Assembly (NCBI RefSeq): GCF_003387155.1
Contig: NZ_QUMT01000003.1
Coordinates: forward strand, 310,001-374,000
Length of the DNA stretch: 64,000 nucleotides
From: Roseateles depolymerans
GTDB lineage: Bacteria > Pseudomonadota > Gammaproteobacteria > Burkholderiales > Burkholderiaceae_C
Reading direction: 5' to 3'
Made by a program: the position numbers and the translations under genes. The notes beneath the pieces are model-generated. The model saw only the letters and a program-made list of their open reading frames with translations. It was not told where the DNA came from and searched no databases. Shown here piece by piece: positions 1 to 64,000 of this stretch (the first letter of the stretch is position 1; each line of letters starts with the position of its first letter).

Positions 1-1588
1 CAGGGGCTTTCTCCGTGGGGCTGAGCGGACCGAGTGGGCTGGAAGGGCTGAGCGGACTGGAGCGGCTGCTCGATGGGGACGTGAGAACACGCGGCGGCGG
101 CGCCAAGGGCATGGTGAGGAAGCGGGGGCCAGTGGTCGTATCCAGGTTGGATTGCACCAGGGGCGGCCGACGAGCGGATGCGGATGCGGATGCCGTGTTC
201 ACCGTCGAAGCCCTGGGCGGCTGTGACGGACGGGCCGGCTGCTGGCGCGCAGCTTCAGCGGCTGCGTGCAGTGCAGTCTGGGTCAACTTCAGATGCGTCT
301 CCGGCGACCTCGACTGGACCCGGGCGGCGCGGTAAGCATTTGCGCAGCGGTGCATCACCTCGTCGCTTCGCGCAGCGCCGTTCAGGATCGGGATCAGTGC
401 GTCTGCCACCCACTTCTGCCGGTAAGGGGCCATGGTCCGGGCCAGCTTCAATAGCTCGGCAGCGTCCGGTTGGCTGGCCTTGTGCCGGATGGCCATGCGA
501 GTGCCCACCACCATGCCCTCCCAGGCGTCCACCGCAGCGTCCAGCAGCGCCAGCCCGTCGGGCCGGTCGCGACGGATGTACTGCCACCCGTCCCCCTTGC
601 CGGCAGTCCAGGCGTCGGAGAGGGCGTCGGCGCTGGCCCGCTCCGGCAGCAGAATTTCGGCCAGGTTGGGGAGCTCGTCACTGGCGCGTCGCAGCAGATC
701 GCTTGCGTCGACATCCGCGGCGAACGCTCCCTTCCATGGCCGAAGGTCCAGCGTGCGCAGGTTGGCGGGGTGCTGATCGATCACCCAGGCCAGCGTCTTG
801 GCGTCCCCCAGGCGCCAGGTGCGAAGTGGGAGCGCGGCCAGCGAATACTCCAGACGCTGCGTCCTGTCGATGCCGCCGCCCAGGCTCACATGGGCCAGGG
901 TGCTGGCATCCATCAGCGCATGCAGCGTATTCACGTCGGGCAGGTCTGGTGTTTCCGTGTCGCTGCCGAAATGAATGTCGCTGATCAGGCCGCGGGATTG
1001 CAACAGAACCTGCCGCCCCACCTCACAACGCTTGGGCAGTTGGGCCACGCTGCCGCTCTGCATCCAGTTCGCCAGCTCACGCAGGACCCTGCGATCCTCG
1101 GCTTCAAGCGGCACCCAGTCCCCGCACTCCAGCTTGCTGCTGGTCACGATCGTCTCCTGCAGCAGTCCCGCCAGGGTCTCCAGGTCGGCATGCTGCACCC
1201 GCAGGTTCTGGCCCCCACCGAGCCTGGCGCCGCGAATGGCGTCGTTCAGGATTTGCAGCCACGGGTGCAGGCTCTCCCGACGGTCTGGCGGCAACATTGT
1301 GAGATCGGCCTGCGCCAGGGCGCGCTGGAGCAGCTCCAGTTCGTCGGCCACCAGGACGAAGTCTGCGCCCTCCTGGAACGTCCCTTGGAGTTGCTGGGAC
1401 AGGCGCGCCACCTGCGCCAAGCGTTGAGGCAACTCTGCGCCGCGCTCTTCACGGGTGATGGCGTGGGCGCCCAGCGAGTCGATGTCTTCGCAGCGCGCGT
1501 CGTGGGACTGCGAGGCGCTGAAGTCGGCCGTGGCCGCTGTGACCGCGGAGGCAGGATCCGACCGCGGAACGAAAGGGGACGAGTACAT
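1..1588 (-). CDS. Partial large protein, LRR-like stretch, unknown function
   Basis: An open minus-strand frame runs from an ATG at 1588 to the left edge without a stop, giving about 529 visible residues; the C-terminus is outside the window. An AGAGG lies about 10 bases upstream of the ATG. The N-terminal 45 residues are rich in Ser, Ala, Asp and Pro. A stretch near residues 230-310 has a leucine-rich-repeat-like rhythm (for example LRTLDLRPW, then LPNLAEILLP about 20 residues later). From about residue 440 the protein becomes Ser/Pro/Thr-rich low complexity. No catalytic motif or signal peptide is recognised. An N-terminal disordered segment followed by LRR-like repeats is seen in secreted effectors, but this is inference only. 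The frame is chosen because it alone is continuous across 1.6 kb and uses normal GC-rich codons. Confidence 0.7.
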   Translation of the reverse strand, partial: MYSSPFVPRSDPASAVTAATADFSASQSHDARCEDIDSLGAHAITREERGAELPQRLAQVARLSQQLQGTFQEGADFVLVADELELLQRALAQADLTMLPPDRRESLHPWLQILNDAIRGARLGGGQNLRVQHADLETLAGLLQETIVTSSKLECGDWVPLEAEDRRVLRELANWMQSGSVAQLPKRCEVGRQVLLQSRGLISDIHFGSDTETPDLPDVNTLHALMDASTLAHVSLGGGIDRTQRLEYSLAALPLRTWRLGDAKTLAWVIDQHPANLRTLDLRPWKGAFAADVDASDLLRRASDELPNLAEILLPERASADALSDAWTAGKGDGWQYIRRDRPDGLALLDAAVDAWEGMVVGTRMAIRHKASQPDAAELLKLARTMAPYRQKWVADALIPILNGAARSDEVMHRCANAYRAARVQSRSPETHLKLTQTALHAAAEAARQQPARPSQPPRASTVNTASASASARRPPLVQSNLDTTTGPRFLTMPLAPPPRVLTSPSSSRSSPLSPSSPLGPLSPTEKAP

Positions 1589-1742
1589 GGTGAAGTCGCC
1601 TCTGAGGGAGGATGGGCACAGAGGACCGACCCCTCGACCCGTTCAGGTCGGCGCGCCGGTCACGAGCCCCTCAGTGGCGTCAGGCAGGCCCAGGTGTTCG
1701 ACCTTTGGGCCCGCGTCCCTCCAGCGGCACATCGGCGACGCT

Positions 1743-2123
1743 TCAGGCGGTCACGTTCAGCAGTTGTCCCATGCCACCTCGCTCCACCTGGTTCCACAGG
1801 ACCGGCCCGAGCGTGACGGTGACGCTGATGTCATGGCCGCTCACCGGCGTGTAGGTGGCGCGGCTGTAGGCGGGCGTGTGGACGGCGGACACCGGCTCGG
1901 CCGGCGCGGCAATGGGATGGTCGCCGCTGGTCACCTCGGCCCATTGGCGGGCGGTGTAGTCCTGCTGCGGCGTGCTGCCGGTGTAGGGGCTCAGTCGAAG
2001 CACCACCGAGGGGGTGGGGCCGTCCAGCATGGCTTGCTGTTGCTGCGCCTGGTACTGCCGCAGCGGGCTCACATCAAACGGTGACGTCCGCAAGGGCGTG
2101 GCGATGATCTCCGTCAGCGTCAA
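1743..2123 (-). CDS. Small hypothetical protein
   Basis: A 126-residue frame on the same strand as the large partial gene, ending 154 bases upstream of its start. The protein is Gln-, Pro- and Thr-rich in its middle, with a Val/Thr-rich segment (HDISVTVTLGPVLW) near the end. There is no signal peptide, membrane segment or motif that I recognise. It could be a partner or chaperone-like companion of the downstream protein, since the two are co-directional, but nothing in the sequence proves that. Opposite-strand frames here have poorer codon use. Existence is likely, function unknown. Confidence 0.5.
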   Translation of the reverse strand: MTLTEIIATPLRTSPFDVSPLRQYQAQQQQAMLDGPTPSVVLRLSPYTGSTPQQDYTARQWAEVTSGDHPIAAPAEPVSAVHTPAYSRATYTPVSGHDISVTVTLGPVLWNQVERGGMGQLLNVTA

Positions 2124-2445
2124 TCCAATCCCCGGCGGCGCCCATGCGCCAGCCGTCTCCCTCTCAAGAATCCCGGCCGAATGCCGAAAACGCGATTGTC
2201 CGGGGCCGGGTCTTGCCCCCTGGGCAACACGCGCCCAAGTCGGGCGGTTTTCGCCCGGCGCCCGGTCAGATGTCGCAGCGACCGGCGGCAGGGTGTAACG
2301 TGGGCCGTTACCTTGGCGCGGCGGATGCGACTCTTGAAATCACCGCCCGTGCCTTGCATGTCTGGAGCAGGCGCCCTGGCCAGTTCCCTTCATGTCGAAG
2401 GGACGCCGCCGCGCTGGTCGAGGGCCGAATCATGAGGCGCATGTC
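2124..2445. other. Intergenic region between divergent genes
   Basis: 322 bases between the small minus-strand gene and the plus-strand peptidase. It should hold both divergent promoters. I see no convincing sigma-70 -35/-10 pair, repeat or RNA gene. Short frames across it do not look coding. Confidence 0.4.
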
Positions 2446-3264
2446 ATGGGGCTGATGCTGCTGGTGCTGGGAGCGCTGCTGCTGTGCGGCTGGTGGGCCA
2501 GCCAGCCCTGGCGGGTGATCTGGCGCCGTTCGCGGATCCGGGCCCGTGCGTTCCCGGCGCCCTGGCGCGCCATCCTGCGCCGCAATGTGCCGCAGGTGGC
2601 CCGGCTGCCGACCGACATGCAATTGCGGCTGAAACGGCAGATGCAGGTGTTCCTGGCCGAAAAGCAGTTCATTGGCTGCGCCGGCCAGGCCATCACCGAC
2701 GAAGTACGCGTGACGATTGCGGCGCTGGCGTGTTTGCCGCTGCTGGGTCGCTCGCGGGGGTACTACCCGAAGCTGCACAGCGTGCTGGTGTATCCGGGTG
2801 CGTTCATCGTGGACCGGGTGCGGCAGCAGGGGCCGCTGCAGATGCAGCAGCGGCAGGTGCTCAGTGGCGAGAGCTGGGGCGAGGGGCAGGTGGTGCTGTC
2901 CTGGGACCATGTCCAGCGGGAAGCAGCGTCCCCGGAGGCGGGACACAACGTGGTGGTGCATGAGTTCGCCCACCAGCTCGATCAGGACAAGGGATTTGCC
3001 AACGGCGCGCCGTGGCTGGGCGACCCGGGACGCCAGGCCCGCTGGGCGCAGGTGATGCAGCAGAGCTTTGCCGTGCTGCGGGCGCGTCTGGAAGCGGGAG
3101 AACCGGACCCGCTGGGCGACTATGCCTCCACCGAACCTGCCGAATTCTTCGCCGTGGCGAGCGAGCGCTTTTTCTGCCAACCCGGCGCCCTGGCCCAGGC
3201 TCACCCGGCGGTCTACGCCGAGCTGAGCCGCTTCTACCAGCTCGATCCTCTTCTCTGGACCTGA
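2446..3264 (+). CDS. mtfA: MtfA-type zinc-dependent peptidase (M90)
   Basis: 272 residues. The HEFAH zinc-binding motif lies at residues 172-176, followed about 45 residues later by an E-rich EFFAVASERFF segment that supplies the third ligand in this family. One hydrophobic segment (residues 1-20) precedes a basic stretch, suggesting N-terminal membrane attachment; E. coli MtfA lacks this and is cytosolic. In Enterobacteria MtfA is an aminopeptidase that interacts with the glucose repressor Mlc; that partner is not visible here. The start is placed at 2446, which has GAGG about 8 bases upstream, rather than at 2392. Convergent with cheZ, whose stop is 8 bases away. Confidence 0.85.
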   Translation: MGLMLLVLGALLLCGWWASQPWRVIWRRSRIRARAFPAPWRAILRRNVPQVARLPTDMQLRLKRQMQVFLAEKQFIGCAGQAITDEVRVTIAALACLPLLGRSRGYYPKLHSVLVYPGAFIVDRVRQQGPLQMQQRQVLSGESWGEGQVVLSWDHVQREAASPEAGHNVVVHEFAHQLDQDKGFANGAPWLGDPGRQARWAQVMQQSFAVLRARLEAGEPDPLGDYASTEPAEFFAVASERFFCQPGALAQAHPAVYAELSRFYQLDPLLWT

Positions 3265-3272
3265 GCGCTGCC

Positions 3273-3821
3273 TTAGAAGCCCATTTCGGCCAGCAGCGCG
3301 TCGACGTCGTCCTGCTGCAAGGCCTTGTCCGGGGTCTGCACGCCGGCCAGTTGCTCTTCCACGGTCGGCTCGGCCGCCTCAAACTGCGCCAGCAGCTCCT
3401 GCAGCGGCGCTTCCGCCGGCCGCAGCATGCCCAGCACCTTGTTGATCACCTGGCCGGACAAGTCCTGGAAGTCCTGCGCCATCATGATTTCGGTCTGCAG
3501 GCCCTTGACCCGTTCGGCAAACCCGGCCGCGCTGGCGGCGTAGGCCGCGCACAGCCGCATCATGGCGCGCGCCCGCTCCACGCTCAGGTCCGGCGCCACT
3601 GCGAGCCGCTGCAGCGACTCCGACAGCTCGCTGCCCTGTCGTCGCACCGCGTCCGCATCGTCCTGCGCGGAATCCACCAGCGTCAGCACCTTGCTGGCGG
3701 CCTGGTCGGTCATGCGCTTGACGTAGTCCAGACGCTCGCAGGCATCCGGCAGTTCCTGCGACAGCTTGTGCAGGGCCTGGTGAGCGCCCGCGACTGAAGG
3801 GGAAGATTCGGCTTGGGACAT
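3273..3821 (-). CDS. cheZ: Chemotaxis phosphatase CheZ
   Basis: 182 residues. CheZ dephosphorylates CheY-P to terminate the chemotaxis signal. The sequence shows the long-helix central region with the conserved DFQDLSGQVINKV segment that carries the catalytic Asp/Gln pair, and the C-terminal CheY-docking peptide ending DDVDALLAEMGF. The start at 3821 (MSQAESS) removes an atypical N-terminal extension present in the longer frame. It stands alone here; in most genomes cheZ follows cheY within a flagellar or chemotaxis cluster, and no cheY is in the window. Confidence 0.93.
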   Translation of the reverse strand: MSQAESSPSVAGAHQALHKLSQELPDACERLDYVKRMTDQAASKVLTLVDSAQDDADAVRRQGSELSESLQRLAVAPDLSVERARAMMRLCAAYAASAAGFAERVKGLQTEIMMAQDFQDLSGQVINKVLGMLRPAEAPLQELLAQFEAAEPTVEEQLAGVQTPDKALQQDDVDALLAEMGF

Positions 3822-4049
3822 GGTGACGCACCAAAGAAATGCGGTTCTGGAGCGGCAAAATCTTAATTCTGCAAGCGGTGTAACCAACGGCAAGCGAGGG
3901 GGCGCTCCGTGCATTTTTGGGGATCGACCCCGCATTTAAGTGATTGCCAAGGCCGGTCGCCTAGTAGGCTTGGACAGTTCGTTCGACACCTACCGCGATG
4001 CGGATGTCGATCCCGCCCCACCGGCGCGTTCCGACCTCCCGACCGATAG

Positions 4050-4490
4050 ATGAACATGGCTTACAACCGCGCTTCCACCCGCTCTTCTCCCGGTTATTCC
4101 CGCTCGCCCACCCGCTCCACGCCCGCCGCCGGAACGGTGGAAGCGGTGAGCTTTGCTTCGGGCCAGCGTTTCTCGCCGACCACGGTCAAGCCGCCGTCGG
4201 CGATGCGCGATGTGATGGACATCGTGGGCGGGGTGGTGCTGCTGATGGGCCTGCTGATCGGTCTGGCGAGCCTGGCGCTCTTCACCCGCGACAGCATGGC
4301 GGTGGGCAAGGCCCTGTCGGAACAGTCCAGCGCCCAGAGCAGCATGATCTGCAAGGACGGACGCATGGCGCATGGCGATGGCTCGCTGCCCGACATCGTC
4401 TTCGAGGATGGCGTCTTCATTTGCACCGACTGGCGCACCCAGCAGGCGCTGGAGCTGGAAGCCGCGCAGAAGTACAACCGGCGTTATTGA
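4050..4490 (+). CDS. Single-pass membrane protein, hypothetical
   Basis: 146 residues. The first 50 residues are Ser/Thr/Arg/Pro-rich with no order-forming pattern. A strong transmembrane helix follows at about residues 57-78 (IVGGVVLLMGLLIGLASLAL), then a roughly 65-residue domain with two Cys (MICKDG and FICTDW) that could be outside the membrane. No family is recognised. Its stop is immediately followed by the 12-base tandem repeats at 4499-4546. Confidence 0.65.
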   Translation: MNMAYNRASTRSSPGYSRSPTRSTPAAGTVEAVSFASGQRFSPTTVKPPSAMRDVMDIVGGVVLLMGLLIGLASLALFTRDSMAVGKALSEQSSAQSSMICKDGRMAHGDGSLPDIVFEDGVFICTDWRTQQALELEAAQKYNRRY

Positions 4491-4498
4491 GGCCTCGG

Positions 4499-4546
4499 GG
4501 CGCCGATCAGGGCACCGATCAAGGCGCCGATCAAGGCGCCGATCAG
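4499..4546. repeat. 12-bp tandem repeat (GGCGCCGATCAR x4)
   Basis: Four head-to-tail copies of a 12-base unit, GGCGCCGATCAG/A, the second with one substitution (GGCACC). The array begins 8 bases after the stop of the membrane-protein gene, and the stop codon of the convergent CBS gene (4543-4545) falls inside the last copy. Copy number may vary between strains by slippage. Confidence 0.85.
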
Positions 4547-5238
4547 GACCACAGGTCCAGCGGCGGCTCGTGCGTCAATGCTCGCAGCAGATCGCTGCGG
4601 GAGACAAACGCCAGCGCATGGCCGGTCTCGTCCACCACCGGCAGGCCGGGCAGTCCCAGGTCCATCATCAGTTGCGCCGCTTCCCGCACCGGAGTGTCTT
4701 CCTGGGCGGCCGGAACCGGCGTCCACATCACCTCATCCACCGGCTGGTCCAGCCGCAAGGCCACTTCGCCGATCTGGCTCAGGTCGTCCGACAGCCCCCG
4801 CAGCAGGTCGGCCCGGGTGATCAGGCCCATCACCGCCCCTTGCGGCCCCAGCACCGGCGCCTGCCCCACGCCCGCGCGGGCCAGCACGCCCCAGGCGCGC
4901 CGCAGCGTCACTCCGGACCCCACACTCACCAGCCGGCGGCTCATCAACTGCCGCACCAGGGACAGCGGCTGGCGGGCACTGGCCGGCGCGCCGTAGGCAG
5001 CCAGCGCTTCGTGCGCGGCGTAGGTCTGCTGCGGCCGTGGCGGACCGGTGAAGGCCCCGGCACCACCGCCCTGCCCCTGGCCCAGCCGCACCGCCACGGA
5101 GGACGGCTCATCCGACTCCTGCTGCGCTACCGGCGCGACGGCCCGCGTGCGGGCCACCGCCTGCACCGGCGCAAGATCCCGCACCTGCTCCAGGGGGCCG
5201 GTGTAGATCTTTCCGGAAGTGCCGTAGACGGTGAACAT
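4543..5238 (-). CDS. CBS-domain protein
   Basis: 231 residues. The C-terminal half holds two CBS modules (about residues 95-150 and 165-225), recognisable by MSRRLVSVG...APVLGPQGAVMGLITRADLL and VMWTPVPAAQEDTPVREAAQLM...LPVVDETGHALAFVSRSDLL. CBS pairs bind adenine nucleotides and act as energy sensors. The N-terminal 90 residues are Ala/Gln/Pro-rich and have no recognisable domain. It resembles the stand-alone CBS-domain regulators common in Burkholderiales. Partner unknown. The 3' end lies in a tandem repeat. Confidence 0.88.
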   Translation of the reverse strand: MFTVYGTSGKIYTGPLEQVRDLAPVQAVARTRAVAPVAQQESDEPSSVAVRLGQGQGGGAGAFTGPPRPQQTYAAHEALAAYGAPASARQPLSLVRQLMSRRLVSVGSGVTLRRAWGVLARAGVGQAPVLGPQGAVMGLITRADLLRGLSDDLSQIGEVALRLDQPVDEVMWTPVPAAQEDTPVREAAQLMMDLGLPGLPVVDETGHALAFVSRSDLLRALTHEPPLDLWS

Positions 5239-5267
5239 GCGGCGAGCATGACACAGCCTGTGGCCTC

Positions 5268-5336
5268 GGCCAATGCGGAGTTACGGCCCTGGCCAATGCG
5301 GAGTGACGGCCCCGGCCCATGCGGCATCACGGCACC
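5268..5336. repeat. 23-bp tandem repeat, three copies
   Basis: Three consecutive 23-base units beginning GGCCAATGCGGAG (5268, 5291) and a diverged GGCCCATGCGGCA (5314). The array fills the gap between the start of the CBS gene and the end of the Lrp gene and covers the last codons of the latter (stop at 5327-5329). It probably arose by slippage duplication. Confidence 0.75.
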
Positions 5337-5809
5337 GGCAGCGCGGTTTCGTACTTCACCTCGCGCAACACCACATTGCTGCGCACGCTGTGCACGCCGG
5401 CCACCTTGAAGATCTTGGTCTGGAGGAACTGGTCGTAGGCCTTCATGTCGGGCGCCACCACCTTGATCACGTAGTCGGCTTCGCCGGTGATGGCCTGGCA
5501 CTCCACGATTTCCGGGCTGGCCGCCACCATCGCCTCGAAGGCCTCCACCGCCCCTTCGCTGTGTCGCACCAGGCTCACATTGGCCAGCACGCAGATGGAC
5601 AGCCCCAGCTGTTCCCGGTCCACCAGCACCACCTGCCGGCGGATCACGCCCCGCTCTTCCAGCTCACGCACCCGGCGCCAGACCGGCGTGGCGGACAGGC
5701 CCACCCGGTCCGCCAGCTGCTGGGTGCTCAGGCTGGCATCCTGCTGCAGGGCCTCCAGAATGAGGCGGGTGGCCCGATCGAAGGTCGAATCAGAAGATTC
5801 CTTTGCCAT
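5327..5809 (-). CDS. Lrp/AsnC family transcriptional regulator
   Basis: 160 residues. An N-terminal helix-turn-helix (about residues 10-60; QQLADRVGLSATPVWRRVRELEERGVI) is followed by the RAM ligand-binding domain (about 70-150). The gene is divergent from the fused indolepyruvate oxidoreductase, an arrangement common for Lrp-type regulators of amino-acid catabolism, so it probably controls that gene in response to an aromatic or branched amino acid. A perfect inverted repeat sits just upstream of its start (5819-5841). Confidence 0.93.
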   Translation of the reverse strand: MAKESSDSTFDRATRLILEALQQDASLSTQQLADRVGLSATPVWRRVRELEERGVIRRQVVLVDREQLGLSICVLANVSLVRHSEGAVEAFEAMVAASPEIVECQAITGEADYVIKVVAPDMKAYDQFLQTKIFKVAGVHSVRSNVVLREVKYETALPVP

Positions 5810-5818
5810 TCACGCCAC

Positions 5819-5841
5819 TCTTGAGTTTTTTGTGCTCAAGA
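5819..5841. promoter_or_regulatory. Inverted repeat, candidate Lrp/AsnC operator
   Basis: TCTTGAG, 9-base T-rich spacer, CTCAAGA: a perfect 7-base dyad located 10 bases upstream of the Lrp-gene ATG and about 100 bases upstream of the oxidoreductase start. Position and symmetry fit an autoregulatory site also acting on the divergent gene. Binding is inferred. Confidence 0.55.
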
Positions 5842-5939
5842 TCGTAGGCTCCCTGAGTGATCCAGGCAAGTTTGACGCCAACCCGTCATCAAGAATGCCC
5901 TTCTCCCCATCAGAGGGCCCCACGGCTCGGAGACAGGCC

Positions 5940-8900
5940 ATGACCACTTCAAAAGACGTCGCCCCGGCGCTGCGGCCCTACAAACTCTCGGACAACCTCG
6001 CCGCCACCAGCGGACAGGTGTTCCTGACCGGCACCCAGGCCCTGGTGCGGCTCTTGATCATGCAAAAGCGCATGGACGAGCGGCAGGGTCTGAAGACCGC
6101 CGGATTTGTCTCCGGCTACCGCGGCAGCCCGCTGGGCATGGTCGACCAGCAACTCTGGAAGGCCAAGAAATTCCTCGATGAGGCCCGGGTCAACTTCCTG
6201 CCCGCGATCAACGAAGACCTGGCCGCCACCGCCTGCCTGGGCGTGCAGCGCGTGGCCCTGGACCCCAAGCGCACCGTCGATGGCGTGTTTGCCATGTGGT
6301 ACGGCAAAGGCCCGGGCGTGGACCGCTCTGGCGACGCCCTCAAGCACGGCAACGTCTACGGCACCTCGACGCAAGGCGGCGTGCTGGTGGTGTGCGGGGA
6401 CGACCACGGCTGCGTGTCGTCCAGCACGCCGCATCAGAGCGACCTGGCGCTGCAGGCCTGGTCGATGCCGCTGGTGCATCCGGCCAATGTGGCGGAATAC
6501 CTGGAGTTCGGCCTCTATGGCTGGGCGCTGTCGCGTTTCTCCGGCGCCTGGGTCGGCTTCAAGGCGATCTCCGAGGTGGTCGAGTCCGGCATGACGGTGG
6601 ACCTCGATGCCGTGCCGCTGGACTTCCAGCAACCGGTCCCGCATACGCCGCCGACCTCCCTGCACATCCGTCCGGTGGACCTGCCGTCGCTGGAGCTGGA
6701 ATCCCGCCTGGCCCACAAGCTCGACGCCGTACTGGCCTTTGCCCGCGTCAATTCGATCGACAAGCATGTGGTGGTGAGCCCGCGTGCCACGCTGGGCATC
6801 GTCACCGTCGGCAAGGCGCATTACGACTTCATGGAAGTGCTGCGCCGCCTGGACCTGGACCCCAATGCCCTGGCCGCGGCCGGCGTGCGCGTCTACAAGG
6901 TGGGTCTGGTCTTCCCGCTGGAGCCGACCCGGCTGCGCGCGTTCGCCCAGGGCCTGACCGACATGCTGGTCATCGAGGAAAAGGCCCCGGTGGTCGAGCG
7001 GCAGATCAAGGAACTGCTGTTCCATCTGCCGGACAGCCAGCGCCCGCGCGTGGTGGGCAAAACCGATGAAGAGGGCCGCCCGGTGCTGAGCGCGCTGGGA
7101 GAGCTGCGCCCGTCCCGCATCATGCCCACGGTGGCTGACTGGCTGGCCCGGCTGAATCCGGCGCTGGACCGGCGTCACCTGGTGGTGGACTTCCTCACCC
7201 CCTGCCTGCTGTCCAACAGCGCCGATGGGGTGCGTCGCCAGCCCTACTTCTGCTCGGGCTGCCCGCACAACACCTCCACCAAGTTGCCGGAGGGCTCACG
7301 CGCCCTGGCCGGCATCGGCTGCCACTTCATGGCCAGCTGGATGGAACGCGGCACCTCGGGCCTGATCCAGATGGGCGCCGAAGGCGTGGACTGGGCCGCC
7401 CACTCCCGCTTCACCACCGAACGCCACGTCTTCCAGAACCTGGGCGACGGCACCTACTACCACTCCGGTTATCTGGCCATCCGCCAGGCCATCGCGGCGC
7501 GGGCCAACATCACCTACAAGATCCTCTACAACGATGCGGTCGCCATGACCGGCGGCCAGCCGGTGGACGGCCAGACCAGCGTGCCGCAGATTGCACGGCA
7601 GGTGGAGGCCGAGGGCGTCAAGCGCCTGGTGGTGGTGTCCGACGACATCGGCAAGTACCAGGGCCATGAAGGCCTGTTCCCGGCCGGCACCACCTTCCAT
7701 GACCGCTCGCAGCTCGACCAGGTGCAGCGCGAGTTGCGTGAGATCGAGGGCGTCACCGTCCTGATCTACGACCAGACCTGCGCAGCCGAGAAGCGCCGCC
7801 GCCGCAAGAAGGGTGAGTTCCCCGACCCGCCGCGCCGCATCTTCATCAACGAAGCCGTCTGCGAAGGGTGCGGCGATTGCGGCCAGGCCAGCAACTGCCT
7901 GTCGGTGGTGCCGGTGGAGACCGACTGGGGCCGCAAGCGCGCCATCGAGCAGACCAGCTGCAACAAGGACTTCAGCTGCGTCAATGGCTTTTGCCCGAGC
8001 TTCGTCTCGGTGCACGGCGCCAAGCTGAAGAAGCGGGCCGGCGCTGGCTTTGGCGCGGAGGATCTCGCCCGCGAAATCGCCGCGCTGCCCGCGCCCGCCC
8101 CCTGGCCCTGGACCGGCCCATTCGACATGCTGGTCACCGGCGTGGGAGGCACCGGCGTGGTGACCGTTGGCGCGCTGGTGACGATGGCGGCGCATCTGGA
8201 AGGCAAGCAGGGGTCGGTGCTGGACTTCATGGGCTTTGCGCAGAAGGGCGGCGCCGTGCTGTCCTTCGTGCGCGTGGCCCCCACCCAGGACCTGCTCAAT
8301 CAGGTCCGCATCGACACCCAGCAGGCCGACGTGCTGCTGGCCTGCGACATGGTGGTTGGCGCCAGTGCCGATGCGCTGGCCACGGTCAAGCCGGGCCGCA
8401 CCGTCATCCTGGCCAACACGCATGAATTGCCGACGGCCGCGTTTGTCCGCCAGCCCGATGCCTCGCTGCAGCCGGACGCGCTGCTGGCCAAGATGCAGCA
8501 TGCGGTGGGCGGGCAGACCGAGCTCATCAGCAGCATCGATGCGCAGGACATTGCCCAGCGCCTGATGGGCGACACCATGCCCAGCAACATCATCATGCTG
8601 GGCGCCTGCTGGCAGCGCGGCCTGGTGCCGCTGAGCCTGGAAGCACTGATGCGCGCCATCGAGCTCAACGGCGTGGCGGTGGAGAACAACAAGACTGCCT
8701 TTGCACTGGGCCGCCTGGCCATCGGTGCGCCGCAGGCGCTGGAGCGGCTGGCCGGCAGCACCGCTACCCCGGTGCAGTGGTTCAACTTCGACCAGCTCGA
8801 CGGCGAAGGCGGTTTGATCGCTCGCCGCAAGGCCTTCCTGACCGACTATCAGGACGCGGCTTACGCGCAGCGCTACGACGCGCTGGTGCAGCGTGTGCGT

Positions 8901-9506
8901 GCGGCAGAAACCGCCCTCGGCGACGCGGGCAAGGGCCTGCGCCTGACCCGCGCCGTCGCCCGCTATTACGCCAAGCTGCTGGCCATCAAGGACGAATACG
9001 AAGTTGCTCGCCTCTACACCGACGGCCGCTTCGAGCAGGCCCTGCGCAACCAGTTCGAGGACTGGGACCAGCTGAGCTTCCACCTGGCCCCGCCGCTGCT
9101 GGCCCGCCCGGGTCCGGATGGCCGTGTGAAGAAGGTGACCCTGGGCGGTTGGACCTTCCAGGCGATGAAGGTGCTGGCCCGCTTCAAGGGTCTGCGGGGA
9201 ACGGCCCTGGATGTGTTTGGCAAGACCGGCGAGCGCCGCATGGAGCGCCAGCTGGTGCGGGACTACGAAGCGCTGGTGGACGACCTGCTCGCCCACCTGA
9301 GCGCGGACCGGCTGGACGTCGCGGTGCGCCTGGCGCGACTGCCCGAAGGCATCCGCGGCTACGGCCATGTGAAGCTGGCCAACGTGGCCACGGTGCGGGC
9401 GCAATGGAAGGATCTGCTGGACCGTTTCCATGGCCGCGTGGTGGAAGCGCCGGTCGTGGTCATGGCCGCGCCGACGGCTCGCGTGAAGGGGGTGGCGGAG
9501 CTCTGA
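5940..9506 (+). CDS. Indolepyruvate ferredoxin oxidoreductase, fused
   Basis: 1188 residues; catalyses thiamine-diphosphate-dependent oxidative decarboxylation of aryl- or 2-oxoacids to acyl-CoA in amino-acid degradation. The single chain combines the alpha subunit (N-terminal pyrimidine-binding and TPP-binding regions, about residues 20-620), a ferredoxin-like cysteine cluster beginning CEGCGDC at residue 641 and continuing with CNKDFSCVNGFCP, and the gamma/beta domain starting GVGGTGVVTVG near residue 735. This fused form is typical of aerobic Proteobacteria. The start at 5940 (MTTSKDVAP) is chosen over an upstream in-frame ATG because the preceding frame overlaps the divergent regulator and reads as non-coding. 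Probably controlled by the adjacent Lrp-type protein. Confidence 0.93.
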   Translation: MTTSKDVAPALRPYKLSDNLAATSGQVFLTGTQALVRLLIMQKRMDERQGLKTAGFVSGYRGSPLGMVDQQLWKAKKFLDEARVNFLPAINEDLAATACLGVQRVALDPKRTVDGVFAMWYGKGPGVDRSGDALKHGNVYGTSTQGGVLVVCGDDHGCVSSSTPHQSDLALQAWSMPLVHPANVAEYLEFGLYGWALSRFSGAWVGFKAISEVVESGMTVDLDAVPLDFQQPVPHTPPTSLHIRPVDLPSLELESRLAHKLDAVLAFARVNSIDKHVVVSPRATLGIVTVGKAHYDFMEVLRRLDLDPNALAAAGVRVYKVGLVFPLEPTRLRAFAQGLTDMLVIEEKAPVVERQIKELLFHLPDSQRPRVVGKTDEEGRPVLSALGELRPSRIMPTVADWLARLNPALDRRHLVVDFLTPCLLSNSADGVRRQPYFCSGCPHNTSTKLPEGSRALAGIGCHFMASWMERGTSGLIQMGAEGVDWAAHSRFTTERHVFQNLGDGTYYHSGYLAIRQAIAARANITYKILYNDAVAMTGGQPVDGQTSVPQIARQVEAEGVKRLVVVSDDIGKYQGHEGLFPAGTTFHDRSQLDQVQRELREIEGVTVLIYDQTCAAEKRRRRKKGEFPDPPRRIFINEAVCEGCGDCGQASNCLSVVPVETDWGRKRAIEQTSCNKDFSCVNGFCPSFVSVHGAKLKKRAGAGFGAEDLAREIAALPAPAPWPWTGPFDMLVTGVGGTGVVTVGALVTMAAHLEGKQGSVLDFMGFAQKGGAVLSFVRVAPTQDLLNQVRIDTQQADVLLACDMVVGASADALATVKPGRTVILANTHELPTAAFVRQPDASLQPDALLAKMQHAVGGQTELISSIDAQDIAQRLMGDTMPSNIIMLGACWQRGLVPLSLEALMRAIELNGVAVENNKTAFALGRLAIGAPQALERLAGSTATPVQWFNFDQLDGEGGLIARRKAFLTDYQDAAYAQRYDALVQRVRAAETALGDAGKGLRLTRAVARYYAKLLAIKDEYEVARLYTDGRFEQALRNQFEDWDQLSFHLAPPLLARPGPDGRVKKVTLGGWTFQAMKVLARFKGLRGTALDVFGKTGERRMERQLVRDYEALVDDLLAHLSADRLDVAVRLARLPEGIRGYGHVKLANVATVRAQWKDLLDRFHGRVVEAPVVVMAAPTARVKGVAEL

Positions 9507-9609
9507 GTCCGCAGGCTGCCGCACGAAGTCACGCGGCAACGACCTGTTGCGAGGTGAATTAACGCAAAGGCCGTGGACAGGCGGCGGGTGGGCGCGGCAT
9601 GCTGTCGCC

Positions 9610-11220
9610 ATGATGTCAAACCTGACACTCTCCCGCCGCCGCTCCCTGCGGTGGCTCACCGGGCTGACGGGTGCGGCGGCACTGCCGACGGGCACCGGGC
9701 TTGGTGCCGGTCTTGGATTGGGCGTCGGTCTGGGAGGCAGCCTGCTGGTCTCCGGCTGCGCCACCGGCCCCGCCTCGCAACCGCTGGACGCGCAGCAGCG
9801 CCAGCGCGCTGCCGATCGCATCGGCTGGGGCGCCACCCAGGCCCAGCTCGCCCGCATCGAGCAGACGGGCTGGCCGCGGTATGTGGAGCAGCAGCTCAAG
9901 GCCGACCCTGCAGCGCCCTTGCCCGCCCCCTATCAGGCCGGCATCGATGCGCTGCAGATCAGCCGCACCGATCCGCTGCAGCGGGTCCGCGACGCCGAAG
10001 CGCTGCGACGCAGCAGCGAGAAATCCGCCGATGAAGCCGAGCGGGTGTCACTGCGCCAGTCCTATCAGGCCCTCCGGCAGCAGACGGTGCGCGAAGCGGG
10101 TGAACGTCAGTTGATCCGCCAGCTCTACACCGAGCAGCAACTGCTGGAACAGATGGCCTGGTTCTGGTTCAACCACTTCAACGTGCATCAGGGCAAGCGC
10201 GAAGTCGCGCTGCTGCTGCCCGACTATGAGGACCGGGCGCTGCGTCCACAGACGCTGGGGTCCTTCCGCCGCATGCTGGGCGCGGTCGCACGCCACCCGG
10301 CCATGCTGCGCTACCTGGACAACGACCAGAACGCCGCCCGCGCCATCAACGAAAACTACGCCCGTGAGCTGATGGAGCTGCACACCCTGGGCGTGAACGG
10401 CGGCTATTCGCAGCGGGACGTGCAGGAGCTGGCGCGGGTGCTCACCGGCTTCGGGGTGCGGCTGGAGGAAGACGCCCCGCGGATGAATCCGAAGCTCGCG
10501 CCGCTGTACAAGCGGGACGGCTTCTACGAGTTCCATCCGGGCCGCCACGACTTCGGTGACAAGGTCGTGCTGGGCCGCACCATCAAGGGCCGCGGCGCCG
10601 AGGAACTGGACGAGGTGCTGGACCTGCTGGTGGCCCATCCCTCCACGGCGCAGCACATCAGCCGCAAGCTGGCGGTGTTCTTCCTCAGCGACCAGCCGCC
10701 GCCGGGGCTGGTGGAAGACATGGCCCGCGCCTTCCAGCGCACCCGCGGCGACATTCCCGCCACCTTGCGGCCGCTGCTGCTGTCCCCCGCCTTCACCGCT
10801 GCCGGCACGCCGCCGAAGTTCAAGGACCCGCAGCACTACCTGCTCTCCAGCCTGCGCGCCGGCTTCGAGTCGCGGCAGGTGGTCAACAGCCAGCCGCTGC
10901 AGAACTGGCTCAAGCGGCTGGGCCAGGGGCTCTACGACAAGCAGACGCCGGACGGTTACCCGCTGACCGATGACGCCTGGAACAGCCCAGGCCAGATGAC
11001 CACACGCTTCGAGCTGGCACGCCAGATCGGCGGCGGCGCTGCGCCGCTGTTCCGGCCGGACGGCAGCAACACACCGGTGCCCATGCCCGACCTGTCCGCG
11101 CTGCGGAGCCGGACACAAAACCTGCTGGCCCCCAACACCCGGGAGGCGCTGGCCCAGGCTGGCTCGCCGCAGCAGTGGCTGAGCCTGTTCCTGTCCAGCC
11201 CCGACTTCATGTACCGATGA
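9610..11220 (+). CDS. DUF1800 domain protein, exported
   Basis: 536 residues. The N-terminus has a twin-arginine-like motif (SRRRSLRWLTG) followed by a Gly/Ala/Leu-rich hydrophobic stretch and a lipobox-like LVSGC, suggesting Tat export and lipid attachment. The mature part matches the DUF1800 family, with HFNVHQGKREVALLLPDYEDRAL and ARELMELHTLGVNGGYSQRDV. The biochemical function of DUF1800 is not established. The start at 9610 precedes the signal; the frame extends further upstream. It is followed 16 bases later by a DUF1501 gene, the usual partner. Confidence 0.9.
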   Translation: MMSNLTLSRRRSLRWLTGLTGAAALPTGTGLGAGLGLGVGLGGSLLVSGCATGPASQPLDAQQRQRAADRIGWGATQAQLARIEQTGWPRYVEQQLKADPAAPLPAPYQAGIDALQISRTDPLQRVRDAEALRRSSEKSADEAERVSLRQSYQALRQQTVREAGERQLIRQLYTEQQLLEQMAWFWFNHFNVHQGKREVALLLPDYEDRALRPQTLGSFRRMLGAVARHPAMLRYLDNDQNAARAINENYARELMELHTLGVNGGYSQRDVQELARVLTGFGVRLEEDAPRMNPKLAPLYKRDGFYEFHPGRHDFGDKVVLGRTIKGRGAEELDEVLDLLVAHPSTAQHISRKLAVFFLSDQPPPGLVEDMARAFQRTRGDIPATLRPLLLSPAFTAAGTPPKFKDPQHYLLSSLRAGFESRQVVNSQPLQNWLKRLGQGLYDKQTPDGYPLTDDAWNSPGQMTTRFELARQIGGGAAPLFRPDGSNTPVPMPDLSALRSRTQNLLAPNTREALAQAGSPQQWLSLFLSSPDFMYR

Positions 11221-11236
11221 TCCGCAGGAGCTGTTC

Positions 11237-12451
11237 ATGAGCGTCATGCATCGCCGTCAACTGCTGCAGACCGTTGCGGCTGGCGCCCTCGGGCTGTCCG
11301 GTGGACGGCTCTTCGCCGCCGGGCAGGACCGGCCCCGCTTCCTGCTGGTGTTCCTGCGCGGCGGCTACGACGCCACCCACCTGCTGGTGCCGGTCTCCAG
11401 CAGCTTCTACTACGAGCAGCGCCCGCGCATCGCCATTGCGCGGCCAGGCCCGGGCCCGGACACCGCGCTGCCGGTGAATGCCGACTGGGGCCTGCATCCG
11501 GCCTTGCGCAACAGCATTTATCCGCTGATGCAGGCCGGCCAGGCCCGCTTCATTCCCTTCGCCGGGACCGACGACCTCACCCGCAGCCATTTCGAGACGC
11601 AGGACAGCATCGAGATGGGCCAGCCCCTGACCGGCTCGCGCGACTACAACTCCGGCTTCCTCAACCGCCTGGCCGCTGAACTCGATGCCCAGCAGGCGCT
11701 GTCCTTCACCGACCAATTGCCCATCGCCTTCCGCGGACCGGCCCGCATTGCCAATGCCGCCCTGCGCAACACCGCCAAGCCGGCGGTGGACCCGCGCAGC
11801 CGCGACCTGATCAGCCGCATGTACCAGGGCCAGGCGTTATCGGGCAATGTGGAAGAGGGCCTGACGCTGCGCGAGGAACTGGCGCGCGACCTCAGCCCCG
11901 AGCGGCTGAAGCAGGAGATGGACGCGGCCGGGCGCAATGCCATTCCGGCCAAGGGGTTCGAGCTGGAAGCACGGCGAATTGCCACGCTGATGCGGGGGCG
12001 CTTCAGCCTCGGGTTCATCGATGTGGGCGGCTGGGACACCCACGTGAACCAGGGCGGCGCCACCGGCGCACTGGCCACCCGCTTCGAGGAACTCGGACGC
12101 GGGCTGGCGGCGATCGCCGATGAACTGGGCCCGACCCTGTGGCGTCAGACCACCGTGATGGTGATCAGCGAATTCGGCCGCACCTTCCGCGAAAACGGCA
12201 ACCGCGGCACCGACCATGGCCACGGCAGTGTCTACTGGCTGCTGGGCGGTGGGCTGGCCCAGGGCGGCCCGATGGCGGGGGAGCAGATCGCCCTGACCGC
12301 CACCACGCTGTTCCAGAACCGGGACTATCCGGTGCTCAACGACTACCGCGCCGTGCTGGGCGGGCTGTGGCAGCGCCAGTTCGGCTTGTCCAACGCGGCC
12401 CTCGCCCGCGTCTTCCCCGGCGCGGCCCCGCGGGATCTGGCATTGATCTGA
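11237..12451 (+). CDS. DUF1501 domain protein, exported
   Basis: 404 residues. It begins with MHRRQLLQTVAAGALGLSGG, a Tat-type leader, then FLLVFLRGGYDATHLLVP and later GGWDTHVNQGG and FGRTFRENGNRGTDHGHG, all typical of DUF1501, a family in the alkaline-phosphatase-like superfold that generally occurs next to DUF1800. The His/Asp residues in those motifs are likely metal ligands. It lies in an operon with the preceding DUF1800 gene. The substrate of the pair is unknown. Confidence 0.9.
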   Translation: MSVMHRRQLLQTVAAGALGLSGGRLFAAGQDRPRFLLVFLRGGYDATHLLVPVSSSFYYEQRPRIAIARPGPGPDTALPVNADWGLHPALRNSIYPLMQAGQARFIPFAGTDDLTRSHFETQDSIEMGQPLTGSRDYNSGFLNRLAAELDAQQALSFTDQLPIAFRGPARIANAALRNTAKPAVDPRSRDLISRMYQGQALSGNVEEGLTLREELARDLSPERLKQEMDAAGRNAIPAKGFELEARRIATLMRGRFSLGFIDVGGWDTHVNQGGATGALATRFEELGRGLAAIADELGPTLWRQTTVMVISEFGRTFRENGNRGTDHGHGSVYWLLGGGLAQGGPMAGEQIALTATTLFQNRDYPVLNDYRAVLGGLWQRQFGLSNAALARVFPGAAPRDLALI

Positions 12452-12620
12452 ACGGACAGCGCACGGCTCCCGCGCCCAGGGTATGCCCCCGTGTGCAGGC
12501 GCGCCGCCTGCCCAGCAAGGGGGCAGCCCCACCCGGCGGTGCTTCCCGCTGCCAGCGTCCCGCCAGCTTCCTGTCCGTTTTTGCCACCGGTGGTCCGGGG
12601 CTGCAGTCGCAGGAGTCGCC

Positions 12621-13055
12621 ATGTCGTCGATGCCCGTCCCCGCCACGCCACTCTTCCGTTCGGGAGGGTTCCCGACCCGTCCTCGGGCGGATGACCCGCA
12701 CGGCAATACCGCCGACCATCCCGGTGTGGAGTGCCTGCGCTGGCTGGGACTGAAGATCGCCTGCGGCCTGACCCCGGACGATCCGGTCCTGCTGCGGCAG
12801 CATCAGCTGGCCACCGAGCAGTTGATCGGCTGCGGCGTGCTGGCCGCAGTCCCGGCGCAGGAACAGGCCTTGTGCCTGCTGTGGAGCGCCGCCCACAACC
12901 CGCTCCTCCCCTGGCACTGGCGCATGGCCTGCCTCGACCAGCTCCAGCGGCCCCTGGCCGCGCTGGCGACGCTGGCCCGCACCGATGACGCACTGGCAGC
13001 CCGTGTGCAGCGCTTCCAGTGGTGCCTCAGTCAAAGTCCCTTGAAGGAACCCTGA
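12621..13055 (+). CDS. Hypothetical protein upstream of fumC
   Basis: 144 residues from the ATG at 12621, which has AGGAG about 5 bases upstream; the frame extends earlier to 12483 without an RBS. The protein is Leu/Ala-rich and likely all-helical (LRWLGLKIACGLTPDD, LLRQHQLATEQLIGCG, ALCLLWSAAHNPLLPWHWRM), soluble and without a known domain. Its stop overlaps the fumC start (TGATG), which implies translational coupling with fumarase. No function is assigned. Confidence 0.65.
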   Translation: MSSMPVPATPLFRSGGFPTRPRADDPHGNTADHPGVECLRWLGLKIACGLTPDDPVLLRQHQLATEQLIGCGVLAAVPAQEQALCLLWSAAHNPLLPWHWRMACLDQLQRPLAALATLARTDDALAARVQRFQWCLSQSPLKEP

Positions 13056-14443
13056 TGAAGTCCGCCACCCGCATCGAACGTGACAGCATGGGCGAGATCG
13101 ACGTGCCCGTGGACGCCCTGTATGGCGCCCAGACACAGCGAGCGGTCAACAATTTCGCCATCAGCCGCCAGCCGATGCCCGAGCGCTTCGTGCGCGCCCT
13201 GCTGCAGCAAAAGGCCGCCGCGGCCCGGGCCAACCTGAGCCTGGGGCAGTTGCCCGAAGACATCGCGCATGCCATCGACCGGGCGAGCGCGCAGTTGCTG
13301 CAGGCGCCCGACCTGATGAGCCACTTCCCGGTGGAAGTGTTCCAGACCGGCTCGGGCACCAGCAGCAACATGAATGCCAACGAGGTGCTGGCCACCCTGG
13401 CGACCCGCCTGCTGGGCAACAACACGACCGTCAGCCCCAATGACCATGTGAATGCGGGCCAGAGCAGCAACGACAGCATCCCTACGGTGCTGCACATCAG
13501 CGCGGCGCAGACCCTGCAAGGCGAGCTGCTGCCCGCGCTGGACCATCTGGTGCAAGTGCTCAAGGACAAGATCGCCAGCGACGGCCACCATGTGAAGACC
13601 GGCCGCACCCACCTGATGGATGCGATGCCGCTGCGCCTGGGCCAGGAGCTGGGCGGCTGGATGGCGCAGGTCGACGCGCGCCGCACCCAGTTGCGCGCCC
13701 TGCTGCCCACGGTCTGTGAGCTGGCCCAGGGCGGCACCGCGGTGGGCACCGGCATCAATGCCCATCCCGAATTCGCGCAGCGCTTCTGCGAGGAACTGTC
13801 CGGACTGACCGGCCTGACCTTCCGCCCAGCGCCGGACTTCTTCGCCGCACTGTCGGCGCAGGACACGGCCGTGGCGCTGTCGGGTGCGCTCAAGGGCGTG
13901 GCGGTGACGCTGATGAAGATCGCCAACGACCTGCGCTGGATGAATTCGGGTCCGCTGGCGGGCCTCGCGGAAATCGAGCTGCATGCGCTGCAACCCGGCT
14001 CCAGCATCATGCCGGGCAAGGTCAACCCGGTGATCCCGGAGGCCGTGACCATGGTGTGCGCCCAGGTCATGGGCCACGACGCGGCCATCACCGTGGCGGG
14101 GCAGTCGGGCAACTTCCAGCTGAATGTGATGCTGCCGCTGATTGCCCACAACCTGCTGGACAGCCTGGCCTTGCTGGCCACTGCGTCGCGGGCGCTGGCG
14201 GATCAGGCCATCCAGGATTTCCGGGTGAACACCAGCCGCCTGCAGGAGGCACTGTCGCGCAACCCGATCCTGGTGACGGCGCTGAACCGGGAGATCGGTT
14301 ACCTGAAGGCGGCGGCCATTGCCAAGCGCGCCTATGCCGAGAACCGTCCGATCCTGGACGTGGCAGCGGAGATGACCGAGATCGACCGCAGCACACTTCA
14401 GCAGATGCTGGATCCTTCCAAGCTCACCGATGGCGGACTCTGA
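13055..14443 (+). CDS. fumC: Fumarate hydratase class II
   Basis: 462 residues; reversibly hydrates fumarate to malate in the TCA cycle. The superfamily signature GSSIMPGKVN is at residues 315-324, with TGSGTSSNMNANEV and VNAGQSSNDSIPT upstream and the KTGRTHLMDAMP segment that distinguishes FumC from aspartase-like relatives. Length is normal. The ATG overlaps the stop of the preceding small gene. FumC enzymes lack Fe-S clusters and resist superoxide. Confidence 0.96.
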   Translation: MKSATRIERDSMGEIDVPVDALYGAQTQRAVNNFAISRQPMPERFVRALLQQKAAAARANLSLGQLPEDIAHAIDRASAQLLQAPDLMSHFPVEVFQTGSGTSSNMNANEVLATLATRLLGNNTTVSPNDHVNAGQSSNDSIPTVLHISAAQTLQGELLPALDHLVQVLKDKIASDGHHVKTGRTHLMDAMPLRLGQELGGWMAQVDARRTQLRALLPTVCELAQGGTAVGTGINAHPEFAQRFCEELSGLTGLTFRPAPDFFAALSAQDTAVALSGALKGVAVTLMKIANDLRWMNSGPLAGLAEIELHALQPGSSIMPGKVNPVIPEAVTMVCAQVMGHDAAITVAGQSGNFQLNVMLPLIAHNLLDSLALLATASRALADQAIQDFRVNTSRLQEALSRNPILVTALNREIGYLKAAAIAKRAYAENRPILDVAAEMTEIDRSTLQQMLDPSKLTDGGL

Positions 14444-14742
14444 CCGCATTGCACCGTCCGCGACCGGCCTGACCTGGCGCGGCCTGGACAGGCCTGAAGC
14501 GTTCAGGCCGACAAGTGCGCCAGGTCCACGATGTGGCCCGTTGCCATCGAGCATCGCGCCTGTGACGGGATGCACACTTCGTCGCAGGGATGCGATCGAT
14601 GCCCGACTCAGGCGCGTGATGCACTTCGTCGCGGCGCGGATCACTTCACAGTGCGGCCCGCCTTGTCGCACTCGCCGGTGTGCACAGTCGCGTCTCGCGC
14701 TTCACCATCAAGGCTCGCACCACGCAATCAGGTCGAGCCGCG
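14444..14742. other. Intergenic region, no gene seen
   Basis: 299 bases between fumC and the secreted HELGH protein. It is rich in short CG-skewed words and small hairpins but contains no frame with convincing coding character and no clear promoter or terminator. Confidence 0.4.
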
Positions 14743-15525
14743 ATGAAGACTGTCCATCTCCCCACGCTCAAGACTGCCCGGGGGCAGCCCTCCAGAACGC
14801 AGCCCCTGCGGCGACGTGCCGGCGCCCTGGCCGCCGTGGCCCTGCAGGGGCTGCTGGTGGCCGGCGCACTGTGGTGGTCCGCCTCGAGCCACGCCGCGGA
14901 CCTGACGCCGCTGGAGCAGCGATGGGTGGACGGCATGAGTCCCGTCATCCGCGAGGCACGCAGCAGCGGCCTGCCTCTGGATGTGGCGGTGCGGCCGCAA
15001 GCCTCACCCGACGATTCCCCCGTGGCACTCGGCTTCGTGAAGGGCCGGTGCAAGCTGGTGCTGAGCCTGCGCGGCAATCCCGAAGGCCAGGCCGTGCTGG
15101 ACCGCATGCCGCAAGGACTGGAGCAGCCGGCGCTGGAGCTGATGGCGGCCCATGAGCTGGGCCATTGCCGTCGATATCTGGACGGCGCCTGGTTTGGCCT
15201 GCCGGCCGGCTTCAGTCCGGGTCAGATGCCGGATGGTCTCAGTCCCGAGTTGCAGGAAGCCTACCGCTCGATGAAATCGACGCGGCGGGAAGAAGGCTAT
15301 GGCGATCTCGTGGCACTGGCCTGGATCCGTCAGCAGCATGGCGAGCGGTATGCGCAGTTGCATGCATGGCTGGTGTCGGAGCGTCGCCGCGACTATGTGC
15401 CCGGGGATCATCACGACACCTTGGCCTGGCTGCAATTGGCGCGGGACCCTGCCGCGCTCGGACAGGGGTCGATCTTTGAAGCAGCTCGGCCGATCTGGGA
15501 GCGGGCGCTGCAATCGGACGAGTGA
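14743..15525 (+). CDS. Secreted HELGH-motif putative metalloprotein
   Basis: 260 residues. A basic N-terminus, a hydrophobic helix (about residues 26-45) and an Ala-X-Ala cleavage site (SHAADL) indicate export. HELGHC at residues 137-142 is a gluzincin-type zinc motif; a downstream EEGYGDLVALAW may give the third ligand. The family is not recognised by name; similar HELGH proteins occur in Burkholderiales. The ATG at 14743 is chosen because it directly precedes the signal peptide; the in-frame start at 14680 adds 21 residues. Protease activity is inferred from the motif only. Confidence 0.75.
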   Translation: MKTVHLPTLKTARGQPSRTQPLRRRAGALAAVALQGLLVAGALWWSASSHAADLTPLEQRWVDGMSPVIREARSSGLPLDVAVRPQASPDDSPVALGFVKGRCKLVLSLRGNPEGQAVLDRMPQGLEQPALELMAAHELGHCRRYLDGAWFGLPAGFSPGQMPDGLSPELQEAYRSMKSTRREEGYGDLVALAWIRQQHGERYAQLHAWLVSERRRDYVPGDHHDTLAWLQLARDPAALGQGSIFEAARPIWERALQSDE

Positions 15526-15592
15526 AGCGCCGCGCGATGGCGTCAGTGCGGTCGCGCTAACGTTCCAGAGGGCAAGTCTTCAGGGCGTACAT

Positions 15593-17005
15593 TCAAGAAC
15601 GCTTGGCGCGTGCCTGCAACACCCCCGCACCCGCGTCGCGATGCAGACGACGGAACTGCAGGACGGCCAGTGCATTGAATACCGCGACGACGAGGAAGGC
15701 TGCCGAGAAGTCCGCCACTGCCGGATGCTCACGCCCCTGCAGATGCGCGCTGACGGCCAGCACCAGCGCCCCCACCGCCACGCCCATGGCGCCCGCCACC
15801 TGGCTGGAGATGGCGGCCAGCGTCGAACTGGCCCCCAGCTGATGCTGCGGCAGCTCCGCCACCGCCAGCGTGTTGATGGCCGTCATCGACATGGACCGTG
15901 ACGCGCCACTGACGATCAGCAGCGCGATGAGAAGGACCCACGGCGTCTGCGCATCCACCCACGCAAACGCGGCAATGCTCACGGCACTGATCAAGCCAGC
16001 GCCCAACAGCACCGGCCGAAAACCAAAGCGCTGCAGGATGGGCGTGGTGACTGTCTTCATGCCGAGATTGGCGGCGAAATACGGCAGCAGCATCGCGCCC
16101 GCACTCACGGCATCCCGGCCCATGCCCAGCTGGAACAGCAGCGGCAGCAGGAAGGGCGTGGACTGGATGGCCGTGGAGGCCAAGGTGCCGCCGGTGGTGG
16201 CCACCGCAAAGCTGGCGTGCTGGAACGGGCTCAGGCTGACCACGGGATGCTTCGCCCGGCCCAGGTGACGCACGGTCCAGGCCAGCAGGGCCAGCCCCGC
16301 CGCCACGCACATGAAGGGCTGCAAGCGCCCCTGCGCAGCGCCCATGTCGTGGGACACCCACTCCACCCCGCCGATGAACAGCGTCAGGCCGCCAGCGGCG
16401 CCGAGCAAGCCCGGCACATCCAGGGGTCGCGGCGTCCCTGCGTCGTCCCTTGGGACCCAGCGGGCCAGCAGCGTCATGGCCATCAGGCCGACGGGCACGT
16501 TCAGCAGGAAGTTCCATCGCCACGAGGCATAGGTGCTGAGCAGCCCGCCCAGGGGCGGGCCCAGCACCGGCCCGAACAGCGCCGGCCAGACGAGCAGCGC
16601 CTGGATGCCGACGATGTCCTCCTTGCGGGCGCCGCGCAGCGCGATGGTCCGGCCGATGGGCAACAGCAGGCCGCCGCCGATCCCTTGCACCACCCGCATC
16701 AGCACGAGCTGCCCCGGCGTCTGGGCCAGCCCGCACAACAAGGAGGCGAGCGTGAACACCCCCACACCCGTCAGGAACATGCGTCGCATGCCGTAGCGCT
16801 CTCCCAGCCAGGCGGACAGGGGCAAAACCGCGGAGGCGGCCAGCAGATAGGCCGTCACTACCGCACTGAGCGCCAGTGCGGGCACGCCCTGCGACGCCGC
16901 GATCGCGGGCAGCGAGGTGTTCAGGATGGAGCCGTCGAGCACCAGCATGAACATCACCGCCGCGATGGCGAGGGTCACACGGCGGCTTTGGGGGGCAAGC
17001 GACAT
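15593..17005 (-). CDS. MFS transporter, DHA2 (EmrB/QacA) type
   Basis: 470 residues with about 14 predicted membrane helices. Diagnostic features: MLVLDGSILNTSLPAIA in helix 1, WLGERYGMRRMFLTG (motif A) after helix 2, and RVVQGIGGGLLLPIGR followed by VLGPPLGGLL in helices 4-5 (motif C of drug:H+ antiporters). It probably exports toxic compounds. No membrane-fusion partner is adjacent. A palindrome overlapping a possible -35 lies upstream (17122-17136), suggesting repression by an unlinked regulator. Confidence 0.9.
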   Translation of the reverse strand: MSLAPQSRRVTLAIAAVMFMLVLDGSILNTSLPAIAASQGVPALALSAVVTAYLLAASAVLPLSAWLGERYGMRRMFLTGVGVFTLASLLCGLAQTPGQLVLMRVVQGIGGGLLLPIGRTIALRGARKEDIVGIQALLVWPALFGPVLGPPLGGLLSTYASWRWNFLLNVPVGLMAMTLLARWVPRDDAGTPRPLDVPGLLGAAGGLTLFIGGVEWVSHDMGAAQGRLQPFMCVAAGLALLAWTVRHLGRAKHPVVSLSPFQHASFAVATTGGTLASTAIQSTPFLLPLLFQLGMGRDAVSAGAMLLPYFAANLGMKTVTTPILQRFGFRPVLLGAGLISAVSIAAFAWVDAQTPWVLLIALLIVSGASRSMSMTAINTLAVAELPQHQLGASSTLAAISSQVAGAMGVAVGALVLAVSAHLQGREHPAVADFSAAFLVVAVFNALAVLQFRRLHRDAGAGVLQARAKRS

Positions 17006-17121
17006 GAAGGAAGGTGTCCGTCTGCGCGGTGGGCGCTGGCACGTCCGCAGGCGCGGGTCCAGCCGCGGCGTGGCAGGCGTCAGGGGCTCAACAATGAGGC
17101 CACCAGCTTACGGGCACACCG

Positions 17122-17136
17122 TTGACAATGTCAATC
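17122..17136 (-). promoter_or_regulatory. Palindromic operator-like site upstream of MFS gene
   Basis: TTGAC-AAT-GTCAA dyad at 17123-17135 with a third TTGAC half-site at 17140-17144. Read on the minus strand it gives TTGACA, a consensus -35, about 125 bases upstream of the MFS start; a matching -10 is poor. Efflux genes are often controlled through such sites by TetR or MarR proteins, but no regulator is adjacent. Confidence 0.4.
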
Positions 17137-17236
17137 AATTGACGACCATGCCATGTCGCGGATCGCCCCTATGAGACACACGGTGGTCAATGCCTTGCCC
17201 CCTTCATCAAGCCCTTCACCGCCGCTTGGCCACTCT

Positions 17237-17848
17237 TCAGCCGTTCCCTTGGCTACCTCCCCGGCTACTGCCCTGGCCACTTCCCTGGCGCGTCTGCCGG
17301 GCCGGCGTGGCCTGCAGAATGTTGCAGAACAGGGCGCCCTGCTCGATGGCGTCGTCCAGGGCCACATGGGTGTGGGGCAACCGGTCGAACCAGCTCTTGG
17401 GCATGTGGCGTTTGGTGGTGGCGCGGTAGTCCGTGCCCAGCACCGCCATGGCGTAGCTCTTGATGTCCAGCGCGGAAAAGCTGAACGGGCTGCTGCCGAC
17501 GAATCGGATGAGGTACCAGTAGACGAACAGGAAATCGAAGCCAGCGGGGTAGCCGACGAAGACCGGCTTGCCCGGCAACGTGCCGATCCAGTCCACATAG
17601 CGGCGCATGGCGGCTTCGGGCTTCTCAAGATTCGTGCGGCAGGCCAGCCATGCTTCGGGCTGGGTGGCCCACCACGCCGCAGTCTCCGGATGCGGCGTCG
17701 CTCCGGGCAGCGTCTCCAGATTGGCGGAGAAGGTGGCGATCAGCCGTTTGTCCGCCGTGTAGGCGGCCGTTCCGAAGCTGAGCATCGAATGCGGGCCGGG
17801 AATCGGCCCGTCGGTTTCGATGTCCGTGCTGAGATAGATCTCGTTCAT
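17237..17848 (-). CDS. DEDD-type 3'-5' exonuclease-like protein
   Basis: 203 residues from [15 protein letters not shown]. The STDIETDG segment carries the first D-x-E metal ligands, YPAGFDFLF the middle Asp, and [11 protein letters not shown] near residue 175 the final His/Asp, a DEDDh exonuclease pattern. It is similar to small bacterial exonucleases annotated as RNase T/DNA polymerase III epsilon-like. The last 20 residues are Gly/Gln/Ser/Arg low complexity. The first frame codon (17872) is less likely than 17848. It ends the gap after the MFS promoter; its start is 21 bases from the chemoreceptor stop. Confidence 0.85.
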
Positions 17849-17868
17849 CGCAGAAGTATCGGCGCGCA

Positions 17869-19419
17869 TCACCCCTGCAGCCTGAATTGCGCCACCACCT
17901 GTTTAAGACTGCCCGCCTGTTCCCGCAAAGACTCGGACGCAGCGCTGGACTCTTCGACCAATGCGGCGTTCTGCTGCGTCACCTCATCCAGCCGCTGCAC
18001 CGCCTGTCCGACCTCGACCAGGCTGGTGCTCTGTTCCTGCGTGGCGCTGGAGATCTCCTGGATGATGTCGGTGACCCGCTGGACGGCGGTCACGATTTCG
18101 CGCATGGTCTCGCCGGCATCGGCCACCAGCCGCGCCCCGGTTTCCACCCGGTCCACCGACGTGCCGATCAGCCCCTTGATCTCCCGCGCCGCCTCGGCGC
18201 TGCGCTGCGCGAGCGACCGCACTTCCCCGGCGACCACGGCAAAGCCCCGGCCCTGCTCCCCGGCTCTCGCGGCCTCCACCGCCGCATTCAGCGCCAGGAT
18301 GTTGGTCTGGAAGGCAATGCCGTCGATGGTGCCGATGATGTCCGAAATGCGGCGGGACGAGGCATTGATCTCCTCCATGGTGTTGACCACCTGTGACACC
18401 ACCGCGCCGCCGCGTCCTGCCACCTCGCTGGCACTGAGCGCCAGCTGGCTGGCCTGGCGGGTGGCCTCCGCGTTCTGGCGCACGGTGTCGGTCAAGGCCT
18501 GCATGGTGGCGGAGGTTTCCTCCAGGCTGGACGCCATCTGCTCGGTGCGGGCGGACAGGTCGCTGCTGCCCGCGGCCACCTCGCCACTGGACATGGCAAT
18601 GCTCTCCGCGCTGGTGCGCACGGTGCTGAGGGACTGGTTCAGCGAGTCCCGCATCTCGGCCAGCGCCTTGGCCAGCTGACCCAGTTCATCCCGGCGCGAC
18701 ACGTCCACCTGCACAGCGAGGTTGCCTTCCGCCACCCGCTGCGCCACCGACACCATCTGGTTGAGCGGTTGCACCGTGCTGCGGGTGAGATACCAGGACA
18801 GCAGGGCACCAGCGGCCAGGGCCAGCACGATCAGCACCACCATGGTCGTAAGGACGGTGGAGTACACCCGTTGCGACGACAGATAGCTCTCCTGCGCCCC
18901 CTGGGTGTTGATGTCCACCAGCTTCTGGACGTTGTCGGCCACCGCCCTGAAGCCTTCGAGCGAGGGCCCCATGGCCAGCGCCACCGCGGCGGACCGGTCC
19001 CCGGACTTGCGGGCGGCAATCAGCCGGTCCTGCTGGGCAAGAAAGGACGCGAGCTTGGCCTTGGTGTCGTCCCAGACCGCCTGCTCCTGCGGCACGGAAA
19101 TCAGCGCCTCGTATTTCTTGGCCAGGTCGGGCAGCGTGGTCTCCCGCAGCGTGCGGATGCGGGTGAGTTCCTGCTCCAGGCCGCTGTCGCTTTCCTGCAG
19201 GACGGCGGCCATCTCGGCGCGTCGCAGGTCATTCGCCTTGACCAGATAGGCGTTGATGGCGTTGATGGAGGGGATCCAGTCATTGGCCATGTCGGAGACA
19301 TTGGACTGGATCAATTGCAGACGCGTGATGGCCACAATGCCGATCACCAGGGTGGCCAGCAGCACGGCGGCAAACCCCAAGGTGATGCGCAGACCCACGC
19401 GAAGATCCGAGAACCGCAT
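17869..19419 (-). CDS. Methyl-accepting chemotaxis protein
   Basis: 516 residues. TM1 at about 12-32, a roughly 155-residue periplasmic four-helix-bundle-like sensor domain, TM2 at about 190-212 ([21 protein letters not shown]), a HAMP linker, and a cytoplasmic coiled coil containing the conserved hairpin [16 protein letters not shown] preceded by [23 protein letters not shown]-type sequence. It ends VVAQFRLQG, without the NWETF CheR-docking pentapeptide. Ligand unknown. The start at 19419 (MRFSDLRVG) gives a normal chemoreceptor N-terminus; the longer frame is rejected. Confidence 0.95.
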
Positions 19420-19558
19420 ACGACGTCCTTGTGTCTGGTGTGAGCGGGTCCATGCTATGCCACTTCGTGCATCTTGTGGACAGGTCTCACCCCTCGGCAC
19501 CCGTGCGGGGGACGGAGCTTCTCTCGCAAGGGGGTCGCGCCCCCTCGCCGCGCTGGCG

Positions 19559-20881
19559 TCAATCGGCGGCCGTGCGCCGCAGGCGGAACTCGGCCGCCTG
19601 CGCATGAGCCTGCAAACCTTCCCCGTACGCGAGCGTCGCCGCGATCGGACCGAGCACCTGCGCCCCCGCTTCGCTGACCTCGATCAGGCTGGAGCGCTTC
19701 TGGAAGTCGTACACCCCCAGCGGCGACGAGAACCGGGCCGTACCGGAGGTCGGCAACACATGGTTGGGCCCCGCGCAGTAGTCGCCCAGCGATTCACTGG
19801 TGAAGGCTCCCAGGAAAATGGCGCCGGCGTGACGCAGCAAGGGCTCCCAGCGATGCGGATCGCGGCTGGACACTTCCAGGTGTTCCGGCGCGATGCGGTT
19901 GCTGATCTCGCAGGCCTCTTCCATCGAGCGGGTGTGGATCAGCGCGCCACGGCCTTCCAGCGACGCACGGATCACCGCCTGGCGCGGCATGCCCGGCAGC
20001 AGCCGTTCGATGGCCTCGCGCACCTTCCCGATGTAGTCCAGGTCCGGGCACAGCAGGATGCTCTGGGCCAGCTCGTCGTGTTCCGCCTGGCTGAACAGGT
20101 CCATCGCCACCCAGTCGGGCGGCGTGGTGCCGTCGGCCAGCACCAGGATCTCGCTGGGGCCGGCAATCATGTCGATGCCGACCTGGCCGAACACATGCTT
20201 CTTGGCACTGGCCACATAGGCATTGCCCGGTCCGGTGATCTTGTCCACGCGGGGGATGGTGTCCGTGCCGTAGGCCAGGGCCGCCACCGCCTGCGCGCCG
20301 CCGATGGTGAAAGCGCGATGCACGCCCGCGACATAGGCCGCGGCCAGCACCAGCGGATTCTTCTCGCCGCGCGGCGTCGGCACCACCATGATGATTTCCG
20401 GGACGCCCGCCACCTGCGCGGGAATCGCGTTCATCAGCACGCTGGAGGGATAGGCCGCCTTGCCGCCGGGCACGTAGATGCCCACCCGGTCCAGCGGCGT
20501 GACCTTCTGGCCCAGCAGCGTGCCGTCCTCGTCGCGGTAGCTCCAGCTTTCGCCGCAGGCCTTCTTCTGCCGCTCGTGGTAGCTGCGCACCCGGGCCGCG
20601 GCCTGGTTCAAGGCCTGTGCCTGTTCCGGCGGCAGGCCGTCGAAGGCGGCCTTGAGTTCGTCGCGGGTCAGCTCGAGCGCGGCCACCGAGGCCACCTGCA
20701 GGTGATCAAAGCGCGCGGTGAATTCCAGCACCGCAGCGTCGCCGCGTTGACGCACCGCAGCCAGGATGTCGGCCACCCGGCCTTCGATCTCGGCATCGGT
20801 GTCGGCCGACCAGTGCAGCACCTGACGGAAGGCGGTTTCGAAGTCGCTGTCGGTGGTGTGCAGGGTGCGAAGGTTCAGCAT
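19559..20881 (-). CDS. hisD: Histidinol dehydrogenase
   Basis: 440 residues; catalyses the last two steps of histidine synthesis, histidinol to histidine with NAD+. The family segments [24 protein letters not shown] and [16 protein letters not shown] are visible. It lies 17 bases downstream of hisG and is certainly co-transcribed. The next genes of the usual cluster (hisC, hisB) are not found after it: the following gene on this strand is a chemoreceptor. Confidence 0.96.
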
Positions 20882-20898
20882 GGCGGGCTCTCCGGAAC

Positions 20899-21555
20899 TC
20901 AGGCGGTACGGGCGGTGGGTTGGCCGACGGCCGCGGCGATGGCGTCGATCAGGGGCTTCAAGGCTTCGCGCTTGAGCTTGAGCGCGGCCTGGTTCACCAC
21001 CAGGCGCGACGAGATGTCCATGATGCGCTCCACTTCCACCAGCCGGTTGGCCTTGAGGGTGCTGCCGGTGGAGACCAGGTCGACGATGGCATCCGCAAGC
21101 CCGGTCAGCGGGGCCAGCTCCATGGAGCCATACAGCTTGATGAGGTCAACGTGCACGCCCTTCTCGGCGAAATGCTGCCGGGCGATGCTGGTGTATTTGG
21201 TGGCCACGCGAAGGCGCGAGCCTTGCTGCACCACGCCCTGGTAGTCGAAGTCGTCGCGCACGGCCACGCTCATGCGGCAGCGGGCGATCTGCAGGTCCAG
21301 GGGTTGATAGAGGCCCGCGCCGCCATGCTCGATCAGCACGTCACGCCCGGCCACGCCGATGTCGGCGCCGCCATAGGCGACATAGGTGGGCACGTCGGTG
21401 GCGCGCACCAGCACCACGCGCACGTCGGGCTGGTTGGTCGGCAGGATGAGCTTGCGAGAGCTCTCGGGATCCTCGAGCACCTCGATGCCGGCGGCCGCCA
21501 GCAGCGGCAGGGTCTCTTCGAAGATGCGGCCCTTGGAAAGCGCCAGGGTGATCAT
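20899..21555 (-). CDS. hisG: ATP phosphoribosyltransferase, short form
   Basis: 218 residues; first and feedback-controlled step of histidine synthesis (ATP + PRPP). The sequence starts [19 protein letters not shown] and contains [13 protein letters not shown] and [18 protein letters not shown] with the PRPP-binding loop. The chain lacks the C-terminal regulatory domain, so it belongs to the short HisG class, which works only with the HisZ regulatory subunit encoded elsewhere. Confidence 0.96.
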
Positions 21556-21649
21556 GCTGTGTCCTCGTTGAACGTTCGGTTCAGCGGGACGGCAGCGGGA
21601 TCACCGGACGGCGCCACACCGCCACCCGCTGTTCAAAGCTGGGTGGCTG

Positions 21650-21916
21650 TCAGGGATGATGATGCAGGGCGGTGCCCTGCTGGGCCCACTCGGCGGGCGT
21701 GAGGGTCTTCATGGACAGGGCGTGGATCTGCTCGCGCATGCGGTCGCCCAGCGCCTGATACACCCGCTGATGGCGGCGCACCCGGCTCAGACCTTCGAAC
21801 TCGGCCGACACGATGGTGGCAAAGAAATGGCGCCCATCGCCTTCCACCTGCAGTTCGGTGCAGGGAAGGCCCTGGGCGATATAGCTTTGCACTTCGGTGG
21901 GGGTCGGATCAGCCAT
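21650..21916 (-). CDS. BolA family protein
   Basis: 88 residues. The core GDGRHFFATIVSAEFEGLSRVRRHQRVYQALGD and the terminal IHALSMKTLTPAEW are typical of the BolA/IbaG family, which together with monothiol glutaredoxins handles Fe-S clusters. In many Betaproteobacteria a BolA gene sits between an ABC exporter and murA-hisG; here murA is absent from the 94 bases before hisG. Confidence 0.92.
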   Translation of the reverse strand: MADPTPTEVQSYIAQGLPCTELQVEGDGRHFFATIVSAEFEGLSRVRRHQRVYQALGDRMREQIHALSMKTLTPAEWAQQGTALHHHP

Positions 21917-21931
21917 GGCGCGAGTTTACCC

Positions 21932-22717
21932 TCAGCCGCGAATCTTGTAGCCGCGGCGCAGCAGCTCCAGCGCCGTGCCGGCCACCACGCAGAAGCTCAG
22001 GCCGACCACGGCCAGGCTGGTCCAGGGGGACACGTCGCTGACGCCGAAGAAGCCGTGGCGGAATCCGTCGATCATGTAGAAGAACGGATTCAGATGGCTC
22101 ACGCCCTGCCAGAACGGCGGCAGCGAATGCACCGAATAGAACACGCCGGAGAGGAAGGTCATCGGCATGATGATGAAGTTCTGGAAGGCGGCCATCTGGT
22201 CGAATTTTTCCGCCCAGAGCCCGGCGATGAGACCCAGCGACCCCAACATGCCGGCGCCCAGCACCGCAAACACCAGGATCCACACCGGCTGCGCCAGCCC
22301 CGGCGGCGCGAACCAGCAGGTGACCAGGAACACGCCCAGGCCCACCATCAGGCCCCGCACCACCGACGCGCCCGCATAGGCCAGGTACCAGGCCCAGTGG
22401 GACAGCGGCGTCACCAGCAGGAACACCAGGTTGCCGGTGATCTTGCTCTGGATGAGCGAAGACGAGCTGTTGGCAAAGGCGTTCTGCAGCACGCTCATCA
22501 TCACCAGGCCCGGAATCAGGAAGCTGGTGTAGCCCACCGTGCCGTACACCTTCACATGGTCTTCCAGCACATGGCCGAAGATCAGCAGGTAGAGCACGGC
22601 CGTCAGGACCGGGGCGCCGACGGTCTGGAAACCGACCTTCCAGAAACGCAGCACTTCCTTGTAGAACAGGGTGCGGGCGCCGGACAGGCGCATGCCGCTG
22701 AAGAGACCGCCGCTCAT
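21932..22717 (-). CDS. ABC-2 type exporter permease
   Basis: 261 residues with six predicted membrane helices; belongs to the ABC-2/NodJ-like permeases (LTAVLYLLIFGHVLEDHV, FIIMPMTFLSGVFYS and SHLNPFFYMIDGFRHGFFG are conserved blocks). It forms an exporter with the ATPase encoded just upstream, with which it overlaps by four bases (ATGA at 22714-22717), fixing the start. Substrate unknown. Confidence 0.93.
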   Translation of the reverse strand: MSGGLFSGMRLSGARTLFYKEVLRFWKVGFQTVGAPVLTAVLYLLIFGHVLEDHVKVYGTVGYTSFLIPGLVMMSVLQNAFANSSSSLIQSKITGNLVFLLVTPLSHWAWYLAYAGASVVRGLMVGLGVFLVTCWFAPPGLAQPVWILVFAVLGAGMLGSLGLIAGLWAEKFDQMAAFQNFIIMPMTFLSGVFYSVHSLPPFWQGVSHLNPFFYMIDGFRHGFFGVSDVSPWTSLAVVGLSFCVVAGTALELLRRGYKIRG

Positions 22718-23670
22718 GCGTGTGCTCCTTGCATGATTTCGAGGAACACGTCTTCCAGGTCGGCGCGGCCGATCTCCAGATCTTCCACCGGGCAGGCCGC
22801 TTCGCGCAGCGTGGCCAGGATGTGCTCCACCTCGGTCGCGTCGTGGGCCTTGATCTGCACGATCCGGCCAGTGATGCGGGACTGGTCCCGCAGCGACACC
22901 GGCAGGGCCGCGTCGGTCTTGAACTGAAGCATGGTCGAGGCACGTCCGGCCAGCAGCTCGGAGGTGCGGTCCAGCGCCACGATGCGGCCCTGCTTGAGCA
23001 TGGCGATGCGGTGGCACAGGGCCTCCGCTTCTTCCAGGTAGTGGGTGGTCAGCAGCACGGTGTGACCTTCGCGGTTCAGCCGGGCAATGAACTGCCACAG
23101 CGTCTGACGCAGCTCCACGTCCACACCGGCGGTGGGCTCGTCCAGCACGATGACCGGCGGCCGGTGCACCAGCGCCTGGGCCACCAGCACCCGGCGCTTC
23201 ATGCCGCCGGAGAGCTGGCGCATGTTGAAGTGGGCCTTGTCCGCCAGGCCCAGGTTCAGCAGCAGCTCGTCGATCCAGTCGTCGTTGTTGCGAACCCCGA
23301 AATAGCCGCTCTGGATGCGCAGCGTCTCGCGCACGCTGAAGAAGGGGTCGAACACCAGCTCCTGCGGGACGATGCCCAGCCGCTTGCGGGCCTCGGCGTA
23401 ATCGTCCACCACGTCATGGCCCAGCACCGACACCGACCCGCCGCTGGCGCGGGACAACCCGGCCAGGATGCTGATCAGGCTGGTCTTGCCGGCCCCGTTG
23501 GGACCGAGCAGGCCGAAGAATTCGCCGGGCTGGATGTCGAAGCTGACCTGGTCCAGGGCCTTGACCTGGCCGGAACGGTAGGTTTTGCTGACAGTGTCGA
23601 AACGCAGGGCGGGCGGACCGCCGGCCGGCGGCGACAGCGGCGCCGGCGTGGGAGGGGAGCTAACGGGCAT
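22714..23670 (-). CDS. ABC exporter ATP-binding protein
   Basis: 318 residues. Walker A GPNGAGKT at residues 56-63, signature QLSGGMKRR near 153, Walker B VIVLDEPTAGVD near 173, and a C-terminal extension of about 90 residues typical of DrrA/CcmA-like exporters. It pairs with the downstream permease. The N-terminal 20 residues are Pro/Ser-rich. The divergent TetR gene begins 130 bases away and may regulate it. Confidence 0.94.
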   Translation of the reverse strand: MPVSSPPTPAPLSPPAGGPPALRFDTVSKTYRSGQVKALDQVSFDIQPGEFFGLLGPNGAGKTSLISILAGLSRASGGSVSVLGHDVVDDYAEARKRLGIVPQELVFDPFFSVRETLRIQSGYFGVRNNDDWIDELLLNLGLADKAHFNMRQLSGGMKRRVLVAQALVHRPPVIVLDEPTAGVDVELRQTLWQFIARLNREGHTVLLTTHYLEEAEALCHRIAMLKQGRIVALDRTSELLAGRASTMLQFKTDAALPVSLRDQSRITGRIVQIKAHDATEVEHILATLREAACPVEDLEIGRADLEDVFLEIMQGAHA

Positions 23671-23799
23671 GGGCGTGGATTGTAGGGAGGCGGCCAGGAA
23701 CCCGCTGATTTGGGGAATTGCCCCACGAAGTAGGGCCTGCGTAGCGCACGGACCCGTCAGCTTGATGACAGAATCGCCGCAAATCCGTATGTATCCCCC

Positions 23800-24537
23800 A
23801 TGGCCACCAAGAAGCCGCGCCGCACCGCCGAACGCATCCTCGAAGTCACGCTGGACCTGTTCAACCGCTTCGGGGAACCGAATGTGTCGACCACGCTGAT
23901 CTCGGCGGAGCTCGGCATTTCACCGGGCAACCTCTACTACCACTATCCGGCCAAGGACGAGCTCATCAATGCCTTGTTTGGCAAGTATGAGCGGGCCCTG
24001 TCGGAGCTGCTGACCGCCACCGAGACCGTGCGCAATGTGGAGGACGCCTGGCTGTTCTTCCACATGCTGTTCGAGCTGATCTGGCAGCACCGGTTTTTGT
24101 ACCGGGACCTGAACGACCTGCTGTCCAAGAACCGCAAGCTGGAGACGCATTTCCAGAATGTACTGAGCCAGAAGAACCAGGCCATGGTCAGCATCCTGAC
24201 CGGCTTGCAGCAGGGCGGCGCGCTGAGCATGCAGGTGCGCGAGGCCGTGCCGACGGCCAATGCCATGGTGGTGCTGCTGAGCTACTGGCTGAGCTATGAA
24301 TATGTGCGGGACCCGCGCAATGCGCTGGAGCCGGAGCGGGCGGGCGAGGCGCTGATGCGGGGCGCCTTCCATGTGCTGGGGCTGCTGCTGCCGTATCTGG
24401 AGCCGGCCTCGCGGGAGCATCTGTTCCAGTTGGCGGGGCAGTATCAGTCCACGCCGGGCGCTGCGTCCGGTGGGGGGCGGCCGTCGTCGGGCTCCACCTC
24501 GGGCGCTGCTTCGGGCGAGTCGGGCGGCCAGGGTTAA
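23800..24537 (+). CDS. TetR family transcriptional regulator
   Basis: 245 residues. The N-terminal helix-turn-helix (about 8-55, VSTTLISAELGISPGNLYYHYPAK) is typical of TetR. The regulatory domain is large and helical. The last 30 residues are Gly/Ser/Ala low complexity, an unusual tail. It is divergent from the ABC exporter, so local repression of the exporter is the simplest inference; many such proteins act elsewhere. Confidence 0.9.
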   Translation: MATKKPRRTAERILEVTLDLFNRFGEPNVSTTLISAELGISPGNLYYHYPAKDELINALFGKYERALSELLTATETVRNVEDAWLFFHMLFELIWQHRFLYRDLNDLLSKNRKLETHFQNVLSQKNQAMVSILTGLQQGGALSMQVREAVPTANAMVVLLSYWLSYEYVRDPRNALEPERAGEALMRGAFHVLGLLLPYLEPASREHLFQLAGQYQSTPGAASGGGRPSSGSTSGAASGESGGQG

Positions 24538-24859
24538 CGCACGGCGTATCGCAGACATCCCAAGCGCTGTATCCCATGCGATGCATCGCACGCGTTGCAT
24601 CGCGAGCAGTTCACGGGCGCGTTGCCTGACGCACGCTCGAAGGCGCTAGCAGCACGTGGCGGTCGATTCCTCGGAAAAAACCCTGAATCAGGGAGCGCCC
24701 ACACCCCCTGGATATGGTTGGCGCCGAAAAAAGCAACCCTATAAGCTAGGGATACGTTGCACTGCTTCCTCTGCCGGTCACGCTGCGCGTCAGTGTGCTG
24801 GTTCACCGAGTGATGCAGCGGCCATCCTGACATCCGACTGATTCCCTGGAGTGCATTCC
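24538..24859 (+). other. Intergenic region with promoter, partly AT-rich
   Basis: 322 bases between the TetR gene and the small secreted protein. It holds a perfect CCCTGA-A-TCAGGG dyad at 24681-24693 and the sigma-70-like promoter at 24718-24745. Composition between 24655 and 24760 is less GC-rich than its surroundings, as expected for a promoter region. No RNA gene is recognised. Confidence 0.5.
24718..24745 (+). promoter_or_regulatory. Sigma-70-like promoter for secreted protein gene
   Basis: TTGGCG (24718-24723), 16-base spacer, TATAAG (24740-24745). Transcription would start near 24752, leaving a leader of about 108 bases before the ATG at 24860. Confidence 0.5.
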
Positions 24860-25195
24860 ATGAACCGCCTGCTGACCACCGCCGCCGTTCTGTCCCTGAG
24901 CCTGGCCTCGATGGCCCAAGCCGCCACGGCCGAGTCGGCCGAAGCCAAGTCCCTGCGCGCGGAATGCGCTGCCCAGAAGCAGGTCAAGTTCGACGCGCCC
25001 GCTGCCGACAACGAATTCCGCTTCGTCTACAGCAAGGGCCAATACCGCGGCGAAGCCAAGGACGGCCAACCGCTGGACTGCGCGGCCAAGCAATACAGCC
25101 AGTTCCTGGCCAGTGCCGACCCGGTGCGGGTGATGGAGGCCTATCCGACCGCCGCCGGCCGAGCCAAGGTGGGTGCCAAGGCAGCGAGCAAATAA
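24860..25195 (+). CDS. Small secreted protein, unknown function
   Basis: 111 residues. A clear Sec signal peptide (about 1-22, ending SMAQAAT) is followed by an 85-residue mature protein with three Cys (AECAAQK, LDCAAK) and a FRFVYSKGQYRGEAK segment. No known domain. The ATG at 24860 has TGGAG about 8 bases upstream; a GTG at 24851 in frame would add three residues. Probably expressed from the promoter at 24718-24745. Confidence 0.7.
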   Translation: MNRLLTTAAVLSLSLASMAQAATAESAEAKSLRAECAAQKQVKFDAPAADNEFRFVYSKGQYRGEAKDGQPLDCAAKQYSQFLASADPVRVMEAYPTAAGRAKVGAKAASK

Positions 25196-25234
25196 GCGCG
25201 AGGACGGTCTTTCGCCTCCCTACACAGAAACAAA

Positions 25235-25251
25235 GCCCAGCAAGGCTGGGC
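25235..25251 (-). terminator. Rho-independent-like terminator
   Basis: A perfect 7-base stem GCCCAGC/GCTGGGC with a 3-base loop. On the minus strand it is followed by TTTGTTTCTG, so it fits termination of the two-gene operon ending at 25282. It may also slow plus-strand transcripts coming from the secreted-protein gene. Confidence 0.6.
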
Positions 25252-25281
25252 GCTCGGTGCCTTCGAGACTGAGGGGGCTGC

Positions 25282-25488
25282 TCAAAGACCGGCTTGGCGC
25301 TCGGTCATCTCGGCGACATGGCCGTGCAGCACCCGCTGCCGACGCTCTTCCTCCGTTAAACGAGCGGAGAGCTGCATCTCGTCAAGATTCACGATGCGCT
25401 GCGAGCGACCTGGAGTGCACACCCGGGCTGCAGCCGAGTCGCGCCGGGCTGCTTGGAAAATTTCACGGATGAATGAAAGGGCGGTCAT
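25282..25488 (-). CDS. Small protein, second gene of unknown operon
   Basis: 68 residues beginning MTALSFIREIFQAARRD and ending with a charged helix (ARLTEEERRQRVLHGHVAEMTERQ). The start codon overlaps the stop of the upstream gene (ATGA at 25485-25488), the best evidence that both are real and translationally coupled. No domain is known. Size, charge and coupling would suit an accessory, antitoxin- or immunity-like partner, but that is speculation. Confidence 0.6.
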   Translation of the reverse strand: MTALSFIREIFQAARRDSAAARVCTPGRSQRIVNLDEMQLSARLTEEERRQRVLHGHVAEMTERQAGL

Positions 25489-26231
25489 CGCAAAAGCTTC
25501 CTCTGTCTGAGGTAAGTGGAAAGAGTATGCCACGAGCGACTTCCAGGCTTGAGGTCGAACACCATGGGTCCACCAGCTCCATGATGTTTCCACCAGTCGG
25601 CGCTCCATTCAATGAGATCAAGTAAGCGCGTAGCTGTTTGATCAAAGGAAGTCTCCTTCAGACGCTCGCGCGTGGATGGCGTGATCTCGGCATCAAAACC
25701 GAAGCGGGGCCAAGAGTAGTACCCGTTGTACTCCCTCCACCATCCTCCTTCGATACCCATTTTGTAGCCTGCCCCTCCTACTGCATCCAGCACTACTCGC
25801 GTCAGGCCCATCGCCTTTGCCGCTTGCGCGGCCCGAAAAAAGGCAACTGCCCCAAACCCGGCTGGAGCGTCTTCGGCTAACAGCACTGAGTCATAGTGCA
25901 GGAAGAAGCCCTCTTCGTCTCGCTTGATGAAGCTCCGAACTGACTGATTCCGTTCGATGAATCTGGAGCGTCTGACTTCCAGACCAAACTGCTGTTCGTC
26001 CTCGTCAAACCAGGTCTCCAAGGCGCCATCGGACGGCGCCATGGCGATCGATTGAAGCTGGAAGTCATCGACCAACCGATTGTTCAGCACGGGTCTAGCG
26101 AAGACCTGCATCACCGGCAGTTTCATCAACTCACAGTCGTACCTACAACGGTTGCCGGGCAGTCGCCAAGCCAGTTCCCTGCGCATCTGGCTTTTGAAGC
26201 CATGCAGCTTGCTTGTCACCAGTTCAATCAT
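25485..26231 (-). CDS. Unknown protein, possibly acetyltransferase-like
   Basis: 248 residues from the ATG at 26231; the frame extends to 26309 and no start has a good RBS. The middle contains FFRAAQAAKAMGLTRVVLDAVG followed by NGYYSWPRFGFDAEI, a pattern reminiscent of the helix-strand-loop near the acetyl-CoA site of GNAT-like folds; this is a weak structural guess. The C-terminus reads MVFDLKPGSRSWHTLSTYL. No signal peptide or membrane segment. The region is visibly less GC-rich than its neighbours, which suggests acquisition by transfer. The downstream 68-residue gene is coupled to it. Confidence 0.65.
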   Translation of the reverse strand: MIELVTSKLHGFKSQMRRELAWRLPGNRCRYDCELMKLPVMQVFARPVLNNRLVDDFQLQSIAMAPSDGALETWFDEDEQQFGLEVRRSRFIERNQSVRSFIKRDEEGFFLHYDSVLLAEDAPAGFGAVAFFRAAQAAKAMGLTRVVLDAVGGAGYKMGIEGGWWREYNGYYSWPRFGFDAEITPSTRERLKETSFDQTATRLLDLIEWSADWWKHHGAGGPMVFDLKPGSRSWHTLSTYLRQRKLLR

Positions 26232-26444
26232 CACGCACGGATGCCTGACTGGGCTGGGGGAATCTGGCGCACGATGTGGCGCAGCCGAAGGCAAGCCAGT
26301 CGGCAGCAAGGGGACATTCGCCGGTGTTCGCAGGTCATGGCACGCAGTGTCCCGTGCCTCTGCGCTGTCCTCAATTGCCTAGATGCGTTAACTGCGACCT
26401 GTCGCAGTCCCACCTGCTTGGGTAGTTCGCGACTCGCTTGCCGG

Positions 26445-27278
26445 TCACCCCTCGCGGAAAAACTTCAGCGGTGCCAGGTCCGGGAACACCGCAGGGCGTT
26501 TGGCCTGCGCCGCGGCAAACGCCTCCATCAGGTTGGCGTTCTGCCAGATGGCCGCCTGCAGCCAGCCCATCTGCTGCAGGCTGTCCTTCACGCCATGGTC
26601 GCGGGCGTAATGCATCGCCTGCTTGCTGCCCCACACTGCCACCGGCGGCTTCTGCGCAATTTCCCGCGCGCAGGCCAGCGCCGCTTCCACGCAGGCCGCT
26701 TGCGTGTCCAGCACCTCGTTGACCAGCCCCACTGCCAGTGCGCGCGATGCCGGCATGCGACGTCCGGTGTACGCCAGCTCCTTGACCACGCCCAGCGGCA
26801 TCAACTTGGGCAGCCGCTGCAGCGTGCCCAGGTCCGCCGTCATGCCGATGTTGATCTCCTGGATGCAGAAGAAGGCGTCGCTGCTGGCCAGGCGGATGTC
26901 GCAGGCGGCCACCAGGTCCACCGCGCCGCCAATGCAGCCGCCGTGGATGGCCGCCACCGTCGGCACGCGCAGGTCGTCCAGCCGGTTGAAGGCCTGCTGC
27001 ATGTCGGCCAGCAGGTCCACGATGGACGCTCGGCCTTCGGCCGTCCTGTCGTCCAGTTGCACCCCGCCGTTCTTGAAGACGTCCAGCGACATGCCCGCAC
27101 TGAAATGCCGGCCGGTGGAGGAGATCACCAGCGCCCGCACCGTGGTACTGCGGTGCATCTGATCCAGCAGCGTCTCCAGCTCCCGCCACATCTGCGGCGA
27201 CATGGTGTTCATCTCGGCCGGCCGGTTCATCACCAGATGGGCAACGCCCGCGTCTTCCGTGAGGCTGAAACAGTCCAT
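26445..27278 (-). CDS. Enoyl-CoA hydratase/isomerase family protein
   Basis: 277 residues, crotonase fold. The oxyanion-hole segments are SSTGRHFSAGMSLDVF and AAIHGGCIGGAVDLVAACDIRLAS. The catalytic Glu position of delta3,5-delta2,4-dienoyl-CoA isomerases appears as FFCIQEINIGMTADLGTLQRLPKL, which resembles that subclass (ECH1-like) more than hydratases. It probably works in beta-oxidation of unsaturated fatty acids. The start at 27278 has GGAGA 8 bases upstream. Confidence 0.88.
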   Translation of the reverse strand: MDCFSLTEDAGVAHLVMNRPAEMNTMSPQMWRELETLLDQMHRSTTVRALVISSTGRHFSAGMSLDVFKNGGVQLDDRTAEGRASIVDLLADMQQAFNRLDDLRVPTVAAIHGGCIGGAVDLVAACDIRLASSDAFFCIQEINIGMTADLGTLQRLPKLMPLGVVKELAYTGRRMPASRALAVGLVNEVLDTQAACVEAALACAREIAQKPPVAVWGSKQAMHYARDHGVKDSLQQMGWLQAAIWQNANLMEAFAAAQAKRPAVFPDLAPLKFFREG

Positions 27279-27406
27279 GCGCGTCTCCATGAGTGAGGTC
27301 TGAGAGCGCCTGATCCTAGCCAAAGCCCGCGCAGGTCCACGTCCGGTTGGCGACGCCTGCACAATGGGCACCCGACCTTTCATCGCCCCAGACGCTGGAG
27401 CCCTGC

Positions 27407-28165
27407 ATGACCGACCAATGGGATTTTTATGTCCTTCACCTGGACGACGCGCCCGCTTCCCTTTTCGTGGACTTTGGCATCGAGGACGAAGCGCCCAGGC
27501 TCGACCTTCCCCACCTGGCGATGCTGCGCTTGACGATGAACCAGCCGCGTGACGACGGGCTCTCCAGCGCCGAAGAATTCGACCGGCTCTGCGCGCTGGA
27601 AGATGAACTCAACGCCGAGGTGGCGTCCGCAGACATCGGCTTCGTGGGCCGCATCACCACGCGCGGCTATCGCGACTTCCATTACTACGTGGCCGACCCC
27701 GCAGCCTGGGAGGCGCGGGTGGCACAGGTGATGGCCCGCCACCCCGACTATCGCTACAAGTTCGGCACCCACGAAGACCCGCAGTGGACGACCTACTTCA
27801 ACGACCTGCTGCCCGGCCCCGAAGACCGGCAGCGCCTGGAAAACCGCCAGGTGTGCAGCCGGCTCGAGGCCTTGGGCGATGCCTTGACCGAGCCGCGTCT
27901 GCTGGATCACTTCGCTTACTTTGCCGACGAAGCTTCGGCACAGGCCTACATCACGGAAGCCGTGCAGCAGGGCTTCACCTGTGTCGAAGGGCCGGTGAGG
28001 ACGTCGGATGAAGATCCCTTCAGCGTCCAGCTGGCGCGCATCGACATTCCCGCCTTCGACACCATCGACGACCTCACGCTGCCGCTGTGGGAAGCCGCCC
28101 GCCGTCACGGCGGCGAATACGACGGCTGGGGCTGTGAGGTCCAGGAGTCTGAGCAGAACGCCTGA
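27407..28165 (+). CDS. DUF695 / RraB-like two-domain protein
   Basis: 252 residues. The N-terminal half (about 1-130, MTDQWDFYVLHLDDAPAS...GRITTRGYRDFHYY) resembles DUF695; the C-terminal half (about 145-245, VCSRLEALGDALTEPRLLDHFAYFADEASAQAYI) resembles RraB, the regulator of ribonuclease E activity, including its acidic character. Such fusions occur in Proteobacteria. A role in RNase E control is not shown. The ATG at 27407 follows a short gap from the divergent crotonase gene. Confidence 0.75.
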   Translation: MTDQWDFYVLHLDDAPASLFVDFGIEDEAPRLDLPHLAMLRLTMNQPRDDGLSSAEEFDRLCALEDELNAEVASADIGFVGRITTRGYRDFHYYVADPAAWEARVAQVMARHPDYRYKFGTHEDPQWTTYFNDLLPGPEDRQRLENRQVCSRLEALGDALTEPRLLDHFAYFADEASAQAYITEAVQQGFTCVEGPVRTSDEDPFSVQLARIDIPAFDTIDDLTLPLWEAARRHGGEYDGWGCEVQESEQNA

Positions 28166-28264
28166 GCGCAAGGACCGCCCGGAGGACCGGGCCAGCGGCC
28201 CGAGCATGCGGCCTCCGAGGCCTGCCCCGCTGCCCGCCTGCCCGCCCACCTCGGGCCAGGCCAT

Positions 28265-28300
28265 AAAAAACGCCGCATCACCCGGGAAGGCGATGCGGCG
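28265..28300 (-). terminator. Rho-independent terminator of the hydrolase gene
   Basis: Perfect 9-base stem CGCCGCATC/GATGCGGCG (28292-28300 with 28271-28279, 12-base loop), followed on the minus strand by six T (28270-28265). It lies about 100 bases downstream of the alpha/beta hydrolase stop. Confidence 0.85.
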
Positions 28301-28396
28301 GTCAAACACGAACTCAGAGACTCAGTCACTGAACCGGCCGAAGCCGGGTTGCAGGCGCCCCGCCGCGAGGGGGAGCGGGACGCGCATGCCGGGTGA

Positions 28397-29386
28397 TCAG
28401 GCCTTGAAGAAGGCCAGCAGGTCCGGGTTGATCACTTCCGGATGGGTGGAGCACATGCCGTGCGGCAGGCCCGGATAGACCTTCAGCGTCGAGCCCTTGA
28501 CCAGCTTGGCCGACAGCAGCGCCGAGTTGGCGATCGGCACGATCTGGTCGTCATCCCCGTGCAGGATCAGCGTGGGCACGTCGATCTTCTTCAGGTCTTC
28601 GGTGAAGTCGGTTTCGGAGAAGGCCTTCACGCCTTCGTAATGCGCCACGATGGAGCCGGCCATGCCCTGCAGCCACCAGTGGTCACGGATGGCTTCGGAG
28701 ACCTTGGCGCCCGGACGGTTGTAGCCGTAGAAGGGAATGGTCAGGTCCTTGTAGAACTGCGAGCGGTTGGCCGCGATGCCGGCGCGAATGCCGTCGAACA
28801 CGTCCTTCGGCAGGCCGCCGGGGTAGGCCGCGGTCTTGAGCATGATGGGGGGCACGGCGCCGATCAGCACAGCCTTGGCCACGCGCTTGCTGCCATGACG
28901 GGCGATGTAGTGCGTCACTTCGCCGCCGCCGGTGGAGTGGCCCACGTGGATGGCGCGCTTGAGGTCCAGGTGCTCGGTCACGGCGGCCAGGTCGTCGGCG
29001 TAGTGGTCCATGTCGTGGCCGGTGGCCACCTGGCTGGAGCGGCCATGACCGCGGCGGTCATGGGCGATGACGCGGTAGCCTTTCTGGAGGAAGTACAGCA
29101 TCTGGGTGTCCCAGTCGTCCGAGCTCAGCGGCCAGCCGTGGGAGAAGACCACCGGCTGGGCCGACTTGTCGCCCCAGTCCTTGTAGTAGATCTGGACGCC
29201 GTCCTTGGTGGTGACGAAGCTGCTGCTCATGGATTGCTCTCCTTGCGGATGATGGGATGGGGAGGATGGGGACGCGGCGGCAAGTGCTGCGCCCGGCAAC
29301 GCCAGGGACGCCGCCAGGCCTGCGCCACTCAACAAAAGGTCGCGACGCGAAAGCTCCGCGGCGCTCAACGGGGAAGGTGTGGACAC
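28397..29386 (-). CDS. Alpha/beta hydrolase (chloroperoxidase/esterase type)
   Basis: 329 residues from a GTG at 29386 that has AAGGAG 7 bases upstream. The first 40 residues form a Tat leader ([26 protein letters not shown]). The catalytic domain starts near residue 55 and shows the [11 protein letters not shown] oxyanion region, the nucleophile elbow GHSTGGG, an Asp in [12 protein letters not shown] and the final His in GLPHGM; this is the non-haem chloroperoxidase/arylesterase group. A second ATG at 29230 ([11 protein letters not shown]) has its own AGGAGAG, so a cytoplasmic form may also be made. Confidence 0.9.
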
Positions 29387-29545
29387 CTGAGGACTCCTTG
29401 AGTTGCCTGTTTGTCGGAAATACCGGCCAACCTCGGGGGGTAGGCGGTTCAAGGATTATTCGAAGACAGCCGGCCTTGCGCGTCCCGCGCTCGCCAGTCG
29501 GGCCCCTACTCCTTAAGGGCCATGGGCGCTTGCCCTATTTGCGCT

Positions 29546-31090
29546 TCAGGCCCCGGCTTCCCAGGGCAGCATCAGGGCCAGGGTCAGCAGTTGCTGGAAC
29601 TCCGGCTCGAAGGCATCCACGATGGCTTGCGGGTCCGGGCACAGGCCCGCATCGGTGAGCAGGCCGAACTGCACCTGACCGGCGTAGGTCAGCAGGCTCA
29701 CGCCGACACCGACATCGCCGGACTGCGGCACCCAGAACATCACCCGCTCCACCTGCGCGCCGCAGAACTGCAGCGGGGCCGACGGTCCCGGCACATTGGT
29801 CATCACCGCGGTGGCCTTGCGCTGGAAGTCGTTGAGCAGGCGCTGCTGCTCGGGCCGCAGCAAACCGGCCGCAGCCATCAGGCCGAAGGCCAGCACCGGC
29901 TGCAGACTGGACTTGAGGGCCTTCATGCGGCTGTGCACCGCATACAGCCGCTGCACCGGATTGCTCAGGCCGATGGGCAGCACCAGCGGCACCACGCCGA
30001 AGCGATTGCCGAGCTGCCAGGCGTCCTCCATCGGGCGCAGGTTGACCGGCACCATGGCGCGGATCTCCTGGCCGCGGGTGTCGTCGCCGTGCGCCCGCAG
30101 ATAGGCACCGATGGCGCCGGCCACACAACTCATCAGCACATCATTGACCGACACGCCGAGCGACTTGCCCACCGCCTGCACGGCGTCCAGCGGCACGCCG
30201 TGGCCCCAGGCCACGCGTTTGGTCCGCCCAGGGCGGCCTTTGAGGCGGGTGGGGGAGTCGTCTTCGACGATGGCCAGCGCAGCGATGTCGCTGGCCATCT
30301 GCGCGCTCAGAAACTCGGCGGCGGCTGCGGACCCGTCATCCCCGGCCGGCGGGGCGCCTTTGCTGCCCTTGCTGGCTTTGCCGTCTTTGCTGGCTTTGCC
30401 GTCTTTGCTGCCTTTGCCACCCTGCGGCTGGCCGGCCCTGGACGCCCGGTCCTGCAACGCGCGCACCGTCCAGTCACTGATCGGCTTGAGAAATGCATCC
30501 GTCCAGCCCTCGCCTTCAGCGCCGCCCGGAGGGACGCGCGCCGCCGACACGGGCAAGGCGCCGCCATCCGTGATCGAGAGGATGACCGCAATCAGCGCCA
30601 GTCCGTCGGCGATGCAGTGATGCACCCGCACGATCAGCGCGCTGCCCCCGTCATACGCTTCCACCAGATGCATGGCCCACAGCGGATGGGCCGGATCCAG
30701 CGGCTCGGCGGCCAGGTCCGCCACCCGGGCCTTCAGCGCCGCCTCCAGGCTCTGCGCCCGCCGGCGCGGCAAGGTCTCCGCCTGCACATGACGGCCCAGG
30801 TCGAAGGCCGGATCTTCTTCCCAGCGCGGGCCCGGTGCCTCGTCCACCACCCTCTGCCGGAACCGGTCATGGCGCAGCAGCCGCGCCTCCACCTGCGCCC
30901 GCAGCGCCGCCAGCGTGATGGACGGCCTGAGCATCAGCAGGCTCACGATCACCATCCGGCTCGTGGGCGTGTCCAGGCGCAGCCAGGCGGCGTCCATGGC
31001 GGCCATCGGCTCACCGGGAGGCAGCGGCGGGGGCGGCAGCAGTGGCGGCACCGGCGGATCGGCGATGTCGGGAGCCCGGCGGTTCTTCAT
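29546..31090 (-). CDS. Wax ester synthase / diacylglycerol acyltransferase
   Basis: 514 residues. The HHCIADG catalytic motif (HHxxxDG) is at residues 157-163; NRFGVVPLVLPIG and TNVPGPSAPLQFCGAQV near the C-terminus are typical of WS/DGAT. The enzyme esterifies long-chain alcohols or diacylglycerol with acyl-CoA to make storage lipids. A Lys/Gly/Ser-rich insert (repeats of KDGKASK) lies between the two halves near residue 225. The start at 31090 (MKNRRAPDI) is followed by a Pro-rich stretch. Divergent from the acyl-CoA-binding protein gene. Confidence 0.92.
   Translation of the reverse strand: MKNRRAPDIADPPVPPLLPPPPLPPGEPMAAMDAAWLRLDTPTSRMVIVSLLMLRPSITLAALRAQVEARLLRHDRFRQRVVDEAPGPRWEEDPAFDLGRHVQAETLPRRRAQSLEAALKARVADLAAEPLDPAHPLWAMHLVEAYDGGSALIVRVHHCIADGLALIAVILSITDGGALPVSAARVPPGGAEGEGWTDAFLKPISDWTVRALQDRASRAGQPQGGKGSKDGKASKDGKASKGSKGAPPAGDDGSAAAAEFLSAQMASDIAALAIVEDDSPTRLKGRPGRTKRVAWGHGVPLDAVQAVGKSLGVSVNDVLMSCVAGAIGAYLRAHGDDTRGQEIRAMVPVNLRPMEDAWQLGNRFGVVPLVLPIGLSNPVQRLYAVHSRMKALKSSLQPVLAFGLMAAAGLLRPEQQRLLNDFQRKATAVMTNVPGPSAPLQFCGAQVERVMFWVPQSGDVGVGVSLLTYAGQVQFGLLTDAGLCPDPQAIVDAFEPEFQQLLTLALMLPWEAGA
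30358..30422. repeat. Short tandem repeats coding a Lys-rich linker
   Basis: Plus-strand reading shows CTGGCTTTGCCGTCTTTG twice in tandem plus partial copies (unit 18 bases). On the coding minus strand this specifies repeated Lys-Asp-Gly-Lys-Ala-Ser within the acyltransferase. It is an in-frame expansion. Confidence 0.7.
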
Positions 31091-31139
31091 GAAGTAGAGA
31101 GCACGCCCCAGTCGGGGACAGGGGGCGGGGTGGTTAACA

Positions 31140-31168
31140 TTGACTTCAGGCGCCTCATTGTCTTGAAT
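31140..31168 (+). promoter_or_regulatory. Sigma-70-like promoter for ACBP gene
   Basis: TTGACT (31140-31145), 17-base spacer, TTGAAT (31163-31168), about 30 bases before the ATG at 31199. The -35 is strong, the -10 matches four of six. Confidence 0.45.
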
Positions 31169-31198
31169 GGGGCGATCCTCCATATTCTGGGAGACACC

Positions 31199-31450
31199 AT
31201 GAGCCTGAAAGACCAGTTCGACGCTGCCGTGGCGGCGTCCAAGCAGTTGCCGGAACGCCCGGACAACATGACGCTGCTGAAGATGTATGCCCTCTTCAAG
31301 CAGGCCAGCGCCGGCGATGTCGAAGGCGACCGCCCCGGCTTCACCGACATGGTCAACCGCGCCAAGTACGACGCCTGGAAGGGCCTGGAAGGCACCAGCC
31401 AGGAAGAGGCCATGCAGCAATACATCGACCTGGTCGAGAGCCTGCAGTAA
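31199..31450 (+). CDS. Acyl-CoA-binding protein
   Basis: 83 residues; a complete ACBP domain with LPERPDNMTLLKMYALFKQAS, GDVEGDRPGFTDMVNRAKYDAWKGLEG and the ending AMQQYIDLVESL. ACBPs bind long-chain acyl-CoA and buffer the pool for lipid synthesis. It has GGGAG upstream. Its position opposite the WS/DGAT gene suggests it supplies acyl-CoA for storage lipid. Followed 8 bases later by a PHA-system gene. Confidence 0.96.
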   Translation: MSLKDQFDAAVAASKQLPERPDNMTLLKMYALFKQASAGDVEGDRPGFTDMVNRAKYDAWKGLEGTSQEEAMQQYIDLVESLQ

Positions 31451-31458
31451 GCCGGGCC

Positions 31459-31872
31459 ATGGCTGACATTCATGTCCACCGCGCCCACGCCTTCGGGCTG
31501 ACCCGCGCCCGCGCCATCGCCCTGTCGTGGGCCGAGGAACTGGAAGAGCGGTATGCGATGGACTGCACCATCCACGAAGGCGACGACAGCGACACCGTCA
31601 CCTTCGTGCGCGACGGCGTGAATGGCAGCCTGGAAGTCCGCGGCGACAGCTTCGAGCTGCAGGCCCGGCTCGGTTTTCTGCTCAGCGCTTTCCGCAAGCA
31701 GATCGAGAACGAGGTGGGACGGGTGCTGGACGCCCTGCTGGCCAAGGAGGCCGGCGTCGCCACCAAGTCCAAGGTCAAGACCACCAGCAAGCTGGAAGCG
31801 CTGGCGGGCAAGTCCCTCAAGACGGGCAAGGCGGGCAAGGCAGGCAAGACCGGCAAACCTGCCAAGCGCTAG
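31459..31872 (+). CDS. Polyhydroxyalkanoic-acid system family protein
   Basis: 137 residues. The N-terminal 95 residues (MADIHVHRAHAFGLTRARAI through FLLSAFRKQIENEV) match the PHA_gran_rgn family, small proteins linked to polyhydroxyalkanoate granules. The last 45 residues are Lys/Gly/Ala repeats (KTGKAGKAGKTGKPAK), a basic tail that could bind DNA or granule surface as in histone-like phasins; inferred. Co-directional and 8 bases after the ACBP gene. Confidence 0.85.
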   Translation: MADIHVHRAHAFGLTRARAIALSWAEELEERYAMDCTIHEGDDSDTVTFVRDGVNGSLEVRGDSFELQARLGFLLSAFRKQIENEVGRVLDALLAKEAGVATKSKVKTTSKLEALAGKSLKTGKAGKAGKTGKPAKR

Positions 31873-31889
31873 GAAAGCCATCACCCCCG

Positions 31890-33065
31890 TCATCCGCCTG
31901 CCGCGAGCTGCACCCGCCGTTCATCCTTGGGCAGCCGCGCCAGCCGCTTCACTTCCGCATAGAAGCGGTGCCAGTCCCGTCCCTGGCGGTCAAACAGCCG
32001 CAGGAAGTCGGGCACCAGGTCGGTGTAGCTGCCCTGAATGGCCAGCGCCGGTGTGTTGAGCGACAGGAACCAGCGGTCAAACCGGTCGTCGCCGTTCCAC
32101 TGATCGCGCTTGAGCGCTTCATAGTCCTGCCGCATGCGGGCGAAGATCTCGGCCTTGCCCGCCCGCTTGTCGTCGTCGCTCACAGCGCTCTGGAACAGCG
32201 TGCGCAGCCGGTCGCGGCCGGCACGCAGCAGGGCCTGCACCTGGTCCTGCCGCTGACGCGAGACTTCGTCCGCCTTGAGCGCCTCCGGTCGCGCCTGCAT
32301 CCAGCGTGACACGCCCAGTTGCTCCACGGCCGTGGCGAAGCTTTCGTTGAAGGCGGTGTCGTCGTCGGCATAGGCCACCTGATGGGCCAGCTCATGGAAG
32401 ATCATCCGGGCCAGCTGACCCTCCGGATACTGGATGAAGGTGTTGAGCAGCGGGTCGCCCCCGATCCAGTTGCTCCAGCCCAGCGACGAATACGCCGGCA
32501 CACCGTAGACATACGGCTCCAGGCCTTCGGCCTTGAGCTGGGCCGCCTGCGCCAGGGCATCGTCCCGCTTGAAATACCCGCGATAGCCCGCGCAGCCCAT
32601 GATGGGATAACACCAGGTCTTGAGCTGCAGGCTCAGCGGCGGCGTGGCCACCACGTTCCAGACGGCCGATCCGCGATGCAGGTCCGCATAACGCCGGTAG
32701 CTGCTGTTGTCGGGCAGGTGCAGTTCGGTGATGGCGTAGTCCCGCAGGGTCTGGGAGAGCACCAGTTGCTGGCGCAGCGTCGGGTCCAGGCCTGGCTCGG
32801 CCAGGACCTCGGGGACCGGTCTGGCCGCCCGCACGAGCGACAGATGGCCCGAGATCGACTGGCTGTAATAGCCCCATTGGGCGCAGCCCCCCAGCAGCGC
32901 GAGCGTGCCGCCCACCAGCCCGGCGCCGAGCAGCGGCAACAGCCGGCGCAGCCCCAGACCTCGACGCGGCCGCGGGTGTGGTTCCTCAAAGCCTGCACGC
33001 AAGGCGGTGGCCTCCACGGCATCCGGGGGGTTCGACGACTTGCGGGAGCGGTCAGAGTCGGTCAC
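31890..33065 (-). CDS. Putative aminopeptidase, membrane-attached
   Basis: 391 residues starting with GTG at 33065, which overlaps the stop of the upstream gene (GTGA). A membrane helix with a lipobox-like LLGGC lies at about 45-62. HELAH at residues 224-228 with NESFATAVEQLG about 15 residues later is the zinc-binding arrangement of the bacterial putative aminopeptidase family (COG4324). A lipoprotein would need an extended n-region, which is present. Substrate unknown. Confidence 0.85.
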   Translation of the reverse strand: MTDSDRSRKSSNPPDAVEATALRAGFEEPHPRPRRGLGLRRLLPLLGAGLVGGTLALLGGCAQWGYYSQSISGHLSLVRAARPVPEVLAEPGLDPTLRQQLVLSQTLRDYAITELHLPDNSSYRRYADLHRGSAVWNVVATPPLSLQLKTWCYPIMGCAGYRGYFKRDDALAQAAQLKAEGLEPYVYGVPAYSSLGWSNWIGGDPLLNTFIQYPEGQLARMIFHELAHQVAYADDDTAFNESFATAVEQLGVSRWMQARPEALKADEVSRQRQDQVQALLRAGRDRLRTLFQSAVSDDDKRAGKAEIFARMRQDYEALKRDQWNGDDRFDRWFLSLNTPALAIQGSYTDLVPDFLRLFDRQGRDWHRFYAEVKRLARLPKDERRVQLAAGG

Positions 33066-35176
33066 GCGGCACTCACCTCCACCAGGCAGTCATAGAAACA
33101 GGGCGCGGCGCCCAGGTCGGTGAGCTGCTGATGCGTCACTTCATTCACATTGCGTCCGTCCAGGCCCAGCTTGCGCCACCAGATGCCCAGGCCGTGCACG
33201 ACGCCGGGCCGGGCGCGATGCGAGACCTGCAGCCGGCATTGATAGCTGCCCCGATCGTTGAACACCCGCACCGTCTGCCCGTCGGACAAGCCGCGGCTGT
33301 GGGCATCGCTGTCATGCATTTCCAGCAGTTGCTCGCCTTCGATGTCCCGCAGGCTGGTCACATTGACGAAGCTGCTGTTGAGGAAGTTGCGGGCCGGCGG
33401 CGAGATCATCGCCAGCGGATAACGCGCTGCCAGGGCCGGTGCGCTGCGACGGCTTTCATAGTTGGGCAGATAGTCCGCGCCCACCGCGCTGGCACGTCCG
33501 CTGGCCGTGGGGAAACCGCCCTGGGCAAACGGCGCCTCCGGCAGCGGCAGCGAGACCCAGCCCTGGGATCGCAGCGCCTGAAGGTCCACCGCCGGACCAA
33601 AGGCCTGGCGCAGCAGCGTCTCGTCGTTTTCCTGCAGGGCCGGATCGTCCAGGCCCATGGCGGCGGCGAGGTCCCGGAAGATCTGCGTGTTGGGCCGCGC
33701 CTCGCCCAGCGGCGGCACCGCGGGTTCATTGATCAGCACATCGGTGTGGCCGTAGCTGGTGTGGATGTCCAGATGTTCCAGCTGCGTGGTGGCGGGCAGC
33801 ACATAGTCGGCCAGGTCGGCCGTGTCGGTCATGAAGTGTTCCAGCACCACCGTCAGCAGGTCGCTGCGCTGGAAGCCGGCCACCACCTTGGGCGACTCCG
33901 GCGCCACCGCCACCGGGTTGCTGTTGTAGACGATCAGCGCCTCGATGCGCGGGCCGAAGTCCGGCGATGCCGGCCGCAGCAGGTCGTCGCCGATGGTGCT
34001 CATGTTGATGACGCGGCTGGGTCGTCCGCCCCGCAGGTCGGCCCGCTCCAGCGTCGGGTTGCGCAGCGGCGCATACCAGCCGGAGGACGACAGCAGCAAG
34101 CCGCCCGCGCGGTGCCGCCACGCCCCGGTCAGGCACGGCAGCAGGGCGATCAGTCGCACCGCATTGCCGCCGCCGCGCACCCGCTGCATGCCGTAGTTCA
34201 GGCGAATGGCGGCGGGGGACGTGGTGGCGTAGTCGCGCGCCAGGCCCCGCACCTCGTCCGCCGTCAGCCCGCATTCCTCGGCGGTGCGCTCCGGCGTCCA
34301 GGCCAGGGCCCGCGCGCGCAGCTCGTCCCAGCCGTCCACGTGGCGGGTGATGTAGTCGTGGTCCAGCCAGTCGTGGGCGATCAGCTCATGGATCAGCCCC
34401 AGCGCCAGCGCCCCGTCCGTGCCCGGCAGCAGCGCCAGATGCTGATGGCACTTGTCGGCGGTTTCGGTCTTGCGCGGGTCGATGCAGACCAGCTTGGCGC
34501 CCTGCCGTTTGGCCTGGTTGGCAAAGGTCCAGAAATGCAGGTTGGACGCGATGGAATTGGTGCCCCACAGCAGGATCAGCCGCGACTCCGCGAAAAATCG
34601 CAGATGCATGCCGACCTTGTGGCCATAGGTGGCGGCCAGACCGGCGCCGCCGGCCGATGCGCAGATGGTGCGGTCCAGCCGGGAGGCGCCCAGTCGGTGA
34701 AAGAAGCGCGCGGCCATGCCCTCCCCCTGCAGCAGGCCCATGGTGCCGGCATAGCTGTAGGGCAGGATGGCCTGCGGGTTGCGCGCGGCAATGGCCTGCA
34801 GGCGACCGCCGATCTCGGACAGCGCCTGTTGCCAGCTGATTCGCTCGAAACGGGGTGTGTCGCCCTTGGCACTCACCCGCTTGAGCGGATGCAGCACCCG
34901 GTCCGCATGGTAGGTGCGTTCCGGATAGCGGGACACCTTGGTGCACAAGGCCCCGTGGGTGCTGGCATGGTCCGGCTGGCCCTGGACTTTCACGACCCGG
35001 CCGTTGTCAACCGTTACCCGAAGGGCACAGGTGTCCGGACAGTCATGCGGACAGGCTCCTTTCACCACCCGCTGGGCGGCCGACTGCGCGGGGTCTGTGC
35101 TGGCGTGAGGCTCCGGGGCAGGAGCTGTTGGGTGTCGCGTGGCTTGCACGGAATTCTCTGGAACGACGGCGCTCAT
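33062..35176 (-). CDS. Molybdopterin oxidoreductase (DMSO reductase family)
   Basis: 704 residues. A [4Fe-4S] motif CPHDCPDTC with the fourth Cys in GALCTKV lies at residues 42-78; molybdopterin-guanine-dinucleotide segments include LLWGTNSIASN, CIDPRKTETADK and the terminal IWWRKLGLDGRNVNEVT. There is no twin-arginine leader, so it is probably cytoplasmic. It belongs to the formate dehydrogenase/thiosulfate-reductase-like group; the substrate cannot be read from sequence. No electron-transfer partner is adjacent; the downstream aminopeptidase gene overlaps it. Confidence 0.9.
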   Translation of the reverse strand: MSAVVPENSVQATRHPTAPAPEPHASTDPAQSAAQRVVKGACPHDCPDTCALRVTVDNGRVVKVQGQPDHASTHGALCTKVSRYPERTYHADRVLHPLKRVSAKGDTPRFERISWQQALSEIGGRLQAIAARNPQAILPYSYAGTMGLLQGEGMAARFFHRLGASRLDRTICASAGGAGLAATYGHKVGMHLRFFAESRLILLWGTNSIASNLHFWTFANQAKRQGAKLVCIDPRKTETADKCHQHLALLPGTDGALALGLIHELIAHDWLDHDYITRHVDGWDELRARALAWTPERTAEECGLTADEVRGLARDYATTSPAAIRLNYGMQRVRGGGNAVRLIALLPCLTGAWRHRAGGLLLSSSGWYAPLRNPTLERADLRGGRPSRVINMSTIGDDLLRPASPDFGPRIEALIVYNSNPVAVAPESPKVVAGFQRSDLLTVVLEHFMTDTADLADYVLPATTQLEHLDIHTSYGHTDVLINEPAVPPLGEARPNTQIFRDLAAAMGLDDPALQENDETLLRQAFGPAVDLQALRSQGWVSLPLPEAPFAQGGFPTASGRASAVGADYLPNYESRRSAPALAARYPLAMISPPARNFLNSSFVNVTSLRDIEGEQLLEMHDSDAHSRGLSDGQTVRVFNDRGSYQCRLQVSHRARPGVVHGLGIWWRKLGLDGRNVNEVTHQQLTDLGAAPCFYDCLVEVSAA

Positions 35177-35375
35177 GCGCCAACTATTGCACAGGCGCCA
35201 CCCGCTTGCGTTTTCTTACCGAACGCGGTCTTCACAAGCAGCTAAGCTCGTGCCAATTAAGGCCTTCTTTGTCAGCCTCTTTTCCGGACAATACCGTCGA
35301 CTGCACAAGTCGGCCCTGTCGCCCGGTCTGCTGTTTCGCCTGACAGGTCTGCCAAAGCCAATCAGGGAGTCCCTC

Positions 35376-36512
35376 TTGCAACGTCGCCAAGTCATTGCCT
35401 CGATCAGCGCCCTCGGCGCGCTGGCCACCGTTCCCTTCAGCGCGCCTGTGCTGGCCCAGGACCGCAAGCGTCTGGTGCTGGGTCAGTCCGCACCGCTGAG
35501 TGGTCCGGCCGCCCAGCTGGGTCTGCAGATGCAGGCGGGCGCACGACTGTTCTTCGACGCCCAGAACGCCGCCGGCGGCATCAACGGCACCACCATCGAA
35601 CTGCGCTCACTGGACGACGGCTATGAGCCCGAGCGCTGCAAGGCCAACACTGAAAAGCTGATCGCGGACGACGTCTTTGCCCTGTTCGGCTACGTCGGCA
35701 CCCCGACCTCGCTGGCCGCCCTTCCGCTGGTCAACCAGGCCAAGATTCCGTTCTTCGCCCCCCTGACCGGCGCCGAATCGCTGCGTGACCCGGCCAGCCC
35801 CTGGGTGTTCCACATCCGCGCGTCCTACTACGACGAGACCGCGCTGATCGTCAAGCAGCTGACCCATCTGGGCCTGATGCGCATCTCCGTGTTCCACCAG
35901 AACGACGCGTACGGCAAGGCCGGTCTGGACGGCGTGAACCGTGCCATGAAGCCGCTGGGCATCCAGCCGGTGGGCATCTCCACGGTGGAGCGCAACAGCG
36001 TGGACGTGGCCAAGGCGGTCAAGGAGCTGGTGCAGACCGGCTCGCCGCCGGAAGCGATCGTGATGATCGGCGCCTACAAGGCCTGCGCGGCCTTCATCCG
36101 TGCGGCCCGCAAGGCCGGTTATGGCGGTGTGTTCTACAACGTGTCCTTCGTGGGCACGCAGGCCCTGCTGGACGAACTGGGCCCCGAAGCCATGGGCGTG
36201 GTGGTCAGCCAGGTCATGCCCTACCCCTTCGGCAGCGGCATCGGCGTGGTGGGCGAATACCAGGCCGCCGCCACCAAGGCCGGCCAGAAGTTCAACTACA
36301 CGGCGATGGAAGGCTACATCGCCGCCAAGGTGATCAGCGAAGCCATCCGCCGCATGGCCCGCCCGACCCGCGAAGGTCTGGTCGCGGCCCTGGAAAGCAT
36401 GACGGCGTACAACACCGGCGGCTTCAACGTCGGTTTCCGTCCCAACAAGCATGTGGGCTCCGGCTTTGTGGAGCTGTCCATGCTGACGTCGGACGGCCGC
36501 GTCAAGCGCTGA
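35376..36512 (+). CDS. ABC substrate-binding protein, branched-chain amino acid type
   Basis: 378 residues from a TTG at 35376 with GGGAG 7 bases upstream. The Sec-type leader ends at PVLAQDR. The mature protein has the Peripla_BP_6 pattern: LGQSAPLSGPAAQLGLQM, AGGINGTTIELRSLDDGYEP and FALFGYVGTPTSLAALPL. Related orphan binding proteins are abundant in Burkholderiales. No permease or ATPase is adjacent. The earlier in-frame start at 35139 gives no signal peptide and is rejected. Confidence 0.9.
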   Translation: MQRRQVIASISALGALATVPFSAPVLAQDRKRLVLGQSAPLSGPAAQLGLQMQAGARLFFDAQNAAGGINGTTIELRSLDDGYEPERCKANTEKLIADDVFALFGYVGTPTSLAALPLVNQAKIPFFAPLTGAESLRDPASPWVFHIRASYYDETALIVKQLTHLGLMRISVFHQNDAYGKAGLDGVNRAMKPLGIQPVGISTVERNSVDVAKAVKELVQTGSPPEAIVMIGAYKACAAFIRAARKAGYGGVFYNVSFVGTQALLDELGPEAMGVVVSQVMPYPFGSGIGVVGEYQAAATKAGQKFNYTAMEGYIAAKVISEAIRRMARPTREGLVAALESMTAYNTGGFNVGFRPNKHVGSGFVELSMLTSDGRVKR

Positions 36513-36589
36513 CCTGCGCGGGCGGCAGTACACTGGCTTGAAGCAGGCGCTGCACTCCAGCGGCGCCTGGTTCTGCCCGGAGTGCCGCT

Positions 36590-37783
36590 ATGAAGCTGAT
36601 CGAACCCATCCTGGCCGACGCACCGGCCATTGCCGCCCTGCGGCGCGACCTCCATGCCCATCCGGAACTGTGCTTTCATGAAGACCGCACATCCGACTTG
36701 ATCGCCCAGACGCTGACCGACTGGGGCATCCCCGTGCACCGGGGCCTTGGCAAAACCGGCGTCGTGGGCATTCTCAAGGGCCGCGACGGGCCGCGCACCC
36801 TCGGCCTGCGCGCCGACATCGACGCGCTGCCCATCACCGAGCACAACAACTTCCCCCACGCCAGCAAGCATCCCGGGAAGATGCACGCCTGCGGCCATGA
36901 CGGCCACACCGCCATGCTGCTGTCGGCGGCCAAGCATCTGTCGAAGCACCGGGACTTCGAAGGCACGCTGTATCTGGTCTTCCAGCCGGCCGAGGAAGGC
37001 GGCGGCGGCGCCCGCGAAATGATCAAGGACGGCCTGTTCGAGAAGTTCCCGATGGAGGCCATGTTCGGCGTCCACAACTGGCCCGGCATGGCCGCCGGAC
37101 AGTTCGCACTGAAGACCGGCCCGGTGTTTGCGTCCAGCAACGAATTCAAGATCACCATCAAGGGCAAGGGCGCCCACGGGGCCATGCCGCATCTGGGCAA
37201 CGACCCGGTCATCGTGGCCACCCATCTGGTGCAGGCCTTCCAGACCATCATCACCCGAAACAAGCGTCCGATCGATGCCGGCGTGATCTCGGTGACCATG
37301 ATCCATGCCGGGGAAGCCACCAACGTGATCCCCGAAAGCTGCGAGATGCAGGGCACCGTGCGCACCTTCACGCTGGAGACGCTGGACCTGATCGAGCAGC
37401 GCATGCGCACCATCACCGAGGCCACCGGCCAGGCCTTCGAGGTGAGCTGCGATTTCCACTTCCACCGCAACTATCCCCCCACCATCAACCACGCCCGCGA
37501 AACCGAATTCGCCCGTCAGGTGGTGACGGACATGGTGGGCGCCGCCAACGTGCAGGACTTCGAGCCGACCATGGGCGCCGAAGATTTCAGCTACTACCTG
37601 CAGAAGGTGCCGGGCTGCTATTTCCTGATCGGCAACGGCGACGGCAGCCACCGCGAGGGCGGCCACGGCCTGGGCCCCTGCATGCTGCACAACCCCAGCT
37701 ACGACTTCAATGACGACCTGATCCCGCTGGGCGGCTCCATGTGGGTGCGCCTGGTGGAGTCCTGGTTCAAGCAAGACCGATGA
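36590..37783 (+). CDS. M20 family amidohydrolase (hippurate hydrolase type)
   Basis: 397 residues. Metal ligands are seen in HACGHDGH (residues 99-106; Cys101 is the ligand that marks the amidohydrolase subgroup), FQPAEEGGGGA and EPTMGAEDFSYY. The enzyme probably hydrolyses N-acyl amino acids. Located 77 bases after the binding-protein gene and overlapping the DUF1415 gene by four bases (ATGA). Confidence 0.95.
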   Translation: MKLIEPILADAPAIAALRRDLHAHPELCFHEDRTSDLIAQTLTDWGIPVHRGLGKTGVVGILKGRDGPRTLGLRADIDALPITEHNNFPHASKHPGKMHACGHDGHTAMLLSAAKHLSKHRDFEGTLYLVFQPAEEGGGGAREMIKDGLFEKFPMEAMFGVHNWPGMAAGQFALKTGPVFASSNEFKITIKGKGAHGAMPHLGNDPVIVATHLVQAFQTIITRNKRPIDAGVISVTMIHAGEATNVIPESCEMQGTVRTFTLETLDLIEQRMRTITEATGQAFEVSCDFHFHRNYPPTINHARETEFARQVVTDMVGAANVQDFEPTMGAEDFSYYLQKVPGCYFLIGNGDGSHREGGHGLGPCMLHNPSYDFNDDLIPLGGSMWVRLVESWFKQDR

Positions 37784-38361
37784 CCGATCTCCAGGAAACC
37801 ACCGTCCGTGACGACACACACCGCTGGGTGCAGCGGGCCGTCATCGGGCTGAATCTGTGCCCCTTTGCCAAGAGCGTGGAGGTGAACCAGCGCCTGCGCA
37901 TCGTGGTGAGTGCAGCTGAGACGCCCGAGGCCCTGCTGCAGGACCTGGCGCGGGAACTGCTGGCCCTGCGCCGTGCCGACCCGGAGCAGACCGAGACCAC
38001 GCTGCTGGTCCACCCGCTGGTGTTGAACGACTTCCTCGACTTCAACGACTTCCTGGGCGCCGCCGATGCGCTGGTGGACGACCTGGAACTCGACGGCATC
38101 CTGCAGGTCGCCAGCTTCCACCCGGACTACCAGTTCGAGGGCACCGAGCCGGACGACGTCGACAACTACAGCAACCGCTCGCCCTACCCGACGCTGCACC
38201 TGCTGCGTGAAGACAGCATCGAGAAGGCGATGGACAGCATGCCGGACACCGACGCCATCTACGAGGCCAACATCGACACGCTGCGCCGCATCGGCCGCAA
38301 GGGCTGGGAGGCGCTGGATGTCGGCCCGCATGCGCCGGAGCTGAGCGGCCCGCGGGACTGA
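37780..38361 (+). CDS. DUF1415 family protein
   Basis: 193 residues starting MTDLQETTVRDDTHRWV, coupled to the preceding gene by an ATGA overlap at 37780-37783. The block GLNLCPFAKSVEVNQRLRIVVS, then GILQVASFHPDYQFEGTEPDDVDNYSNRSPYPTLHLLRE, is characteristic of DUF1415, of unknown function. Confidence 0.93.
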   Translation: MTDLQETTVRDDTHRWVQRAVIGLNLCPFAKSVEVNQRLRIVVSAAETPEALLQDLARELLALRRADPEQTETTLLVHPLVLNDFLDFNDFLGAADALVDDLELDGILQVASFHPDYQFEGTEPDDVDNYSNRSPYPTLHLLREDSIEKAMDSMPDTDAIYEANIDTLRRIGRKGWEALDVGPHAPELSGPRD

Positions 38362-38487
38362 AGATCCGTCCTTCCCGCTGAGGCCACTCAGGCAGGGGTG
38401 CCGTACCACATCCGGTATTAATCCGCGTCAAGCGGGGTTCACTTACTTCTGTTAACTTGCGCGCCCACAACGAACAAGGAGCGGGTT

Positions 38488-40017
38488 TTGAGCGATTGGT
38501 TGCAGCGATGGAAGGCCCTGGATCCGGCACGCCTGGCGGGAATGCGCCGCGGTGTCGAGAAGGAAAGCCTGCGCGCGCTGCCTGGCGTGGGCAGCCTGGC
38601 GCTCACCCCCCATCCCGCGGCCCTGGGCTCTGCCCTGACCCATGAAACGGTGACCACCGACTTCAGCGAGTCGCAGCTGGAGCTGATCACCGGCGTGCAT
38701 GCCAGCGCGCAGGACTGCGTGCAGCAGCTCACCGAGATCCATCAGGCCGTCTACCGCAACCTGGGCGACGAGCTGATGTGGGCCTCCAGCATGCCCTGTC
38801 TGCTGCCCGCGGACGAGACCATTCCGCTGGGTCGCTACGGCTCATCCAACATCGGCCGTGCCAAGAGCGTCTACCGCATGGGGCTGGGCCACCGGTATGG
38901 CCGGCGCATGCAGACCATCTCCGGCATCCACTACAACTGGTCGCTGCCGGGCCTGGGCAATGACGATTACTTCGGCCTGATCCGCAATTTCCGTCGCCAC
39001 TCCTTTCTGCTGTTGACGCTGTTCGGCGCCTCACCCGCGCTGTGCGGCAGCTTCGTGGCCGGGCGCGACCACGGCCTGCAGCCGATGATGGGCCCGCAGG
39101 GCGAGGGCGCCCTGCACCTGCCTTATGCCACCTCGCTGCGCATGGGCCGGCTCGGCTACCAGAGCGACGCGCAGTCCACGCTGTCCGTCAGCTACAACGG
39201 CCTGGACGGGTATGCCGCGTCGCTGCAGGAAGCCCTGACCCGTCCCTACCCCGCCTACGAGAAGATCGGCATCCTGAATCCGGGCGGCGAGTACAACCAG
39301 CTCTCCACCACGCTGCTGCAGATCGAAAACGAGTTCTACGGCACCATCCGTCCCAAGCGCACCATCCGCTCCGGCGAGCGGCCGCTGCATGCGCTGCGCG
39401 AGCGCGGCGTCGAATATGTCGAGGTCCGCTGCATGGACCTGGACCCCTTCGAGCCGGTCGGCATTGCCGCCAGCACGATGCGCTTCCTGGACATCTTCCT
39501 GCTGCACTGCTGGCTGACCGACAGCCCGGGCGACTCGCCCGCGGAACTCGCGGCACTGGCACGCAACCAGCAACGCACGGCCTCGGCCGGCCGGGAGCCT
39601 GGCCTGCAACTGGAACGCGGAGACACCACCGTGTCGCTGCGGGACTGGGGCCGGGAACTGCTGGAGGCCTTTGGCCCGATCGCGCAGCGCCTCGACGGCG
39701 AGCTGGGCGGCAGCCTCTACGGGGAAGCGCTGGAGCAGGCCCGGGCGCGCTGGGCTGATTTCGACCAGCTGCCGTCCGCCCGCGTGCTGGCGGCGATGCA
39801 GACGCAGCATGAGTCGTCCCACCTGGGCTTCATCGGCCGCCAGTCGGCCTGGGCCCGGCAGCATGTGCTGGACCAACCGGCGCCGGCCGGCCTGATGGAG
39901 CGCTTCGACGCCTCCGCGCGCCAGTCGCTGCAAAAGCAAGCCGAGATCGAAGCGGCCGACACCATGGACTTCGAGACCTTCCGGCAGCAGTACCTGGATC
40001 CGGCGAATCTGCGCTGA
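38488..40017 (+). CDS. gshA: Glutamate-cysteine ligase
   Basis: 509 residues; ATP-dependent ligation of glutamate and cysteine, the first step of glutathione synthesis. Conserved blocks: RRGVEKESLRALPG near the start, TTDFSESQLELITG, QTISGIHYNWSLP and YVEVRCMDLDPFEPVGI. It begins with TTG at 38488, with AAGGAG 7 bases upstream. Length fits the E. coli-type enzyme. Confidence 0.95.
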   Translation: MSDWLQRWKALDPARLAGMRRGVEKESLRALPGVGSLALTPHPAALGSALTHETVTTDFSESQLELITGVHASAQDCVQQLTEIHQAVYRNLGDELMWASSMPCLLPADETIPLGRYGSSNIGRAKSVYRMGLGHRYGRRMQTISGIHYNWSLPGLGNDDYFGLIRNFRRHSFLLLTLFGASPALCGSFVAGRDHGLQPMMGPQGEGALHLPYATSLRMGRLGYQSDAQSTLSVSYNGLDGYAASLQEALTRPYPAYEKIGILNPGGEYNQLSTTLLQIENEFYGTIRPKRTIRSGERPLHALRERGVEYVEVRCMDLDPFEPVGIAASTMRFLDIFLLHCWLTDSPGDSPAELAALARNQQRTASAGREPGLQLERGDTTVSLRDWGRELLEAFGPIAQRLDGELGGSLYGEALEQARARWADFDQLPSARVLAAMQTQHESSHLGFIGRQSAWARQHVLDQPAPAGLMERFDASARQSLQKQAEIEAADTMDFETFRQQYLDPANLR

Positions 40018-40072
40018 GGGGCGCTGCGGTGAGCAGCGCGGTGCCCGGGGAAGGATGACCTCAGGGGTTCAT

Positions 40073-40099
40073 GGGCTCTGGGGCTCTGGGGCTCTGGGG
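40073..40099. repeat. 8-bp tandem repeat GGGCTCTG x3
   Basis: Three perfect copies of GGGCTCTG between gshA and the convergent thioesterase gene, a small slippage array with no evident role. A perfect GCGCTGC/GCAGCGC hairpin lies just upstream (40021-40039) without a T-tract. Confidence 0.6.
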
Positions 40100-40170
40100 C
40101 CCATCGACTTCTAGCGCTGATAGGCCCGGCCGCGCGGCATCGCGGGCACCGAGCCTTTGGCGGCGAACGC

Positions 40171-40656
40171 TCAGAGCACCGAGCTGCGTAGCTGGTCCTG
40201 GCGCTGCTGCAGCTCCATCCGCAGCTTCTTGCGTTCCTTGGCCGCCTCGAAGCGGCGCTTTTCATCGACGGTGCCCGGCTGCAGCGGCGGCACGGCGACC
40301 GGACGCCCTTCGTCATCGACCGCGACCATGGTGAAAAAGCAGCTGTTGGCATGCCGCACCGCCTGCTCGCGGATGTTCTCGGTCACCACCTTGATGCCGA
40401 TTTCCATCGACGACGTGCCGGTGTAGTTCACCGAGGCCAGGAAGCTCACCAGTTCCCCCACGTGAATGGGCTGGCGGAACATGACCTGGTCCACCGACAG
40501 CGTCACCACGTAGCGCCCGGCATACCGGCTGGCGCAGGCATAAGCCGCCTGGTCCAGCAGCTTGAGAATGGTGCCGCCATGCACGTTGCCCGAGAAATTG
40601 GCCATGTCGGGCGTCATCAGCACGGTCATGGTGAGCTGGTGGGAAGGCAGATCCAT
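40171..40656 (-). CDS. Acyl-CoA thioesterase (YciA/hot-dog)
   Basis: 161 residues. The hot-dog core with MANFSGNVHGGTILKLLDQAAYACASRY and VDQVMFRQPIHVGELV is the acyl-CoA hydrolase pattern, with the catalytic Asp in LLDQ. A charged C-terminal helix (residues 135-160) extends the domain. It cleaves acyl-CoA to acid and CoA. Transcribed toward gshA. Confidence 0.93.
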   Translation of the reverse strand: MDLPSHQLTMTVLMTPDMANFSGNVHGGTILKLLDQAAYACASRYAGRYVVTLSVDQVMFRQPIHVGELVSFLASVNYTGTSSMEIGIKVVTENIREQAVRHANSCFFTMVAVDDEGRPVAVPPLQPGTVDEKRRFEAAKERKKLRMELQQRQDQLRSSVL

Positions 40657-40847
40657 TCAAAACTCCTGGGTGGAAACAAGACGGCGTCGTCATCCTGCCA
40701 GAGTTCACCCCTTCTGACGCCAGGGAGAGACAGCCACCGTGCGAGGCCCCACCCGTTCAGGGTCTGGCGGGCGATGCAGGCCGCACTACCTCCAACGGCG
40801 CTTGCTGTCGCTTCCCAGCTCGGTTAGGGTGCAGGCAGGAGGTATTG

Positions 40848-42521
40848 ATGGCTCAGCCCAATCATTTGGACAACCGGCGCGACCAGATGTTCCCCACGCT
40901 GGGCATGGTGGACATGGCGCGTGTGGCCCGTTTTGGCCAGTTGCGGCGCTATTCGGCCGGCGAGTGGGTCGTGCGCACCGGTGACGAAGGCATGGGCATG
41001 CTGCTGGTGCTCAGCGGCGAGGTGGCCATCAGCCATCACGACAGCATGGGCCACACCACGCCCATCGTCACTCACGGGGCCGGTCAGTTCATGGGCGAGG
41101 TGGGCCAGCTCAGCGGCCGGCCGGCGCTGGTGGATGCGCAGGCGCTGAGCGACGTGGAGGCCATCGAGGTCTCCCCGCCCCAATTGCGGGCGCTGCTGAT
41201 CGCGGAAGCCGACCTTGGCGAGCGGCTCACCCGGGCCTTCATCCTGCGCCGGGTCGGCCTGATCGAAAGCGGCGCCGGCGGCGCCACGCTGATCGGGCGT
41301 CCAGGGAGCGCGTCGGTGATGCGCCTGCGCAGCTTCCTGGAGCGCAACGGCTTCCCCTACAAGTTCCTGGACCCCAAGGACAACGACGACGCCCGTACCG
41401 CCGCCCAGCAATACATGACGGACGGCGCGGAGCTGCTGGTGCTGTGCCCGGACGGCACCGTGGCGATCGATCCTTCCGACGACGAGGTGGCCCGCTGCTT
41501 CGGCATGGTGGATTCGCGGGAGCGGCCCGACCTGTTCGATGTGGTGATCATCGGCGCGGGGCCCGGCGGGCTCTCCGCGGCCGTGTATGCGGCCTCCGAA
41601 GGCCTGTCGGTGCTGGTGGTGGACTGCAGGGCCTACGGTGGTCAGGCGGGAGCCAGTTCCCGCATCGAGAACTACCTGGGCTTCCCCACCGGCATCACCG
41701 GCCAGGCTCTGGCGGGCCGCGCCTATGTCCAGGCCCAGAAGTTCGGGGCCGACATGCTGATTCCGTCGCGGGTCACTCACATGAGCTGCCACCGTGAGAA
41801 CGACCAGCGCGAACTCCGTCTGACGCTGGAAGACGGCCGCATCCTGCGCGCCCGCACCGCGGTCATCGCCACCGGCGCCCGGTATCGGCGGCCGGACATC
41901 GAGGAATTGCCGCGTTACGAAGGGCGTGGGGTCTTCTATTGGGCCTCCCCCATCGAGGCCCGGGTGTGCAGCCGCAAGACGGTGGTGCTGGTGGGCGGGG
42001 GCAATTCGGCCGGACAGGCCGCTGTGTTCCTGGCCAACCATGCGGCCAAGGTCATCATCCTGGTTCGCGGCCCCGGTCTGGCGGCGACCATGTCCCGCTA
42101 CCTGATCGATCGCATCAAGAGCACGCCCAACATCGAACTGATCCCCCACCAGGAGGTCTGCCGGCTGGAAGGCGGCGACACCCTGGAAGCCGTCACCTGG
42201 CGCGACCGCCGGGATGGCCGGGAACGCCGGCTGGCGACGCAGCATCTTTTCCTCTTCATCGGCGCCGAGCCGGAAACCGGCTGCGTGGTCGATTGCGGGC
42301 TGGAACTGGACAAGTCCGGCTTCATCGTCACCGGCAAGGCGTGCGAGTGTTCGCTGCCGGGGTATGAGCGGTCCTTGCTGGAATCCAGCGTGCCTGGGGT
42401 GTTTGCAGTGGGGGATGTCCGCTCCGGGTCGGTGAAACGGGTGGGCGGCGCCATCGGGGAAGGTGCACAGGTGGTGGCCAGCATCCATCAGTACCTCGCG
42501 CGGGAAGCGCAGACGGCCTGA
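40848..42521 (+). CDS. cNMP-binding / thioredoxin-reductase-like fusion
   Basis: 557 residues. Three parts: a cyclic-nucleotide-binding-like domain (about 20-140), a glutaredoxin-like domain without its Cys pair (about 165-225, RSFLERNGFPYKFLDPKDN), and a thioredoxin-reductase fold with FAD motif GAGPGGLSAAVYAAS, NADPH motif VGGGNSAGQAAVFLA and terminal VFAVGDVRSGSVKRVGGAIGEG. The redox CxxC of true thioredoxin reductases is replaced (GGQAGASSRIENYLGFP), so it likely transfers electrons from FAD to another acceptor, as in other members of this fused family. ATG 40848 has AGGAGG 5 bases upstream. Confidence 0.9.
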   Translation: MAQPNHLDNRRDQMFPTLGMVDMARVARFGQLRRYSAGEWVVRTGDEGMGMLLVLSGEVAISHHDSMGHTTPIVTHGAGQFMGEVGQLSGRPALVDAQALSDVEAIEVSPPQLRALLIAEADLGERLTRAFILRRVGLIESGAGGATLIGRPGSASVMRLRSFLERNGFPYKFLDPKDNDDARTAAQQYMTDGAELLVLCPDGTVAIDPSDDEVARCFGMVDSRERPDLFDVVIIGAGPGGLSAAVYAASEGLSVLVVDCRAYGGQAGASSRIENYLGFPTGITGQALAGRAYVQAQKFGADMLIPSRVTHMSCHRENDQRELRLTLEDGRILRARTAVIATGARYRRPDIEELPRYEGRGVFYWASPIEARVCSRKTVVLVGGGNSAGQAAVFLANHAAKVIILVRGPGLAATMSRYLIDRIKSTPNIELIPHQEVCRLEGGDTLEAVTWRDRRDGRERRLATQHLFLFIGAEPETGCVVDCGLELDKSGFIVTGKACECSLPGYERSLLESSVPGVFAVGDVRSGSVKRVGGAIGEGAQVVASIHQYLAREAQTA

Positions 42522-42547
42522 CGTCGTTGGGCCATTGACCCGTTAAG

Positions 42548-42564
42548 ATGAGAACAACTTTCAT
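42548..42564 (+). promoter_or_regulatory. Possible Fur box upstream of PepSY operon
   Basis: ATGAGAACAACTTTCAT, 17 bases with ATGA/TCAT ends, in an AT-richer stretch 18 bases before the first gene. It partly resembles a Fur site (ATGAGAA-type half). The PepSY genes downstream are usually iron-regulated. Weak match. Confidence 0.35.
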
Positions 42565-42581
42565 TTGAGAAAGCTTCGCAA

Positions 42582-42932
42582 ATGTTCTCGTCGGAATTCC
42601 GCCGGCTCTGGGGCTGGCCGCTGCTGCTGGGTCTGCTGACAGCCAGCGGGCTGTTCACCGCGCTGGTGTCGGACCACTGGGGCGACGTCTGGTCCTGGGT
42701 CGCGCTGGGGATTCCGGTCGGCGTGATGGGCTGGTTCGGGTGGCGCCGGACGCCAGCTGACAGCGACGGGAGTCCGTCTGGTTCAGCCACTGGTTCAGCC
42801 ACTGGTTCTGCCACTGCCACCGCCACAATCGAAACCGCCCCGGCGACCTCGGCGCTCGCTTCATTCGCAGCGGCGTCGCCAGTACAGCCGCACGCCAGGG
42901 GAACGGCAGCCGCAGTGGAGCCCCGCGCATGA
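42582..42932 (+). CDS. Small membrane protein of iron-type PepSY operon
   Basis: 116 residues. Two membrane helices (about 10-28 and 36-52) fill the N-terminal half, with W-rich FRRLWGWPLLLG and DVWSWVALGIPVGVMGWFGW. The C-terminal half is Ser/Ala/Thr low complexity containing three copies of a four-residue repeat. Similar small proteins precede PepSY genes in siderophore-linked operons. The stop overlaps the downstream start. Confidence 0.75.
   Translation: MFSSEFRRLWGWPLLLGLLTASGLFTALVSDHWGDVWSWVALGIPVGVMGWFGWRRTPADSDGSPSGSATGSATGSATATATIETAPATSALASFAAASPVQPHARGTAAAVEPRA
42780..42815. repeat. 12-bp tandem repeat in the small membrane gene
   Basis: GGTTCAGCCACT twice, then GGTTCTGCCACT: three 12-base copies encoding Gly-Ser-Ala-Thr repeats in the soluble tail. 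Confidence 0.75.
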
Positions 42933-44119
42933 TGAGCGCCCCCGCCATCCGCGCCTGGACCTGGGTGCACAAGTGGACCAGCCTGATCTGCACGCTGTTC
43001 ATGCTGCTGCTGTGCCTGACCGGCCTGCCGCTGATCTTCCATCATGAAATCAGCCACTGGCTGGGCGACGATATCCAGGCCCCGACACTGACCGGTGAGC
43101 AGGCCGCGTTGGCACAGCGCGCGCCGGTCAGCCTGGACGTGATGGCCGCCGCCGCCAAGGCGCGGTATCCGGACCGGGTCATTCAGTTCGCTGGCCCGAA
43201 CGAGGACGATGACCGGCTGTGGTGGTTCACCCTGACGCCGACCCCCGCCCCCACCAATGACTACAAGTCGCTCGCGGTGGACACCCGCACCGGGCAGGTG
43301 GTGGGCGACTACAAGGTGGGCGAAGGCTTCATGGACCTGATGCTGCGCCTGCATGTGGACCTGTTCGCCGGCCTGCCGGGCAAGCTGTTCCTCGGCTTCA
43401 TGGGGCTGCTGCTGCTGGTGGCGCTGGTCAGCGGCGTGGTGCTGTATGCCCCCTTCATGCGCAAGCTGGACTTCGGGGCCGTGCGCCGGGACCGGTCCCC
43501 CCGCATCCGCTGGCTGGACCTGCACAACCTGCTGGGCATCGTCACGCTGGTCTGGTGTTTTGTGGTGGGCGCCACCGGCATGATCAACACCTGGGCCGAC
43601 CTGCTGGTGAAGTATTGGCAGTACGACCAGCTCACGACAGTGTTGGCACCCTACAAGGACGAGCCGGTCACGCCCATGGATCAGCGAGGCTCCTTGCAGC
43701 AGGCGCTGGACAACGCCGTGAGCCATGCGTCCGGGATGAAGGTGTCGTTCATCGCCTTCCCGGGGACGTCCTATTCCAGCCCGCACCACAACACGGTGTT
43801 CCTCAAGGGCGCCACGCCGCTGAAGTCCAAGCTGCTGACGCCCTTGCTGATGGACGCGCGGACCGGTGTGCTGACCGCAGCGCCGGAACTGCCCTGGTAC
43901 CTCACCGCGCTGCTGGTGTCCCAGCCGCTGCATTTCGGGGACTACGGCGGCATGCCGATGAAGGTGCTGTGGGCGCTGCTGGATCTCGCCACGATCGTGG
44001 TGCTGGGGTCTGGCGTGTACCTGTGGTTGCGCAAGCCGCAGGGGGCGCGGCGGCAGGCGGCGAGCACGGCGGCTGGGCGCGAATTGATGCAGGAAGACCT
44101 GGACGCGGCAGCGGGGTGA
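42929..44119 (+). CDS. PepSY-associated membrane protein
   Basis: 396 residues with four membrane helices. Typical sequence: WTWVHKWTSLICTLFMLLLCLTGLPLIFHHE at the start, HVDLFAGLPGKLFLGFMGLLLLVALVSGVVLYAPFM and LDLHNLLGIVTLVWCFVVGATG in the core. Members of this family (PiuB-like) are found with TonB-dependent siderophore receptors and are thought to reduce ferric-siderophore. The start at 42929 overlaps the preceding stop; no TonB receptor is in the window. Confidence 0.9.
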   Translation: MMSAPAIRAWTWVHKWTSLICTLFMLLLCLTGLPLIFHHEISHWLGDDIQAPTLTGEQAALAQRAPVSLDVMAAAAKARYPDRVIQFAGPNEDDDRLWWFTLTPTPAPTNDYKSLAVDTRTGQVVGDYKVGEGFMDLMLRLHVDLFAGLPGKLFLGFMGLLLLVALVSGVVLYAPFMRKLDFGAVRRDRSPRIRWLDLHNLLGIVTLVWCFVVGATGMINTWADLLVKYWQYDQLTTVLAPYKDEPVTPMDQRGSLQQALDNAVSHASGMKVSFIAFPGTSYSSPHHNTVFLKGATPLKSKLLTPLLMDARTGVLTAAPELPWYLTALLVSQPLHFGDYGGMPMKVLWALLDLATIVVLGSGVYLWLRKPQGARRQAASTAAGRELMQEDLDAAAG

Positions 44120-44138
44120 TCCCTGCGTGCAACAGCCG

Positions 44139-44167
44139 TTGACTACTGTATGCCCATCCAGTACATT
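44139..44167 (+). promoter_or_regulatory. Strong sigma-70 promoter containing an SOS (LexA) box
   Basis: TTGACT (-35, 44139-44144), exactly 17 bases, TACATT (-10, 44162-44167). The 20-base segment 44144-44163 reads TACTGTATGCCCATCCAGTA: outer TACTGTAT and CAGTA match the E. coli LexA consensus (TACTGTAT...ACAGTA), conserved CTG-N10-CAG. It lies between the -35 and -10, the classic position for SOS repression. Confidence 0.7.
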
Positions 44168-44221
44168 GGATCCATCGCGGACGGTGGCAACGAGGGAGTT
44201 CGAAGCCACCCCCACCCCAAC

Positions 44222-44271
44222 GCAATTGATCGGCTGAGCGGTTCTTCACTCGCTGCCCACTGAGCAATTGC
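44222..44271 (+). promoter_or_regulatory. Leader inverted repeat
   Basis: GCAATTG (44222-44228) and CAATTGC (44265-44271) form a 7-base stem closing a 36-base loop in the leader of the SOS transcript, 22 bases before the small ORF. It could structure the 5' leader and affect ribosome access. Confidence 0.4.
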
Positions 44272-44293
44272 ATTCTGGCAACGGGAGATGGCA

Positions 44294-44404
44294 ATGCAAG
44301 TGCTCAAGCAACGAGTCTGGTCTTCGCTGAACAACGCGGATGCGTGGGTTCTCGGCATTGGCGTCTTGTCGTGTCTGGGTCTGGTGACCGGGGTGCTGGG
44401 CTGA
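44294..44404 (+). CDS. Small hydrophobic membrane peptide, SOS-controlled candidate
   Basis: 36 residues beginning MQVLKQRVWSSLNNADAW and then a single hydrophobic helix (VLGIGVLSCLGLVTGVLG) to the C-terminus. The ATG at 44294 has GGGAG 6 bases upstream; the in-frame ATG at 44288 is too close to it. A charged, amphipathic N-terminus and a hydrophobic C-terminal helix resemble type I toxin peptides such as TisB, but sequence similarity is not claimed. It is driven by the promoter/LexA box at 44139-44167. No antisense RNA is evident. Confidence 0.55.
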   Translation: MQVLKQRVWSSLNNADAWVLGIGVLSCLGLVTGVLG

Positions 44405-44482
44405 ATACAGCCCCCGCGATACGACATTTCAGTTCAAACCCCCTTGGTCCGCCCTGATGGAGCGGTTGGCGTCGGTGCCCGA

Positions 44483-44516
44483 ACCGTCGGCAGCCCTCCC
44501 CGGCGGATATTTTTTT
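44483..44516 (+). terminator. Possible terminator of the SOS transcript
   Basis: CCGTC and GGCGG form a weak 5-base stem, followed by ATATTTTTTT ending at 44516. With the promoter start near 44174 the transcript would be about 340 bases. Weak stem, good T-tract. Confidence 0.35.
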
Positions 44517-44558
44517 GCGCAGTCCGAGTATGCAGGGCGTCGCCGTTCAACCGCCGGC

Positions 44559-45524
44559 TCAGATCGGCGTCTGCAGCGGCTGACCGTTTTTCCAGCGTTC
44601 CGCGTTGAGCAGGAACAAATCCACCGTCGCCTGCACCGATTCCGGGGACCAGCCCGCAATATGCGGCGTGAGGATCACGTTGGGGAAGTCCAGCAGCTCG
44701 CGCGGCGGATGGGGCTCGGACTCATACACGTCCAGGGCCGCGCCGCCCAGTTGACCGTCGGCCAGCACCTTGGCCAGCGCAGCGGTGTCCACCAGGCTGC
44801 CACGAGCAATGTTGACCAGATGCCCTTGTGGGCCCAAGGCCTGCAGCACCTGCGCATTGACGATATGGCGGGTGCCGGGTCCGCCCGGCGCCGCGACCAC
44901 CAGGAAATCGGCCCAGGTGGCCAGTGACAGGACGGAATCGAAGTAGGCGTAGGCGCCGGCATCCGGACGGATACGACGGTTGTGATAACCGACCTCCATG
45001 TCAAACGCCGCCGCACGGCGCGCAATGCGCATGCCGATGGTGCCCAGACCCAGGATGCCCAAGCGGCGGCCGTTGACGCTGGGCCGCAGCGGCAGCGCAT
45101 CGCGCCAGACCCCCGCACGCAGGGCCTGCTCCTGCTGCGGCAGCGCCCGCACGCTGGCCAGCAGCAAGGCCATCGCATGGTCGGCCACGCAGGCGTCGTT
45201 GGTGCCGGCGCCATTGGCCAGGGCGATGCCTCGCGCCTTTGCCGCCGCCACATCGATGTTCTCGTAGCCTGCACCGAGCGCGGACACAAACCCGAGGCGC
45301 GGCATGGCGGCGATCTCCTCGGCACGCAGACCCACGGCGCCGATGGTCAGCACCACTTCGATGTCCGCACCATGGGCCGCCACGGCCTCCGCGCGCAACG
45401 CGGCAGTGGGGGCGTCAATCACCTCAAACCGCTCTCGCAGCTGCGCCTGATGCTCCTGCGCCATCGGCATGAGCAGCAGCAGCTTGGGTCGTGAACCGGA
45501 GGTGGGCGGGTGGGTGTCGTTCAC
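44559..45524 (-). CDS. D-2-hydroxyacid dehydrogenase (hydroxypyruvate/glyoxylate reductase-like)
   Basis: 321 residues from a GTG at 45524 with GGGGA upstream. NAD(P) motif GILGLGTIGMRIARR, catalytic Arg in NIARGSLVDTAAL, Glu in DVYESEPHPP and His in ILTPHIAGWS. It reduces 2-oxoacids such as glyoxylate or hydroxypyruvate. Divergent from vgrG. The upstream in-frame region to 45785 overlaps vgrG and is not coding. Confidence 0.93.
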   Translation of the reverse strand: MNDTHPPTSGSRPKLLLLMPMAQEHQAQLRERFEVIDAPTAALRAEAVAAHGADIEVVLTIGAVGLRAEEIAAMPRLGFVSALGAGYENIDVAAAKARGIALANGAGTNDACVADHAMALLLASVRALPQQEQALRAGVWRDALPLRPSVNGRRLGILGLGTIGMRIARRAAAFDMEVGYHNRRIRPDAGAYAYFDSVLSLATWADFLVVAAPGGPGTRHIVNAQVLQALGPQGHLVNIARGSLVDTAALAKVLADGQLGGAALDVYESEPHPPRELLDFPNVILTPHIAGWSPESVQATVDLFLLNAERWKNGQPLQTPI

Positions 45525-45547
45525 AAAGGTCCCCAGGGACAAGTTAC

Positions 45548-47914
45548 ATGGAGGCGGATGATAGGTCGCAGGGGGACGGGCCTCGGAGTGCCGGGCGTGA
45601 TTCGCACCATGAGCCGCGGAGGATGGGCAGGGCGTGGCGGGCTTGGACAGAGGCCAGGCGTCAATTGGTGGCGTGGCGGCACGACGCGCCTGTCGATCCA
45701 GCGCATGACTTTGGACAGTTGTTGTTCTTGAACGACGTCCATAGAGTGAGCGCTCTGTTGAATCCTCGCGCCATGGCCTCTCCATATCGCCTCAAGACCG
45801 TATTGCCTGACGACGTACTGCGCGTGCATTCCTGCACTTCGCGTGAGGGCCTGAGCGACGTTGGAGTCACCACACTGACGCTGCTCAGCGAGCGCAAGGA
45901 CATCTTGGCCACCGAGTTGCTGGGCAAGCTGGCCACTCTGACGATTGCATTGCGCGAGGACGCTCCTCGCCACCTGAGTGGCTACGTCACCCGCTTCGCA
46001 CAGCGGGGCTTTGAAGGCAAGCACTGCGTTTATGAAATGCAGCTCAAGCCCTGGCTGTGGCTGCTGTCACGCACATCCGACTGCCGGATCTTCCAGGCAA
46101 TGTCAGTTCCGGAAATCGTCAATCAGGTGTTCGAGGACCATCCGGTCGCCCGTTACGAATTCAGGTTGATGCGCCCCTACCGGACCTGGAACTACTGCGT
46201 GCAGTACCGCGAGACCGACTTCAACTTCATTGCGCGGCTGCTGGAGCATGAGGGCATTTACTGGTATGTCGAGCATGACGAGAGCGGGCACAAGGTCGTT
46301 CTGTGCGACTCCACCACCGGGCACGACGCGAAGCCCGGATGTGAATCGTTGCCGTTCTACGGGTCGGAGTCGCAGGGCGCGCCGCAGTTGGAATACGTGC
46401 AGAGCTGGAGCGGGGCGCAGTGCGTCCAGCCCGGTAAGGTAGTCATCACCGATTACGACTTCGAGAAGCCCTCGAGCGCGCTGGAGACCAGTCGGTCTGT
46501 CAAGCGCGATTACGACCTCTCGGAGGGCGAGATCTTCGATTACCCAGGCGGCTACACCAAGGCCGGGGACGGATCGCAGTACGTAGAGGATCGGCTCGAC
46601 GAATTGCAGAGCAGCCAAGAGATGTACGACGGCACGACCAACGCGCAGGGCGTGCAGACAGGCCACCTGCTTTCGCTGACGCGGCATCCGCGTGACAGCG
46701 AAAACGCGCAGTACCTGGTGACCAGCACGCACCTGAGCCTGCATCAGGCAGCGAACGAATCCGGCTCAGGCGCGACCTCCCTGCGCTGCAGCTTTACCTG
46801 CATTCCAGCGCAGCAGCAGTTTCGGCCCGCGCGCCGAACGCCCAAGCCGGTGGTGTCGGGGCCGCAGACGGCGATCGTGACGGGGCCGGCTGGCGAGGAG
46901 ATCCATACCGACAAGTTCGGCCGGGTGAAGGTGCAGTTCCATTGGGATCGCCGAGGCAAACGCGACGAGCGCAGTTCATGCTGGGTGAGCGTGGCGCATC
47001 CATGGGCGGGATCGAACTTCGGCGGCATCCACATTCCGCGCATCGGGCAGGAGGTGATCGTCGGCTTCATCGAAGGCGATCCGGACGCGCCGATCATCAT
47101 CGGCCGCACCTACAACGGCGAGAACCTGCCGCCCTGGGACCTGCCGGCCAATGCGACGCAAAGTGGATTCCTGACGCGCTCAACCAAGGGCGGGAGCTAT
47201 GGCAATGCCAACGCGATCCGCTTCGAGGACAAGCAGGGCGCCGAGCAACTGTGGATCCACGCGGAGAAGAACCAGGACATTGAGGTCGAGAACGACGAAA
47301 CTCATTGGGTCGGACGTGACCGGACCAAGACGATCGATAGGCACGAGACGACGCTTGTCAAAGGCGACCGCACGGAGACGGTGAATCTGGATGAGACGAT
47401 CACGATCCATCAGAATCGCACTGAGCGGGTCGATCTCGACGAGAAGATCTCGATCGGGATGAACCGGACCGAGGACGTAGGCGTCAACGAGACGATCAAC
47501 ATCGGGTCGAACCGGTCGGTGACGATCGGGGGCAACAAGACCGAGACGGTCTCGATGGCCAAGGCCGAGACAATCGGGCTTGCAAAGGCGCTGACGATCG
47601 GGCTGGGGTATCAGACCTCCGTGGGCGCAGCGATGAACACGACTGTTGGCGGCCTGCAGACAGAGCAGGTCGGCCTCTTCAAGCAGGTGTCCGTGCTGGG
47701 TGGTGATTACACCGTGAGCGTGAGTTCCGGCGGCTACGCGCTGACTGCTGCCAAGGAAATCAATATCACAGTCGGCAAAGCCAGCCTTGTGATGAAGGCA
47801 GATGGTGCCATCACGATCAACGGGCACACTTTCAGTGTTGGTACCAGCGACGCTCAGAACTTCAATGCCGACGGTGACATCACCGTCAAAGGCAAGACCA
47901 TTTACGACAACTGA
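45548..47914 (+). CDS. vgrG: Type VI secretion tip protein VgrG
   Basis: About 788 residues. The gp27-like part (LRVHSCTSREGLSDVGVTTL, RETDFNFIARLLEHEGIYWYVEH), the gp5 OB-fold (GRVKVQFHWDRRGK, SCWVSVAHPWAG, GGIHIPRIGQEVIVGFIEGDPDAPIIIGRTYN) and a long C-terminal beta-prism of repeated short threads (ETVNLDETITI, RTERVDLDEKISI, ETINIGSNRSVTI) are present. VgrG forms the tip of the injection tube and carries effectors. The start is uncertain: 45548 has GGGA at suitable spacing but only 23 bases to the divergent start, and the first 40 codons look atypical; the true start may be downstream near 45623. No structural T6SS genes are in the window, so this is an orphan vgrG island. Confidence 0.93.
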   Translation: MEADDRSQGDGPRSAGRDSHHEPRRMGRAWRAWTEARRQLVAWRHDAPVDPAHDFGQLLFLNDVHRVSALLNPRAMASPYRLKTVLPDDVLRVHSCTSREGLSDVGVTTLTLLSERKDILATELLGKLATLTIALREDAPRHLSGYVTRFAQRGFEGKHCVYEMQLKPWLWLLSRTSDCRIFQAMSVPEIVNQVFEDHPVARYEFRLMRPYRTWNYCVQYRETDFNFIARLLEHEGIYWYVEHDESGHKVVLCDSTTGHDAKPGCESLPFYGSESQGAPQLEYVQSWSGAQCVQPGKVVITDYDFEKPSSALETSRSVKRDYDLSEGEIFDYPGGYTKAGDGSQYVEDRLDELQSSQEMYDGTTNAQGVQTGHLLSLTRHPRDSENAQYLVTSTHLSLHQAANESGSGATSLRCSFTCIPAQQQFRPARRTPKPVVSGPQTAIVTGPAGEEIHTDKFGRVKVQFHWDRRGKRDERSSCWVSVAHPWAGSNFGGIHIPRIGQEVIVGFIEGDPDAPIIIGRTYNGENLPPWDLPANATQSGFLTRSTKGGSYGNANAIRFEDKQGAEQLWIHAEKNQDIEVENDETHWVGRDRTKTIDRHETTLVKGDRTETVNLDETITIHQNRTERVDLDEKISIGMNRTEDVGVNETINIGSNRSVTIGGNKTETVSMAKAETIGLAKALTIGLGYQTSVGAAMNTTVGGLQTEQVGLFKQVSVLGGDYTVSVSSGGYALTAAKEINITVGKASLVMKADGAITINGHTFSVGTSDAQNFNADGDITVKGKTIYDN

Positions 47915-47916
47915 TC

Positions 47917-48456
47917 ATGAAGCATCGCGTCTCCGAGTACGACCCCGCCTCAGTGCTTTTGCCTGAAGAGGACCCTGGTCTCCTGCAGCAGATGCTGGAG
48001 CGCCCGGTCACTCCCAGCCCGGCCAGGGTTGACGGGATTGCGATTGGGGAGCTGGCAGGCCAGACCGCCGATGGCGATACCTTGGTGCGTGTGCTCCTCC
48101 TGGGCGCAGAACCTCTTGTCGCGCGCGTTGCGACCGTTGTGGATGTAAAGCGCGTCGGGCAGGCCGTTGCGGTGGCCTTCGAAGGCGGGGATCCAAAGAA
48201 GCCGATCATTCTTGGCGTTATGCAGTCGTCCGGGATTCCACCACAGCCGGTCACGCAGCCATGGCGCGCCATGGAGGCATCGGTGGACGGACAGCGGCGG
48301 GTGGTCATTCAGGCAGATCAGGAGATTGAACTGAGATGCGGTGAGGCGGCCATCCTCATGACCGCCGATGGCCGCATTCATCTGCGCGGCCAAAACATCA
48401 CCAGTGAAGCGGACATGTCGCAGCGCATCCTTGGCGCATCGGTGAGCGTGAACTGA
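47917..48456 (+). CDS. DUF6484-type T6SS-associated protein
   Basis: 179 residues, starting 2 bases after the vgrG stop. The block VDGIAIGELAGQTADGDTLVRV and VRGQAVAVAF-like FEGGDPKKPIILGVMQ is typical of small OB-fold/DUF6484 proteins that follow vgrG genes. A role in linking VgrG to its effector or adaptor is likely but not demonstrated. Confidence 0.75.
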   Translation: MKHRVSEYDPASVLLPEEDPGLLQQMLERPVTPSPARVDGIAIGELAGQTADGDTLVRVLLLGAEPLVARVATVVDVKRVGQAVAVAFEGGDPKKPIILGVMQSSGIPPQPVTQPWRAMEASVDGQRRVVIQADQEIELRCGEAAILMTADGRIHLRGQNITSEADMSQRILGASVSVN

Positions 48457-48468
48457 AGCCGGGACGTC

Positions 48469-49551
48469 ATGAAAATCGTCGCCGCGTCTCGGCAATTAGC
48501 TACCAGCGCCACGGTCAGCGTGGACAGCACGGGGCGGGAGCATCTGACGGTAGTCAGCAAGGCCACCTGGAGCTTGCCGGAGCCGGGTCAACGACCCCGT
48601 CCGCTGCCGCCGCAGGCGCTCGCGTTCACCGATCAATATCACGGCGAGCCTGGAGCCAGTGCGATGCGCTATGGCGACGACTTTGCCCGCCACAAGGCGC
48701 GCTGTGACGTACTGTTCGATGCCCAAGCACATTCACCCAATGGCCAACCGTTCAAGCACCTGGACGTCCAATGGCAAGTGGGGGCCTTGAGCAAGCGGTT
48801 GCTGGCTTTTGGTCACCGTGAATGGCGGCTCAGCAATGGACGGGCGTTCATGACGGAGGCCATCCCGATCCAATCCGTTCCGCTCCACTATGGATTTGCC
48901 TGGGGAGGCTCCCAGCTGCCGCTGGCAGATGCGGGCCAAACGCCAGTGCCTCATCCATTGAACCCTGCGGGACTTGGCTGGTTCGATGCGGAGCGGCTGT
49001 CACTGATTGACGGACAGCCTTTGCCGTCGTTGGAATTACCCGGCCAGCCAATCCAGCATCCGGGGCAGAAAATGGAGCCCGTCGCGTTCTCCGCAGTCCC
49101 GCGCGACAGCGAATGGCGCCGCCGCTATGCAGGCACCTATGACGCCGCGTGGCAGCGAGACCAGTTCCCGTTGCCACCCCATGACTTCGACGAGCGCTTC
49201 CACCAATGCGCGCCGGAGGATCAGCAGATGACCTATCCAGAAGGGGGCGAAGAGGTCATGCTCCAAAACATGGTCCGAGGTCGTCCGCAGGTGCGCTTCA
49301 AACTGCCCCGTCTGAACCTTCACAAGGTCCACGTGCTACGCACCGACTACAGCGTTGAATCGCCGCAAGCGGTGGTGGATACCTTGTTTTTTGAACCGGA
49401 CGAGGGCCGCTTCTCGGTCGTCTGGCGCGCGAGCGTTCCCATCCGCCGCCGAATTCAGGAATTTGACACGATTGCAGTTGGCGCTGTCGATCCGGCTTGG
49501 TGGCTGGACTTGATGGAAGGCCGCTGCATCAACTGCGGGGAGGCCGCTTGA
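48469..49551 (+). CDS. DUF2169 T6SS adaptor-like protein
   Basis: 360 residues. Conserved DUF2169 sequence includes VVSKATWSLPEPG, FARHKARCDVLFDAQAHSPNG and HQCAPEDQQMTYPEGGEEVMLQNM. In other genomes DUF2169 proteins load PAAR-type effectors onto VgrG. The stop overlaps the next start (TGATG at 49549-49553), giving coupled translation. Confidence 0.88.
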   Translation: MKIVAASRQLATSATVSVDSTGREHLTVVSKATWSLPEPGQRPRPLPPQALAFTDQYHGEPGASAMRYGDDFARHKARCDVLFDAQAHSPNGQPFKHLDVQWQVGALSKRLLAFGHREWRLSNGRAFMTEAIPIQSVPLHYGFAWGGSQLPLADAGQTPVPHPLNPAGLGWFDAERLSLIDGQPLPSLELPGQPIQHPGQKMEPVAFSAVPRDSEWRRRYAGTYDAAWQRDQFPLPPHDFDERFHQCAPEDQQMTYPEGGEEVMLQNMVRGRPQVRFKLPRLNLHKVHVLRTDYSVESPQAVVDTLFFEPDEGRFSVVWRASVPIRRRIQEFDTIAVGAVDPAWWLDLMEGRCINCGEAA

Positions 49552-50594
49552 TGTCCCTGGTGGTGGAATCGGCAGGACTGTGCTGCTCAGTGGGCGCTTC
49601 GCTGGCAAGCGCAGCTTATGCGATCCGAGCACGGGTCGATCACTTCCAGCGCAGCGAGTTCCGCGACGAGACCGGGCAGCCATTGGTGGTTGCGCGGTTA
49701 AAGGTGAGTAACGATCTCTGGGGCGCCAGTAGGCTGGCTCAGTGGATCCGCGCGTCGGTGGAAGACTGCCTGAGAGGCGCAGTGGAACGACATCAACCCT
49801 CGCAATTGCCACTGTTCTGGCTGGCCCCCGAGCCGGAGAGGCGTGGTGCCAATCCTGGTTGGTATCGCACGGCCTATCACCAAGCCCTCGCCCTCATGGG
49901 CGGGAGTTTCCATCCGGAATCGAAGCTCTTCGCGCTCGGCCGGGCAGGACTACCTGCGGTGCTCGATCACGCAAACCAATGGCTGGCTGCCAACCCGGGA
50001 CGGTCAGTGCTGGTGCTGGGCGCGGACACACTGCTTGAGGCCGCGGATATTAGTGAGCACCTGCGAGCCAAGAGGCTGCTCGTGGGAGACAACTCGGACG
50101 GCTTCATTCCGGGGGAAGCCGCTGCGGCGCTGTTGCTTCGTCACGATCTCTCCCCGCCGGCCGGACAGACGCATCTACATGTCCTTGGCTGGGCCCAGGG
50201 GCAGGAACCAGGTCGCTGTGACGGAAGCGTGCCGACGCGCAGCCAGGGCCTGACCGATGCCATGCGGGGCGCGCTCAATGGCTCAGGCTTGTCCCACGAG
50301 CAACTGGGGTTCCGATTCAGCGACCAGAACGGCGAGGCTTGGTTCGCGAAGGAGGCTTCGAGCGCTTTGGCCCGCGTCACGCCGGTGGGCGGCCACAAAC
50401 TGCCCGTCCAGACCTTGAGCGATTGCATCGGTGAGGTGGGCGCTGCGACCGCTCCCACCATGCTGGCCTATCTGCACGCACTGCGGCCAACGGCGGGCCG
50501 TCCTCCCTATGCGCCGGGTATTGCCGGTCTTTTGCATTGCGCGAGCGACGCCGACCTTCGCTGCGCGGCTGTCGTTGCATACCGCGCCAGCTGA
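49551..50594 (+). CDS. Ketosynthase-like protein, probably non-catalytic
   Basis: 347 residues. The overall pattern is that of beta-ketoacyl-ACP synthase folds (thiolase superfamily): VLVLGADTLLEAADISEHL and GDNSDGFIPGEAAAALLLR match the C-terminal part of KS domains. The expected nucleophilic Cys site before it reads SKLFALGRAG with no Cys, and the two His sites (normally HGTGT and KS-x-GH) read SDQNGEAWF and HKLPVQTLSDCIGEVGAA, so at least two of the triad residues are not in place. Such genes occur in T6SS effector clusters next to DUF2169 and DUF4150. Role unknown. Confidence 0.75.
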   Translation: MSLVVESAGLCCSVGASLASAAYAIRARVDHFQRSEFRDETGQPLVVARLKVSNDLWGASRLAQWIRASVEDCLRGAVERHQPSQLPLFWLAPEPERRGANPGWYRTAYHQALALMGGSFHPESKLFALGRAGLPAVLDHANQWLAANPGRSVLVLGADTLLEAADISEHLRAKRLLVGDNSDGFIPGEAAAALLLRHDLSPPAGQTHLHVLGWAQGQEPGRCDGSVPTRSQGLTDAMRGALNGSGLSHEQLGFRFSDQNGEAWFAKEASSALARVTPVGGHKLPVQTLSDCIGEVGAATAPTMLAYLHALRPTAGRPPYAPGIAGLLHCASDADLRCAAVVAYRAS

Positions 50595-50630
50595 TGCCGA
50601 CATGGCCTCGACACCACTTTCAGAACATCC

Positions 50631-51020
50631 ATGGGCACTAACGTATTCATCAACTCGCGTGAGGCCTGCTCCAAGGCGGCTGATGGCTTCACTGCTCCGG
50701 CCTTTCCCGATCCGTGCTGGAGTCCTCCGCCGCCACCGGCCGGTCCTGTGGTGCTGCCGTACCCAAATTCCGCCTTCGCCAGTGAACTGACCAATGGCAC
50801 CAAGACGGTCTTCATCAAACGCAAGCCGGTGGCAGTGAAGGACGTGTCGTTCCTGGCCAATAGTGTCGGCAATGAGCCGGCAACCCAGGCTTTCCAGAAG
50901 GGCGTGGCCACACAGGTCATCAAGGGCAAGAGCTACTTCGTGGATTGGTCGCCCAACGTCAAGTTCGAGGGCCTGAACGTCTGCCGTCATCTTGATCCCA
51001 CCACGCACAACCATCGCTAA
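50631..51020 (+). CDS. DUF4150 (PAAR-like) protein
   Basis: 129 residues: MGTNVFINSREACSKAADGFTAPAFPDPCWSPPPPPAGP then LPYPNSAFASELTNGTKTVFIKRKPVAVKD and SYFVDWSPNVKFEGLNVCRH, the DUF4150 pattern of PAAR-like spike tips that sharpen VgrG and carry effectors. Placed between the adaptor pair and the toxin gene, consistent with tip assembly. Confidence 0.88.
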   Translation: MGTNVFINSREACSKAADGFTAPAFPDPCWSPPPPPAGPVVLPYPNSAFASELTNGTKTVFIKRKPVAVKDVSFLANSVGNEPATQAFQKGVATQVIKGKSYFVDWSPNVKFEGLNVCRHLDPTTHNHR

Positions 51021-51029
51021 GGCTGAGCC

Positions 51030-52421
51030 ATGACAAGAACCGCTCTCCCTGGTGGACGCCGTGGCAGCACACAGCGCAACCGCGCAGGAGACACCTCCTC
51101 GCATGGTCAGCACCCCCGGCAGGCGCCCAAGAAGCAGGCGGCGTCCGGCACGAACACGGCCACTTTTCCCTACCTCGACAAGCTGAATCTGCCGCCGGCA
51201 TGCAAAGCTGACAGTGATCGCATCCATGAGAAGTGCGATAAGGACGAAGGTATTCAGGAAGGCAAGGACTCATTCGGCAAGGCTCGGACGAATGAGGCGC
51301 AACACAAGCCAGGATCGCTGGTGCACCGCATGCAAGGCACTTTCCGAGGCGCTTTGCGGGCCATCGACGGGGTGGGGCGTAGGGCCAGCGGCTACAAGCA
51401 GAACAGCAAGAACCAGTGGATGGACAACCATTGCACCGGGCTGTGGAACAAGCCTGGGGGTGGCGAGGGCGGTAGCAACATCAAGAGGTTCGAGGATCAG
51501 ATCGCCGATGCGATGAAGAACGAGAAGGACATCGTCGAGAAGGCCAAGGCCGAGGCGATGGACAAGTTGCAGAACTTCGCGAAGGACTACTACAAGGAAC
51601 ACTTGAACGACACGCTCGGTGCTGCGGCAGAGAAGGCGGCGAAGCGGGCAGCGATGTCGCGGTTTCCCACCCTGATGGCAGTCGTGGGCCGTGTCAGCGC
51701 CTACGAGGGGCTGGGCAAACTGATGGGCAACGTCGCGGGGGCGATTGCCACCGACGACATGGCCAGGCGCTTCGATGCGTTGGAGAAGACACTGACCGCG
51801 GCGCAGGAGAAGCTCAACGAGGTACTGACTTTTTCCAAAGGCAAGGTCGAGGACGCAATGGCGTCGACACAGGCAGGCATCGCCTATGCGAACCCTTGCA
51901 TCAAGGCGCGAAAATGCATGTTGCTGCCTTACAAGGACACGGACAAGACTGCGCAAGGCAATGGCTGCTGCCCGGGCCAGACTGGCCACCACGTGTTACC
52001 GGACGCGATGTTTTACAACTATGCACCGGCGACCCATCCCAAGACCGGCCAGGTGAGCATGAAGAAGGCCGGGCAACGTGATTGCTGGAAGAAGTACAAG
52101 CACGGCGATGCGCCGACGATGTGTTTGGAAGGTACGACGAATCGGGCAACGAATGGCAGCCATGGATTGGCGCATGCCGCAACCAACGAATTTATCGAGG
52201 ATCTTCGTAGTTCGCAGGATATCAGTTATGAAACGGCATCCTCGGAGATCGCTCAGCGGCTGGGGAAGCCATTTGGTTGTAACCCGGCATGTATCAAGGC
52301 CCAGTTAGATGCATATTACAAGAAGGTTCACGGCTGCGGTGATTTGACGGGGGCGCAGGTCACGCCGCACTCGGGTGAGCCAGGCGGTGGACCAAGCATC
52401 GGGAGTGGTGATTTGGAGTGA
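51030..52421 (+). CDS. T6SS-associated nuclease toxin, GHH/HNH (Tox-GHH2 type)
   Basis: 463 residues. The C-terminal region has CMLLPYKDTDKT, GCCPGQTGHHVLPDAMFYN (GHH at residues 319-321), MCLEGTTN and GSHGLAH (376-382), the GHH2 subgroup of HNH/endonuclease VII toxins, predicted to cut DNA. A helical region (about 150-280) may be a trafficking or carrier segment; the N-terminal 40 residues are basic. Twelve Cys are present, many near the nuclease core. It follows the PAAR-like gene directly, so it is probably the effector delivered by this tip. The last 25 residues are Gly/Ser-rich. The GC content falls from about 52100 onward. Confidence 0.85.
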   Translation: MTRTALPGGRRGSTQRNRAGDTSSHGQHPRQAPKKQAASGTNTATFPYLDKLNLPPACKADSDRIHEKCDKDEGIQEGKDSFGKARTNEAQHKPGSLVHRMQGTFRGALRAIDGVGRRASGYKQNSKNQWMDNHCTGLWNKPGGGEGGSNIKRFEDQIADAMKNEKDIVEKAKAEAMDKLQNFAKDYYKEHLNDTLGAAAEKAAKRAAMSRFPTLMAVVGRVSAYEGLGKLMGNVAGAIATDDMARRFDALEKTLTAAQEKLNEVLTFSKGKVEDAMASTQAGIAYANPCIKARKCMLLPYKDTDKTAQGNGCCPGQTGHHVLPDAMFYNYAPATHPKTGQVSMKKAGQRDCWKKYKHGDAPTMCLEGTTNRATNGSHGLAHAATNEFIEDLRSSQDISYETASSEIAQRLGKPFGCNPACIKAQLDAYYKKVHGCGDLTGAQVTPHSGEPGGGPSIGSGDLE

Positions 52422-52425
52422 TTCA

Positions 52426-53457
52426 ATGAAGATTTTTTCGAAAGAAACTTTCAAGGCGAATGTCGAGGGTTACACCATTTTCGACTGCGCTTTCAATACG
52501 GTTGATAGGTTCTGCTTTCTCCTGGTCGAGGAGAAGGAATCTCGAGATATCCTGCCTAGGACGAGATTCCTCGTTCTAGGTCTTGATGGCCCAAAAGCTC
52601 CACGAATTGGGTACTACGACACAGGCGAGATGTCGTTTTCAACGATCGCCCGTGGATTTGACCCTGAAGAATATGTTGCTGTGGATACGGTGAGCAAGGT
52701 TTATTCGTCAGATTCAAAGCGGCGCGGTGAAGAGATCCCTATCGAAAATCTCATCAGTCTTAAAACTCCGGTCGGGACTATGGTCACGATCCGTCGGGTG
52801 GTGCGGGTTGCAGGCAAGGTGTACGCCGTGGGTAGCAATCGGCGGCTGTATCGGCGCGAAGGCATTGACCAATGGGTGGATCTTCACAGCGAGGGGCTCG
52901 GCGCACCAATGCCGGCGGACTATCACGATCCCAAGCTGAGCGGCTCCTGGAGCCGCGTGATGGGCTTCAGAGATCTCAGCGCGTTCAACGAGAAGGACTT
53001 TTACGCAGCGGGTGGCGAAGGCGACCTCTGGCGCTTCGACGGCAAGGCTTGGTACCAATGCCCACTGCCCACCAACGCGCAGTTGGAAACCGTCTGCTGC
53101 GCTGGCGACGGAAAGGTCTACGTGAGCGACCTGCATGGCAACGTCTGGGCGGGCAGAGAAGATCAATGGGCCCAAGTCGCCCGCAGCGAGTTGAGCTGGG
53201 GCTCTCAGCCCGTTGACGCCTTCTGGTTCAAGGGCCGCATGTACTTCGGCGCACAGGAAGGTCTGTACGCGATCAATGACGACAAGGAACTGGTGCCGCT
53301 GGGCGATCTCGACGACGGCGTGCCCAGTTCGATGGTGACGGGCCGCATCGACATCAGTCCCGACGGCAATCACCTGCTCACGGCTGGCCCCTACGGCGCT
53401 TGCCTCTTCGATGGCCAGACGTGGACCCGGCTCTTCAGCGCCTACGATTTCCGTTGA
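52426..53457 (+). CDS. Candidate immunity protein, beta-propeller-like
   Basis: 343 residues, starting 4 bases after the toxin stop. No family is recognised; the C-terminal two thirds show repeated strand-type segments ending in DLWRFDGKAWYQC, NVWAGREDQWAQV, GLYAINDDKELVPLG and CLFDGQTWTRLF, which look like beta-propeller blades. The first 110 codons are clearly less GC-rich than the rest. Position right after a nuclease toxin suggests an immunity role; not proven. Confidence 0.7.
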   Translation: MKIFSKETFKANVEGYTIFDCAFNTVDRFCFLLVEEKESRDILPRTRFLVLGLDGPKAPRIGYYDTGEMSFSTIARGFDPEEYVAVDTVSKVYSSDSKRRGEEIPIENLISLKTPVGTMVTIRRVVRVAGKVYAVGSNRRLYRREGIDQWVDLHSEGLGAPMPADYHDPKLSGSWSRVMGFRDLSAFNEKDFYAAGGEGDLWRFDGKAWYQCPLPTNAQLETVCCAGDGKVYVSDLHGNVWAGREDQWAQVARSELSWGSQPVDAFWFKGRMYFGAQEGLYAINDDKELVPLGDLDDGVPSSMVTGRIDISPDGNHLLTAGPYGACLFDGQTWTRLFSAYDFR

Positions 53458-53458
53458 G

Positions 53459-54799
53459 ATGACGCCTGAGCCTACCGTCGTACCGCGCTTCGACCAAGTG
53501 CTGCGCCGCCATGTGCAGGACGCAGCCTTCTATTGGCGGCAGCAGGACAGCTCCTTGCAGTCTGTGCAACTCACGCCCGACCGCCTGGACGAGTTCAGCC
53601 TCCAGATGCATGCGCACCTGGATGGGCTGCTTCAAGCAAAACGCGAGGGCTGGGATTGCGCGCTTGAGGCCTTCGAGCGTTGGCGTCAGGCCGGCGAGAC
53701 CTTCGTCATTACCTGGCTGGCGGCCCAGATCGACCATGGATCTCTATGGGAAAAGGTATGGCCGGTTGTGCAGGCGAATCCGGATGGCTTGATCCGTGGC
53801 GCTGTTTCCGCCTTGGCATGGCTTCCTACGGAGCGAGCCACGCTCCTGATGCGGCGGTGGTGCGCTGAGGCGGAATCACCGATTCGCACGGTTATCGCGC
53901 TTCGTGCTGCGGCGCTGACGGACGTGCCTGTACAGGCGCTCAGCGACCAGCCGCTCGCGGCTTGGCTGGGGCATGTCGATCCCCATGTGCGGGCTTCCGC
54001 TTGCCGATGGGCTGCCATTGCCGGGCATCACCCTGAGCCCGTGGAGGGCGCACTCCACCAGTGCCTGAATTCCGACGACCGGCGCGTACGTGCGGAAGCC
54101 GCCATCACCTTGGCGTTACGGGGGGAAGGCAGTGATGTAGCCCTCAGCGCGCTCTGGCGAAGCGTGACTGAACAACTAAATGATCTCCAGACGGCCACTG
54201 GCTGGCATCAAAAACAGGGATGGCGGCGTCTTAATCGCTGGCTGGCGCATCTTGGACATGCGGCGCCGCGCGGACACCGCGGCATCGCTGTCCTGCTTCG
54301 CCAACTCCCGTCGCGAGCCGCTCTGCGCGTGGCGCTTCACCATGGCGATCCCGCCTGCCTGGATTACGTGCTTGGGCAACTGGATGAACCGGAAAACCAA
54401 CGCCTCGCCGGGTGGATATGGCAGACCTTGACGGGTTGGGACCTGGAGCTCAACGGCCTGACCGCTTTGGACTCGGAGGATGAGACATCGCGCGGCCTTG
54501 AGGTGCCCACCGGTCAGTCGGCGTTTGACGTCGGCCTGCCGACGCCTGACGTGGCTGCCATCCGGAGACTGCATGCCGAACTGGCCATCGAGATTCCGGA
54601 CGACGCTCGGCTGCTTCAGGGGGAGGCCGTGTCATTGGCACTAGTCGCGGAAATACTGGCCGATGCACCTCAGGCGGTACGGCATGTGGCAGCGCTGGCG
54701 TTGGATTACGGGGCGCCAGAGCATCCATTTCATGTCCGCGCGCCGATGTGGAAGCAACGGCATGTGATTCGGTCTCTAAGACAGGCTGCCGAAACATGA
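53459..54799 (+). CDS. HEAT-repeat-like T6SS-associated protein (TIGR02270-like)
   Basis: 446 residues from the ATG at 53459 (one base after the previous stop). Alpha-helical repeats such as DPHVRASACRWAAIAGHH and DDRRVRAEAAITLALRGE are HEAT/PBS-lyase-like. Overall it resembles the TIGR02270 family found beside vgrG/DUF2169 genes. It may be an adaptor or accessory; function unknown. Overlaps the downstream gene by four bases. Confidence 0.75.
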   Translation: MTPEPTVVPRFDQVLRRHVQDAAFYWRQQDSSLQSVQLTPDRLDEFSLQMHAHLDGLLQAKREGWDCALEAFERWRQAGETFVITWLAAQIDHGSLWEKVWPVVQANPDGLIRGAVSALAWLPTERATLLMRRWCAEAESPIRTVIALRAAALTDVPVQALSDQPLAAWLGHVDPHVRASACRWAAIAGHHPEPVEGALHQCLNSDDRRVRAEAAITLALRGEGSDVALSALWRSVTEQLNDLQTATGWHQKQGWRRLNRWLAHLGHAAPRGHRGIAVLLRQLPSRAALRVALHHGDPACLDYVLGQLDEPENQRLAGWIWQTLTGWDLELNGLTALDSEDETSRGLEVPTGQSAFDVGLPTPDVAAIRRLHAELAIEIPDDARLLQGEAVSLALVAEILADAPQAVRHVAALALDYGAPEHPFHVRAPMWKQRHVIRSLRQAAET

Positions 54800-55245
54800 G
54801 TCCGCTCGATCCTTGGGCGGATGCTCAGGTTATTGCCCAGCGTCTTTGCCAGGGTGAGACCGAGCTGCTGGTGGTGATCGGTGCGGAGCGTTGGTGCGGA
54901 AAGTGCCAGCGGCTCCGGCCAGCTTTCGACCAGTTGGCGGCGCGATTGCCCAATCATGTCCTGCCCATGTGGCTGGACCTTGAAGACCACGCAGAGTTTC
55001 TCGGCGGCTTCATTCCTCCTGACCTGCCGCTGCTTCTTCGATGGCGACAAGGCGTTTGCGTTCAGGCGGCCGTGATCGACGACATCGCTCTGGATGCGTC
55101 CCAGGACGAGCGCGCGAAGCTCCATCCCCTGGTGATCGAGGGGATACGAGTGCGCGAACCGCATGAGGGCGATTTGATCGAGCTCCCCAGGCTATGGACG
55201 GAATTCACGACTGCGACCTGGGCCGAAGCGGGAATGGAAAGCTGA
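54796..55245 (+). CDS. Thioredoxin-like protein, T6SS-island
   Basis: 149 residues, translationally coupled (ATGA at 54796-54799). RWCGKCQRLRPAFDQLAARLP holds a CGKC redox site at residues 34-37 within a thioredoxin fold, followed by PMWLDLEDHAEFL and LPLLLRWRQGVCVQ. No signal peptide, so cytoplasmic. A dithiol-exchange protein at the end of an island with a Cys-rich toxin is notable. Substrate unknown. Confidence 0.8.
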   Translation: MSPLDPWADAQVIAQRLCQGETELLVVIGAERWCGKCQRLRPAFDQLAARLPNHVLPMWLDLEDHAEFLGGFIPPDLPLLLRWRQGVCVQAAVIDDIALDASQDERAKLHPLVIEGIRVREPHEGDLIELPRLWTEFTTATWAEAGMES

Positions 55246-55285
55246 GGACCGCGCACTCGTCAGCGCGCGGGCGACAGGGATGAAC

Positions 55286-56740
55286 TCAGGGCGCCCTCGC
55301 CCGCCCTTCCACTCCGCAGATCGGCAGGTCCCGCTCGGAAGCCGGCACCGGCACACCGGGTCGCGGCATGCGGCAGTCCGCGGCCCCTTTGCGTCCGCCT
55401 CCATTCGAGGCCCCAGCGGCCACCGACGGATCCAATTGCCGACGCAGCTCCATGACGCGGCGCTGCTCCGCCATCAACTGCTCCTGGATCTGCCGCTGCT
55501 GTTGCTGGAGCGCCGAGACATCCGCGCGGCTCTGGTTCTCCTGAGCCTGGATCATGGCGCGATACCGCCGGTCCGCTTCCAGTTCCTCGGCCATCTGTCG
55601 TGCCTGGGCCTGGGCCTGTCGCAGCTCACGCTCAGCAGCGTCGGTCTGCGCCTTCAGTTCCAGCCGGCGCAGTTCATCGCCCGCCAGGGCCGCGGATTGA
55701 CCTGCGAGTTCTTCATAGGTTCGCAATGCCTGGGCGCTGTCCTGCGCCTGCACGACGCGCCACAGGTCCTTGTCATGCGCCAGCACCACGAAGTAGCGGG
55801 CCGTGCCAACGTGGAAGAACAGCTGGGCATTGAAGCTGCCGTTGTCGGCGCGGCGCATGGACGTCAGTTGGCCGGCGGATTGCAGGCGCAGCACCTCGTC
55901 CATCAAGGGCGACCGCGGAGGCGCCAGGGTCGGTGCGGGTGCGGGGACCGCTGCGGGCGCAGGTGCGGCTGCGGCGGTCAGTGGCGCTGCAGTGGCGGCG
56001 GTGTGTGCCGATGTAGCGGCTGCGCCTCCCGCGCCAGCACCGGCCCCGGTGTTCGTGGCACCCACTGTTGGCGCAGCGAGTGCGGCAGGCGGTGTCGATG
56101 CGGACATCTGAGCACGCAGCGGAGCCGGCGCTCGTGCGAGTGTGGAAGGCTGTGCCTGTGCCTGTGGCTGCGCTGCAGCTTGCGGCGCCGCGAGAGGTGT
56201 TGCCTGAGCCTGACCCTGAGCCTGAGCTTGTTGCGGTTGCTGCGGCTGTTGCTGGCCCTGGACCGGCACCCGACTCCGCACCGACGTCGTTGTCGCGCCC
56301 GGATCTCTCGCCTCGGTCTGCGGCTGCGGCTGCGGCTGCGCAGCCCCTCCCGCCCCTGCTTCCGCCAGCGTTTCCCCCAGCAATGCAGGACGCCCGGCCT
56401 CCCCCTGCCCCGCCAGTCGGCGGAAGCTGTCGAAGCCCAGCTGGGCAGCCCGTTCATTGTCGGCCCGCACCACTCGCCGGACTTGTCCGGTTCGCGAGGT
56501 CACGGCAATGTAGTAGCGGTTGCTGCGCGGATGCAGCAGCAGCTCGATCGTGCCTTGGTCTGTCTTGAGCTTGCGCAGCGACACCAGCGCCTGCTGCGAC
56601 TGCAGCACCTGGAGCTCCATCACAACGGCCGCTTCCTGCGGCGTGGCCGTGACCGGCTGCGCCAGCGTGCTGGCATGCCAGAGCGCGACCATCAGCAACG
56701 GCAGCACCGCCAGCAAAGGACGCAGCAGCGCGTCCATCAT
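55286..56740 (-). CDS. DUF2968 protein with internal duplication
   Basis: 484 residues from the ATG at 56740. A leader-like hydrophobic segment (about 5-28, ending TLAQPV) suggests export. Residues 42-112 and 281-349 look like two copies of the same module (LLLHPRSNRYYIAV / LFFHVGTARYFVVL; RRVVRADNERAAQ / WRVVQAQDSAQAL; RLAGQ / ELAGQ). Between them is a 150-residue Gln/Ala/Pro low-complexity linker; after them an 80-residue coiled coil (RAMIQAQENQSR...MAEQRRVMELRRQ). Only the second module plus coiled coil matches usual DUF2968 proteins. The start is uncertain; the frame opens at 57208. Confidence 0.75.
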   Translation of the reverse strand: MMDALLRPLLAVLPLLMVALWHASTLAQPVTATPQEAAVVMELQVLQSQQALVSLRKLKTDQGTIELLLHPRSNRYYIAVTSRTGQVRRVVRADNERAAQLGFDSFRRLAGQGEAGRPALLGETLAEAGAGGAAQPQPQPQTEARDPGATTTSVRSRVPVQGQQQPQQPQQAQAQGQAQATPLAAPQAAAQPQAQAQPSTLARAPAPLRAQMSASTPPAALAAPTVGATNTGAGAGAGGAAATSAHTAATAAPLTAAAAPAPAAVPAPAPTLAPPRSPLMDEVLRLQSAGQLTSMRRADNGSFNAQLFFHVGTARYFVVLAHDKDLWRVVQAQDSAQALRTYEELAGQSAALAGDELRRLELKAQTDAAERELRQAQAQARQMAEELEADRRYRAMIQAQENQSRADVSALQQQQRQIQEQLMAEQRRVMELRRQLDPSVAAGASNGGGRKGAADCRMPRPGVPVPASERDLPICGVEGRARAP

Positions 56741-57326
56741 GCGTCGCAGTGCGGACCGCCAGCCCTGTGCACCCGTCTGCGCTTCGTCAAACGTCGGCAG
56801 TGGCGGGCGCAGGCTCACGGAGCCCGCATCGGACGCAGCTCGCGGCGCCGGCAAGCCCCGCCGAAGACCCCGAAGACCCCGAACACGCCGCACATGCAGC
56901 ACACGCTGCAGCGCCAGGTCCGTCGTGGACCCGATCGCAGTCCGCAGCAAGGGGCGCACCGCGGCATCAGGCCAGAGGGCAGAAAGTAAGGCGGCATGAA
57001 GCCGCATGGCTGGGCGCTGCGTCATGTCAGAGAGTCCGAGGCGGTGGAAGGAAGCGCATTGTTGGAAGCTCTTCGCAACGGGTCTGTCGAATTGGTCAAC
57101 ATCCCGGCGGCCCCACAAACACTGGCCAGTCGGCCACTCCTCGTTCAAGTCAGGCGACCACAAACTTTCATAAGCGGCCTGCAACATCAGGTCATGTGAA
57201 GAAGCCACACAGCCCGGTGATCGCCTTCAAACCCACCAGGCTCCGACAGGTTTCTGAAGGGCACTTGATGCATGCTGCGCACCTGACTGTCGCCCTCCGG
57301 CGGACACCTCACAAGAAAGACAACCC
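56741..57326. other. Long non-coding stretch upstream of ABC transporter
   Basis: 586 bases with no gene that I can support. It includes the upstream open part of the DUF2968 frame, which has poor codon use and Arg-rich repeats (short GAAGACCCC tandem copies near 56865), and the leader of the transporter operon. No promoter is clear; a riboswitch was looked for and not seen. Confidence 0.4.
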
Positions 57327-59054
57327 ATGAACCGCCGCGAATTCTTTCCGCGGCAGGTCGTCGATGCGGGCGCAAACCGCTGGGACTGGGCGCTGCTGCC
57401 CCTGGTCCTGGCCGCACTGGTCCTGCTGGCCTACGGCGCAGCACAGATGACCCGTCCGTTCGAGCTTGGCGACCCGCTGCCGCTGTCGCTGGACCCGACC
57501 CTGCTGCCTTATTACCTGCTGCGCACCAACCTGCGGATGCTGGCCGCCATGGTGCTGGCCCTGCTCTTCAGCGCGGTCTTCGGCGTGCTGGCGGCCAAGG
57601 TGCGCGCGGCCGAAAAGGTGCTGGTGCCGATGCTGGACATCCTGCAGTCCATTCCCATCCTCGGGTTCCTGTCGATCACGGTGACCGGCTTCATCGCCCT
57701 GTTCCCCGGCAACCTGCTGGGGGTGGAATGCGCCGCCATCTTTGCCATCTTCACCTCGCAGGCCTGGAACATGGCCTTCAGCCTCTACCAGTCGCTGCGC
57801 ACCGTGCCGGCCGAGCTGCAGGAGGCAGCAGAGGTCTTCCAGCTGTCCCACTGGCAACGCTTCTGGCGGCTGGAGCTGCCCTACGCCATGCCGGCACTGC
57901 TGTGGAACATGATGATGTCCATGTCCGGCGGCTGGTTCTTTGTGGTGCAGTCCGAGGCCATCTCGGTCTCCAACCAGAACATCAAGCTGCCGGGCGTGGG
58001 CTCGTACATCGCACTGGCCATCGAGTCCCGCAACATGTCGGCCATCCTGTGGGCCATCCTGTGCATGCTGGTGGGCATCCTGCTGTATGACCAGCTGGTG
58101 TTCCGTCCGCTGGTGGCCTGGGCCGACAAGTTCCGCTTCGAGGACAGCGGTACGGAGAACGTGCCTGAATCGTGGATGCTGAACTGGCTGCGCCGCACCC
58201 GCGCGACGCGCCGCCTGGGCACCTGGTTCGTGAACCGTCTGGAGCACAGCCTGATCTGGTTCCGCCGCTCGCACGACGGCACGTCCATCCTCGCCCGCCA
58301 GCGCCAGGGCACCCCCACCCTGCAGCGCCTGTGGGACGCGGTGCTGGCCGCGGCGGTGATGCTGGCCGTGTGGCGGCTCATCGAGTTCGTGCACACCGAA
58401 GTCGGCTGGTCCGAAGCGGGTCATGTCTTCATGCTGGGCGGCATCACGCTGCTGCGGGTGATGGTGCTGATTGCGCTGGCCGCGATGGTGTGGGTGCCGG
58501 TGGGCATCTGGATTGGCCTGAATCCACGCTGGAGCGGACGGCTGCAGGCCGTGGCGCAGTTCCTGGCCGCGTTCCCCGCCAACCTGCTCTATCCGGTGGC
58601 CGTGATCGCGGTGGTGCATTGGAAGCTCAATGCCGATGTGTGGCTGTCGCCCCTGATGATCTTCGGCACGCAGTGGTATGTACTGTTCAACGTCATCGCC
58701 GGTGCATCGACCATTCCGGCCGAACTGCGTCATGCGGCCGGCAACCTGGGCCTGACCGGCTGGCTGAAGTGGCGTCGTTACCTGCTGCCCGCCGTATTCC
58801 CCAGCTTCGTCACCGGCGCCATCACCGCCAGCGGCGGCTCATGGAATGCCAGCATCGTGGCGGAATACGTCAGCTGGGGCGACACCACCGTGCAGGCCCA
58901 CGGCCTGGGCGCCTACATCGCGCAGATGACGGCCCAGGGGGACTTTCCCCGCATCGCCCTGGGCATCGGCGTGATGTGCATCTTCGTGATGGGCCTGAAT
59001 CATTTTGTCTGGCGCCGCCTCTATCGGCTGGCCGAGGACCGCATGCATCTTTGA
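57327..59054 (+). CDS. Anion-type ABC transporter, duplicated permease
   Basis: 575 residues with about 12 membrane helices in two homologous halves (each with an EAA-like loop: VPAELQEAAEVFQLSHWQRFWRLELP and IPAELRHAAGNLGLTGWLKWRRYLLP). This architecture matches COG4986, the duplicated permease of anion-type importers related to nitrate/taurine/bicarbonate systems. It pairs with the ATPase starting 21 bases downstream. No binding protein is present nearby. Substrate unknown. Confidence 0.88.
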   Translation: MNRREFFPRQVVDAGANRWDWALLPLVLAALVLLAYGAAQMTRPFELGDPLPLSLDPTLLPYYLLRTNLRMLAAMVLALLFSAVFGVLAAKVRAAEKVLVPMLDILQSIPILGFLSITVTGFIALFPGNLLGVECAAIFAIFTSQAWNMAFSLYQSLRTVPAELQEAAEVFQLSHWQRFWRLELPYAMPALLWNMMMSMSGGWFFVVQSEAISVSNQNIKLPGVGSYIALAIESRNMSAILWAILCMLVGILLYDQLVFRPLVAWADKFRFEDSGTENVPESWMLNWLRRTRATRRLGTWFVNRLEHSLIWFRRSHDGTSILARQRQGTPTLQRLWDAVLAAAVMLAVWRLIEFVHTEVGWSEAGHVFMLGGITLLRVMVLIALAAMVWVPVGIWIGLNPRWSGRLQAVAQFLAAFPANLLYPVAVIAVVHWKLNADVWLSPLMIFGTQWYVLFNVIAGASTIPAELRHAAGNLGLTGWLKWRRYLLPAVFPSFVTGAITASGGSWNASIVAEYVSWGDTTVQAHGLGAYIAQMTAQGDFPRIALGIGVMCIFVMGLNHFVWRRLYRLAEDRMHL

Positions 59055-59075
59055 ATCGGTGTCGAAGGAGTCTTC

Positions 59076-60392
59076 ATGTCCGCCACCATCCTCGAACTGA
59101 CCGGCGTCGGCAAGACGTTCCGCTCCGCCGACGGACACCTGCGCCCGGTGCTGCAGGACGTCGATTTCCATCTGCGTGACGGCGAGATCGTCGCGCTGCT
59201 GGGCCAGTCCGGCTCCGGCAAGAGCACGCTGCTGCGCATCATGGCCGGCCTGGTCAAGGCGGACCATGGCCAGGTGCGTTACCGCGGTCAGCCGCTGTTT
59301 GGCCCGGCCCGGGGCATCAGCATGGTGTTCCAGTCCTTTGCGCTGTTCCCGTGGCTGACGGTGCAGCAGAACGTCGAGCTGGGGCTGGAGGCCCGTGGCA
59401 TGCCCAAGGCCGAACGCGAAAAGCGGGCCGAGGCGGCCATTGCACTGATCGGGCTGGCGGGTTTTGAAGGGGCCCTGCCGCGGGAGCTGTCCGGCGGCAT
59501 GCGCCAGCGAGTGGGTATCGCCCGGGCGCTGGTGACCGAGCCGGATGTGCTGCTGATGGACGAGGCCTTTTCCGCGCTGGACGTGCTCACCGGCGAGCGA
59601 CTGCGGGAGGACATCCTGGAGTTGTGGCAGGACGGCGGCATGCCGACCAAGGCGATGCTCGTGGTCTCCCACAACATTGAGGAAGCGGTGCTGATGGCGG
59701 ACCGGGTGCTGATCTTCGCCAGCGACCCCGGCCGCATCCGTTGCCAGCTGTCCGTGCAGTTGCCGCGCCCGCGCAATCCGGAAAGCGCCGATGTGCGCGC
59801 GCTCATCGATGAGGTCTATGCCCTGATGACGGCGGGTGCGTCCCGCCCGGGTCGCGGCCATGGCGCCGTGGAGACCGGTGCTGCGGCGCCGCCGCTGGTC
59901 GAGCGCCTGCCGTCGGCCGATGTGGCCCGCATGGACGCCCTGCTGGAGCTGCTGGCCGAGCCGCCCTTCAACGGCCGGGCCGACCTGCCCCCGCTGAGCG
60001 AGGAGTCCGGCCTGTCCGACGCCGAATTGCTGCCGGTGGCCCATGCGCTGGCGCTGCTGGGCCTGGCGCAACTGGACAGCGGCGACCTGCAGATCACCCC
60101 GCTGGGCCGTCGTTATGTGGAGGGTCCGAATGAGCTGCGGCGCGGCCTGTTTGGCCAGCAGCTGATGACCCATGTGCCGCTGATCGGACACATCCGCCAC
60201 AGCCTGGAGCAGGAGGCGACCGGCCAGTTGATGGACACCCCGGTGCGGCGTCTGCTCTCCGAGCATCTGAACGACGAGGAAGCCGATGCGGTGATGAAGA
60301 CCGCCGTCTCCTGGGCCCGCCACGGCGAGGTGTTCGAATACGACTACAACACGGGCAAGCTCAGCGTGCCCGATGGCGATGCGCTGACCTGA
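59076..60392 (+). CDS. ABC ATPase with AAA-associated C-terminal domain
   Basis: 438 residues. Walker A GQSGSGKST at 43-51, Q-loop VFQSFALFPWLTV, signature LSGGMRQRVGIARAL, Walker B VLLMDEAFSALDV. After the NBD (about residue 250) a C-terminal winged-helix-like AAA-associated domain (about 290-430) contains LPPLSEESGLSDAELLPVAHALALLGLAQLDSGDLQITPLGRRYVEG-type sequence. Such ATPases always pair with the duplicated permease upstream. Confidence 0.92.
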   Translation: MSATILELTGVGKTFRSADGHLRPVLQDVDFHLRDGEIVALLGQSGSGKSTLLRIMAGLVKADHGQVRYRGQPLFGPARGISMVFQSFALFPWLTVQQNVELGLEARGMPKAEREKRAEAAIALIGLAGFEGALPRELSGGMRQRVGIARALVTEPDVLLMDEAFSALDVLTGERLREDILELWQDGGMPTKAMLVVSHNIEEAVLMADRVLIFASDPGRIRCQLSVQLPRPRNPESADVRALIDEVYALMTAGASRPGRGHGAVETGAAAPPLVERLPSADVARMDALLELLAEPPFNGRADLPPLSEESGLSDAELLPVAHALALLGLAQLDSGDLQITPLGRRYVEGPNELRRGLFGQQLMTHVPLIGHIRHSLEQEATGQLMDTPVRRLLSEHLNDEEADAVMKTAVSWARHGEVFEYDYNTGKLSVPDGDALT

Positions 60393-60397
60393 GAGGG

Positions 60398-60790
60398 TCA
60401 CGCATCCACAAACGCCGCTGCGATCATGGCGCCGACATTGACCGGCGCCTCCTCCTCGCGCGGGCAGTAGACGATGTCCCCCACCTGGATCGCGCTGCCG
60501 CTCAGCACGCAGGTGCCGGTGCGCTTGGCCGGCACCATGTCCCAGATCTGATAGCCGTAATGGCAGACGCCGGGGTCGGACCAGGAAATGGCCGCCGTGC
60601 GCGGCGTGGGCCGGTCCAGCACATGGATGCGTGCCGGCGGGCGCGGCGGCCCGTCATTCACCGTCCGGCGGACCGCCGCACGGCCCACGGCCAGCCCACC
60701 CGGCATCCGCTCGTTCGCCTCACGCGCCCCCAGCCAGGCGATCGTGCGCAACCAACCCTCCTGGGGCATTTGCTTGTGCTCGCTGTGCAT
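60398..60790 (-). CDS. DUF3331 family protein
   Basis: 130 residues from the ATG at 60790; a GTG at 60799 is an alternative. The C-terminal half WSDPGVCHYGYQIWDMVPAKRTGTCVLSGSAIQVGDIVYCP is typical of DUF3331, a Burkholderiales family of unknown function; three Cys in this region may bind metal. The gene ends 5 bases from the convergent ATPase stop. Confidence 0.8.
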   Translation of the reverse strand: MHSEHKQMPQEGWLRTIAWLGAREANERMPGGLAVGRAAVRRTVNDGPPRPPARIHVLDRPTPRTAAISWSDPGVCHYGYQIWDMVPAKRTGTCVLSGSAIQVGDIVYCPREEEAPVNVGAMIAAAFVDA

Positions 60791-60903
60791 GCCTGCCACA
60801 CCTTTCCGAAAATGGTCTGCCGGGAAGCGTTCCCGCCAATGTCGTTGTCAGAGACTTCTGAAATAATTCAACGAGTGATGAATATAGCAAAGAAGGCCAT
60901 CCG

Positions 60904-61566
60904 ATGAGTGCGTCCCCCCGCTCTCCCTGCAGCGAGGCGCGTGTGGCACGCAGCCGCGGGCGTCCCTGCAGCCAGACGGTGCAGGGCGCGGACGCGCTGC
61001 TTCGCACGGCGCGGGGCATCTTTGCCCGGCGCGGGTATGAGGCCACCAGCGTGCGGGACATCGCCCGCCAGGCGGGGGTGGACGCCGCCCTGATCGCCCA
61101 TCATTTCGGCTCCAAGGAAGCGCTGTGGCGTGCGGTGGTGGAGCAGATCGCCTGCACCATCGATCCGATGCTGGTGCGGGTGGCGGACCTGCGCAGCCGC
61201 GCAGAGCTCTCCCCCCGCCAGCGGGTGGAACAGGCGCTGGAGCACTTCATGGACAGGGTGTTCGAGGACCCGGACATCGGCATGTTCTTCTCCACCGCCG
61301 CCACCGAGGAAGGGGAGCGGCTCAATCTGCTGGTGGATCGAATGGTGAAGCCCTTTCATGCGGTCTTCCTCCCCCTGATGGAAGACGCGATTCAGGCCCA
61401 GGAGATACGGGCCTGCGATCCGGCCCTGATGTTTTCGATGCTCACCCACGGCATCAGCAAGACGGTGGCATATGCGCATGTGATGCGCGCGGTGTCGCCA
61501 CTGCCGGAGGATCCGGTCCGGTTCAAGTCGGAACTGCGCCGGGTGGTGGCTGCGCTGCTGGCCTGA
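60904..61566 (+). CDS. TetR family transcriptional regulator
   Basis: 220 residues. The HTH region (about 30-75) is VRDIARQAGVDAALIAHHFGSKEAL, followed by a helical ligand domain of the CecR/YbiH-like type (RVEQALEHFMDRVFEDPDIGMFFS). Divergent from the DUF3331 gene, with an AT-richer 100-base gap that would hold both promoters. Regulated target unknown. Confidence 0.9.
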   Translation: MSASPRSPCSEARVARSRGRPCSQTVQGADALLRTARGIFARRGYEATSVRDIARQAGVDAALIAHHFGSKEALWRAVVEQIACTIDPMLVRVADLRSRAELSPRQRVEQALEHFMDRVFEDPDIGMFFSTAATEEGERLNLLVDRMVKPFHAVFLPLMEDAIQAQEIRACDPALMFSMLTHGISKTVAYAHVMRAVSPLPEDPVRFKSELRRVVAALLA

Positions 61567-62042
61567 TCAGGATCGCCCCCCGTGGACAACTTTCAGCGCA
61601 CGCTGCGGCTGTTCATAGGTTCTGTGGACAAGCCTGTTGGAAGCCCGGGCAGGGATGCTGCAAGTGCTTGTCAGCATTGGAAGAAGCCTGCAGTGCCTCA
61701 CTTTGAGGCAGTCACCGCGCAGCCCTCTGCGGACCCAAAGACGCGTGCGGCAAGCGACCCGGAGTCGCCGCCAAAGCCCGCATTCGAGTTGACAGCCCGC
61801 GCCTGGGGACAACTTTTCCGGCGCGGGCTCGCGGGGACTTCACTGTTCACCCGTTCTGTGGACAAGTCTGTTGGAAGACCGGGCAGCAGTTGCACAACTC
61901 GTTGATTTCAAAGGGGATCACTTCCACTGCCTCATTTTGAAGCAGTATCCACAGGGGCTGCCGGCGCGGGGGTGCGGCGGGGGACAAGTCCGCGCTGCCC
62001 GGCGTCTCGCCCTCTCCGACCGCGCTTTCTGATTGCGCCCGC
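61567..62042. other. 476-base intergenic region
   Basis: Between the TetR gene and the convergent FAH-family gene. Apart from the duplicated element there is no coding frame I trust, no clear promoter and no tRNA. Confidence 0.5.
61581..61953. repeat. Duplicated intergenic element with DnaA-box-like sites
   Basis: Two diverged direct copies, about 61581-61713 and 61804-61946. Shared in order: GGACAACTTT, then TTCTGTGGACAAG-CTGTTGGAAG-CCGGGCAG, then a hairpin ending GCCTCACTTTGAGGCAGT (first copy) or GCCTCATTTTGAAGCAGT (second). Each copy carries TGTGGACAA (61623-61631; 61857-61865), equal to TTGTCCACA on the other strand, with weaker variants at 61581 and 61804 and GTATCCACA at 61945-61953. 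Confidence 0.7.
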
Positions 62043-62864
62043 TCAAACGATGCGCAGGCCCAGGTTGGGCAACCCGTCGATATGGCAGTCGAGGACGTCG
62101 CCCTTGACCACCGGCCCGACGTTTTCCGGCGTGCCGCTGTAGATGATGTCCCCGGGGAGCAGCTCGAACGCCTTGGACAGATTGGAGATCTGCTCGGCCA
62201 CGCTCCAGATCATCATGCTCAGGTCGGCGCTCTGGCGGGTCTCGCCATTGACCTTCAGCCAGATGGCGCCTTGCTTGGGATGTCCCACCAGACTCACCGG
62301 ATGAATGGGACCAATCGGCGCCGCATGGTCAAAGCTCTTGCCGATCTCCCAAGGCTTCTTTTCGTTGCCCATGGCGCGCTGCAGGTCCCGCCGGGTCATG
62401 TCCAGCCCGATGGCATAGCCATAGACCAGGTCCAGGGCCTGCTCGACCGGCACGTCGCGCCCGCCCTTGTGCAGCGCGGCCACCAGTTCCACCTCGTAGT
62501 GATAGTTCTTCGTCAGCGTCGGATAGGGATGGTCTGCCACGGTCCCGGGGGCCACGTTTTGAATGGCATCGGTGGGTTTCTGGAAAAAAAACGGCGGCTC
62601 GCGCGTCGGGTCGCTGCCCATCTCCCGTGCATGCGCCGCGTAATTGCGGCCAATGCAATAGATGCGACGGACCGGGAACTGCAGGGTGCTGCCGGCAATG
62701 GGAATGGTGGTGGGCGTGACCTCGAACGGCGTCTTGGGAGCAGTCTGCGCTTGTCCCGGCAGCGCACAGCCGGCGACGGCCCCCGCTGCCATGGCCGCTG
62801 AGGTGCTGAGCAACGAGCGGCGCGCGAGGCCCCGGGGCCGGAGCCCGGAGAACGAATCGGTCAT
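62043..62864 (-). CDS. Fumarylacetoacetate hydrolase-family protein, Tat-exported
   Basis: 273 residues. The ATG at 62864 follows CAGGAGA. The leader RGLARRSLLSTSAAMAAGAVAGCALPG is a twin-arginine signal with a lipobox-like Cys. The mature part is an FAH fold: CIGRNYAAHAREMG, FFFQKPTDAI, YEVELVAALHKGG, YGYAIGLDMTRRDLQ and PGDIIYSGTPENVGPV. These hydrolases/isomerases act on acylpyruvates or 2-oxo-hept-3-ene-dioates; export is unusual for them. Confidence 0.88.
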   Translation of the reverse strand: MTDSFSGLRPRGLARRSLLSTSAAMAAGAVAGCALPGQAQTAPKTPFEVTPTTIPIAGSTLQFPVRRIYCIGRNYAAHAREMGSDPTREPPFFFQKPTDAIQNVAPGTVADHPYPTLTKNYHYEVELVAALHKGGRDVPVEQALDLVYGYAIGLDMTRRDLQRAMGNEKKPWEIGKSFDHAAPIGPIHPVSLVGHPKQGAIWLKVNGETRQSADLSMMIWSVAEQISNLSKAFELLPGDIIYSGTPENVGPVVKGDVLDCHIDGLPNLGLRIV

Positions 62865-63033
62865 GGAAGTCTCCTGAGGGTGTGATGGAACCCGTGAGAC
62901 TGAGACTAGCCCCGCGCCTCGGCCAGGGCCTATCCGCGTTTGCCACGAAAGGCTGCACGGGGATGCGATTAGCGATCCATCAGGACGAGCCTTCCACGCC
63001 AGCGGCGACGCCCATGTCCTTGGCCGCCTGCCC

Positions 63034-63360
63034 TCAAGCCTGCCAGACGCCGAACCCCGCCTCCCGCAGGCCGATGGCCAGCTCCACCTCCATCTCGCAC
63101 GCGGCCTCATACGGCATCGGGTTGTAGACCTCATAGAGCTGCGGCAGCAACCGCAGCCCGTAGTCGAAGACAAACCGGTTGGCCTGGATGCCGGCCTTGT
63201 GCTTGTCAAAGCGCAGGTCCGGGTCCAGGCCCGTCATGCCCACATAGACGAACGGTTTGCCCAGTTGATAGTCCGGATTGGCGCGGCGAAAGCGCGGCTC
63301 GTTCCAGACCCGGTCCGACAGTTCAACGACGTAGACGTGATGGTGATGGCGGCGGGACAT
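63034..63360 (-). CDS. GIY-YIG-like protein
   Basis: 108 residues. HVYVVELSDRVWNEPRF and GKPFVYVGMTGLDPDLRFDKHKAGIQANRFV carry the paired strands YVVEL/YVGMTG and the conserved Arg that resemble a GIY-YIG nuclease domain, with an acidic MEVELAIGLREAG near the end supplying the usual Glu. Small GIY-YIG proteins of unknown role are widespread. Confidence 0.7.
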   Translation of the reverse strand: MSRRHHHHVYVVELSDRVWNEPRFRRANPDYQLGKPFVYVGMTGLDPDLRFDKHKAGIQANRFVFDYGLRLLPQLYEVYNPMPYEAACEMEVELAIGLREAGFGVWQA

Positions 63361-63646
63361 GAGGACGGCCAGGCGCTCGAAAGGCGGCGCAGAAGGCGGA
63401 GCAGAAGACAGCGCAGAGTCCGATTGTGCAGGCGCTCCACCCCCGCACGCTCGCCCGGTCGTGATGAGATCCGCACATCGCGTGGTCCGATGGCAACGGC
63501 AATGACACCGTTACCAGCGAGTTTTAGAGGCATCTGTCCATAAAGCACGAAAAGGCCGGTGAACCGACCGCACCACCCTTTGTGGAAACCGGGTGCCGGT
63601 GACTACATTGAAGAGCTCCGCAGAGACTCAGGACAAGGGACAAGTC
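63361..63646. other. Intergenic region before chemoreceptor
   Basis: 286 bases holding promoters for the divergent GIY-YIG-like and chemoreceptor genes. It includes a TGTGGAAAC but no convincing sigma-28 promoter (TAAAGCAC near 63542 is followed by GCCGG too soon). Confidence 0.4.
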
Positions 63647-64000
63647 ATGAAACTGAACAACATGAGGCTGGCCTCCAGACTCGCCATGGGATTTGGCGTG
63701 GTGCTGGTGCTGCTGGCCGCGATCGTGCTGATCGCCGGCATGAGCCTGGGCCGCACGGCCGAGTCCACCCGCAACATGATGGCCGTGCCCCTGCAGAAGG
63801 AGCGGCTGGTGAGCGAGTGGTACATGCTCACGCTGGTGGGCGTGAAGCGCTACACCGCCATCGCCAAGAGCACCGACGCCTCCCTGGCCGACTACTTCGC
63901 CAACGATGTGAAGATCTCCACCGCACGCGGCAACGAGATCATCAAGGCGCTGGACGGCCTGCCCAAGAGCGACGAAGAAAAGAAGGTCGTGGACCGGCTG
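63647..64000 (+). CDS. Methyl-accepting chemotaxis protein, partial
   Basis: The first 118 residues, truncated by the window end. MKLNNMRLASRLAMGFGVVLVLLAAIVLIAGMSLG gives TM1 at about 14-33; the following region (TAESTRNMMAVPLQKERLVSEWYMLTLVGVKRY) resembles the four-helix-bundle sensor of MCPs. The HAMP and signalling domains must lie beyond the edge. Confidence 0.85.
   Translation, partial: MKLNNMRLASRLAMGFGVVLVLLAAIVLIAGMSLGRTAESTRNMMAVPLQKERLVSEWYMLTLVGVKRYTAIAKSTDASLADYFANDVKISTARGNEIIKALDGLPKSDEEKKVVDRL

Follow-up and report, generated by a model that had tools for sequence, protein, structure and literature searches.

A gene under probable SOS control encodes a predicted single-helix membrane peptide in Roseateles and related genera

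Several small proteins of the SOS response are described as acting in or at the inner membrane. Two of them, the E. coli type I toxins TisB (29 residues; said to assemble by way of salt bridges and a polar face; PMC8309996) and DinQ (27 residues, from a transcript of about 330 nt; PMC3567139), are LexA-controlled peptides. SidA of Caulobacter crescentus, a membrane protein of 29 residues, is described as inhibiting division by interacting with FtsW (PMC4211646). According to a further account, SosA and YneA are SOS-induced single-helix division inhibitors of Gram-positive bacteria with an outer C-terminus, and SulA is cytosolic and poorly conserved outside the Enterobacteriaceae (PMC6851548). 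The genes of the SosA/YneA/DivS group commonly adjoin lexA, and several of their products carry LysM.

Our analysis of a 64,000-nucleotide stretch of the Roseateles depolymerans genome (the window) points to a further gene of this kind. The locus is a self-contained unit (Table 1) lying between the gene of a PepSY-TM protein (42929–44119, Pfam PF03929) and a convergent 2-hydroxyacid dehydrogenase gene; a VgrG-like protein (Phage_GPD and Gp5 domains) is encoded downstream, at 45491–47914. A consensus scan of both strands of 44050–44600 returned this one promoter-like site (0.1 expected). The sigma-70 promoter with an overlapping 20-base box, as described in an earlier note made from the DNA letters, lies exactly where that note had placed it. 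The arrangement recurs in the genus: the −35 element stands in register as TTGA[AC]T in 13 of 15 congeneric loci and as TTGATC in one, with no match in the remaining one (G008), and the −10 element is TACATT in 12 of the 15. An in-frame ATG is also present at 44288; as one congeneric genome (G004) does not have it, the downstream ATG, giving 36 residues, is the better start.

Table 1. Predicted parts of the unit, with positions in the window
Feature	Position	Strand	Basis
−35 hexamer TTGACT	44139..44144	+	consensus scan; 17-base spacer to −10
−10 hexamer TACATT, overlapping the LexA box	44162..44167	+	consensus scan
LexA (SOS) box TACTGTATGCCCATCCAGTA, 20 bases, over spacer and −10	44144..44163	.	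lexA/recA-trained matrix and congeneric loci
Predicted 5' leader, about 120 bases	44174..44293	+	start site inferred from −10
Leader hairpin GGTGGC...GCCACC	44183..44210	+	predicted fold; window's clade
Shine-Dalgarno GGGAG, 6 nt before ATG	44283..44287	+	GGAG before ATG in 15/15 congeneric loci
36-residue membrane peptide, coding region with stop codon	44294..44404	+	congeneric homologs; pN/pS
Terminator hairpin, long and G+C-rich, then a T7 run (T-run 44510–44516)	44447..44516	+	folding against shuffles

The identity of the box was judged against the operators of the genus itself. LexA and RecA are each encoded in 16 of 16 congeneric genomes; lexA is preceded by TCCTGTATAAAAATCCAGAT in 7 of them and by TCCTGGATAAAAATACAGA[TGA] in 9, and recA by [CT]ACTGTACAGATATACAGAT in 15 and by CACTGTACAGATATCCAGTT in 1. 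A symmetric matrix trained solely on these 32 lexA/recA operators (7 unique), in both orientations, ranks the window box first among all sites in the 64 kb (14.7, vs. 8.0 for the next), and such matches arise at 0.09 per 64 kb in base-shuffled windows (100 shuffles); the SOS box proposed in the earlier note is thus borne out by a LexA matrix of its own genus. In the whole genome of the strain, four sites, the window box included, match TACTGTATNNNNATACAGTA with at most one mismatch, and the reversed control gives none. One of the genes fronted by a box in this genome, one that differs from the window's at 2 of 20 bases, is imuA (NCBIfam NF033429, E 3.8e-59), a known SOS gene. That the 20 bases resemble a LexA box by chance, or serve a different regulator as its operator, is a reading to which we give hardly any weight: it could draw on the mismatch in one half-site and on a score below those of the lexA and recA operators used for training (25.6–30.0), but CCAG in place of ACAG occurs in 5 of the 15 congeneric boxes, the window's included, and we regard it as a variant because the same kind of variation is seen in lexA operators (7 genomes) and in a single recA operator. 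A chance box was rejected on the matrix rank and the shuffled windows; the own-genome sites, the congeneric boxes, the likeness to lexA and recA operators and the joint presence of box and gene in eight genera (below) stand against either form of that reading. The operator thus resembles those of congeneric lexA and recA and lies over the promoter, and the comparison across genomes gives good support to SOS control of a small membrane peptide with a single helix.

Two further observations concern SOS boxes elsewhere. In genomes of the genus (L087, L092, L096, L097, L099 and L105), two other short genes, uncharacterised and in some cases divergent, likewise lie behind good SOS boxes, and their products begin MLVRAL and MLLDLN; the first 60–70 residues of one example of each found no match in Pfam or NCBIfam at E 0.01 and 0.001. 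A second LexA-like protein is encoded in the strain's own genome (contig 1, about 1348665; L063), with a box of its own, TACTGTACAACCGTACAGTA, that is nearly palindromic and lies about 63 bases ahead of the match; the protein possibly stems from a mobile element.

The reading frame is conserved throughout most of the genus. When 100 relatives were searched at the protein level, homologs of the peptide turned up in 15 of the 16 genomes of the genus and in none of the 84 others at E ≤0.001; the sole congeneric genome without a match was G006. An SOS box precedes the gene in all 15 loci, as does GGAG before the ATG, and comparison of 14 genomes (91 pairs, which are not independent) gives a pN/pS of 0.178 in frame, as against values of 0.84 and 5.98 for the two alternative frames. 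Judged from these substitution patterns, the frame is under purifying selection, and both the regulation and the coding of the 36-residue peptide are well supported at the sequence level. The conservation of box, Shine-Dalgarno and ATG that the earlier note had named as a check is present within the genus. Neighbouring genes are another matter: the end of a Fur-like gene precedes the box in 7 of the 15 congeneric loci (L039–L045; the Pfam FUR match was checked in one, L040 of G004) and not in the window; the gene next to the unit is thus not fixed even among congeners.

We also considered that the functional product might be an SOS-induced small RNA carrying an incidental reading frame. The compact predicted transcript with hairpin and terminator would fit this, as would the 9-mer TTTCAGTTC, which 12 of the 15 loci carry in their 3' region and nowhere else; however, purifying selection acts on the reading frame, on which ground we reject a product that is RNA only, the leader varies in length and sequence, and what the seven other genera share is the peptide. 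We consider this reading very improbable.

The untranslated parts were examined by folding and by comparison within the genus. The distance from box to ATG ranges from 45 to 193 bases across the 15 congeneric loci, and is 45–80 bases in nine of these (45–46 in seven), so the long leader of the window is not a conserved part of the unit; leaders differ in sequence as well as in length. The inverted repeat that the earlier note had seen in the leader does form a hairpin in the predicted fold of leader and gene, although that fold as a whole is not unusually stable (z −1.65; 16 of 200 shuffles as good). Its loop sequence is kept in 5 of the 15 congeneric loci (G000, G009, G010, G012 and G015), where stem bases differ, and was not found in the other ten. 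At the 3' end, the T-tract noted near 44516 follows a strong hairpin (−38 kcal/mol, z −3.6; 0 of 200 shuffles as good); a simple scan of 44050–44600 for short-loop terminators listed none. The 9-mer TTTCAGTTC lies at 44427–44435 in the window and 23–188 bases past the stop, in one to three copies, in 12 of the 15 congeneric loci (among L032–L045); it was found on neither strand elsewhere in those loci of about 3 kb. A role in control at the RNA level or at the 3' end would suit such a motif.

These features bear on the possibility, which we regard as unlikely, that the gene encodes a type I toxin like TisB or DinQ: a peptide that would insert in the inner membrane, dissipate the proton-motive force and favour dormancy, its leaky mRNA being silenced by the hairpin or by an unlinked antisense RNA. 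The SOS box, a size near that of TisB and DinQ, a predicted mRNA of about 340 bases (close to the dinQ transcript) and the leader hairpin of the window all agree with such a toxin, and the 9-mer kept in 12 of the 15 loci could be a site of RNA pairing. Against it, nine of the 15 congeneric copies have only 45–80 bases between box and ATG, and the sole promoter-like site in 44050–44600 is on the plus strand, although an antisense RNA may be encoded elsewhere.

The architecture of the protein also argues against such a toxin. Members of the family share the core [DEN][PA]xxW[VI]xx[IL][GA]xxxxxG[LIF]xxGx[LF], flanked in 10 of 10 tested members by a basic stretch on the N-side (net charge +1 to +5) and by a neutral to acidic stretch on the C-side (0 to −3); this charge pattern predicts one helix with its N-terminus inside. 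The helix has no charged residue, whereas TisB is described as using salt bridges and a polar face, and C-terminal tails of 19–39 residues follow it in seven of the ten tested members, all from other genera, with no tail in the other three. Conservation along the helix has its strongest period at 95–100 degrees, that is, on one face, with a modest p of 0.02 (13 sequences hand-chosen from 25 members, related sequences counted as independent). That face holds the W, the I, both invariant glycines and the L that follows; it suggests packing against a partner or against itself rather than an amphipathic pore. Glycine-rich helices can self-associate, which would be compatible with a toxin, and a self-associating helix (pore or holin-like) or a different partner would also account for the conserved face.

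Searches of family libraries returned no described relative. For the window peptide, Pfam gave no family at E up to 1, NCBIfam gave one row, at E 0.11, below its cut-off, PHROGs gave none, and solved structures gave no match at the cut-off (one row, E 0.37); no Rfam family reached its gathering score in the window. Six relatives searched against Pfam and NCBIfam likewise stayed below the cut-off (rows of unrelated families at E 0.017–0.21), and two relatives reached E 0.035–0.041 in PHROGs. Pfam contains a TisB model, and the lack of any Pfam family at that threshold is a further point against the toxin reading. The viral_contigs, plasmid and PHROGs searches gave no sign of an origin as a phage or plasmid gene: 25 stretches in viral_contigs fit the pattern and none was confirmed as a relative, a plasmid search with the 64-residue relative of G049 gave no match, and the window's own DNA matches 10 plasmid records solely along the terminal part of the PepSY gene, with at most 36 bases beyond. 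Our literature searches found no publication on this peptide family. We conclude that these tiny SOS-boxed membrane proteins probably form a family that is unmodelled in the libraries searched, although of a known kind.

Outside the genus the family was followed with protein-sequence profiles, run twice on 399 genomes and once on 319 genomes of the taxonomic family, and on 399 and 300 genomes of the order. Ten homologs in seven further genera were found by protein alone, making eight genera in all (g1, g29, g125, g152, g35, g8, g14 and g108); all ten are short genes with an upstream box, which scores 19.1–27.3 in nine and is weak in G260 (9.4–9.6 bits). The first search of 399 family genomes gave G043, G208 and G289, of one genus (E ≤8e-6), and G139 (E 0.0025), as well as two long frames without a good box (G309 and G151); the second added G166, G049, G260, G022 and G349; G122 came from the 319-genome search and has an E of just 0.16 in the second 399-genome search. 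Because the profile used for the 319- and 300-genome searches (A3) includes members accepted after their box had been seen, the fairest count is that of out-of-genus matches absent from the query alignment: at E ≤1e-4 a good box precedes six of six (G289, G043, G208, G166, G049 and G122); at E 1e-4 to 1e-3 a box precedes one of three, G260, where it is weak, with none ahead of G251 and G186.

The box also separates members from other matches. Among 59 loci examined from the 319- and 300-genome searches, the 14 family members, four of them in the genus, have best boxes of 9.6 to 27.3; 44 of the 45 non-members score at most 4.2, and the remaining one carries an 11.8-bit site ahead of a 248-residue frame (G692), exceeding the boxes of G260 (9.6). 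By mismatch count alone, a chance match ahead of a long frame (L131), at 5 mismatches, equals G260 and G349; the matrix separates G349 (19.9) from chance, but not G260. A 28-residue frame resembling the start of the core (G603) has no box, nor do three out-of-genus loci from the 399-genome search of the order, and the searches of 399 and 300 genomes of the order, with 29 loci of the latter's matches examined, gave no convincing member beyond the taxonomic family. The gene is patchy, occurring in 14 of 319 family genomes in a search that is insensitive for so short a protein, and the distribution is a lower bound because profile searches score about 17–20 candidates per genome when many are found. 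Named carriers, the six confirmed among 18 pattern matches, are Mitsuaria chitosanitabida, Mitsuaria sp. WAJ17, Roseateles subflavus, Pelomonas sp. BJYL3 and CA6, and a Rubrivivax MAG. Neighbours differ between genera (10 loci, with context taken from the longest frames, which include a number that are clearly not real genes); box and gene are therefore the conserved unit.

Many small membrane proteins regulate other membrane proteins, and the peptide could be an SOS-induced regulator of one that is tuned during repair, such as a protease like FtsH, a transporter or a respiratory complex. The evidence for SOS control and the partner-binding face of the helix would apply equally to this reading, and many small membrane proteins do act in this way; however, no genomic link to such a complex was noticed in the 10 loci looked at, where neighbours differ between genera, and we think it rather unlikely.

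We favour, at about even odds, a role in cell division: the SOS-induced peptide would pack against a membrane partner, perhaps of the septal machinery, and pause division during repair. LexA bound at the box would block the sigma-70 promoter until DNA damage leads to RecA-driven cleavage of LexA and releases it; a short mRNA, monocistronic and about 340 bases long (44174–44516), would then give the 36-residue peptide, inserted in the inner membrane with its N-terminus inside and its C-terminus at or in the periplasm. The glycine-bearing face of the helix (W...I......GL..G), together with the [DEN][PA]xxW motif, would dock on a membrane protein, for which septal cell-wall machinery at the level of FtsW, FtsI or FtsN seems the most likely candidate, and division would pause while DNA is repaired, the job done by SulA in E. 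coli and by SidA in Caulobacter. Release from LexA and translation of the peptide are supported by the arrangement of operator, promoter and gene together with established knowledge of LexA; induction by damage, membrane insertion and docking through the glycine face are what we infer from the same features. Among the options raised in the earlier note, arrest of division is the one we favour, and depolarisation of the membrane is disfavoured by an uncharged helix with one conserved face.

The SulA domain (PF03846) was found in 0 of the 16 congeneric genomes; within a control set of 14 genomes E. coli alone matches, and Caulobacter does not. Given that SulA is described as poorly conserved outside the Enterobacteriaceae, its absence here is only suggestive. 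More tentatively, the family as a whole (36 to about 83 residues, in at least eight genera of one Burkholderiales family) may be the missing damage checkpoint where SulA is absent, acting through its glycine-lined face on the septal synthase complex. To our knowledge, division arrest during repair in bacteria without SulA is understood in only a few model species; a conserved LexA-boxed gene that recurs across several genera, and that has both a recognisable sequence signature and a putative partner-binding face open to test, makes this question directly testable in strains of the genus that are safe to handle in the laboratory. Our results also indicate that a short helix profile and operator evidence can together uncover small SOS membrane peptides.

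In comparison with the described systems, the likeness to TisB/IstR-1 and DinQ/AgrB is that of tiny, hydrophobic, LexA-controlled inner-membrane peptides, as predicted here; the present family differs in that a long inhibitory leader is not conserved, no toxin family model in Pfam matches at E up to 1, and the helix is uncharged with a conserved face. The label "TisB-like" in the earlier note accordingly stands for SOS control and the single helix, and not for the rest: leaders are short in 9 of 15 loci, tails are present, and a consensus scan of 44050–44600 showed no antisense promoter. SulA shares the proposed role, that of an SOS-induced division inhibitor, but is cytosolic, and the peptide does not contain the PF03846 domain. 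With SosA, YneA and DivS the family would share SOS control, a single membrane helix and an outer C-terminal part, whereas its tails are of 0–39 residues with no Pfam domain at the cut-off, and lexA was not seen beside the gene in the 10 loci looked at. The match in outline extends to SidA, likewise an SOS-induced single-pass peptide of the inner membrane; our family, likened to SidA by description only, differs in having tailed members.
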